A stretch of DNA of 30,618 nucleotides from a virus, in the IMG/VR virus record IMGVR_UViG_3300050138_000194, positions 1-30,618 of that record; one strand, 5' to 3'. This document shows, in pieces, positions 1-30,618 of the stretch. Numbering within the stretch: position 1 is the stretch's first letter; each line of letters starts with the position of its first letter. Both the position numbers and the translations under genes were made by a program. A model generated the notes under the pieces. It was not told the DNA's origin and did not search any database. It saw only the letters and a program-made list of their open reading frames with translations.

Positions 1-1
1 G

Positions 2-775
2 ATAGTCTTTAATGTGGATACTCCCGCCGGGCACATAGGCTTCTGTAATAATATTGAAAACGGAGTAATGACTATTACCGAAAGCAATTGGAACTTAGAT
101 AATAAAATCCACCATACAAGACAAGTGTCTGTGTCAGATAAAAGCATAGTTGGTTGCTTACGAGGAAAACTACTCTTTCCCATACCAACTTTTAATCAAA
201 GGGTATTAGTTTTATGCTCTAACGTTCCTTTTAATCAGATAATGAATCTGTATCAGGGAATTCAGAATTATTGTGACAAAGTTAAAGCAAAGACTACCGT
301 TTTCAATATAAGCGTAGATTACGCTCCAACGAACGTTATTTTCCCAGTGCTCTCCACCTCGGACGGGACGATTTACGTCGACCCTGAGGCAATTTCAAGC
401 GAAGGAGACCGCATACAGCGGGAAAAAGACAAGCAATATGACGTGGTCTGCCTGATTTACGACAATTCAGAATTGAACCCCAAACCCAACCACCCTATTG
501 AGGCTCCGATATTCGAACACGGCTTTAATGTAATTGAAATTCCGCTTGATTGGATTTCCAGTTTAGACGACAAAACTATACCGTTTGAGATTTACCCACA
601 AGCGACTGAAATCTTTTTTTCCCACGAGTGTATGCACGCTGATTATTTTCTCTCTAAATCAGGGCAGAGAGATAAAACCCACGATCCCCAGACTCTTGGC
701 TACCCATCCCCGGTTGATTATTTCTTAGACTACTTAATGGAACTTGCCCCTTATTGGAATTTAATAGCTAAATGA
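2..775 (+). CDS. CHAP-like lysin fused to HExxH metallopeptidase-like domain (5' partial)
   Basis: The frame is open to the left edge, so the N-terminus is missing; a GTG at 14 is only an internal codon. The first 50 visible residues match the second half of a CHAP amidase/peptidase domain: GHIGF carries the catalytic His, followed by ITESNWN and a VGCLRG end. CHAP domains cut peptidoglycan peptides. The rest is unfamiliar except for HECMH at bases 623-637 (HExxH zinc-protease signature) with a further His about 15 residues on (KTHD). A cysteine peptidase joined to a zinc peptidase would be an unusual lysin or virion-associated cell-wall enzyme. Its place before a small membrane protein fits a lysis role. 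CHAP is fairly secure; the zinc peptidase is inferred from one motif. Confidence 0.6.
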   Translation: MVFNVDTPAGHIGFCNNIENGVMTITESNWNLDNKIHHTRQVSVSDKSIVGCLRGKLLFPIPTFNQRVLVLCSNVPFNQIMNLYQGIQNYCDKVKAKTTVFNISVDYAPTNVIFPVLSTSDGTIYVDPEAISSEGDRIQREKDKQYDVVCLIYDNSELNPKPNHPIEAPIFEHGFNVIEIPLDWISSLDDKTIPFEIYPQATEIFFSHECMHADYFLSKSGQRDKTHDPQTLGYPSPVDYFLDYLMELAPYWNLIAK

Positions 776-785
776 AAGGAGTTAA

Positions 786-959
786 ATGAAACTCCCGCAC
801 TTAAATGATTTAAGCGTAGGTTCTAAGGTAGACTCTGAATATGGAGAACTTACTGTGATAGCTAATTGGGGAGAGATTGAAGATAAAATTTATTTAGAAT
901 TAAAAAAAGTGGAAGTCGTCGAGCCACTAGAAGATAAAATAATTCCTGAAATTATATGA
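786..959 (+). CDS. small acidic protein of unknown function, 57 aa
   Basis: Not recognised. It starts with ATG eight bases after AAAGGAG and ends in an ATGA overlap with the next gene, so it is probably translationally coupled between the lysin and the membrane protein. It is rich in Glu, Leu and Val, with no cysteines and no membrane segment. A run such as GELTVIANW could be a small beta-barrel. Called on ribosome site, spacing and coupling only. Confidence 0.6.
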   Translation: MKLPHLNDLSVGSKVDSEYGELTVIANWGEIEDKIYLELKKVEVVEPLEDKIIPEII

Positions 960-1252
960 ACAACAACCCAGTTTCCCCAACCGACGTTACTTTTATGAGT
1001 ATGAGTTTAGCGGACTTCGCAGCCGCTGCCGATGCTTTGTCTAAAAACCAGTACTATGTTGCGGCTGGTTGCGTAGCTTTAGGAGTGCTTTTGGTTTACC
1101 TCTACCACTCATTCGGAAGTCCGAGTGTACCGGAAGGCACAACTCCGATGGTTACCCAAAACCCTCCGGCTACTTCAGCAACTCAAGTTACGATTACTCC
1201 CGCTCCTGTTGTACCTACTCCCACAATTCCTCCAACAACCGTTCAGGTCTAA
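956..1252 (+). CDS. one-span membrane protein, holin candidate
   Basis: 98 aa. A single hydrophobic span lies at about residues 33-50 (YYVAAGCVALGVLLVYLYH), after a short polar N-terminus. The C-terminal half is Pro/Thr/Val-rich and low in complexity, probably extended outside the membrane. Its size, single span and place right after a cell-wall-degrading enzyme fit a holin or spanin-like lysis protein, but there is no diagnostic motif, so this rests on context. It overlaps the preceding stop by ATGA. Confidence 0.55.
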   Translation: MNNNPVSPTDVTFMSMSLADFAAAADALSKNQYYVAAGCVALGVLLVYLYHSFGSPSVPEGTTPMVTQNPPATSATQVTITPAPVVPTPTIPPTTVQV

Positions 1253-1272
1253 GGAGTGTTGTAAATAAATAG

Positions 1273-1317
1273 GGTAGTCAAAACTCCGCAATCCTATATA
1301 AGGGTTATTTGACTACC
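1273..1317. terminator. inverted repeat between converging genes, possible weak bidirectional terminator
   Basis: GGTAGTCAAA at 1273-1282 is an exact inverted copy of TTTGACTACC at 1308-1317, a 10-bp stem around a 25-base loop. It sits between the ends of a plus-strand gene and a minus-strand gene, and the right arm is the last codons of the latter. There is no U-run on either side, so termination is uncertain. Confidence 0.35.
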
Positions 1318-1784
1318 TCATTTTGCTTAAAATTTAAACTTGCAAATTCTTTATGCAATTCTTTTGCCCATAAATCTCTAGCCATTGCAGCGTGGCGTTC
1401 TTCTTTAAAATAACCTATAAATAATTTTTTATTTTTATACCTTATAGCTGCAACCCAAAAAGGTTTATCCCAAAAAACACCTTTATAAATTGAAGTAGTA
1501 TTGATTCTTTTTGGATAGTTTTTTAAATTTTGTTGATGGGTACAAATTCTTAAATTACTTTTCTGATTATTTAATCCGTTTCTGTCTATATGGTCTATTT
1601 CCATTCCTTTAGGGCAATTCATAATTAAACGGTGCATATAAATAGCTATCATTTTTTTATTAATATAAGTATATCTAAGAGCATATTTTTTTGAATGAGA
1701 TACCCATTTCCATTGATTCAAGTATTCAAAATCTTCATCGTCTACTAAAGCATAATTTTCTCTAGTTAATTTAATTCTCTTCAT
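1305..1784 (-). CDS. HNH homing endonuclease with AP2 DNA-binding domain
   Basis: Starting at ATG 1784 the protein has 159 aa. A longer frame upstream exists, but this ATG follows AAAAGGTG by seven bases. The HNH nuclease core is at about residues 50-80: MHRLIM, EIDHIDRNG, and N77 in KSNLRICT. An AP2-type DNA-binding domain follows at about 98-152: YKGVFWD, the strands of the middle, then HAAMARD and FASLNF. This is a free-standing homing endonuclease that nicks or cuts a target lacking it and spreads by repair. It lies on the opposite strand to its neighbours, the usual sign of an inserted mobile gene. Its AP2 end closely resembles that of the protein at 11606-12214, so the two are related elements. 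Confidence 0.88.
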   Translation of the reverse strand: MKRIKLTRENYALVDDEDFEYLNQWKWVSHSKKYALRYTYINKKMIAIYMHRLIMNCPKGMEIDHIDRNGLNNQKSNLRICTHQQNLKNYPKRINTTSIYKGVFWDKPFWVAAIRYKNKKLFIGYFKEERHAAMARDLWAKELHKEFASLNFKQNEVVK

Positions 1785-1894
1785 AAAAAAACACCTTTTG
1801 AGGCTTAGAAAGTTCTGGCTTTCCAAGCTTTAAAAGATGTGCCATCGCCAGAACAATGGTACTTCAATTTTAGCAGATTCTAGGAGGATTTGCA

Positions 1895-2089
1895 ATGACT
1901 CAAGTATCCGTGTTGGTTCAGCGTCTACGACTTGGCAATGCCCAAAAAGAAGGTCATGTACTTTGCCCGTGGTGTCTTAAGCCTGTAAAAGATGAACAGG
2001 ACAAAATGGTCAGTAACGGGTTTGTTTTTCACACCCGTCCCTGCTACCACAATTTCCTGCACCCTCCGTTGATACTGAGGGATTTATGA
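1895..2089 (+). CDS. small zinc-ribbon protein
   Basis: 64 aa, with a strong AGGAGG eight bases before the ATG. CPWC at about residues 24-27 and a later H-x3-C-x-H (HTRPCYH) would bind one zinc ion. The ribosome site is the best in this region. It overlaps the next gene by four bases, and the two zinc-ribbon proteins look like a co-translated pair. Function unknown; such ribbons in phages serve in nucleic-acid or protein contacts. Confidence 0.65.
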   Translation: MTQVSVLVQRLRLGNAQKEGHVLCPWCLKPVKDEQDKMVSNGFVFHTRPCYHNFLHPPLILRDL

Positions 2090-2340
2090 ACTTCAATCTC
2101 TACATGTACGAATGGAAGTGCCGGGATTGCGGCTTACAGGAAAAACAGGTAGAGATAGGCCTCACCTCGTTAGGCGAACTCGCTGTATTCTGGCACTGTC
2201 CTTGTGGACGGGACTCGTATCGCCGTATGCCTTTGGAGGAACTGATAGCCGATGTTCCTTCTGCACCCACTGAGGGTCTGACTGAAGAGGACTTAAAACT
2301 CCTCAAAGAAATGCATATCAGCACAAAACCACCAATTTGA
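2086..2340 (+). CDS. small zinc-ribbon protein, FmdB-like
   Basis: 84 aa. CRDC at residues 12-15 and HCPCGR about 25 residues later form a two-knuckle zinc ribbon of the general FmdB-like kind (aromatic start, C-x2-C, C-x-C-G). The C-terminal half is acidic and probably helical (EEDLKLLKEM). It is coupled to the preceding gene by ATGA and is the last gene before the terminator at 2390-2418. The family assignment is loose. Confidence 0.6.
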   Translation: MNFNLYMYEWKCRDCGLQEKQVEIGLTSLGELAVFWHCPCGRDSYRRMPLEELIADVPSAPTEGLTEEDLKLLKEMHISTKPPI

Positions 2341-2389
2341 TTTCCGACAGTCGCTACCTGACGGACTGAATCCGCCTTAAGAAAGCGGT

Positions 2390-2418
2390 AGGGGAGGCGC
2401 ATTTTTACCTCCCCTTTT
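2390..2418 (+). terminator. rho-independent terminator
   Basis: AGGGGAGG at 2390-2397 pairs with CCTCCCCT at 2408-2415 around a ten-base loop, followed by TTTT. It lies 50 bases after the last zinc-ribbon gene and just before a new promoter, so it separates the upstream unit from the replication unit. Confidence 0.72.
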
Positions 2419-2445
2419 AGTTTAAAAAGATGTTGGGGGGTGAAG

Positions 2446-2454
2446 TTATACACA
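2446..2454 (+). promoter_or_regulatory. DnaA box abutting promoter
   Basis: TTATACACA fits the TTATNCACA consensus exactly and directly touches the -35 hexamer at 2455. Bound DnaA could block or assist polymerase and tie transcription of the replication gene to host DnaA. About one chance match is expected in a window this size, so its position is the main argument. Confidence 0.5.
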
Positions 2455-2482
2455 TTGACAAAAGATTTAAAAGGAGTATAAT
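2455..2482 (+). promoter_or_regulatory. consensus sigma-70 promoter for the replication/early unit
   Basis: TTGACA at 2455-2460, a 16-base spacer and TATAAT at 2477-2482: both hexamers are perfect. Transcription should start near 2489-2490, which is where the paired region of the structured RNA begins. It follows a terminator and precedes the replication initiator gene. Confidence 0.85.
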
Positions 2483-2488
2483 GAAACT

Positions 2489-2591
2489 ACTTTGAGATTG
2501 AGATGTGGCGAAATTTTTTATACCTAGGTGTTAGTGTCCCCGTTCTAAGCCGTTTAATCGGCACGCAATCTCAAAGTTGCTTAGGGCGGGG
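2489..2591 (+). ncRNA. pseudoknotted structured RNA / 5' leader of the replication gene
   Basis: Seen: an 11-bp exact stem (CTTTGAGATTG 2490-2500 with CAATCTCAAAG 2566-2576). A 13-bp helix crosses it (CCCCGTTCTAAGC 2538-2550 with GCTTAGGGCGGGG 2579-2591; 11 Watson-Crick and two G-U pairs). A small GCCG/CGGC hairpin at 2549-2562 shares two bases with the second helix. The crossing order makes an H-type pseudoknot with a long first loop (2501-2537). The fold begins at the predicted transcript start and ends 23 bases before the initiator ATG. Inference: a control element for the replication gene, or a stand-alone small RNA. I do not recognise a known riboswitch or ribozyme. Confidence 0.65.
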
Positions 2592-2614
2592 ATTTTAAAA
2601 TATATGGAAACAAA

Positions 2615-3358
2615 ATGGACGAATTACAGGTTGAAAATGGGCAATTTACTAGGATTATTAACAAAGCGATTGATGAACTAGTTAAGGCGGGTTTACTAGG
2701 TGCAGAATTAGCTGTTGTCCTTTTTATAATTCGTAAGACTTGGGGATTTAATAAGCCAGAAGATATAATAAGTTTAACCCAATTTGAAAAAGCTACCTTA
2801 ATTTCCAGACCTACAATAGTTAAAACCCTTAAAAATTTAATACATAACAAGATAGTAGTTAAGCGGGCTTTACCAGACACGACAATCGCCTATAAATTCA
2901 ATAAGTATTACACTCAATGGGGTAGTAAAGCGGGCTTAACTAGTAAAGCTACCTTAACTAGACCTAGTAAACACCGCTTAACTGGTGCTAGTAAAGCGGG
3001 CTTAACACACAAAAGACATTCTTTAAAGACAATAACAAAAGACATTAGCGAGCAAAGCTCGCAAGCACAAGATTTATTTAAATTCTTCTATGAGAACATT
3101 AACCCAAACATTAACTTTGCTAACAAGACAGACAGACAAGCTGCTGATTGGCTTATAGGCAAATATGGTTTTGAAAAAACTCTTTCCGCTGCCAAATATG
3201 CCGCCTCGGTTCAAAAAGATAAGTATGCCCCCACAATTACAACGCCTTACCAATTAAAAGAAAAAATGGCTGCCTTAATAAAATTTAAGGGGGCTAAGAA
3301 AGGTAAAATATGGACAAGTTCATCTGCTACGCAACCTTGGCAACAGGGTCAAAAGTAA
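2615..3358 (+). CDS. replication initiator, lambda O-like (phage replisome organiser)
   Basis: 247 aa. Residues 5-85 match the N-terminal winged-helix domain of phage replication protein O: NGQFTRIINKAIDEL, then VVLFIIRKTWGFNK, then ISLTQFEKAT with the recognition helix and a KNLIHNKIVVK wing. The C-terminal part (about 150-230) resembles the partner-binding end of such organisers (FFYENINPNINF, ADWLIGKYG, TTPYQLKEKM). A linker of repeated SKAGLT-type motifs (residues 103-131) is the translation of four DNA iterons, as in lambda where the origin lies inside O. The protein would bind the iterons, open the origin and load the host helicase; no helicase loader is seen next to it. The ribosome site is weak (GGA six bases before ATG), and the G-rich run upstream is locked in the pseudoknot. 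Confidence 0.75.
   Translation: MDELQVENGQFTRIINKAIDELVKAGLLGAELAVVLFIIRKTWGFNKPEDIISLTQFEKATLISRPTIVKTLKNLIHNKIVVKRALPDTTIAYKFNKYYTQWGSKAGLTSKATLTRPSKHRLTGASKAGLTHKRHSLKTITKDISEQSSQAQDLFKFFYENINPNINFANKTDRQAADWLIGKYGFEKTLSAAKYAASVQKDKYAPTITTPYQLKEKMAALIKFKGAKKGKIWTSSSATQPWQQGQK
2681..2698 (-). repeat. inverted iteron copy
   Basis: GTTAAGGCGGGTTTACTA is, read on the minus strand, TAGTAAACCCGCCTTAAC, matching the iteron pattern TAGTAAA(11 bases, ending CTTAAC) seen at 2923-3006. It lies in the helix-turn-helix part of the initiator gene. Confidence 0.45.
2858..2875 (-). repeat. inverted iteron copy
   Basis: GTTAAGCGGGCTTTACCA reads TGGTAAAGCCCGCTTAAC on the minus strand, one base off the direct iterons outside their variable core. 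It lies 47 bases before the direct array, in opposite orientation. Confidence 0.5.
2923..3006 (+). repeat. four-iteron array, probable replication origin
   Basis: Four 18-bp units start at 2923, 2941, 2965 and 2989. Units 1 and 4 are identical (TAGTAAAGCGGGCTTAAC), unit 2 has a TACC core and unit 3 has ACCG. The shared frame is TAGTAAA then CTTAAC. Gaps are 0, 6 and 6 bases, so every unit stays in the same reading frame. Four iterons of about 18 bp inside the initiator gene is the lambda-type origin layout, and the AT-rich stretch just after (3007-3050) could be the opening region. The array also encodes the SKAGLT-like repeats, so a purely protein-level reason for the repeats is the alternative. 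Confidence 0.65.
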
Positions 3359-3723
3359 AACTAACCCAAGAGGACTATAACAAATTTCAGGAAATGGATA
3401 ATGATAGTTTCTTAGAAGTTTCTGGAAAAGTTTTTAAAAAGTCCGCTGTAATGGAAATTGACGATATTGAAAACTATGTGGACGACAAAACTTACAACTA
3501 CGGACAGCCTTACACCGCTTTACCACCTGGAATTGGATTTGAAGGATTGATAACCCGTGAGACCCGAGGCAAAGCGATTGAATTAATGGCTAAGGGCTTA
3601 AAAAAAGCCAAAGCAAAGTTTGACCGCCCGACCCCCGAAATTGATTCCCTTTTAAAGTTAGCCCGTGAACGGTACGCCTTCTTGAAAGAAAACAGAGAAC
3701 CAATAAATAAATATAATGTTTAA
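3310..3723 (+). CDS. unknown early protein, 137 aa
   Basis: Not recognised. It starts inside the last 49 bases of the initiator gene in another frame, after AAGAAAGG, so it is likely coupled to it. The middle is acidic (EIDDIENYVDD); the C-terminus is basic and helical (MAKGLKKAKAKFD, KLARERYAFLKENRE). No cysteine cluster or membrane span. As the first gene after the initiator it could be a replication accessory such as a helicase loader or inhibitor, but no motif supports this. Confidence 0.7.
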   Translation: MDKFICYATLATGSKVKLTQEDYNKFQEMDNDSFLEVSGKVFKKSAVMEIDDIENYVDDKTYNYGQPYTALPPGIGFEGLITRETRGKAIELMAKGLKKAKAKFDRPTPEIDSLLKLARERYAFLKENREPINKYNV

Positions 3724-3726
3724 TTT

Positions 3727-3762
3727 TAACTAACCCCCCAATAGAAAGGATTAAAGAAAATG
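3727..3762 (+). repeat. C-rich linker with ribosome site, copy A
   Basis: TAAC, a run of six C, then AATAGAAAGGATTAAAG and four A before the ATG at 3760. The same arrangement recurs at 5706-5740 with nine C. AAAGGA gives a normal ribosome site. Confidence 0.6.
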
Positions 3763-4080
3763 AAAAATATATATTTATATGGTGCTAGTGATGATTGTTG
3801 TGAATTGGAAACGGATTTTGGTAAGTCCGCAGAGAGCTACTCACAGTTAAAAATAAATAATGTTGTAGTTGATTACAAGTTTGACGGAGACTGGGGGGTG
3901 AGATTGCTTGGCAAAATTCCAAAAGGTTGGAAAGTCCACGCTATTAGGGGGAATTGTGCCGGTGATTTTAGAGATAAAGAAAATGCTGGGCAATTTATTC
4001 ATATTCAGATTCCTGATAACTTAGACATCGCAATTTTTGAACCTCAACAAGAGGAAAAAGAAACTTGGAAACAAGTCTAG
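3760..4080 (+). CDS. unknown early protein, 106 aa
   Basis: Not recognised. Mixed alpha/beta composition; the start MKNIYLYGASDDCCELE and the ordered beta-like middle (VRLLGKIPKGWKVHAIRGN) suggest a compact small domain. Two adjacent cysteines and one later are too few for a zinc site. It follows C-rich linker copy A with a good AAAGGA ribosome site and ends three bases before the first stop-start linker. Confidence 0.65.
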   Translation: MKNIYLYGASDDCCELETDFGKSAESYSQLKINNVVVDYKFDGDWGVRLLGKIPKGWKVHAIRGNCAGDFRDKENAGQFIHIQIPDNLDIAIFEPQQEEKETWKQV

Positions 4081-4109
4081 ATTTCTAACAGATAAACTAA
4101 AAGACTATG
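4081..4109 (+). repeat. stop-start linker repeat, copy 1
   Basis: ATTTCTAACAGATAAACTAA followed by AAGACTATG. It starts directly after a stop codon, and its final ATG starts the next gene. No GGAG-type site is present in the repeat. Confidence 0.75.
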
Positions 4110-4250
4110 AAACTTATATTTGGACTAATAGCATTATGTATAGGAATTTTGGCTTGGTACTTGCATATGAGCAAAGATGTTAAAAGTCCGCAGTTGTATT
4201 TCTTTTTAGGAACATTATATATGTTTTTTATTTCACTAGCTTTTCGCTAA
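4107..4250 (+). CDS. tiny two-span membrane protein, 47 aa
   Basis: Starts at the ATG closing linker copy 1. Two hydrophobic stretches, about residues 2-18 (LIFGLIALCIGILAWYL) and 30-45 (YFFLGTLYMFFISLA), are split by a short charged loop (SKDVKSPQ). Its stop codon overlaps the next linker copy. Function unknown; small membrane proteins of early phage regions often alter the host envelope or exclude other phages. Confidence 0.55.
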   Translation: MKLIFGLIALCIGILAWYLHMSKDVKSPQLYFFLGTLYMFFISLAFR

Positions 4251-4268
4251 TTTCTAACAGATAACTAA
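4250..4268 (+). repeat. stop-start linker repeat, copy 2 (truncated)
   Basis: ATTTCTAACAGATAACTAA, one A shorter than copy 1, beginning at the last base of the preceding stop. It lacks the AAGACTATG end. A second, complete copy follows 24 bases later, as if a gene between them had been lost. Confidence 0.65.
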
Positions 4269-4292
4269 TTTTTAATCCCTTATAGGAGTTAA

Positions 4293-4320
4293 TTTTCTAA
4301 CAGATAACTAAAAGACTATG
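4293..4320 (+). repeat. stop-start linker repeat, copy 3
   Basis: TTTTCTAACAGATAACTAAA followed by AGACTATG. The ATG is the start of the gene at 4318. TAGGAG lies about 35 bases upstream, too far to serve that start. Confidence 0.7.
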
Positions 4321-4515
4321 AAAACTGATATAAGAGTTAAAGTAAAAACAAAGTGTAAGGTAATACCCTTAGAAGTTGATAGGGCTATAACTTTCTTAAT
4401 TTGGCAAATTAACAGAGGAAAAAGTCCAAACGATGTTTTAACTCAAATTCAAGGCTCTTACGGCGATATAACTTATTGGGCAGTAATGAATATAATTAAA
4501 CAATTACCAGTATGA
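4318..4515 (+). CDS. unknown small early protein, 65 aa
   Basis: Not recognised. It starts at the ATG of linker copy 3. The N-terminus is basic and strand-like (TDIRVKVKTKCKVI), followed by predicted helices ending WAVMNIIKQLPV, which could be a small DNA-binding fold. Ends in an ATGA overlap with the next gene. Confidence 0.55.
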   Translation: MKTDIRVKVKTKCKVIPLEVDRAITFLIWQINRGKSPNDVLTQIQGSYGDITYWAVMNIIKQLPV

Positions 4516-4643
4516 CAATCACTTCATTTTGTAAGAATTGTAAAAAAGTAACAAAACATTTTATGCACAATGAGGAAGTTACTCCCAAACTTATTAAGTG
4601 CAAAGAGTGTGGGGAAGGTAAAGAATTAACTAAAGATTATTAA
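4512..4643 (+). CDS. tiny zinc-ribbon protein, 43 aa
   Basis: Two C-x2-C knuckles, CKNC at residues 7-10 and CKEC at 30-33, make a complete four-cysteine zinc ribbon in a 43-residue protein. Coupled to the preceding gene by ATGA. A TTATGCACA DnaA-box match at 4561 is part of its coding sequence and probably chance. Function unknown; nucleic-acid binding is the usual role of such ribbons. Confidence 0.6.
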   Translation: MTITSFCKNCKKVTKHFMHNEEVTPKLIKCKECGEGKELTKDY

Positions 4644-4647
4644 ATTT

Positions 4648-4857
4648 ATGAATACATTAAAAGACGAAATAAGAGATGTAATGTGGGAGCATCTTAACGA
4701 AATTGCCCCAATGATTCCTTTGATTGACTCAAAAAATTATTCCGAAAAAGAATATAACTCAATAATCGAAAAACGGAAAGAATTGGAAAAATTATATAAC
4801 CCATTAGTTGATAGTATTTCTGAAAAAGTAAAAGATTTTTTAATTAACTGTATTTGA
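4648..4857 (+). CDS. unknown small helical protein, 69 aa
   Basis: Not recognised. Acidic and helical throughout (IRDVMWEHLNEIAPMIP; YNSIIEKRKELEKLYN), likely a short helical hairpin. The start ATG lies four bases after the previous stop, with no clear ribosome site, so coupling is probable. Confidence 0.55.
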   Translation: MNTLKDEIRDVMWEHLNEIAPMIPLIDSKNYSEKEYNSIIEKRKELEKLYNPLVDSISEKVKDFLINCI

Positions 4858-4862
4858 TAATT

Positions 4863-5069
4863 ATGTTTTATATTGAAGTAGTAGAAGAACCAAGTTTGGA
4901 CAAACCCACAAAATGGGGAATTTGCTTAGGAAGCCCAAATCCTGATGTAACGCATTATATTGAAACCCCTACCAAGGAGTTAGCTTTTGAACTTAGGAAT
5001 AAATTAAATTGGTATCTACAGGAAATTGAAAAGCGTATTTATGAACCACAGGAAAGTAAAAAACTCTAA
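4863..5069 (+). CDS. unknown small early protein, 68 aa
   Basis: Not recognised. ATG at 4863 is chosen; a TTG at 4854 overlapping the previous stop would add three residues. The pattern is a strand-rich start (FYIEVVEEP, KWGICLG) followed by a long helix (KELAFELRNKLNWYLQEIEKRI). It ends ten bases before linker copy 4. Confidence 0.55.
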   Translation: MFYIEVVEEPSLDKPTKWGICLGSPNPDVTHYIETPTKELAFELRNKLNWYLQEIEKRIYEPQESKKL

Positions 5070-5078
5070 CCCCTCTAG

Positions 5079-5107
5079 ATTTCTAACAGATAAACTAAAA
5101 GACTATG
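5079..5107 (+). repeat. stop-start linker repeat, copy 4
   Basis: Identical to copy 1 over all 29 bases (ATTTCTAACAGATAAACTAA then AAGACTATG). Its ATG opens a 12-codon reading frame (5105-5143) whose TGA overlaps the start of the gene at 5140. Confidence 0.75.
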
Positions 5108-5139
5108 AAAGAAGCTAAAACAATTAAGAAAGGGGAAAA

Positions 5140-5244
5140 ATGAAACATAAATGGTCAAAATGGTGGCAGTTTAAAAAGAAGCGAGATAAAAGGCAAGAGT
5201 TAGACGATAGTATTTTAAAAACTGACCGGTGGCTAGATTTTTAG
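5140..5244 (+). CDS. tiny very basic protein, 34 aa, with 12-codon leader frame
   Basis: AAAGGGG lies five bases before ATG 5140. The protein is Lys/Arg/Trp-rich in its first half (KHKWSKWWQFKKKRDKRQE) and acidic at the end. The upstream frame 5105-5143 (MKEAKTIKKGEK) begins at linker copy 4 and ends in an ATGA overlap, so it may act as a translated leader. Could bind nucleic acid or membranes; nothing more can be said. Confidence 0.5.
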   Translation: MKHKWSKWWQFKKKRDKRQELDDSILKTDRWLDF

Positions 5245-5271
5245 TTTAATAAATAATAAGGAGTAAAACCA

Positions 5272-5493
5272 ATGCAAAGCGAAAATAAGAGTTGGGAAAT
5301 ACTACCAGTTTTTCTAAAGCAAGCTATTGATAGTGAAATTAAACGTATTACTGACATAGAGTTAAAAGAAGCCCAAGAGCGTATAGAAAAGCAAAAATCG
5401 CAAGTTATTGCTGGTGTGATATTACAAGTAGAAAAAATGTTGCAAGTTCAAACAATGGGAGAAAATTTAGTAATTACTATTAAAAAGGTCTAA
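5272..5493 (+). CDS. unknown small coiled-coil protein, 73 aa
   Basis: Good ribosome site (AAGGAG, nine bases before ATG). A long amphipathic helix spans about residues 12-58 (EIKRITDIELKEAQERIEK and onward), then a strand-like end (ENLVITIKKV). Probably oligomeric. Not recognised. Confidence 0.6.
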   Translation: MQSENKSWEILPVFLKQAIDSEIKRITDIELKEAQERIEKQKSQVIAGVILQVEKMLQVQTMGENLVITIKKV

Positions 5494-5516
5494 CCTCTAA
5501 CCAATTAAAAAGACTT
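5491..5516 (+). repeat. degenerate linker repeat
   Basis: TAACCTCTAACCAATTAAAA then AGACTT keeps the order of the linker (CTAAC, a short gap, CTAAAAGACT) with several changes. The next ATG lies 14 bases further on, at 5530. Confidence 0.35.
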
Positions 5517-5529
5517 AAACAAGAAACTT

Positions 5530-5709
5530 ATGAAAGTTCTAACAATAAAAGATGAAGAAGGTATTTTAAGACCAGCCGCAGGGATTTGGTCAGCGGAGAG
5601 CGATCGATTAGTTATGGCAGTAAAAGAAGAATGGGAAGCTAATATGAGCCAGAAAAAACAATTTAGAGGTTGTAGTTTAATTGAAGCGGAATTAACTGAA
5701 ATTAACTAA
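5530..5709 (+). CDS. unknown small early protein, 59 aa
   Basis: Not recognised. Starts MKVLTIKDEEG. Aromatic and acidic residues alternate (GIWSAESDRLVMAVKEEWE), giving a likely strand-helix fold. Its stop codon runs into C-rich linker copy B. No cysteine pair, no membrane span. Confidence 0.5.
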   Translation: MKVLTIKDEEGILRPAAGIWSAESDRLVMAVKEEWEANMSQKKQFRGCSLIEAELTEIN

Positions 5710-5740
5710 CCCCCCCCCAATAGAAAGGATTAAAGAGATG
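5706..5740 (+). repeat. C-rich linker with ribosome site, copy B
   Basis: CTAA, a run of nine C, then AATAGAAAGGATTAAAGAGATG. It matches copy A at 3727-3762 apart from the C-run length (nine against six) and two bases near the ATG. Confidence 0.6.
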
Positions 5741-5974
5741 AAAAACCCACATAAAGCCTTGGAAGCAATAGAGCGTCTTGTTGGCGGGGATTTTGGGTTA
5801 GATATGGAATGGTATATCCACGACGATAGGGTAAAGCGGAAAAACAAACGCTTGCTAGAAGCCGCAAAGATAATTACCGAGGTTTACTTAATAGCTCACG
5901 CTGAGGGACATTGTGACGTACACCCAAAATGGCAAGACAGGAAATACGAGATACTTAAACAGCCTGATTTCTAA
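5738..5974 (+). CDS. unknown early protein, 78 aa
   Basis: Not recognised. Helical N-terminus (HKALEAIERLVGGDFG), a basic middle (RVKRKNKRLLEAAKII), then HAEGHCDVHPKWQ with three His and one Cys that could bind a metal. Ribosome site AAAGGA from C-rich linker copy B. Its stop codon is supplied by linker copy 5. Confidence 0.6.
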   Translation: MKNPHKALEAIERLVGGDFGLDMEWYIHDDRVKRKNKRLLEAAKIITEVYLIAHAEGHCDVHPKWQDRKYEILKQPDF

Positions 5975-5993
5975 CAGATAAACTAAAAGACTA
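5967..5993 (+). repeat. stop-start linker repeat, copy 5
   Basis: ATTTCTAACAGATAAACTAA then AAGACTA. The TAA inside it (5972-5974) is the stop of the upstream gene. The next ATG is five bases past the repeat (5999). Confidence 0.72.
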
Positions 5994-5998
5994 AAACA

Positions 5999-6448
5999 AT
6001 GAAGAGTGCATTACATACAGAATTGCAAGGTATAGCTAAAAGTTATGCAATATCAAAAACATTTTGGGTATGCGGCGAGGAAGTCCCTATGCCATTAGGA
6101 ATCTGCGATGTTTGGGGAATGAGCAGAAGCTGGAATTTAAAAACAATGGCTATAGAAGTAAAAGTTTCAAAAGCGGATTTTCGTTCTGCTTCCCAAAAAG
6201 GTAAAGAAAACCATCCAACCCCATTAGGAAATTACCAGTATATTTTTTGTCCCACGAACCTTATATATCCTGATGAAATACATAAAGAATGGGGTTTACT
6301 CTGGTGGAATGGGAAAAGGATTATTAACAAAAAACCAGCACCCGAACTTGAAATGACTGCGGAACAGAAATTAGATATTTTGGTATATTTTCTTGCTAAC
6401 GGAATGAATCAAAAGCGTCCTAAATTATTGGAACTTCTAACCAGATAA
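5999..6448 (+). CDS. PD-(D/E)XK nuclease-like protein (MmcB/VRR-type)
   Basis: 149 aa. GICDVWG (about residues 33-39) followed after a helix-length gap by AIEVKVSKADF (about 50-60) fits the D...E-x-K metal-binding core of PD-(D/E)XK enzymes. The downstream pattern GNYQYIFCPTNLI and WGLLWWN is like MmcB/VRR-nuclease-type proteins found in phages. Expected role: cutting branched or damaged DNA during recombination or repair. The protein is about the full size of this family. Its stop (6446-6448) lies inside linker copy 6. The fold class is fairly likely; the exact activity is not shown. Confidence 0.55.
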   Translation: MKSALHTELQGIAKSYAISKTFWVCGEEVPMPLGICDVWGMSRSWNLKTMAIEVKVSKADFRSASQKGKENHPTPLGNYQYIFCPTNLIYPDEIHKEWGLLWWNGKRIINKKPAPELEMTAEQKLDILVYFLANGMNQKRPKLLELLTR

Positions 6449-6462
6449 ACTAAAAGACTATG
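6434..6462 (+). repeat. stop-start linker repeat, copy 6
   Basis: CTTCTAACCAGATAAACTAA then AAGACTATG. One inserted C shifts the frame so that the upstream gene ends at a different TAA of the repeat (6446-6448). The ATG starts the gene at 6460. Confidence 0.72.
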
Positions 6463-6804
6463 AAAACTAAGGAAAAACAATATTTTACTTCTACCCATAA
6501 CTTAACTTTTGAAGTTGCCCCTTGGGAATTTGATATAGGCGACAGATTTGAGAGATTTAGAATAGGGACTTGTGGCGGTTTGTGGCGTTGCAAAGACAAC
6601 GAATACCAGATATTGGCGATTGATAACAAAGAAAAAGGTAATGGACACTTAGAAGATGTTTTTGACTGGTTTATAAACTCTTGCAAGCGGGATAAAAAGA
6701 GTCTGGTAATTTTGGAACTTTGGAATCGCCGATTTAAAAAGCACTTAATGGAAAAACGGGGATTTAAGCAATATCATATAAACGATTTAATTTTGAATTT
6801 CTAA
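6460..6804 (+). CDS. GNAT acetyltransferase-like protein
   Basis: 114 aa, short for the fold. GLWRCKDNEYQILAI could be the central strands, NKEKGNGHLEDVFDWFIN is reminiscent of motif A (G-x-G then helix), and LELWNRRFKKHLMEKRGF strongly resembles the GNAT N-x3-K-x-L-x3-G-F end. Small GNAT-like proteins of this type recur in phages with unknown substrates. It starts at linker copy 6, and its stop (6802-6804) lies in copy 7. Confident as a gene, moderate as a family. Confidence 0.5.
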   Translation: MKTKEKQYFTSTHNLTFEVAPWEFDIGDRFERFRIGTCGGLWRCKDNEYQILAIDNKEKGNGHLEDVFDWFINSCKRDKKSLVILELWNRRFKKHLMEKRGFKQYHINDLILNF

Positions 6805-6824
6805 CAGATAAACTAAAAGTCTAA
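6797..6824 (+). repeat. stop-start linker repeat, copy 7
   Basis: ATTTCTAACAGATAAACTAA then AAGTCTAA. It contains the stop of the upstream gene, but the start-side end has changed (AAGTCT for AAGACT) and the next ATG is 19 bases on, at 6843. Confidence 0.68.
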
Positions 6825-6842
6825 TTTTTAATTTAAAGAAGA

Positions 6843-7064
6843 ATGAAGTACAAAAAGCAATTTGACGGCGATTGGATTCAACCTATAAGAAGAGGCTATA
6901 AACTTCGGTGCTGTGATTGCGGATTAGTACACAAAATTAACTTCCGGCTAATTAAAGGCAGAAGAGGATTAAAGATTCAGTTTCAACCATTTAGAGATGA
7001 ACGAGCAACGGCAGGTGTTAGGAGAGGATTTAAAGGGATTAAGTTTAAGAGAAAAGATAACTAA
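6843..7064 (+). CDS. conserved phage protein with CCDCG motif, 73 aa
   Basis: WIQPIRRGYKLRCCDCGLVH followed by a basic strand-rich region, then FRDERATAGVRRGFKG. This layout (aromatic-basic start, CCDCGLVH, RATA-x2-RR near the end) is one I know from many phage hypothetical proteins without a known function. Only one cysteine knuckle, so zinc binding would need a partner or His. Very basic. A degenerate linker remnant (GATAACTAAAAGA, 7056-7068) overlaps its stop. Confidence 0.65.
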   Translation: MKYKKQFDGDWIQPIRRGYKLRCCDCGLVHKINFRLIKGRRGLKIQFQPFRDERATAGVRRGFKGIKFKRKDN

Positions 7065-7071
7065 AAGATTT

Positions 7072-7080
7072 TGTGGATAA
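7072..7080 (-). promoter_or_regulatory. DnaA box, minus strand
   Basis: TGTGGATAA is the reverse complement of TTATCCACA, the strongest DnaA box form. It lies in a non-coding gap eight bases before the long hairpin at 7088-7163. Confidence 0.45.
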
Positions 7081-7087
7081 AGTTTAA

Positions 7088-7163
7088 AGCATTTAACCAG
7101 CTTGCTAGATATGGGCTTAACAAAGCGAGAAAATCGGGCTTGCAAGCTAGCTGGTTATGTGCT
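7088..7163 (+). ncRNA. long stem-loop, possible structured RNA
   Basis: AGCATTTAACCAGC (7088-7101) pairs with GCTGGTTATGTGCT (7150-7163): 14 positions with one mismatch and one G-U. TTGC/GCAA extends it past a four-base bulge, and two small hairpins (GCTT/AAGC, CGA/TCG) fill the top. The branched outline recalls a tRNA but has no T-loop signature. No U-run follows, so it is not a typical terminator. It occupies the non-coding gap 7065-7204. A 20-codon frame (7112-7174) inside it has no ribosome site. Confidence 0.45.
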
Positions 7164-7204
7164 ATTATTATAAGGTAGGAGAAAAAGAAAGGCGGTGAGC
7201 AAGA

Positions 7205-7360
7205 ATGACAAAGGAAAAAATAATAAAGAGTTTGCAGTTAAGTATTCGGACGGCTAAGGTATTCCAAAAAAGTGGAATGGCTAAACCAGATACTAAGATA
7301 AGGGTTCAAGGTTTGATTGAAGGATATAAGTATGCGATAGAGCTTCTTAAATCCAAATAA
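7205..7360 (+). CDS. unknown small basic protein, 51 aa
   Basis: Not recognised. ATG 7205 follows AAAGGCGGTGAG. The first half is Lys/Ile-rich (MTKEKIIKSLQLSIRTAK), the second a helix (GLIEGYKYAIELLKSK). A shorter GTG-started frame overlaps it (7195) but is less protein-like. The gene is bracketed by two strong hairpins, 7088-7163 and 7368-7419. Confidence 0.55.
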   Translation: MTKEKIIKSLQLSIRTAKVFQKSGMAKPDTKIRVQGLIEGYKYAIELLKSK

Positions 7361-7367
7361 TGTTCCA

Positions 7368-7419
7368 AGATGAGGGGGAGTTAGCAGGTGTAAGGAATAT
7401 CGCTTGCTTCTCCTCATCT
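7368..7419 (+). ncRNA. strong hairpin after the 51-aa gene
   Basis: AGATGAGGGGGAG (7368-7380) pairs over 13 positions with CTTCTCCTCATCT (7407-7419), using two G-U pairs. An inner GCAGG/CTTGC helix closes a 14-base loop. No U-run follows, so a rho-independent terminator is unlikely; an RNA-processing, stability or regulatory element fits better. Confidence 0.45.
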
Positions 7420-7437
7420 AACTAGTAAACGAAGATA

Positions 7438-7587
7438 ATGACATTAACACTACAAGAATTTGCCAGACTCGGCGGTAAAGCCAGAATGAAAAAGATGACT
7501 AAGGCTGAAAGGCGAAAATTAGCCCTATTAGGAGTTAAGGCTCGCCTAGCCAAGAGAAAGCAGAAAAACCTCACCACGGGCATTTAA
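7438..7587 (+). CDS. small basic helical protein, 49 aa
   Basis: The pattern FARLGGKARMKKMTKAERRKLALLGVKAR resembles short basic phage and plasmid proteins with a repeated G-K-A-R and S/T-x-E-R-R-x-L/I-A motif: two basic helices around a turn. DNA binding is likely from charge. ATG 7438 lacks a strong ribosome site. Confidence 0.55.
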   Translation: MTLTLQEFARLGGKARMKKMTKAERRKLALLGVKARLAKRKQKNLTTGI

Positions 7588-7715
7588 ATAGCAATAACGG
7601 CATTCTAGCTAAGGCTCGGATACCGATATAAAGCAAATATAAGCGGGCGGTAAACTAGCAGTTCCAAACAAAATTATGGACTGAGCTAAAATTATCGCCC
7701 TCTAAGCCAAAACAA

Positions 7716-7850
7716 ATGAAATTACTAACCCTTATAATTATTCTTTTACTCTTCCTTATTTTCTTAGACTTAGTAATTCCTAAGACAAAGATAATAACTT
7801 TTAGTCCGACAGCAGTTAGTTCACAAACAATTAGTTGCTTAATACGATAA
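7716..7850 (+). CDS. tiny one-span membrane protein, 44 aa
   Basis: A hydrophobic N-terminal segment (LLTLIIILLLFLIFLDLVI, residues 3-21) followed by a short polar tail with one Cys: an N-in, C-out anchor topology is likely. The stop is one base before the next ATG. The gap upstream (7588-7715) shows no feature I can name. Confidence 0.5.
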   Translation: MKLLTLIIILLLFLIFLDLVIPKTKIITFSPTAVSSQTISCLIR

Positions 7851-7851
7851 T

Positions 7852-8037
7852 ATGGAACACTTACAACATTACATTTACGAATTAGAAGATTTGATTAAAG
7901 CCGCCGATGATGTTTCGGGAGAATGGAATGGCGACAAACCCGGACTTCAAGAAGAACGAGCGACTATTGCAAATGAGATTTCCGAAAAAGCAAAAGAAAT
8001 TAAAGTTTTACTAGAACAATTAAAAGAAATTTTATGA
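7852..8037 (+). CDS. small acidic coiled-coil protein, 61 aa
   Basis: Two helices with heptad-like Leu/Ile spacing (YIYELEDLIKAADD; ATIANEISEKAKEIKVLLEQL) joined by GEWNGDKPG. Strongly acidic. It ends in an ATGA overlap with the next gene. Not recognised; a small oligomeric adaptor is plausible. Confidence 0.55.
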   Translation: MEHLQHYIYELEDLIKAADDVSGEWNGDKPGLQEERATIANEISEKAKEIKVLLEQLKEIL

Positions 8038-8189
8038 ACGACTACTCAAAACATTTCGGCAAACAAATCGCTTCTAAATACGTCCCTAAAGAAAGTCTTT
8101 CTGAGACGATACTAACCGGCTTATTATTTATTGGGACTTGTGCAATAGCGGTTTTAATCGCCGCACTGGCCCTAAAAGGAGCAACCTAA
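8034..8189 (+). CDS. tiny C-tail-anchored membrane protein, 51 aa
   Basis: A polar N-terminus of about 22 residues, then a membrane span at about 24-47 (ETILTGLLFIGTCAIAVLIA and following). Coupled to both neighbours (ATGA before, TAATG after). Function unknown. Confidence 0.5.
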   Translation: MNDYSKHFGKQIASKYVPKESLSETILTGLLFIGTCAIAVLIAALALKGAT

Positions 8190-8323
8190 TGTCAAACGCT
8201 CAAAATGATGTAATTGTTGAAAATATAAACGAACAACTATCTCCTGAATTTCAAGATATGTGGTTAAAAGAAAACCGAACTAAGTTTATAAATTATTTAA
8301 TGGAAAGGGAAAACAATGCCTAA
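8189..8323 (+). CDS. small acidic protein, 44 aa
   Basis: ATG 8189 follows AAAGGAG by eight bases and overlaps the previous stop by one base. A longer frame from 8138 is possible only with a non-ATG start and no ribosome site. It is acidic and helical (INEQLSPEFQDMWLKENRTK) and overlaps the recombination gene by eight bases, so the two are likely co-translated; it may be an accessory to it. Confidence 0.55.
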   Translation: MSNAQNDVIVENINEQLSPEFQDMWLKENRTKFINYLMERENNA

Positions 8324-9317
8324 TACAAAACAAAACAACCCCGTGCAAGAGGTTGTTGTAGAAAAAGAAACTAGCAAAGACATAATACCACAAAGAAACG
8401 CTCTTGTAAAGCAGACAGCCGATATTGACGGATTTTTAGACAAACGCAAAGAGTTTATTGATAAGGTTTCCGCTATTTGTGTTGAAGGTAAAGACTATCA
8501 CATAATTCAAGGCAAAAAGAGTTTAGCTAAAGGCGGAGCAGAAAAAATAGCTTCTATCTTTCAGTGGAACGCTACTTTTGAAAAAGACACGGATGCGATA
8601 GAAATGTTAGGAACGATTGCCGGACTTGTAGCTTTTAAATGCACACTCGCTAAAGGCAATAAGTTTGTCGGTGAAGGTAGAGGTGCGGCAACTTTGGCTA
8701 AAAATGGTGGGGATGCAAACAAGACACTTAAAATGGCGCAGAAGTCCGCTTTTATTGACGCTGTGCTTCGTGCTTCTGGCTTGAGCGACTTCTTTACTCA
8801 AGACCTAGAAGATATGCCAGCCGACCAAATTGGTACGCCCACAACGCAGAATAATGCGTATCCAGCCACAGAAAAACAGCTTAACTTTATTGATTCCCTA
8901 ATGGACCAAAAAGGAGTCACTAAGGAAGAGATGTTTGACCAAGGTTTTGACTTAGACAACCTGACAGGTGGCAAAGAAGGCACCGCAAGCGAAGCAATTA
9001 ATTACCTCTATAAGTTTTCTAGTTTCTCTAACGGACTTAAACCTCTAGGTGAAGAAGATAAGTTAGTAAGTTTGTTTACTAAAGATTTAGAAGAATGTAC
9101 CACGCCCCAAATGTACGCTAAAGTTTCCAGCGAAATAAAGTGGGCAAAAGAGAACGGAAAACTTACAGGTGCTTATTACGATATGGTTTTAAAGACAGCT
9201 AAGGTGATAGCACAGAAAATTCAGGACAGTTTACAAAATGAAGTTTTAGAGACTAAACCCAAGAGTAAAGCGGCTGAGTTAATGGAAAAAGGTATACAAA
9301 AAGCCAAAGCTAGTTAA
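8316..9317 (+). CDS. single-strand-annealing-type recombination protein (Rad52-like phage family)
   Basis: 333 aa. The order GKDYHIIQGKKSLAKGGAEK, a beta-rich core with FVGEGRGAATL, then LKMAQKSAFIDAVLRASGLS and DFFTQDLED is typical of a large phage family linked to Rad52/ERF-type single-strand annealing: a substrate-binding strand region followed by a K-M-A-x-K helix and T-Q-D-L-E-D. The C-terminal 160 residues form a separate helical region (EKQLNFIDSLM, and a YDMVLKTAKVI helix near the end) with a basic Lys/Ala-rich tail. Role: pairing of DNA ends for recombination-dependent replication or concatemer formation. It is the largest early gene. The family is recognised by pattern only. Confidence 0.6.
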   Translation: MPNTKQNNPVQEVVVEKETSKDIIPQRNALVKQTADIDGFLDKRKEFIDKVSAICVEGKDYHIIQGKKSLAKGGAEKIASIFQWNATFEKDTDAIEMLGTIAGLVAFKCTLAKGNKFVGEGRGAATLAKNGGDANKTLKMAQKSAFIDAVLRASGLSDFFTQDLEDMPADQIGTPTTQNNAYPATEKQLNFIDSLMDQKGVTKEEMFDQGFDLDNLTGGKEGTASEAINYLYKFSSFSNGLKPLGEEDKLVSLFTKDLEECTTPQMYAKVSSEIKWAKENGKLTGAYYDMVLKTAKVIAQKIQDSLQNEVLETKPKSKAAELMEKGIQKAKAS

Positions 9318-9414
9318 TTTCTACCTGTGCTTATAACAGAGATTCAAAGTTTACAGAGAATTAAACTTATAGGCATAGATTAGAACTTAACCTCTAAAAA
9401 GAACTTTAACTAAT

Positions 9415-10269
9415 ATGAATGAAGAAATAAAAACTTCTAACGACTATAAGCGAATAAAAAAGGGTTATGTAATTCCTAAAGAAAATGAGTTGTCTTTTTA
9501 TGGCTATAAAGAACCATTAAAAAAGTTTGTAGGCGGTTTTGGTTATCAAGGTGTGGTTATGTATAACAAAGAAAAAGATAAAGTCCAATGTCATTTTTGC
9601 GGTTTCTTATTTAGAAATGTAGGAGTTCATGCGGCTTTAAAACATCATATGGATAAAGATGAGTATAAATTTAAAACCGGCTTAAATTTAACGACTGCGT
9701 TATGTGGCGAAGGAACACGGGAAAAGTTAATGACTAATAACAAAAATTACAGAATGACGAAAACAAGGGCGGAAGTTTTGCAACAGATGAAAAAAATGAC
9801 TAAAAAAGCGGTCAAGAATGGCAAACTTGGCAAGCATAGTTGGCAGTTAGAAAAAAAGAACCAAAATGGAACTTGCCCCGACCAATTACTTGATAAGGTT
9901 CAAAGTATGAATCAAAGAAATAATGAAGTGCCTTCCATAAAAGAATTTAGGGAAGAATACGGAGGCAGATATGCGAGTGCTTTAATTACAACTTTTGGGA
10001 CTTGGCGTAAAGTTTTGGAGATGTGCAAATTAAAATCCCGTGAAGATACAAAATTAGAAAAATATTCTAAAGAGAAAATGCTAGAGTACATGCGTATATT
10101 TTATCACTTACACAAAAGAACGCCCCAACAAAGCGATATGAAGCGTGGACTTCTGCCTTCGGTTCAGACTTACCATAATAAGTTTGGCTCATTAAATGCT
10201 GCAAGGCGATTGGCTGGCGTGCCGATTATGGAATTTTATAAAGGTTCTTGGGTAGAAGTAAAAGTTTAA
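9415..10269 (+). CDS. zinc-finger DNA-binding protein with homing-endonuclease-type repeats
   Basis: 284 aa. CHFCGFLFRNVGVHAALKHH (about residues 59-78) is a MucR/Ros-like C2H2 finger, followed by DEYKFKTGLN as in that family. A basic Lys-rich linker leads to two copies of the HNH-associated repeat: VPSIKEFREEYGG with TFGTWRKVLEM, and RTPQQSDMKRG with KFGSLNAARRLAG. These bind DNA in homing endonucleases and phage regulators. No nuclease residues are seen, so a regulator or a former endonuclease is likely. The 97-base gap upstream (9318-9414) shows no clear promoter. Confidence 0.65.
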   Translation: MNEEIKTSNDYKRIKKGYVIPKENELSFYGYKEPLKKFVGGFGYQGVVMYNKEKDKVQCHFCGFLFRNVGVHAALKHHMDKDEYKFKTGLNLTTALCGEGTREKLMTNNKNYRMTKTRAEVLQQMKKMTKKAVKNGKLGKHSWQLEKKNQNGTCPDQLLDKVQSMNQRNNEVPSIKEFREEYGGRYASALITTFGTWRKVLEMCKLKSREDTKLEKYSKEKMLEYMRIFYHLHKRTPQQSDMKRGLLPSVQTYHNKFGSLNAARRLAGVPIMEFYKGSWVEVKV

Positions 10270-10300
10270 TTTAACTAATCAATAATTAAAGGAAAAAACA

Positions 10301-10999
10301 ATGCAAGCATACTTAGGAAATACAAAACTAAAAGAATCTTTTGTTAAAGAAGTCCAAAAGCATAGAAAGATGGATGCTATTGTTCAAGGTACTTACGGAC
10401 ACCAAAATGGACAATGGAAAGGTTGCGCTGTGGCTTGTTCTCTTCGTTCCTTAGCTATTTTAAATGGTGAAACCTTACAAGAACAGTATAACCAACACAA
10501 AGAATACGAGAGTAAGTTAGGTATGCCCGAATGGCTTGCTAGGTTAGAGGATACGATTTTTGAAGGACTGCCAAAAGAAGACGCTCTGAAATGGCCGGAA
10601 CAGTTTGCCAAAGCCGTGAATGTCGGAGCGAACCTAGAACCCGTTAAATGGAAGTTTTGTGCCTACTTGATGAAAGAGAATATTGAACGAGTTTTAAGTT
10701 TAAAGATTTCTGATGATTTAAAAAAGCAAATTGTTGATGCAATTCTTGGGATTTTGAACTTACACGAAAACGCTATTAAGACAGGCGTTTGGGACGAGAG
10801 TGCGGCGGAGAGTGTGGCGTGGAGTGCGAGGAGTGCGGCGGAGAGTGTGGCGGAGAGTGTGGCGTGGAGTGTGGCGGAGAGTGTGTGGAGTGCGGCGGAG
10901 AGTGTGGCGTGGAGTGCGAGGAGTGCGTGGAGTGCGAGGAGTGTGGCGTACCAAAAACACGCAAAAGAACTTCTAAAGATTCTCAAAGCTACTCATTAA
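10301..10999 (+). CDS. conserved protein with Ser-Ala/Val-Ala-Glu/Trp repeats
   Basis: 232 aa. The first 160 residues contain VQGTYGHQNGQWKGCAVAC and MPEWLARLEDTIFEGLP, typical of a widespread family of unknown function. Residues 166-217 are a repeat of S-(A/V)-A-(E/W) and S-(A/V)-(R/W) units, then a helix (HAKELLKILKA). The repeat would form an Ala-rich helical rod or membrane-associated stalk. Its DNA is almost only AGT, GCG, GTG, GAG, TGG and AGG codons, unlike the AT-rich neighbours. Ribosome site: AAAGGAAA before ATG. The first conserved Cys could be catalytic, but that is speculation. Confidence 0.7.
   Translation: MQAYLGNTKLKESFVKEVQKHRKMDAIVQGTYGHQNGQWKGCAVACSLRSLAILNGETLQEQYNQHKEYESKLGMPEWLARLEDTIFEGLPKEDALKWPEQFAKAVNVGANLEPVKWKFCAYLMKENIERVLSLKISDDLKKQIVDAILGILNLHENAIKTGVWDESAAESVAWSARSAAESVAESVAWSVAESVWSAAESVAWSARSAWSARSVAYQKHAKELLKILKATH
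10795..10950 (+). repeat. G-rich short tandem repeat inside coding sequence
   Basis: About 155 bases of 9- and 12-base units of the type AGTG(C/T)GGCG(G/T)(A/G)G. The plus strand is more than half G and has very few T-A pairs, a sharp break from the surrounding AT-rich sequence. All three forward frames stay open, which creates spurious frames on both strands. Confidence 0.85.
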
Positions 11000-11015
11000 A
11001 AAGAAGTAAATAGAA

Positions 11016-11102
11016 ATGAAGAAGAAAACTAGAAAACGCTGGAAATATGTTTATTATATCTGCCACGAATGCGGAACTTTTAGAAAGCGAGTTTATTTCT
11101 AA
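11016..11102 (+). CDS. tiny basic protein with one CxxC knuckle, 28 aa
   Basis: MKKKTRKRWKYVYY followed by ICHECG and a basic end. A single C-x2-C with a neighbouring His could bind zinc as a dimer. Weak ribosome site (TAGAA). Given its size this is a marginal call, but its cysteine pair and basic charge fit other tiny proteins of this region. Confidence 0.35.
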   Translation: MKKKTRKRWKYVYYICHECGTFRKRVYF

Positions 11103-11112
11103 CACCTAAAGT

Positions 11113-11252
11113 ATGAAAGAAGAAACGAAATAGGAATAAAGAAAGAGAATATAAGACTAATTCAAGAAGCACTAATAAAAGTTAATGAAAAAGAAGAATA
11201 TACTTGGCAAGAATTACAGGAAATAGGAGAAAAAGCACTAAAGTTAGTTTAA
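11113..11252 (+). pseudogene. small gene broken by an apparent one-base deletion
   Basis: A protein-like frame (KKENIRLIQEALIKVNEKEE, then a TWQELQEIGEKALKLV end) is open from 11103 to its stop at 11252 but has no start codon. An ATG at 11113 in another frame hits TAG after six codons. Adding one A to the AAA at 11128-11130 joins them into a 46-codon gene. So either a base was lost (in the phage or the assembly) or a -1 frameshift is used; no canonical slippery heptamer is present. Confidence 0.4.
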
Positions 11253-11279
11253 TCTCTAAAGCTATATCTAGGATGAAGA

Positions 11280-11645
11280 ATGAAACTACGCTCAAATGAC
11301 ATTAAATTCTCAAAACTTGTTAGAGAGCGAGATAACTGGACTTGCCAGCGTTGCGGAACAAGATACCAACCCCCCACTCAAGCCCTTCATTGTAGCCATT
11401 ACTTCGGGCGTGGACACGAAAACACTAGATTCTCTTTTGAAAACTGCGTCAGCCTTTGCTACGGATGCCACAGACTTTGGGGACACGGCGACCTGCGTGA
11501 TGATTACACTCGATATATGGAAAAACGATTGGGGCAACAAGGCTTTAAAAAACTTAAACTAGCCGCTTATACTTATTGTAGGCGTGATGACAAAATGATT
11601 GCTTTATGGCTCAAGACGAAATTGATAGAATCCAAGAAGACTTAA
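11280..11645 (+). CDS. HNH-type zinc nuclease, NinG/DUF968-like
   Basis: 121 aa. FSKLVRERDNWTCQRCG (C-x2-C at residues 22-25), HCSHYFGR with the central His pair, NCVSLCYGCHRLW (C-x2-C-H) and a C-terminal helical part fit the HNH/zinc fold of lambda NinG and related recombination proteins, which act on branched DNA. The combination of R-x-R-D before the first knuckle and CxxCH near residue 62 is typical. It overlaps the next frame by 40 bases. With the annealing protein at 8316 and the nuclease-like protein at 5999 it forms a recombination set. A generic HNH endonuclease is the alternative. Confidence 0.65.
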   Translation: MKLRSNDIKFSKLVRERDNWTCQRCGTRYQPPTQALHCSHYFGRGHENTRFSFENCVSLCYGCHRLWGHGDLRDDYTRYMEKRLGQQGFKKLKLAAYTYCRRDDKMIALWLKTKLIESKKT

Positions 11646-12214
11646 AAACTTGTGATGACCCTGTTATTCTCGCAGGGTATTTAACTAAACTAGCAGGCAA
11701 TGGTTTTTGGGCAATTAAAATTAGAAATAGTGGGTATACTTTAATAGATTCAGAAGATTATCCTAAAATAAAGAATTTTAATTGGAGATTAGGAACTAGG
11801 GGTTATATAATGTTTGCAAAACGGATAAATAGTAAAAAAATGAAAAATACCTATTTACATCATTTTTTATTAGATATCCCTAATGATATTATGATTGACC
11901 ATATAAATCATAACATTTTAGATAACAGAAAATGTAATTTACGAGTTGTAACTAAAACACAAAACGGACAAAATAAATCTAAAGCGAAAAATTCTAATTC
12001 TTATTATTTAGGAGTTCATAAAAAGGGAGAATATGCTAGATGTAAAGATTGGATAGTACAAGTTAAAGTAAATAATAAGACTTCTTTAGTTGGGAGTTTT
12101 GATAACGAACGCCACGCCGCTATGGCTAGAGATATTGCTGTTAAAGATTTATATGGTGAATATGCAAATTTAAATTTTCCTTATGCTATCCACGGACACC
12201 CCCTTAACAATTAA
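11606..12214 (+). CDS. HNH-AP2 homing endonuclease fused to the start of an interrupted gene
   Basis: 202 aa. Residues 1-32 do not belong to the endonuclease: IDRIQEDLKT, DDPVILAGYLTKLAG is a diverged copy of the start of the next gene. From about residue 33 it is an HNH-AP2 protein: YLHHFLLDIP, MIDHINHNILDNRKCNLRV (HNH core), then an AP2 domain ending HAAMARDIAVKD and YANLNF. The last ten residues (from YAIHGH) read out of frame into the next gene. It appears that the element inserted about 30 codons into a gene just after NinG, stayed in frame with its start, and the rest of the host gene continues downstream with its own N-terminus. Its AP2 domain is close to that at 1305-1784. Confidence 0.8.
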   Translation: MAQDEIDRIQEDLKTCDDPVILAGYLTKLAGNGFWAIKIRNSGYTLIDSEDYPKIKNFNWRLGTRGYIMFAKRINSKKMKNTYLHHFLLDIPNDIMIDHINHNILDNRKCNLRVVTKTQNGQNKSKAKNSNSYYLGVHKKGEYARCKDWIVQVKVNNKTSLVGSFDNERHAAMARDIAVKDLYGEYANLNFPYAIHGHPLNN

Positions 12215-12566
12215 TCAAATTGAAACGGAATTAAAAGAAGGGTTAGATGACCCTATTAGACTTGCTTCGTTTTTAACGATTTTAGCAGGATATACGGCTT
12301 ACTATACAGAGATGCTTAAAAAAGTTTTGATTCCCAAATCCGGTAAGTGGCTAGAATTTAAACTAACAAGCCAAATAGATGACACCCCAAGAGAAAAACC
12401 GCTCTCTGATAAACATACAGATATGTTATGGGCTTCCAGTTCAGAAGGGCAGAAAGAAATAGCCCTGACTTACGAACTTCGCCGTCTTGATATTATGTAT
12501 AAGTCAATTAGTAAGAGACTTTGGAGTATGGAAAAAGATTATAGGATGTCTAAATCACAAGTATGA
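12183..12566 (+). CDS. unknown early protein, 127 aa, host gene of the HNH element
   Basis: Not recognised by function. Residues 10-36 (INQIETELKEGLDDPIRLAS and FLTILAG) share 14 of 27 positions with residues 6-31 of the preceding protein, and the sequence then runs on into YTAYYTEMLKKVLIP and a helical C-terminus (KEIALTYELRRLDIMYKSIS). Mostly helical and basic; a small recombination or terminase-like helper is conceivable. The start ATG overlaps the end of the HNH frame by 32 bases, and there is no ribosome site, so it may depend on translation of the HNH frame. Confidence 0.65.
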   Translation: MLSTDTPLTINQIETELKEGLDDPIRLASFLTILAGYTAYYTEMLKKVLIPKSGKWLEFKLTSQIDDTPREKPLSDKHTDMLWASSSEGQKEIALTYELRRLDIMYKSISKRLWSMEKDYRMSKSQV

Positions 12567-12582
12567 AAACTTTATTTAATTA

Positions 12583-12852
12583 ATGACCATCTGGCGCACC
12601 ATTTACATACTAATCCTATTCGTTGTCCTTTTAGCTATTGGTACTTATTTAAACCTGACTAAGCCGGTAAAGACAGCTCTAGAACCGAGGGGACCGCAGG
12701 TGGAAACCAATATTATTGATTACGAAAGTTGGAGTCCTGACGTTAAGCAAGCGACCACAACACTACCTAAAGCGACTAACTTAGTACCACCAAAGTTTAT
12801 ACAACCTAAACAGTGTTATCAATTCGCAGATAAAAAACCTATATGTCAATAA
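12583..12852 (+). CDS. membrane-anchored protein, 89 aa
   Basis: Residues 4-24 (WRTIYILILFVVLLAIGTYL) form a signal anchor. The rest is a polar, Pro-rich chain (KPVKTALEPRG) ending in a Cys-containing tail (KQCYQFADKKPICQ) that could form a disulphide outside the membrane. Topology resembles a spanin or an envelope protein, but it sits between early and late genes, away from the lysin. Overlaps the next gene by ten bases. Confidence 0.55.
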   Translation: MTIWRTIYILILFVVLLAIGTYLNLTKPVKTALEPRGPQVETNIIDYESWSPDVKQATTTLPKATNLVPPKFIQPKQCYQFADKKPICQ

Positions 12853-13031
12853 ATATATTCCAAGAATCTCTACGAGATATGCGTGCGCACTTTTATCGCT
12901 CCAAAAAGCCTTTCCCTATGCACATGCAGAAAGAGAATAGAGAATACTGGGGCTTTAAAGATAGTAATGGTTATGTATGGAGAGGGCTGGCTAGTTACGA
13001 ACAGGCTAAATATTTAAGCGAGAGAATGTGA
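12843..13031 (+). CDS. unknown small protein, 62 aa
   Basis: Not recognised. Rich in aromatic and basic residues (MRAHFYRSKKPFPMHMQ, REYWGFKDSNGYVWRGLAS). YWGFKDSNGYVW looks like a beta-hairpin. It overlaps the gene before by ten bases and the gene after by four, within a tight three-gene group of which the other two are membrane proteins. Confidence 0.55.
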   Translation: MSINIFQESLRDMRAHFYRSKKPFPMHMQKENREYWGFKDSNGYVWRGLASYEQAKYLSERM

Positions 13032-13375
13032 AAGAACTACTAATTAATTTTTACCGGCAGACTTTTAAACAAGAGTTCCTTCAACCTTTGAACACCTCGT
13101 TAGCCGAGATAAGTGCTTTTGAGAGTTTGATTAAATACTTAGTTTATTTAGCAGCATTTATTTACATTCTCGGCTTTCATCCTTCCAGGTGGTTGGTTAT
13201 AGGAACAGCGGTAGTAATGACTCTAGGACTATGGTGGGTGGGAAAGAAACTGATTAAACACAGAGTTCCCCACACACAGGCGGAGATAACAAATTCCCTT
13301 AATCCGCAGATGGTGGCTATAAACCGAATTTTAGAGAATACTGAGGAATTACTGGCTTCAGTTAAAAGCGATTGA
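13028..13375 (+). CDS. two-span membrane protein, 115 aa
   Basis: GTG start overlapping the previous stop (GTGA). Two adjacent spans, about residues 34-50 (LIKYLVYLAAFIYILGF) and 55-72 (WLVIGTAVVMTLGLWWV), with a short loop, then a basic stretch and a helical C-terminus (NRILENTEELLASVKSD). The two-span hairpin with cytoplasmic ends is the topology of class II holins, making this a second holin candidate, though it is not beside the lysin. It is the last gene before the late promoter. Confidence 0.6.
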   Translation: MKELLINFYRQTFKQEFLQPLNTSLAEISAFESLIKYLVYLAAFIYILGFHPSRWLVIGTAVVMTLGLWWVGKKLIKHRVPHTQAEITNSLNPQMVAINRILENTEELLASVKSD

Positions 13376-13395
13376 CGGGCATTTGGTGCAATTAT

Positions 13396-13424
13396 TAGAC
13401 AAAAGGTAAATTATGTGATATACT
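13396..13424 (+). promoter_or_regulatory. sigma-70 promoter at the start of the packaging/structural unit
   Basis: TAGACA (5 of 6 to TTGACA) at 13396-13401, a 17-base spacer and TATACT (5 of 6 to TATAAT) at 13419-13424, in a 75-base gap between genes. It is placed to transcribe the terminase and head genes. Confidence 0.7.
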
Positions 13425-13450
13425 TACTTTAAATAATTAAACTTAATAAA

Positions 13451-13582
13451 ATGGACGCACAACTTCAAGCAGATTTACAGGGCGTTTGCGATAAAGACCA
13501 AGTGGCCTTTAGCGTAACTGTTACTCCAGTAGTTCCTGCCCCCGAAACAGTGTCTTTTACCCCTACCGCACCCGCCGTATAA
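13451..13582 (+). CDS. tiny leader protein, 43 aa
   Basis: MDAQLQADLQGVCDKDQVAF then a Pro/Thr/Val-rich end (VTPVVPAPETVSFTPTAPAV). It is the first frame after the late promoter, and a terminator-like hairpin overlaps its last codons, so its translation might influence read-through. No clear ribosome site. Composition is like the tail of the protein at 956-1252 (Pro/Thr/Val). Function unknown. Confidence 0.5.
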   Translation: MDAQLQADLQGVCDKDQVAFSVTVTPVVPAPETVSFTPTAPAV

Positions 13583-13604
13583 GCTGGCTGCGGTTTTATT
13601 TTAG
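13565..13604 (+). terminator. terminator-like hairpin, possible attenuator
   Basis: ACCGCA (13565-13570) pairs with TGCGGT (13589-13594). After a three-base bulge GCC/GGC continues the stem, and TTTATTTT follows. The left arm is coding for the 43-aa frame, so ribosomes reading that frame would disrupt it. It lies between the late promoter and all late genes, so full termination would silence them. Confidence 0.45.
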
Positions 13605-13631
13605 AACTTATAAATTAGGCTTTTTAAAGCT

Positions 13632-13808
13632 ATGCCGTATGTTTCGCAAGCACAAGAAGGCTTTTTCCACACACACGAAAAAGAGTTAAAAGCTAAAGGT
13701 GTGGATGTTTCAGAATGGGACAAGGCGACAAAAGGTAAGCATCTGCCCAAACGGGCAAAAGGTCGGAAAAAAGCTAAGAATACTACACCCAAAGAACTAT
13801 ATGGCTAA
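13632..13808 (+). CDS. unknown small basic protein, 58 aa
   Basis: MPYVSQAQEGFFHTHEKELK, then a very basic end (LPKRAKGRKKAKNTTPKELYG). Pattern typical of small proteins near packaging genes. A 12-base palindrome (GCTTTTTAAAGC) immediately precedes the ATG. Overlaps the next gene by eight bases. Not recognised further. Confidence 0.6.
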   Translation: MPYVSQAQEGFFHTHEKELKAKGVDVSEWDKATKGKHLPKRAKGRKKAKNTTPKELYG

Positions 13809-14022
13809 ATTGACAACACAAGGTAGAAATAAGATAGCAAGTAAGAATTTTGCTTTACCCGGACGAAGATTTCCTATTGAGGACGCTTCACATGCCCGTA
13901 ATGCTTTATCTAGAGCAGGAGCTAAAGGCAGAAAGAGAATGGCTAAGAATACCACCCCGGGCCAAATATTCCAAGACAAGACAGGAATGAAAGGCCAGTG
14001 GCAAGCACATAAGACTATTTAA
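13801..14022 (+). CDS. small phage protein with FALPGRRFPIEDASHARNAL motif
   Basis: 73 aa from ATG 13801. A longer frame from 13699 runs inside the previous gene and has no ribosome site. NFALPGRRFPIEDASHARNA followed by LSRAGAKGRKRMA is a motif known from many phage proteins, either free-standing or at the end of head-maturation proteins: 'F-A-L-P-x-R-x-(F/Y)-P-I-x-D-x-x-H-A-R-x-A-L'. The exact role is unknown; association with head genes is usual and fits here, just before the terminase. Confidence 0.65.
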   Translation: MAKLTTQGRNKIASKNFALPGRRFPIEDASHARNALSRAGAKGRKRMAKNTTPGQIFQDKTGMKGQWQAHKTI

Positions 14023-14039
14023 TAACTAATTATAAAACA

Positions 14040-14285
14040 ATGGAATCCAAAGGAAAGTCAACGGCAAAAGCCTACCAAGAGGAATTAATGAAAGACCAAC
14101 CGTTTAGGCGACATCAGTCAGCTCATACTAACAGTGTGACAGACGCAGCTGATATGGGACACGGCAAAAGCGGAGCTGGTAAGAATATACTGGAAGATAA
14201 AGAACCCGCTAAAGGTGATTTAAGCAAAGGTGGAAATAAGGGTTTTACATCAAGTGTAAGCGGTAAGACACCTGCAAAGAAGTAG
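14040..14285 (+). CDS. unknown hydrophilic protein, 81 aa
   Basis: Low-complexity, Lys/Gly/Ser-rich and probably disordered (ADMGHGKSGAGKNILEDKEP; GGNKGFTSSVSGKTPAKK). No motif recognised. Position before the terminase suggests a packaging or head accessory; composition would also suit a nucleic-acid-binding filler protein. Confidence 0.55.
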   Translation: MESKGKSTAKAYQEELMKDQPFRRHQSAHTNSVTDAADMGHGKSGAGKNILEDKEPAKGDLSKGGNKGFTSSVSGKTPAKK

Positions 14286-14320
14286 GCTTAGATAAGCGAT
14301 AAACTAATAGCGATAACAAG

Positions 14321-14608
14321 ATGGCCGCTGAAACAGTAGCATTAAGAAATCTAGCACGAAGAGTTAAGCAAGCAGCTCTTGAAAAAGCAGAGTTTGTTTT
14401 GAATAATCCTAATATGGTTGAAAAGGAATTATATAACGAAACCTTTTTAACAGTACTTAAAAATGCTGTACCAAGAACGCAAGAAGTTACAGGTGAAGAC
14501 GGACAACCGTTAGTTATACAGATAGCTAAAGAGATAGCTGATAAAAATGCAATTAACTCCGAGCCAAGCACAGATAGCCAAGAGCCAAGCCCGCTTCCGA
14601 GTAATTAA
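14321..14608 (+). CDS. probable terminase small subunit
   Basis: 95 aa. ALRNLARRVKQAALEKAEFV and VEKELYNETFLTVLKNAVPR form helices, then VTGEDGQPLVIQIAKEIADK ends like many small terminases (G-E-D-G-x-P-(I/L) followed by an I-A-x-E-I-A helix and an Asn), which recognise the packaging start and activate the large subunit. It overlaps the large terminase by 62 bases. No N-terminal helix-turn-helix is obvious and it is short for the family, so the call relies on the C-terminal pattern and position. Confidence 0.6.
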   Translation: MAAETVALRNLARRVKQAALEKAEFVLNNPNMVEKELYNETFLTVLKNAVPRTQEVTGEDGQPLVIQIAKEIADKNAINSEPSTDSQEPSPLPSN

Positions 14609-15764
14609 CTGCGGACGGCGTTTTGGTAAAACAACAGAAGCGGCAGAAGAGATTAAAGGTAAAGCTTTAGGTAAAGAAAGAAGAATTTGTTATATAGCCC
14701 CAACTTATCAGCAAGCAAGAGATATTGCTTGGGAACAGTTTAAAAGCGAACTAAGACCCATTATAACCAGCACTAACGAAGCTAGATTAGAGATTAAAAC
14801 CAGAACTCAAGATAAAGGCGAAAGTTTAATAATCCTTAGAGGGTGGGAAAGTGTAGAAACTTTAAGAGGACAGAAATTTGATTTTTTGGTGATAGATGAA
14901 GTCGCTAGTATGCGAAACTTTTGGCTGAACTGGCAGGAAGTTTTAAGACCTACACTTACAGACAATAAAGGCGATGCACTCTTTATCTCAACACCTAAAG
15001 GCTTTAATCATTTTTACGATTTATATAACCTAGAGAGTAAAGACAAGGATTACAAGAGTTTTCATTTTACAACCTATGATAATCCGTTTATTCCTAAAGA
15101 AGAAATTGATAAGGCTAAAGAAGAACTGACTGAAGATAGATTTGCTCAAGAGTATTTAGCCGACTTTAGAAAGACTGAAGGATTGGTTTATAAAGAATTT
15201 GACCGCAAGAAGCATTTATTTGATGACGAAGTTAAAAATGTTAATGAATATATAGCGGGAATAGACTTTGGTTTTACAAATCCTTGCGCTGTAATTCCGA
15301 TAAAGAAAGACAATGATAACTGCTATTGGGTAACGGGTGAATGGTATAAAACCAAGAGAACCGAGAAACAAATAGCTGAATATGTAGATAGTTGCCAATT
15401 TAATAAAGTTTACCCTGACCCTGAAAACCCGTCAGCAATAGAAGTTTTAAATGAAAAAGGTATAAATGTTGTAGAAGTTACCAAAGGTAAAGACAGCGTG
15501 ATGAGCGGCATAAATAAGGTCCGGGAACTTTTAAAACAGAATAGACTAAAAATACATCGCTCCTGCCAGAATTTAATAAACGAATTTGAAACCTATAGCT
15601 ACCCAGATAAACAATCTGGACATAACGAGCAAGAAAATCCAATTAAAGAACACGACCACGCTTTAGATGCTTTACGATACGTTTTAATGACTGACTCACC
15701 CACTGTAAAACAAAGCGAACCCGAAGAAGAATATCAACCACTTCACGCAGAAATAGGAATTTAA
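14547..15764 (+). CDS. terL: terminase large subunit
   Basis: 405 aa, nearly full family length. ATPase: GRRFGKTT at residues 23-30 (Walker A of the large-terminase type), Q in YIAPTYQQARDIAW, FDFLVIDEVA near 110 (Walker B with catalytic Glu), and LFISTPKG (coupling motif). RNase H-like nuclease: GIDFGFTNPCAV (first Asp), YPDPENPSA (second acidic site) and EHDHALDALRYVL (third). It powers DNA entry into the prohead through the portal and cuts concatemers. Start ATG 14547 is inside the small terminase gene; a six-base gap separates it from the portal gene. Confidence 0.95.
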   Translation: MQLTPSQAQIAKSQARFRVINCGRRFGKTTEAAEEIKGKALGKERRICYIAPTYQQARDIAWEQFKSELRPIITSTNEARLEIKTRTQDKGESLIILRGWESVETLRGQKFDFLVIDEVASMRNFWLNWQEVLRPTLTDNKGDALFISTPKGFNHFYDLYNLESKDKDYKSFHFTTYDNPFIPKEEIDKAKEELTEDRFAQEYLADFRKTEGLVYKEFDRKKHLFDDEVKNVNEYIAGIDFGFTNPCAVIPIKKDNDNCYWVTGEWYKTKRTEKQIAEYVDSCQFNKVYPDPENPSAIEVLNEKGINVVEVTKGKDSVMSGINKVRELLKQNRLKIHRSCQNLINEFETYSYPDKQSGHNEQENPIKEHDHALDALRYVLMTDSPTVKQSEPEEEYQPLHAEIGI

Positions 15765-15770
15765 TAAAGT

Positions 15771-17918
15771 ATGCCCAATAAAACCAGCAAAACCGAAGAA
15801 GTTTTAAATAAACCTATCCGTAAATTATCGGATAAGGAGATTCGTGACCGTGTGGTTAGCCAGGCACTCCGTGAAATACAATGGGCCAGAGTTTATAAGC
15901 AAGGCAAGATTAGAAACTGGCAGATTAACGAGCAGATGTATTACACCAAAGTTAATAAGTCCTCTTACGCTACGGGACTTAACTATGGAAACATTTCAGC
16001 GGCTAATTCTTTGCTTGCTACTTCACGCTCTAACGTCAACTTAGCCCGTATGCAGGAGTTTGTGCATACCTTGCAATCTAAGACCAACACACCATTAGTT
16101 TTTAAATACCAGAAGAAAAAAGAAAGCCAGCTAGCCAGAGTTAAAAGATTAAACAGTTTAGTAACCCAAGATAGGGACACAGGTTTTTGGGATATTAAAA
16201 GATTAGTCGGACAGAAACAGGTTATTATTTATGGCCGAGCGCAGTTTTGTTATTACGCTGATAGTGTAGACGGCTATCAATCACACCTTGAAAATATAGA
16301 CGTTTATGATTTTTTAATTGACCCTTCAGGTGGTGGATTAGATTACGAAAAAGCCCGTTATATGGGTAGGTATGGGGTTGTATTTGATAAGGATGACCTT
16401 GAAGCCGGTGTTGCAGCCGGGATTTACGATAAAGACTCTGTCCGTGAGATTATCCAAGGCGGTGGTAACAATACCGAAAGCCCACAGGAAGAAACCAACA
16501 AACTTTCAAGGATGTACGGTCAGAATACTATTGGAAAAAAAGAATTAACAAGTGATAACAAGTTTAAGTTTTGGGAATGGTATACAACGTTCTTTAATCC
16601 TAACACCCAAAAAACTGAACGCTACTGTTTAACAATGCAGGAACGGGCAGGTAAGGCTATTGAAGTTTCGCCTTTAACTGATAAATTTGGAGCAACCAAA
16701 GACTTGCCACTTGGCCCCTGGCCGATTTGGGGTTATGCGGCTTTCCCCGACCTTACTGAATACTGGACACCTTCTTATTGCGATTATGCCCGTGAGAATA
16801 TAATGGCTCAAGACGTGACGATTAATCAGATGTTAGATAACTCTGAAGCTATTAACAAACCGATGAAACTTGTACAAGTAGGAGCTATTGAAAACCTTGC
16901 TGAACTTAAGTACAGACGGGATGGCAGAATAATGGTCAAGCAAGGCGTAGATATTAACAAAGCTTTTCAGACACTAGTAACACCGGCCATAGATTCACCG
17001 ATTAAAGTTTTTAATATTTTGGACAGGCTCTTACAAAAGAGTATGGGTGTTAGCGACCAAGCCGAGGGAATTCATACTGACACTTCCACAGACACTTTAG
17101 GAATTTACGAAGGTAACAAAGAAGAAGCAGATGACAGGTTTGAACTTCTTAACACCTCTGAGTCGTTTGGAATGAATCGCTTTGCCAAACTTTACGAGTT
17201 GGGAGTGCGTGAAAACCTTACAAAGAAAATAGCCGTTGATATGATTGGCGGCGAGGGGATTGAACAGGAAATGGTGTCTAAGAATGATATGTTTAAAAAG
17301 TCCGACTCTTACGGCGTGATAGTTGAAGCTTCGGATGCAGAAGAAAGGCACTCGGAATCCACCAAAGACCGTATCTTAAAATGGCTGGAAGCTGAAACAG
17401 ACAACCAGATTACTTGGCCAATACTTTCAAAGTTGGTAAATATTAAAAAGATATTTGAATACAAAGCAGGACTTGCGGGTGTAAAGGATGAAGACATTAG
17501 GGAATTTTTGGATAACTCGGTATATGGAGATAACAACTTAATGTCTGAGTGTGCAAAGGATATTGAAGAATTAGAGCAAGGAAATGACATTACGCCAAAC
17601 CCTTCGGCTAACACGGCTTACTTGCAGAAACTAAACGATTATATTCAGTCCCACCTTGAAACCATCCAAAAAGACCCTGCTCTCTTAAAACGATTTGCTT
17701 TGTATGTTCAAGGAGTTGTCCCAATAGCAACTAAGAACACCGCAAGAGAAGTCCAACAGCACGCTACTAACCTTTTACTGGAAACTGCTAACGCCCCGTT
17801 AAATGGTGCAAATCCGCCACAGGGAGGCATCCCGCCAGTACAACCAGGACAACCAATGCCACAAGGCGCACCACCTATGCAACAACCAGCCAACTTACCA
17901 ATTAATCAACCACAATAA
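15771..17918 (+). CDS. portal protein
   Basis: 715 aa, the size of P22-type portals. A long helical body with W-x-x-N-E-Q-M-Y-Y near residue 48, NVNLARMQEFVHTLQSKT, DVYDFLIDPSGGG (about 180-192, a portal-type strand motif), LGPWPIWGYAAFPDLTEYW, and VTINQMLDNSEAINKPMKLV. The C-terminal 60 residues are Pro/Gln-rich and disordered (PQGGIPPVQPGQPMPQG). It forms the ring through which DNA enters and leaves and to which the adaptor binds. Its place after terL and before scaffold and coat confirms the identity. The stop overlaps the next ATG (TAATG). Confidence 0.88.
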   Translation: MPNKTSKTEEVLNKPIRKLSDKEIRDRVVSQALREIQWARVYKQGKIRNWQINEQMYYTKVNKSSYATGLNYGNISAANSLLATSRSNVNLARMQEFVHTLQSKTNTPLVFKYQKKKESQLARVKRLNSLVTQDRDTGFWDIKRLVGQKQVIIYGRAQFCYYADSVDGYQSHLENIDVYDFLIDPSGGGLDYEKARYMGRYGVVFDKDDLEAGVAAGIYDKDSVREIIQGGGNNTESPQEETNKLSRMYGQNTIGKKELTSDNKFKFWEWYTTFFNPNTQKTERYCLTMQERAGKAIEVSPLTDKFGATKDLPLGPWPIWGYAAFPDLTEYWTPSYCDYARENIMAQDVTINQMLDNSEAINKPMKLVQVGAIENLAELKYRRDGRIMVKQGVDINKAFQTLVTPAIDSPIKVFNILDRLLQKSMGVSDQAEGIHTDTSTDTLGIYEGNKEEADDRFELLNTSESFGMNRFAKLYELGVRENLTKKIAVDMIGGEGIEQEMVSKNDMFKKSDSYGVIVEASDAEERHSESTKDRILKWLEAETDNQITWPILSKLVNIKKIFEYKAGLAGVKDEDIREFLDNSVYGDNNLMSECAKDIEELEQGNDITPNPSANTAYLQKLNDYIQSHLETIQKDPALLKRFALYVQGVVPIATKNTAREVQQHATNLLLETANAPLNGANPPQGGIPPVQPGQPMPQGAPPMQQPANLPINQPQ

Positions 17919-18364
17919 TGGATAAACCAACCGAACAACTTAAATACTCAATCCTTGAACCAAATGAAGACCAGTCAAAGTCTGTTATTCTGAAAGAAGG
18001 TATGAACTCTACCTTTACCATACAGGATTTTGCCAATAACCGAGTATCTTTGTTAAAGAAAAAACAAGAACTGGAAGCTGAAACTTCGGTTAATGAAGCC
18101 GCCAAGCAGAATATTATAGGCACTCACCCGCAAGTTAAGGACATGGATGAAAAATGGTTGATTGCCGCCGCCGCTTACTACCAATTTAATGAAAGAGTTA
18201 AAAAAAATCTCACTACTTTGCAACAGATTGATGATATACTAAAGATTGAAACAGATGAGTTAGTGGAAATAGCTAAACAGACAGGACTTCAGACGCAGAT
18301 TACAAATGATAAAGGGATAGAAGTTTTTACCGCAGCTTTAACTAACGATAATGCCAAATTATAA
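17918..18364 (+). CDS. unknown head-module protein, 148 aa
   Basis: Not recognised. Hydrophilic and helical, with coiled-coil stretches (FANNRVSLLKKKQELEAETS; RVKKNLTTLQQIDDILKIET). Sits between portal and scaffold with one-base overlap to the portal; a head assembly or internal protein is plausible. Fourteen bases overlap with the next gene. Confidence 0.65.
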   Translation: MDKPTEQLKYSILEPNEDQSKSVILKEGMNSTFTIQDFANNRVSLLKKKQELEAETSVNEAAKQNIIGTHPQVKDMDEKWLIAAAAYYQFNERVKKNLTTLQQIDDILKIETDELVEIAKQTGLQTQITNDKGIEVFTAALTNDNAKL

Positions 18365-18506
18365 AGTAATTTTTACAGCCGACGGCAAGGAGATACAAAT
18401 TACAGTTTATGCCGAGAACAACAAAGAAGCGGTAGAGAAAGCCTCAAAGTTTTTTAAAGTAAGCGTAGGCGAGATTAAGTTAAAAACATTTAATCGTTAC
18501 AAGTAA
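18351..18506 (+). CDS. small head-module protein, 51 aa
   Basis: MPNYKVIFTADGKEIQITVY then AENNKEAVEKASKFFKVSVG: a beta-hairpin, a helix, and a strand, as in small ferredoxin-like or coat-binding proteins. Coupled on both sides (14-base overlap before, TAATG after). Not recognised by family. Confidence 0.6.
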   Translation: MPNYKVIFTADGKEIQITVYAENNKEAVEKASKFFKVSVGEIKLKTFNRYK

Positions 18507-18808
18507 TGTCCGAAGATAAACAGTTAATTAAATCTGACATCCGTAAGTATGCTTCTTTGGAAAGCGTAACTAAAAGTGAAGGCGGACAGATGCTTATTAA
18601 GTCCCTTAAAAGCGATATTCTGCAATCATTAGGGCTTTTAGGCAACCAGTGGGCTGAATTACCCGAACCGACTTTACGGGCTACCTGTGGGGTTTTAAAT
18701 GATAGATTAAACCTTTATAAAACATTACTTAACGCTCCCAAGAATAAAAAAGGTGCGCAGATAGCTTTAGAAGAACTTTTAAAAATTGAACCTGATATTG
18801 AGCAATGA
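18506..18808 (+). CDS. unknown head-module protein, 100 aa
   Basis: All-helical and mildly acidic (IRKYASLESVTKSEGGQMLI; LRATCGVLNDRLNLYKTLLN; IALEELLKIEPDIEQ). Not recognised; in this position (between portal and scaffold) small helical proteins often act in head assembly. Followed by the 160-base structured leader of the scaffold gene. Confidence 0.6.
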   Translation: MSEDKQLIKSDIRKYASLESVTKSEGGQMLIKSLKSDILQSLGLLGNQWAELPEPTLRATCGVLNDRLNLYKTLLNAPKNKKGAQIALEELLKIEPDIEQ

Positions 18809-18813
18809 CGAAT

Positions 18814-18956
18814 GTCCTTTTGTTTAATTTAGTTGGCTCACAAGCTAACTAGACCCGCTTCAAAAGGACGCGCGTGATTCCTTAATCAAGTTTGCAGAAA
18901 CTTAAAATCTGTTTCGCTCCTGGGTGGAGTTATATAACCCGACTGCGCCGCAGTGT
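18814..18956 (+). ncRNA. structured leader before the scaffold gene
   Basis: This fills the only sizeable gap (18809-18969) in the late unit. GTCCTTTTG (18814-18822) pairs exactly with CAAAAGGAC (18861-18869). Inside it TAGTTGGCT/AGCTAACTA (18830-18851) forms a nine-pair hairpin with a CACA loop and one G-U. Then come GATT/AATC (18876-18887), directly next to it AAGTTT/AAACTT (18888-18903), then CTCC/GGAG (18917-18929) and ACTGC/GCAGT. Six consecutive helices in 140 bases is far more than expected. It could be a regulatory leader, an RNA-processing site, a packaging site or an independent RNA. No known class recognised. Confidence 0.5.
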
Positions 18957-18969
18957 AAACGGTTAAAAT

Positions 18970-19686
18970 ATGGCTGACCAGCCTATCGCTCCCGTAGCCG
19001 AGCCAAAGGTTACCGAAACTCCTGTCGTGGAAGCTCCCAAAGAGCAACCTAAAGTGGAGCAGACAGTCAAAGAAGCTTTAGAAACGAAGCCCGAACCAAA
19101 AATGGTTCCCGAAGCCGTGCTGATTGAGATGAAGAAAGAAAACAAACAGCTGGCTAAGGAAATGAAAGACTTGAAAAAGTCCATTGAGGAAGGGGCTACG
19201 AAAAAAGAAGTTTCCGCCGACTTAAAGAGCTTAGGCGAAAAGTATAATGTTGACCCAAACTTCCTTGAGGAGTTTGCCAACACTACCAAAGCTGAAGCCG
19301 AAAAGGAGTTTAATGCCAAACTCAAACCTTTAGAGGACGAAAAAAAGGCAGCCGAACAAACCTCAAAGTTTAACGCCGTCTTTGATAAGACGATGGAAGA
19401 ACTGCCTGAGTTTAGTAAAATCGCCAAACGGGAAACAGTAAAAGCCCTCTCACTGCTTCCTGAGAACGCGAATAAAACTTTTAGGCAGATACTTGAGGAC
19501 AACTTCGGGCATCTGGTACAGGGTAAGCGGACTCTTAACCCCACTGTGCCAAGAGGGGGAAATGACGCGATTGAAATTGATATGGCGAGAGCCACCCGTG
19601 ATACCGAATACTTCCAGCAGATAATGGCAGACCCATTACTCAAAAAGAAGTATAACGAAGGTATGGGAAAACGATTGCGTTTGTAG
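18970..19686 (+). CDS. scaffolding protein
   Basis: 238 aa, with the typical scaffold build: an acidic Pro/Glu/Val-rich disordered N-terminus (VTETPVVEAPKEQPKVEQTV), a long charged coiled coil (MKKENKQLAKEMKDLKKSIE; AEKEFNAKLKPLEDEKKAA), and a basic helical C-terminus (LLKKKYNEGMGKRLRL) that would bind the coat protein. It lies directly before the coat gene, its standard place. It would shape the prohead and leave or be degraded before packaging. The large antisense frame here is only a shadow. Preceded by the structured leader; no clear GGAG before the ATG. Confidence 0.8.
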   Translation: MADQPIAPVAEPKVTETPVVEAPKEQPKVEQTVKEALETKPEPKMVPEAVLIEMKKENKQLAKEMKDLKKSIEEGATKKEVSADLKSLGEKYNVDPNFLEEFANTTKAEAEKEFNAKLKPLEDEKKAAEQTSKFNAVFDKTMEELPEFSKIAKRETVKALSLLPENANKTFRQILEDNFGHLVQGKRTLNPTVPRGGNDAIEIDMARATRDTEYFQQIMADPLLKKKYNEGMGKRLRL

Positions 19687-19695
19687 AAAAAAGCG

Positions 19696-19719
19696 GGAGT
19701 AAATAATTAACTTTACTCC
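19696..19719 (+). promoter_or_regulatory. hairpin sequestering the coat-gene ribosome site
   Basis: GGAGTAAA (19696-19703) is an exact inverted repeat of TTTACTCC (19712-19719) with an eight-base loop. The only ribosome-binding GGAG of the coat gene lies in the stem, and the possible start codons are an ATT in the loop (19706) and a TTG just past the stem (19721). Confidence 0.6.
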
Positions 19720-19720
19720 A

Positions 19721-20953
19721 TTGACCGGTTTAACTACTTATAAACCCCAATTTGACAACTCCTACGAAGAAATCTTTCAAAAGGTTCTCGTAGCGAAGGA
19801 AATTGGAAATGGCCGTTTTATGCCTGACCTGAAATACGGTGCAAGCGTAGAGCGTGTCGCTTACAATATACAGTCAGTTCGGGTACGCACGGTAACTCGT
19901 GGTGCAGCTTCCACCATTGATACCATTACCGATAGCTCAGAAACTCTGACTATCAACTTAGAAAAAGAAGCAGTATTTTATATTTCAGACGGTGAAGTAA
20001 CACAGGCTGGGCCTTTAAACCCCGGCGAAGTTATTGGCGGACAAATTGCTATTAAAGTGGCCGCTGATTTTGACGCGAGGATTTTTGCCGAAGTCGTCAA
20101 CGCTTTGCAGACTTTTGACACAGGCGACCTTACCACTACTTCCTCCACTGCTGTGCCTATCTCCCTTACTGCAACCACTGTCCCCCAGATGGTTACCCGT
20201 ATGCCCGCTAAACTGCGTGCTGTCAACATTACTATGACCAATATGGCTCTGGTAGTTGACGCTTATGCGGCTTCGGATATTGAACAGTATCTGTTAGGCA
20301 AACAGTTCTCAATCGTAGAATCGGTATTCCAAAACGGATACGCCGGCCCGATTGCCACTGCCGATGTTTATGTATCCCAGAACCTTACCGGCCAGTTCTT
20401 GTTGACTCCCGGTGCGGATTTTGCCAACACTGCGACTTTGTCCATTGCTTATCCGAACATTTCCACCGGCGCAAGCACTACAGTTACTTTGACTGCAGTT
20501 TCTGCTATCGGTGCGACTCCCGGTAATTTCTTGGTAGGCACTAACTTAGCAACCTCTTTAACGGCTCTTGCAGGATTGATTAACAATCCAGGCACGACTT
20601 CAGCTAACCAAGTTGCTTTAGCCGCTGCTGACCAGGTTGGTTTTACGGATGTCTTAAAACTTACTGCTACCGCAACCTCTACCACAATTAAGATTGTGGG
20701 TATTGGCGCAGGCCGTATGGTTTTAGGCGGAACTATCGGTTCAGGTGCAGGCACTTGTGTTACCTACAATATGATTCATTCTTACTACGGTAAAAAGGGA
20801 GCTATTGATTGGGTACTTCAGGATATTAAAGAAGTTGATATGCGCCCCACTTCCGACAGGCGTGGAACTAATGTGTTTAGTTCTTACCTTGGCGGTGTTA
20901 AAACTTTCGCTGATGGCGCACGTAAGTTCTTGGATGTATGGATTGCAGCATAA
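19721..20953 (+). CDS. major capsid (coat) protein, P22-like
   Basis: 410 aa from TTG 19721. The frame is open back to 19703 with no ATG; an ATT at 19706, six bases after GGGAG, would add NFTP before LTGLTTYKP. It matches coat proteins with the HK97 fold: an N-terminal arm (PQFDNSYEEIFQKVLVA), TVTRGAASTIDTIT, FYISDGEVTQAG, ADFDARIFAEVVNAL (spine helix), MTNMALVVDAYAASDIEQYL, and a C-terminal GTNVFSSYLGGVKTFADGAR. Between about residues 215 and 350 an Ala/Thr/Val-rich insert (LLTPGADFANTATLS and onward) looks like an added Ig-like or telokin-like domain. It forms the head shell and follows the scaffold. Confidence 0.85.
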   Translation: MTGLTTYKPQFDNSYEEIFQKVLVAKEIGNGRFMPDLKYGASVERVAYNIQSVRVRTVTRGAASTIDTITDSSETLTINLEKEAVFYISDGEVTQAGPLNPGEVIGGQIAIKVAADFDARIFAEVVNALQTFDTGDLTTTSSTAVPISLTATTVPQMVTRMPAKLRAVNITMTNMALVVDAYAASDIEQYLLGKQFSIVESVFQNGYAGPIATADVYVSQNLTGQFLLTPGADFANTATLSIAYPNISTGASTTVTLTAVSAIGATPGNFLVGTNLATSLTALAGLINNPGTTSANQVALAAADQVGFTDVLKLTATATSTTIKIVGIGAGRMVLGGTIGSGAGTCVTYNMIHSYYGKKGAIDWVLQDIKEVDMRPTSDRRGTNVFSSYLGGVKTFADGARKFLDVWIAA

Positions 20954-20984
20954 TTAACCTCGTAAGAGAGAAAGCATATATTAT

Positions 20985-21527
20985 ATGCCACAAACAAATA
21001 GTATTGCGGGGTTAGAGTATTTCGTGACTAATTCAAACGGACACATAATGGATTGCTCCTTTGCTTCCACACCTTTTGACACTACTACGCTGACTTATGG
21101 CGTGGGGTGTCAAGCAGTAGACCGAAGCACTGGCGATGTCTATACGAATACAGGAACATCGGCCGCTCCGACTTGGACAAAACAACCAAAAATTGGCAGC
21201 CATTATTCTCAAGCTATGAAAGCAGCGGGTACTTATTCCTTATTTGGTACTTGCCCGGTTGGTATGTCAGGAACGATTACAGGTGTAAGAGCAACAGGAG
21301 GTTCAACCTCCACTAACGTGCTGACATTCAGCAAAAATGGCACTACATTCGCTACTTTAACCACTAGTTGCACTCTTGGATTGACCGTAGCCTGTCCGTT
21401 GGGTTCTGCCACGGCAGGGGGAAATGTTTGCCCTGTCGGTTCGGTAACCTTTAGCCCGACTGATGTGATGAATGTTACTAACGCTGGCCCCGCGATAATT
21501 GTTGAAGTAACCGTAGACTTCGTTTAA
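20985..21527 (+). CDS. structural protein, head decoration or fibre-like
   Basis: 180 aa, rich in Thr, Gly and Ser and almost all beta (SFASTPFDTTTLTYGVGCQA; VDRSTGDVYTNTGT; VTFSPTDVMNVTN). 'G-D-V-Y-T-N-T-G-T-x-A-A-P-T-W' is typical of surface-exposed phage structural proteins such as decoration proteins or fibre domains. Directly after the coat gene, head decoration is the best guess. One-base overlap with the next gene. Confidence 0.6.
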   Translation: MPQTNSIAGLEYFVTNSNGHIMDCSFASTPFDTTTLTYGVGCQAVDRSTGDVYTNTGTSAAPTWTKQPKIGSHYSQAMKAAGTYSLFGTCPVGMSGTITGVRATGGSTSTNVLTFSKNGTTFATLTTSCTLGLTVACPLGSATAGGNVCPVGSVTFSPTDVMNVTNAGPAIIVEVTVDFV

Positions 21528-22399
21528 TGCCCACAGTCCTACCTCCCAACCGAATATTCGCACCCGCCCAACCGCTGGAAAAGCAGGTTGGGGGGCATAT
21601 GAATCCTTCCTTTGAGAGATTGGAAAAAGGAAAAGAGGGGGGGATGTTTGCTTGGTCTAATGACCACATCCTCCCCCGCAAGGGGTTAATTTACCCGTCA
21701 GCGACTCTGAATAACGATAGAATGAAAAGTTTATCCTTATTTATGTTAGGTTCGCTAGGTACATTCCGCCCCACCATTAACTGGTTGGAAAAAACCCTGC
21801 AAAGATTTAACCATTTAGCAGATAAGATTTACATCTCTGAAGTCCCTGCTGACGGAGAGAAGTGTAAGGATTGCGGACAGAGCTTAGCGGGAAAATTGTA
21901 TCGTTCGGATTTTATGGAGTTTCAGTATTACAACACCTGCTCGCGCGAGATGTGGCATTTGACTTATAATTTCCTTAGACATTTTGGGGTTAGAAATGAA
22001 ACCGCTTACTATACGGGACGGACAGTAGCCACAATATTTGAATATACTCCTTTATACCGAATGGTAATGCAGGATACCTTTAACGAGATGAAAGAAGTTT
22101 CCCGAAAAGAATTTAAACGGTTGGCCAAACTCCACGAGGAACGGAACGTGGGAATTGGCGAGAAGTTTACGGGAGTTTTTAAGATTATTTCGCTTCTCCT
22201 TTTCATCCCGAAGTTTAAAAAAGCCCTAAAGTTTGCTTTTAGGGAAGCTGAAATGGATAAGTTAAGAATGGATGAAATAGATATTTACTGGGCAATGCTG
22301 GATACGAGATTTGATTCATTCGGAATGAAGATTGACGAACGAAAACAGAAATTTGTGGAGTATAACAAACTAAGAGGCAGGGATGTAGTCTTTAATTAA
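21527..22399 (+). CDS. unknown structural-module protein, 290 aa
   Basis: Not recognised. Mixed composition with a CKDC knuckle (about residues 112-115, in EKCKDCGQSLAGKLY), long basic helices in the C-terminal half (SRKEFKRLAKLHEERN; ISLLLFIPKFKKALKFAF), and acidic patches. Lying between coat and adaptor, it may be a head-completion protein or a non-structural insertion. A short hydrophobic stretch (IISLLLFI) is not long enough to be a clear membrane span. Confidence 0.65.
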   Translation: MPTVLPPNRIFAPAQPLEKQVGGHMNPSFERLEKGKEGGMFAWSNDHILPRKGLIYPSATLNNDRMKSLSLFMLGSLGTFRPTINWLEKTLQRFNHLADKIYISEVPADGEKCKDCGQSLAGKLYRSDFMEFQYYNTCSREMWHLTYNFLRHFGVRNETAYYTGRTVATIFEYTPLYRMVMQDTFNEMKEVSRKEFKRLAKLHEERNVGIGEKFTGVFKIISLLLFIPKFKKALKFAFREAEMDKLRMDEIDIYWAMLDTRFDSFGMKIDERKQKFVEYNKLRGRDVVFN

Positions 22400-23092
22400 A
22401 TGCTATCTACACAACACACAACTGATATTTTGAGTAAGTTTGAAACCTACCTTGATGATGCCACCGAACTTCCGGCACAGGAAGAATTAGAATTGGCTAA
22501 CAAGATATACAAAGAAATCTGTAACCAAAGACCATGGGTATTTTTAAAAAAGAGCGCAACAGGAACTTTGACTATCGGAGTAGACGCTTACGGAAACTCA
22601 CAAGCTACCATTGCTTTACCAAGTAATTTTAAATATTTAGCGATTAACAATCTTTCTACTGATAACACTGTAAGCACAGACAATGGAATGAAAGCAGTAG
22701 TCATCTTTATATCTTGCCAGACTAATGCTTACATCCCTTATCAGGTAGTTAATTACGCCGATAGAAGGCAGTTTTTAAACGGAGCGTATGCTTGGGTTGA
22801 CCCGACAGTTAATAAGATAGTGTTTGCTTCCGTTCCCTCCGCTTCCGATTTAACTTACGAGTTTGATTATATTTCTATCCCTCCCGACCTTACCGCCGCA
22901 ACACAAGCACCTTATTCCGACCCGATATTCAGATGTGATTTTTGGGACGCTATCTATCACAAGATGGCTTGCGATGACCAGATTATTCAGATATTTGACC
23001 GAGCCCATTCTTATATGGCTGAGAACCAGCAAAGGTACGATAAAATTGTGCTAGATATGATTTACGAAGATTCGCAGTCGTATTTAAATTAA
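22400..23092 (+). CDS. head-tail adaptor, P22 gp4 / T7 gp11-like
   Basis: 230 aa. ELANKIYKEICNQRPWVFLK at about residues 30-50 followed by ATGTLTIG and ATIALPSNFKYL is the signature of adaptors of the P22 gp4/T7 gp11 type: a helix with a conserved R-P-W, then a beta sandwich and a C-terminal helix (YMAENQQRYDKIVLDMIYED). It would sit under the portal and close the head. Position between coat and the large tail protein agrees. Starts directly after the previous stop. Confidence 0.68.
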   Translation: MLSTQHTTDILSKFETYLDDATELPAQEELELANKIYKEICNQRPWVFLKKSATGTLTIGVDAYGNSQATIALPSNFKYLAINNLSTDNTVSTDNGMKAVVIFISCQTNAYIPYQVVNYADRRQFLNGAYAWVDPTVNKIVFASVPSASDLTYEFDYISIPPDLTAATQAPYSDPIFRCDFWDAIYHKMACDDQIIQIFDRAHSYMAENQQRYDKIVLDMIYEDSQSYLN

Positions 23093-23096
23093 ATCT

Positions 23097-23639
23097 ATGC
23101 GTACAGGAATTAAATGGACAGAAGAACAAAGAAAAAATTTTATAAAGAAAATGAAAGGGAAGAAAAGAACTGATGACCAAAAAAAGAGATATTCTTTATC
23201 AAAATTAGGTTCAAAAAATCCTAGTTTTGGTAAAAAGCCCTGGAATTATGGTAAACACTGGTCAAAAGAAATGAAAGATAAGTTGTCCTCAGCTCATAAA
23301 GGACAAGTTGCGTGGCACAAAGGGAAAAAATTGCCAGAATTATCAGGTAAAAATAGTCCCCATTGGAAAGGTGGACTAACACCATTAAATAAATTGATTA
23401 GAGGTTCTTTAGAATACAGATTATGGCGTGAGTCAGTTTTTAAAAGAGATAATTATACTTGTATATGGTGTGGTATTAGGGGAAACCAAACGGGTGGTTA
23501 TTTAGAAGCCGACCATATAAAACCATTTGCTTATTTCCCAGAACTAAGATTTGCAATAGACAACGGCAGAACCCTCTGTAAACCTTGCCATAAATTAACA
23601 GATACCTATGCAGGCAAAATTAAAAATTACAACAATTAA
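23097..23639 (+). CDS. HNH homing endonuclease with NUMOD-type repeats
   Basis: 180 aa. Short repeats such as RYSLSKLGSKNPSFGKKPWN, SAHKGQVAWHKGKK and SGKNSPHWKGG are NUMOD3-type DNA-binding motifs. The C-terminal half is HNH with zinc: CIWCGIRG, LEADHIKPFAYFPELRF, NGRTLCKPCHKL (DH...N...H plus two C-x2-C). A free-standing homing endonuclease inserted between the adaptor and the large tail protein. Its AT-rich, Lys-rich coding contrasts with its GC-richer neighbours, a sign of transfer. Confidence 0.9.
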   Translation: MRTGIKWTEEQRKNFIKKMKGKKRTDDQKKRYSLSKLGSKNPSFGKKPWNYGKHWSKEMKDKLSSAHKGQVAWHKGKKLPELSGKNSPHWKGGLTPLNKLIRGSLEYRLWRESVFKRDNYTCIWCGIRGNQTGGYLEADHIKPFAYFPELRFAIDNGRTLCKPCHKLTDTYAGKIKNYNN

Positions 23640-23644
23640 CTAAA

Positions 23645-25543
23645 ATGGATAGCACCGTGGAGTTTTATCAATCAGGCGTGCAGAATTTCTACCCTAACGA
23701 GGACATCGCAGACGATGCTTCACAGGACGCTCTTGGATTTCTGACCAAAGACGGGCGGCAGGTTTTAGTCGGCGGCCGGATTGCTTTGGGTTCAGAAGGC
23801 GCGGTAGGACAGATACGGGGATTATGGTACGGATATAGAGTTGACGGAGTCCAGGTTCTTTACCGGAAAATTGAAACCAAACTTCAGTATTGGGACGGTT
23901 CGGCGTGGCAGGATGTCATTACGGGATTGACTTCAGGTTCAGAAGGCTCGTTCGCTAATTACGCTTCGCTTTCGGGTGCGTTTACCTTTTTTGTCAATGT
24001 GGACGGTTACTGGAAAATGAACAACGCCAACCCCACAACTCCCATAAAACTTTACGACAACACTTCACTTTACCGAGGACGGATTCTGATTGATAAAGGG
24101 CGAACGATACTTTGGGCTAAGGTCAATGACCCGACAGGTTTGCTTTTATCAAGAATAGATTCTCAAAACTCTACAGTTTACACGACTGTCGCTTGCGAGG
24201 TTTTAAGTTGCTATTTTGGAACTCTAGCTTTTAAATCCGGAGATACCAAAGCCAACGCTTTTGGAGTTACTATAACTCTTAATTCCAATTGTGAAGTTTA
24301 CACTGACAACTACAATGGAGTACTGACAGGGAATATGGGTGGGACGGGAACGATTAACTACGCCAGTGGAGCTTACGCGGTTTCTGTTTCCAGTACGGGA
24401 AAAGCAAACTACCAATGGGAAGATTCCACTAACAAAGGGTTGGCGGATTTTACTTTCTCCGCGACTCGTTTGGCAGGCGAAGCTATCACTTTAAGACAAG
24501 ACCAAGGCGGCGACCCGATAATGAAAGTTTTAATAGGACAGGACGGGAATTACTACTCCATTAAACAGCAATCGGTTTATCAATTAATTTTGGGAGTAGA
24601 TGATTTGTCCTTTAGCAATTTAGTTTATTACTCTAATATGGGTATGCCTTCAAATAATGCGACAGTGTCCACTAAAGACGGGATTTTGTTTTTAAACAAT
24701 TCCAATCCATTAAAGCCGGAACTTACTCTTTTACAGAAAAATCCTATTGGAGATAATATTCTCCCGATAGTTTACTGCCCGCAGTTTAAATTCTCCCTGT
24801 TTGATTTTTCAGACAGTTATTTTGACACTTATGAAAGATACATAATTATCAGTTGTAAGCAGTCAGGGTCTACTGACAACGACAGGATTCTGTTGGTCAA
24901 TTTAAGCGAAGTTAAAGGCGGCTCAGTAGACATCAGCCCTTACAACGCCCGAATGTTTGCCAAAGATTCTTCGGATAATTTGTATGCAGGTTCTTCTGTA
25001 GCCCAGACGGTAGATAATATTTTTAACGGCTTTGATGACAAGACTCTTCCTATACAGTCTTACTGGACTTCTAAAGCCCAGAAATACATTATTAAGGGTT
25101 TGAGAGCGATGAAGTGGAGATTTATTGGGGAAACTTTAAAAAAGTTCCGCAGGCTAAGAATGAAAGGCTACATCTCCCCTGACCAATCAGTTGAAGTTTA
25201 CATCTCATTTGATGACGCGGGTTTCCAGTTAATGGGTACGATTTTGGGCAATGGAACTTATGTGGACTACAACAATCCACAAGCCATAGGTGATAATTTT
25301 ATCGGTGAGTCTGCTATCGGCGGGGATAAAATCAATCCCATCTATCCGTACTTTTGGGAAATGAAAATGTACCATTGCCCAAAGTTTAGAAAGAGAACGA
25401 TTCAAATCATTCCTACGGGAATTGGCTATTTTGATTTTAACTTCAGTTCAGACTGGGATATTGAATTATTTGAAAGCCGTATTCCAAAAAGATTCAGAAT
25501 GAAGCAGAAAGTAAGTCTAGCAGGAATTGATAATCAGGTATAA
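23645..25543 (+). CDS. large tail protein (hub/stabilisation, beta-propeller-like)
   Basis: 632 aa, beta-rich with repeats of about 40-50 residues (RGLWYGYRVDGVQVLYRKIE; QYWDGSAWQDVITGL; GILFLNNSNPLKPELTLL), like the tail tube or stabilisation proteins that follow the adaptor in short-tailed phages (P22 gp10 or T7 gp12 position). A C-terminal part (YISPDQSVEVYISFDDAGFQ; RKRTIQIIPTGIGYFDFNFS) seems a separate beta domain. It would extend the tail below the adaptor. Name by order and fold type, not a firm family match. It is flanked on both sides by HNH genes. Confidence 0.6.
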   Translation: MDSTVEFYQSGVQNFYPNEDIADDASQDALGFLTKDGRQVLVGGRIALGSEGAVGQIRGLWYGYRVDGVQVLYRKIETKLQYWDGSAWQDVITGLTSGSEGSFANYASLSGAFTFFVNVDGYWKMNNANPTTPIKLYDNTSLYRGRILIDKGRTILWAKVNDPTGLLLSRIDSQNSTVYTTVACEVLSCYFGTLAFKSGDTKANAFGVTITLNSNCEVYTDNYNGVLTGNMGGTGTINYASGAYAVSVSSTGKANYQWEDSTNKGLADFTFSATRLAGEAITLRQDQGGDPIMKVLIGQDGNYYSIKQQSVYQLILGVDDLSFSNLVYYSNMGMPSNNATVSTKDGILFLNNSNPLKPELTLLQKNPIGDNILPIVYCPQFKFSLFDFSDSYFDTYERYIIISCKQSGSTDNDRILLVNLSEVKGGSVDISPYNARMFAKDSSDNLYAGSSVAQTVDNIFNGFDDKTLPIQSYWTSKAQKYIIKGLRAMKWRFIGETLKKFRRLRMKGYISPDQSVEVYISFDDAGFQLMGTILGNGTYVDYNNPQAIGDNFIGESAIGGDKINPIYPYFWEMKMYHCPKFRKRTIQIIPTGIGYFDFNFSSDWDIELFESRIPKRFRMKQKVSLAGIDNQV

Positions 25544-25945
25544 TTAATTTATCTTTCGTGATTGTTTGTAAGGATTCTTAATACCCTTATTCCAGCCACC
25601 TCTAATTAAGCCATCATAAAACATATGACATCTACGGCATAACCTAATAAAATTTTCTCGCTTTCGTTGATATCCTTTACTTTTAAGTTTAGCCCACTCA
25701 AATTTTTTGCTTAAATTTAAACAGTTAGAATTTTCACACTTATTAGCTTTACCAAAGTTTTTCTTTAACCAATGATGAATACCCATATACCCAACCTTAT
25801 TACCAGTCCAAGTAGGACTTCTATCTCCCGACTTTGCTGAAACTTTATTAGCACATAATCTTGAACAAAATTTTGCACCACCAATTTTTACTTGATAATT
25901 CTTTGCCAAAAATAACTTATTACATAATTGACATTTTCTTTGCAT
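25544..25945 (-). CDS. HNH endonuclease (zinc type), minus strand
   Basis: 133 aa from ATG 25945; a GTG six codons upstream is possible. CQLCNKLF and KFCSRLCANKV form a zinc knuckle, GDRSPTWTGNKVGYMGIHHW is the motif common in such phage HNH proteins, and FIRLCRRCHMFYD closes the nuclease site (C-x2-C-H). Homing endonucleases of this type sit in phage tail genes. It ends base to base with the large tail protein on the opposite strand and is AT-rich against its neighbours. Ribosome site weak. Confidence 0.82.
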   Translation of the reverse strand: MQRKCQLCNKLFLAKNYQVKIGGAKFCSRLCANKVSAKSGDRSPTWTGNKVGYMGIHHWLKKNFGKANKCENSNCLNLSKKFEWAKLKSKGYQRKRENFIRLCRRCHMFYDGLIRGGWNKGIKNPYKQSRKIN

Positions 25946-25955
25946 AAATTTAAAA

Positions 25956-26024
25956 GCCCGCACACTCAGCTACTGACATAGCAAAGGCACGGGCGACTAC
26001 CAATAATATTATAGCCTGTGTCAG
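25956..26024. other. crossing inverted repeats in the gap before the fibre gene
   Basis: GCCCG (25956-25960) pairs with CGGGC (25990-25994), and CTGACATAG (25973-25981) pairs with CTGTGTCAG (26016-26024) with one G-U. The order is that of a pseudoknot. The 123-base gap (25946-26068) contains no clear promoter and ends AT-rich before the next ATG, without a GGAG site. Confidence 0.3.
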
Positions 26025-26068
26025 CAAGCAATATAAATATAGCATTTTATTAAATAATAAGCAAATAT

Positions 26069-27289
26069 ATGAGTTCAAAATTAGCCATAATTGTCGCAGA
26101 TTTTACTAGCCAGCTCAGTACACAAATAAATGTGGCGGGAACTTCAGCAACCCTACAAAGTAACGTGGATGACAACGGAGTAACCTTACCTGACGGTAAT
26201 TTCTATTTTACTTTGGACGGAGCTATCTCTACCAAAGAGCATATTTACTGCGTTAAAACCGGGGCAAATCTTACTTCTATTCAAAATGTGAGTTCACAGG
26301 GTGTATATTCTAACGGTACAAAGTTTGTCCATAGAGTAGGAGCTTCGGTTACGATTACTGACTTTGCACATATTAAGGCCATAGCGGATTTAATCGGCGG
26401 ACAAGTTCAGTTAAACGCCTCTTGTCCTTTGGGATATGACGGGACAGCTTCCATAACCACCCCAAACCAACTGGCTACAAAGATTTATGCTGACTGTTTG
26501 GCTTTTAACGGTTCACCCAATGCTAATATCAGCACAAAAGGCATTTCACAAATTGCCACTACAGCCCAGATAAACGCAGGTTGTGATACAGGTTCTACAG
26601 CAGCAGAGTTGGCGATGAATCCATCTTATTATGTTTTGACGGACTTTTACTTAGCAGGAGCGGGCGATGATACGACTATAGCCAGAGGCAGTGGCAATAA
26701 ACTGGTCACCCAGACAGGCTTGCAAAACGCCTGCGAAGTTTATAATACATCCACTGGTTCAGCCAATGCTTATGTCTTAACCCTTTTTCCAGTACCTACG
26801 GCTTTAAAAGCTGGGCAGACTTTCAGATTTAAGGCTAACTTTACCAATAGTGGAGCGTCCACGCTGGCTGTTAATGGATTAACTGCGAAAAATATCGTTA
26901 AAAATGTCGGTACAACCCCAACTACAGCATTAGCGTCGGGGGATATTGTTTCGGGACAAGTAGTGGAAGTAACTTATGATGGTACGCAATTCCAAATGTT
27001 ATCGCCATTAGGCAATATTGTTCCTTTGGTTTATTCCTGTGGTTTGGGAACGTGGGGGTCTGCCACGGCTGACGGTAATGCTCATCAAATTACTACTGAT
27101 GGGTTTATTATTATTATTTCCGGTGGATTTTTGGCTACGCTTTTAACCGACAGTGCTAACCCGCCAACTACCGCAAGGGCTTCTGCTTCCGCCACTTCGG
27201 GTGATACAGGAATGAGTCCGGTTAAAAAGAATGATTATTATAAAATAACAGGTTCAACTGTTACAGCCTACTTTATCCCTTTAAGTTAA
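26069..27289 (+). CDS. tail fibre-like structural protein
   Basis: 406 aa, Ala/Thr/Gly/Ser-rich and beta throughout. An N-terminal part (VNVAGTSATLQSNVDDNG type) precedes ATTAQINAGCDTGSTAAELA, which resembles the 'T-x-A-E-I-x-A-G-x-D' repeats of fibre proteins. TSTGSANAYVLTLFP and FKANFTNSGASTLAVNG are typical of phage fibre knobs. It would bind the host surface. No chaperone or variable repeat region is seen. Confidence 0.65.
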   Translation: MSSKLAIIVADFTSQLSTQINVAGTSATLQSNVDDNGVTLPDGNFYFTLDGAISTKEHIYCVKTGANLTSIQNVSSQGVYSNGTKFVHRVGASVTITDFAHIKAIADLIGGQVQLNASCPLGYDGTASITTPNQLATKIYADCLAFNGSPNANISTKGISQIATTAQINAGCDTGSTAAELAMNPSYYVLTDFYLAGAGDDTTIARGSGNKLVTQTGLQNACEVYNTSTGSANAYVLTLFPVPTALKAGQTFRFKANFTNSGASTLAVNGLTAKNIVKNVGTTPTTALASGDIVSGQVVEVTYDGTQFQMLSPLGNIVPLVYSCGLGTWGSATADGNAHQITTDGFIIIISGGFLATLLTDSANPPTTARASASATSGDTGMSPVKKNDYYKITGSTVTAYFIPLS

Positions 27290-27293
27290 TCTT

Positions 27294-28733
27294 ATGGCCA
27301 CACAAGCACCCGATAATGACATAGCAGGAACGCAAGCCGCTAACCAAGCCGCCCTTGATAGTGGACAGGTTAAACTTGGTGTCGCACAGGGACAGCAAGG
27401 TTACCAAATTCCTAATGCGGTTGTGGGACAAAATGTTTCAGGTAACCCCACAGCACCAACACCACCCCAGACTTCACCGCAAACTGGTTCTGGTGAAACT
27501 ATGGTAAACGGTCAACTTACCTACACAGGAAATGTAGGCGGTTCAGGAACAACACCTACTGGTATTTACGGAAGTAACCCAGACCTTTTAGCTTCGGGAC
27601 AGGCTTCAGGATATTTAGATGCAAACGGAAACATCTTAAACGCCCCTACACAGAGCGATATTTACTCAAGCACACTAAAGAACTTTCAGCCTCAAATAGA
27701 CGCTCTCAACATCGCTAAAGCCCAAGCTGAGGCTAATGTGCGCTCTACCTACGCCCCAATAGAAGCTAATCGAGTAGGTTCTAATATCGCCCAACAGGGA
27801 CGGGGAGGGGAGTTAGGTAGCAATGTAGGTTCAGCGCAGACAGACACAATAAATACTGCAAACGCAAATGAACTAACGGGAGCCTTAGGTGCTAGCGATG
27901 CTAAATATCAAGACCAAATAAATACTATTCTAACAGGTGTTAATTCTGATGCTACGACTGCTTACAATGCTAAATTGACTGCTTACACTAAATCCGCAAA
28001 TGATGCCTCTAACTTTAAATTAACAGTTGCCCCTGGACTTGCTAACACCGCCGCACAAAATGCCGCTCAAGCCGCAATTACTTCAGGCATTGACCTTACC
28101 GACCCAGCCGCTTTAACTAAGTGGGCAAATAGTGTTGCCCAAACCTACACACAGGGTTCGGGGATTCCCCTTGACCCAAATGCGGTTATTAGTGCATATA
28201 AAACTGTTCAGGCTACTGCACAGGCTGCCACTGATGCAAAAAATAAAGCCATAGCGGATTTGGCTAATACTTACGCCACGATTGCTAAAACGCAAGGTGA
28301 AACTTTAACACCAGAACAAGCACAGGCGAAAGCAACGGCTGATTTAGCGGCCACAAAAGCCAACACGGCACAGAGTTATGCTTCGGCATCGGCTTCACTT
28401 GCGGCGGCGGCAAATAGTAATGCTTCAGCGGCCAAAACAAATGCCGAAGCCCAGCAAGAACAAAATAATCCTCCGACAAAAACAGTTACTCCAGCAGCTT
28501 ATAGCTCAATGAAGACTGATTTAACTTCTGCACCTGGACAACTTTTAGCTAATGGAAGCAAAGCTATTTCACCAAATACTTGGAATACCAATTTAAAACA
28601 ATGGACAGATGCAGGATATTCGCAGGCTGATTTTGTTTCTAATTTCGGTTATCTTGCCAAAGATGCCGACCAAGCCTATACAGACTCAAAAGGTTCAATG
28701 GGCTGGCAACTTCATAATTATCAAGGAATGTAA
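27294..28733 (+). CDS. Ala/Gln-rich virion protein, possibly injected
   Basis: 479 aa. The first 120 residues are disordered and rich in Pro/Gly/Thr; the rest is helical and Ala-rich with repeats (AQAKATADLAATKANTAQSY; ASASASLAAAANSNASAAKT), like the internal virion (ejection) proteins that short-tailed phages push into the host. No catalytic motif. It starts five bases after the fibre-like gene and overlaps the next start by one base. The role is inferred from composition and order. Confidence 0.55.
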   Translation: MATQAPDNDIAGTQAANQAALDSGQVKLGVAQGQQGYQIPNAVVGQNVSGNPTAPTPPQTSPQTGSGETMVNGQLTYTGNVGGSGTTPTGIYGSNPDLLASGQASGYLDANGNILNAPTQSDIYSSTLKNFQPQIDALNIAKAQAEANVRSTYAPIEANRVGSNIAQQGRGGELGSNVGSAQTDTINTANANELTGALGASDAKYQDQINTILTGVNSDATTAYNAKLTAYTKSANDASNFKLTVAPGLANTAAQNAAQAAITSGIDLTDPAALTKWANSVAQTYTQGSGIPLDPNAVISAYKTVQATAQAATDAKNKAIADLANTYATIAKTQGETLTPEQAQAKATADLAATKANTAQSYASASASLAAAANSNASAAKTNAEAQQEQNNPPTKTVTPAAYSSMKTDLTSAPGQLLANGSKAISPNTWNTNLKQWTDAGYSQADFVSNFGYLAKDADQAYTDSKGSMGWQLHNYQGM

Positions 28734-30618
28734 TGGGAGCAAGTTTTTTACAATTTATAGGTAAAGGTGCTTTGCCGACTCCACCACTAGCACCAACTAC
28801 CGCACCGACTAATATCTTGCCACCAAGCAAGAGTCCTTTTAATCCCAACACTCCGAATAGCCAGTTTGTAAATCCTAATGCCCCACAACCAGGAACGACT
28901 ACTGCAAGTAAATTTATGGGCAGTTTAATTCCAGCAGCGGGACAAGTAGGAATGGATATTGCCACCGCTATACCAAAAGCAGTCCAATTTGCAGGGACAA
29001 GAATAGCCCAAGGTGCGGTTCAGACAGCCAATGAATTTCAAAACCCTGGTTCAGACACTCCTGTTGATACAGGCAACCCGCAAAGAGCAAACGCAGGTGG
29101 GACAGCAACACCTTTACCGCCAACCCTACCGCCTGCATCTGTAAATACTAGCAATAGCGAAGCAAATATCAACAAACCACAAACCGTATTGCCACAAAAT
29201 ATAGGTGGGACAGTTGAGCCACAACAACAGGGAACAGAAGGATTAAAACAAATTGGCGGACAGGCTTTAGGAGCCGCTAATGCTGTTGGCGAGGGTGCTA
29301 TGATAGAAAATCCCATACAGACAGTTCAAGGAATTAAGACCGCTTTTCAGAATGTTATTGGCGACACTGCCTCTAAATTAGGCATAAATTTAAGTACGCA
29401 GGATATAACAGACCTTGCGGATAATATCAGCAGTAAAGTAAGTGATATAAAATCTTCGCTTCCCTCAATGGAAGATGTTAAGGCTAAATTAAACGAACCT
29501 GTTTTTGGCACACAAGTAACACCTAAAATAAGTCCTGAAATGCAGAATGCTCAGGGTGATATTACCCAAACCCAAGGAGAATTGAATCAAGCCCAAACTG
29601 AAGCACAAACCGCACAGCAAGCACGAAGTTCTGTTGTCCAGCCAGCCGTAACCGGAGCAGGGGATATACAAACAGGTCTTAAAGGTGCAAAGGCTGAAAT
29701 GGGGGCAAATTTTGGCAATGCCGCAACACAAGTAGAACAGGTAGACCCAAATTTAAGGCTTAATTTAACCAATGAACAATTAAATGCTTTAAATGACTTA
29801 AAACAGGGAAAGAATTTTGCTTTGCCTGATAATTTAGATATAGAAAAAAACCCTACAGCAATGGTAGGCGGCAAGGCTCTTGATTTAAGTCAGATGAATC
29901 CTAAAATTGCAGCACAAATTCAAAGCCAATTAGGGACTATGGGGAACGAAACAGCGACATCTTTAACTCCTACTCAAGCACAAGATTTAATTACCCGTTT
30001 GAATGGAAGTACCTACAAAGAAGTTGGTGGTACTTTGCAAGTTGACCAGCAAAGGGTTGCCTTAACTAATGAAATTAAAGACGCAGCACAATCTGCTTTT
30101 GGGCATATTACAGATGCAAATGGTAATAGTATTTGGAACGAAGCATATCAGAACTATTCACAAGGCAGTAAAGCAATGCAAAGTTTTGAAAACTTACTAA
30201 ACATAAAAGCCAAAACTACTCCTGATGAAGTTATCTCAAATATTCTTAAACTAGATTCTCCCGAACAAAAATTGGTCTTACAGAATATGGTGGACACTCT
30301 TCAAAATTCACCAGCTAACCTTGATTTAACCGACCCCATAAAAACTATTCAAGATATTGCAGATAAACAAACTGCTTTAGATGAAGCTAACTCAGCTTTG
30401 TCAGATGCACAAAAAGCGGCTAATAAAGCTCAAAGAGCAAAAGACATTCTAACAATGAAAGAGCAAATAAAAAATTCTACCTGGAAAGGTAGAAATCCTG
30501 GACTAGCACAAATGGGTAGTTTTATGGCTCGGCGTGCGATTTGGGGTGTAACTGGCGGATTGATAATGAGTGTGTTTGTTTATGCTGCTGCTAGAAAATT
30601 ATTAAATGGAACAACAGT
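28733..30618 (+). CDS. large Gln/Ala-rich virion protein, 3' partial
   Basis: Open from ATG 28733 (overlapping the previous stop) to the right edge, 628 codons so far. A Pro/Thr-rich N-terminus (ALPTPPLAPTTAPTNILPPS) is followed by Gln/Asn-rich helical stretches (ITQTQGELNQAQTEAQTAQQ), a mixed middle (NGNSIWNEAYQNYSQGSKAM) and, near the edge, a coiled coil (ALDEANSALSDAQKAANKAQ) before a hydrophobic segment (AIWGVTGGLIMSVFVYAAAR) that may enter a membrane. This fits a large ejection protein or tail tip that crosses the envelope. The C-terminus lies outside the window, so any enzymatic domain there cannot be judged. Confidence 0.6.
   Translation, partial: MGASFLQFIGKGALPTPPLAPTTAPTNILPPSKSPFNPNTPNSQFVNPNAPQPGTTTASKFMGSLIPAAGQVGMDIATAIPKAVQFAGTRIAQGAVQTANEFQNPGSDTPVDTGNPQRANAGGTATPLPPTLPPASVNTSNSEANINKPQTVLPQNIGGTVEPQQQGTEGLKQIGGQALGAANAVGEGAMIENPIQTVQGIKTAFQNVIGDTASKLGINLSTQDITDLADNISSKVSDIKSSLPSMEDVKAKLNEPVFGTQVTPKISPEMQNAQGDITQTQGELNQAQTEAQTAQQARSSVVQPAVTGAGDIQTGLKGAKAEMGANFGNAATQVEQVDPNLRLNLTNEQLNALNDLKQGKNFALPDNLDIEKNPTAMVGGKALDLSQMNPKIAAQIQSQLGTMGNETATSLTPTQAQDLITRLNGSTYKEVGGTLQVDQQRVALTNEIKDAAQSAFGHITDANGNSIWNEAYQNYSQGSKAMQSFENLLNIKAKTTPDEVISNILKLDSPEQKLVLQNMVDTLQNSPANLDLTDPIKTIQDIADKQTALDEANSALSDAQKAANKAQRAKDILTMKEQIKNSTWKGRNPGLAQMGSFMARRAIWGVTGGLIMSVFVYAAARKLLNGTT

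Follow-up and report, generated by a model that had tools for sequence, protein, structure and literature searches.

The window, that is, the whole stretch of DNA that was analysed, is a virus record of 30,618 nt (IMG/VR IMGVR_UViG_3300050138_000194, positions 1 to 30,618) which encodes a phage terminase together with SU10-type portal and adaptor proteins. A lambda O-like replication initiator is encoded on the plus strand, and the following features are found at this locus:

2390..2418, plus strand: terminator-like hairpin AGGGGAGG...CCTCCCCT-TTT, read directly from the sequence
2455..2482, plus strand: consensus sigma-70 promoter TTGACA-16-TATAAT, 12/12 consensus matches
2489..2500, plus strand: S1a, the 5' strand of helix S1 (ACTTTGAGATTG)
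2503..2598, plus strand: possible leader mini-ORF of 31 codons that runs across the structure; its stop codon, TAA at 2596-2598, lies 16 nt from the O start codon
2536..2550, plus strand: S2a, the 5' strand of helix S2 (core; the extended form begins at 2531)
2566..2577, plus strand: S1b, the 3' strand of S1 (CAATCTCAAAGT)
2579..2593, plus strand: S2b, the 3' strand of S2 (core; extended form to 2598), containing a G-rich run and followed by TTTT
2615..3358, plus strand: lambda O-like replication initiator (PF04492, Phage_rep_O, E=4.5e-16; phrog_277/678)

The promoter consists of TTGACA (2455-2460), a 16-nt spacer and TATAAT (2477-2482). A first-pass annotation of this locus had proposed that a consensus promoter reads into a crossing-helix RNA ahead of a replication gene, and this is confirmed, both by the perfect promoter and by the O-like initiator. 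The transcript start that it placed at about 2489, on the first paired base, holds as a prediction: 2489 is the first base of S1, seven bases past TATAAT. The two helices cross as claimed (S1a-S2a-S1b-S2b; the intervening loops measure 30-35, 15 and 1 nt) and are slightly longer than the 11 and 13 pairs first given. S1 has 12 pairs (2489-2500/2566-2577), Watson-Crick throughout, and S2 has 15 (2536-2550/2579-2593), three of them G-U; allowing mismatches, S2 can be extended to 2531-2550/2579-2598. The core of S2 ends 21 nt before the ATG at 2615, close to the 23 bases first stated, and the extended form ends 16 nt before it. The claim that a G-rich run is locked up also held, the run lying in S2b. 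No strong Shine-Dalgarno (SD) sequence precedes the start codon of the O gene. The hairpin at 2390..2418 is absent from the sites listed by the consensus terminator scan; as inferred from sequence alone, it would shield the leader unit from upstream transcription. Within the O gene, the partly inverted repeats CTAGTAAAGCGGGCTTAACTAG (window 2678-3009) resemble the iterons of lambda-type origins.

The helices had been judged unlikely to arise by chance, and this judgement held. The summed stacking of the crossing helices is about -49 to -51 kcal/mol, and when the upstream region was shuffled 400 times with its dinucleotides kept, no shuffle reached the score of the window, the best being -29.7. 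When the whole window was scanned for this topology, the next-best place scored -33 and the best of six window shuffles -31.5. The plain nested fold of the leader has an energy of -34.4 and does not include S1, while a rough pseudoknot estimate for the crossed state is -41.7 (with a penalty of 9.6 kcal), so the crossed state is favoured here. These state energies are crude.

Two further candidates of the same layout are found in the window:

1785..1895, minus strand: second, weaker candidate, before an HNH gene (ATG at 1784), score -28.5
25946..26027, minus strand: tentative third candidate, upstream of a small HNH-like gene whose ATG is at 25945, score -32.9

The second candidate pairs 1854-1847 with 1819-1812 (S1) and 1840-1832 with 1799-1791 (S2), and the consensus scan finds a promoter-like TTGCAA-17-TAAAAT at 1895-1867; six of its 400 shuffles are equally good. 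For the third, only one shuffle in 400 is equally good. A TATAAT is located within its first loop, and therefore its S1a is perhaps not transcribed.

Two other kinds of repeated sequence were noted. A 28-nt repeat, GATTTCTAACAGATAAACTAAAAGACTA, has at least five copies plus partial ones at window positions 4080-6823, several of them immediately preceding the start codon (ATG) of a short ORF; it may be a repeated translation or promoter signal without an SD. A second repeated gene leader, CCCCCCAATAGAAAGGATTAAAGA(AA)ATGAAAA, occurs twice before start codons (window 3734-3766 and 5713-5745).

Searches by sequence did not reveal relatives of the leader. The first-pass annotation had proposed a search of Rfam; the O leader of the window matches no family of Rfam 15, neither at the gathering threshold nor at E<=5, and the same search with L310 gave just sub-threshold chance matches to miRNA families. 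Among isolate phages no DNA similar to the window leader was found, and the exact pattern of the window's own S1b-S2b retrieved nothing. In 50 related contigs, the weak DNA matches turned out to be short AT-rich stretches, and the pattern AACCTTGCA..TGCAAGGTGG gave mostly chance matches. Searching with the single O protein likewise revealed no relatives, and protein alignments were required. Similarity searches and Rfam miss the leader because most members keep only the base pairing.

The topology, in contrast to the sequence, recurs. Phages sharing the terminase were screened for O-like genes and the leaders of these genes were compared: the sequences differ, and the order S1a-S2a-S1b-S2b precedes the initiator in most of them. 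We then scored 146 upstream regions of replication genes from other phages, fetched with two protein alignments, at a cut-off of -32. Eighteen of the 146 score below this value, compared with 0/146 after shuffling. In the related contigs, 27 of 894 genes score below -32, mostly replication initiators and HNH genes. Other crossing-helix members precede HNH enzymes. The requirement for a U-run was removed from the detector once U-free members turned up. Two related genes, L026:14901 and L032:6355 (..CVKTYIKNNPAEY.. / ..CVRVYIKNNPNEY..), also have a crossing-helix leader, and neither is evidently a replication or an HNH gene.

The presence of the leader before DNA-binding proteins, together with the precedent of T4 gene 32 (PMC3014915), would fit autoregulation, in which the initiator or the HNH enzyme binds the pseudoknot of its own leader as T4 gp32 does. 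However, no sequence is conserved across members outside the HNH subfamily described below, and the same architecture precedes unrelated proteins, so we consider this very unlikely. Self-cleaving ribozyme folds, such as HDV-like ones, were set aside on topology, a judgement that rests on general knowledge of these folds.

Direct covariation is shown in one subfamily of HNH genes, A4, whose leaders keep part of S1 and the loop UUUC. Its members were fetched by the S1/L2 sequence alone, a criterion that put no constraint on S2 or on the three inner positions of S1. Of 18 pattern hits, 14 beat all 200 shuffles in an energy test of S2, and these are all 14 members of the alignment; the remaining four fail the test and are chance hits. 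In the alignment, 95.7% of the pair cells are occupied by standard pairs, and double-sided changes number 66, where shuffling gives 16.6 and none of 500 shuffles matches, while pairing falls to 33-44% when the partners are slid against each other. Compensatory changes on both sides are seen in 12 of the 14 pairs of S2. Of the three unconstrained S1 pairs, two are replaced on both strands in all variants and are never broken. Compensatory changes in both helices had been named in advance as support for the structure, and homologues that break one helix as its refutation; the former are seen in A4 and the latter condition is not met.

The same alignment bears on the possibility of a DNA-level element, such as an operator or an origin hairpin, for which it speaks that the O gene encodes a lambda-type initiator with internal iteron-like repeats. 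However, G-U pairs outnumber A-C mismatches by 27 to 4 in A4, and therefore the pairing takes place at the RNA level, on the gene-sense strand. Moreover, the elements are oriented alike, in the gene sense, and promoters lie upstream of several of them. A DNA element is thus all but excluded.

The consensus fold of the A4 alignment adds two covarying pairs to S2 (17-62 and 18-61), which either adjoin S1 or overlap it by one base; therefore, the full S1 and the full S2 compete. This direct evidence is limited to the HNH subfamily. The O leader of the window lacks it because no sequence-alignable homologue was found, and it is supported by the shared topology and placement.

The placement is shown for 26 members, in which 1-29 nt separate the end of S2 from the start codon. 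S1b and S2b almost touch in most of them, and the loop between S1a and S2a is absent in 12 and at most six bases long in 18. With little or no such loop in most members, the full S1 and the full S2 are mutually exclusive, as in a switch, while the first loop of 30-35 nt in the window allows both helices to form together. The approximate state energies are mixed over the 26 members, the crossed state being better in seven and the nested one in 16.

Reading frames adjoin the structure as well. An excess of mini-ORFs, defined by an ATG within 15 nt of S1a and a frame closing near the start of the gene, is shown: 12 of the 26 members have one, where 2.36+-1.43 are expected. Not all members have such a frame, and that of the window, 2503..2598, could by itself be due to chance. 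The mini-ORF ATG of L187, L127, L107, L068 and L197 is preceded, at a distance of 6-8 nt, by a -10-like hexamer; from sequence alone, transcripts are predicted to start at or near the AUG, with -35 matches that are often weak. In A4 the stop codon of an upstream ORF, often a long one, falls between about -30 and +9 nt relative to S1a, and S2b contains an SD-like AGGG run that pairs with S2a. Only four of the 26 members have an SD to hide, similar to the 15% background. More generally, an SD-like motif precedes the start codon in just about 15% of the 894 genes of the terminase-related contigs (L002-L081). This low background, obtained with the same test over all genes of these contigs, weakens the idea that the pseudoknot replaces the SD.

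These geometries were weighed against three further explanations. In the first, the leader is a transcription attenuator, in which S2 and a U-run form an intrinsic terminator before the initiator and S1 sets its formation, as in the rep control of pT181 and pIP501. In its favour, S2b runs directly into 4-6 U in the window and in some relatives (L099, L102 and L013). However, the U-run is present at the end of S2 in only five of the 26 members and in none of the HNH subfamily, S1 does not cover a strand of S2 as a classic antiterminator would, and the consensus scan found no antisense promoter-like site at the leader. As a general explanation, attenuation is unlikely. Termination at the UUUU that follows S2 in the window remains possible, and given the rarity of the U-run, attenuation may be a local variant rather than the function of the class.

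In the second, the mRNA has its 5' end buried in the crossed helices, so that decay depending on this end is blocked, any regulation being incidental. In its favour, S1a begins at the predicted transcript start in the window and near it in several relatives. Members of the HNH subfamily, however, are intercistronic rather than at a 5' end, an upstream ORF terminating at S1a; nor would a stabiliser need to abut the start codon. We regard this as unlikely, too. The third is a stand-alone small RNA whose 3' end is S2b with the U-run, an alternative which the first-pass annotation had also allowed. The compact fold with both ends paired and its own promoter speak for it, but the members lie just before start codons (1-29 nt), the U-run is rare (5/26) and the HNH-subfamily members are inside operons. 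It is not favoured and appears very unlikely.

We suggest that the leader acts in cis on translation and is coupled to the adjacent reading frame. This is the best reading at present and we lean towards it, without transcript, probing or reporter data. The first-pass idea that a leader pseudoknot sets initiator expression is thus supported by the kept topology and the covariation in A4, but the control itself is inferred, in the absence of RNA or protein data. Competition between S1 and S2 is favoured because the structure can hide the start region and because its 5' strand lies under the ribosome of the neighbouring frame.

According to this model, the O-gene mRNA would begin with a leader whose two crossing helices control how the following gene is translated. 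S1 would tie the very 5' end of the transcript to the strand between S2a and S2b, and S2 would close on the ribosome entry site just ahead of the start codon. The full S2 would hide the start region, and S1 would force the start-proximal part of S2 open. A ribosome that moves through the structure on the mini-ORF, or that stops at S1a on the upstream cistron, would then decide which helix survives. As it would finish beside the start codon of the gene, the two translations would be coupled. In the window leader, where both helices can coexist, a stable pseudoknot clamp in the same placement is envisaged. The action on translation is inferred here, as are the state that is ON and the coupling to the neighbouring frame.

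The host of these phages may be hinted at by their terminases. The closest relatives in cellular assemblies are 54-66% identical and occur in small MAGs, one of them labelled Candidatus Nomurabacteria (Patescibacteria group). A Patescibacteria-type host is thus possible; the hint is tentative because phage contigs can be mis-binned. Host genes were considered as a source of the leader, and in 260 kb of two candidate host genomes nothing before genes scores below -30. Neither a model of the HNH subfamily nor its pattern had a match in 380 genomes of the candidate host phylum; both are weak negatives. One candidate host contig, L284, contains strong mutually crossing helices on both strands at 1882-1961, with no ORF called behind them.

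The crossing-helix leader appears to be a class of RNA switch not described before, serving the production of a replication starter protein and of small DNA-cutting enzymes. As it precedes a replication-starting gene as well as mobile endonucleases, control at this point may be common among phages whose hosts are uncultured. A pair of long helices with abutting or overlapping ends, both covarying in the HNH subfamily, would be a simple and testable design for a switch based on geometry. It can further be speculated, with rather more doubt than confidence, that bistable crossing-helix leaders with touching strands, largely independent of sequence, form a new class of translational switch. This class would be widespread in uncultivated phages possibly infecting Patescibacteria, and the making of replication initiators and mobile HNH enzymes would hinge on a ribosome that passes over, or halts at, a neighbouring mini-ORF, which is often leaderless.

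Among known systems, the attenuators of pT181 and pIP501, driven by countertranscripts, resemble some members in having a hairpin and a U-run right before a rep gene. They differ in that the U-run is not general in the phage leaders and S1 does not overlap the body of S2. In the window, no pT181-type countertranscript promoter was found opposite the leader by the consensus scan, and S2 with UUUU is present before the O gene but is not called as a terminator by the terminator scan.

The nearest phage precedents are T4 gene 32 and the hairpins of mobE and I-TevI (PMC3014915). Like the window leader, that of gene 32 places a 5' pseudoknot before a phage replication gene. However, gp32 reads the T4 pseudoknot, which is placed about 67 nt ahead of the start codon, whereas the crossing-helix leader abuts the start region; the downstream genes are also unrelated, that of the window encoding an O-like protein and not a gp32-type single-strand DNA-binding protein. 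The RBS-sequestering hairpins of the phage homing endonucleases I-TevI and mobE are likewise structured leaders before HNH-type genes. Pairing of the SD inside a hairpin that precedes an HNH gene is seen in A4, where the AGGG-like run pairs with S2a, but not in the O leader of the window. The I-TevI and mobE leaders are plain hairpins, while A4 has a second, crossing and covarying helix.

The closest analogy is with the repZ leader of the IncI-alpha plasmid ColIb-P9 (Asano and Mizobuchi 1998, reference given in PMC10724649) and its IncB and IncL/M relatives. In ColIb-P9, a pseudoknot and a leader peptide control the initiator. By analogy, the window leader would work like that of repZ without belonging to its family, because there is no Rfam match, the protein is different and no antisense promoter was found: the consensus scan shows no minus-strand promoter-like site for an Inc-like antisense RNA over or just downstream of the leader. 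Both systems have a pseudoknot immediately upstream of the initiator start. The short leader frame coupled to the initiator in repZ has its counterpart in the enriched mini-ORFs of the phage class, where the coupling is inferred. Unlike repZ, the phage leaders have long crossing helices, often with abutting strands, and no conserved sequence. Their initiators are unrelated, being lambda O/DnaD-like (PF04492 in the window) rather than of the plasmid RepZ/RepA type, and the crossing-helix leaders occur in phages, where they are found before HNH genes as well.
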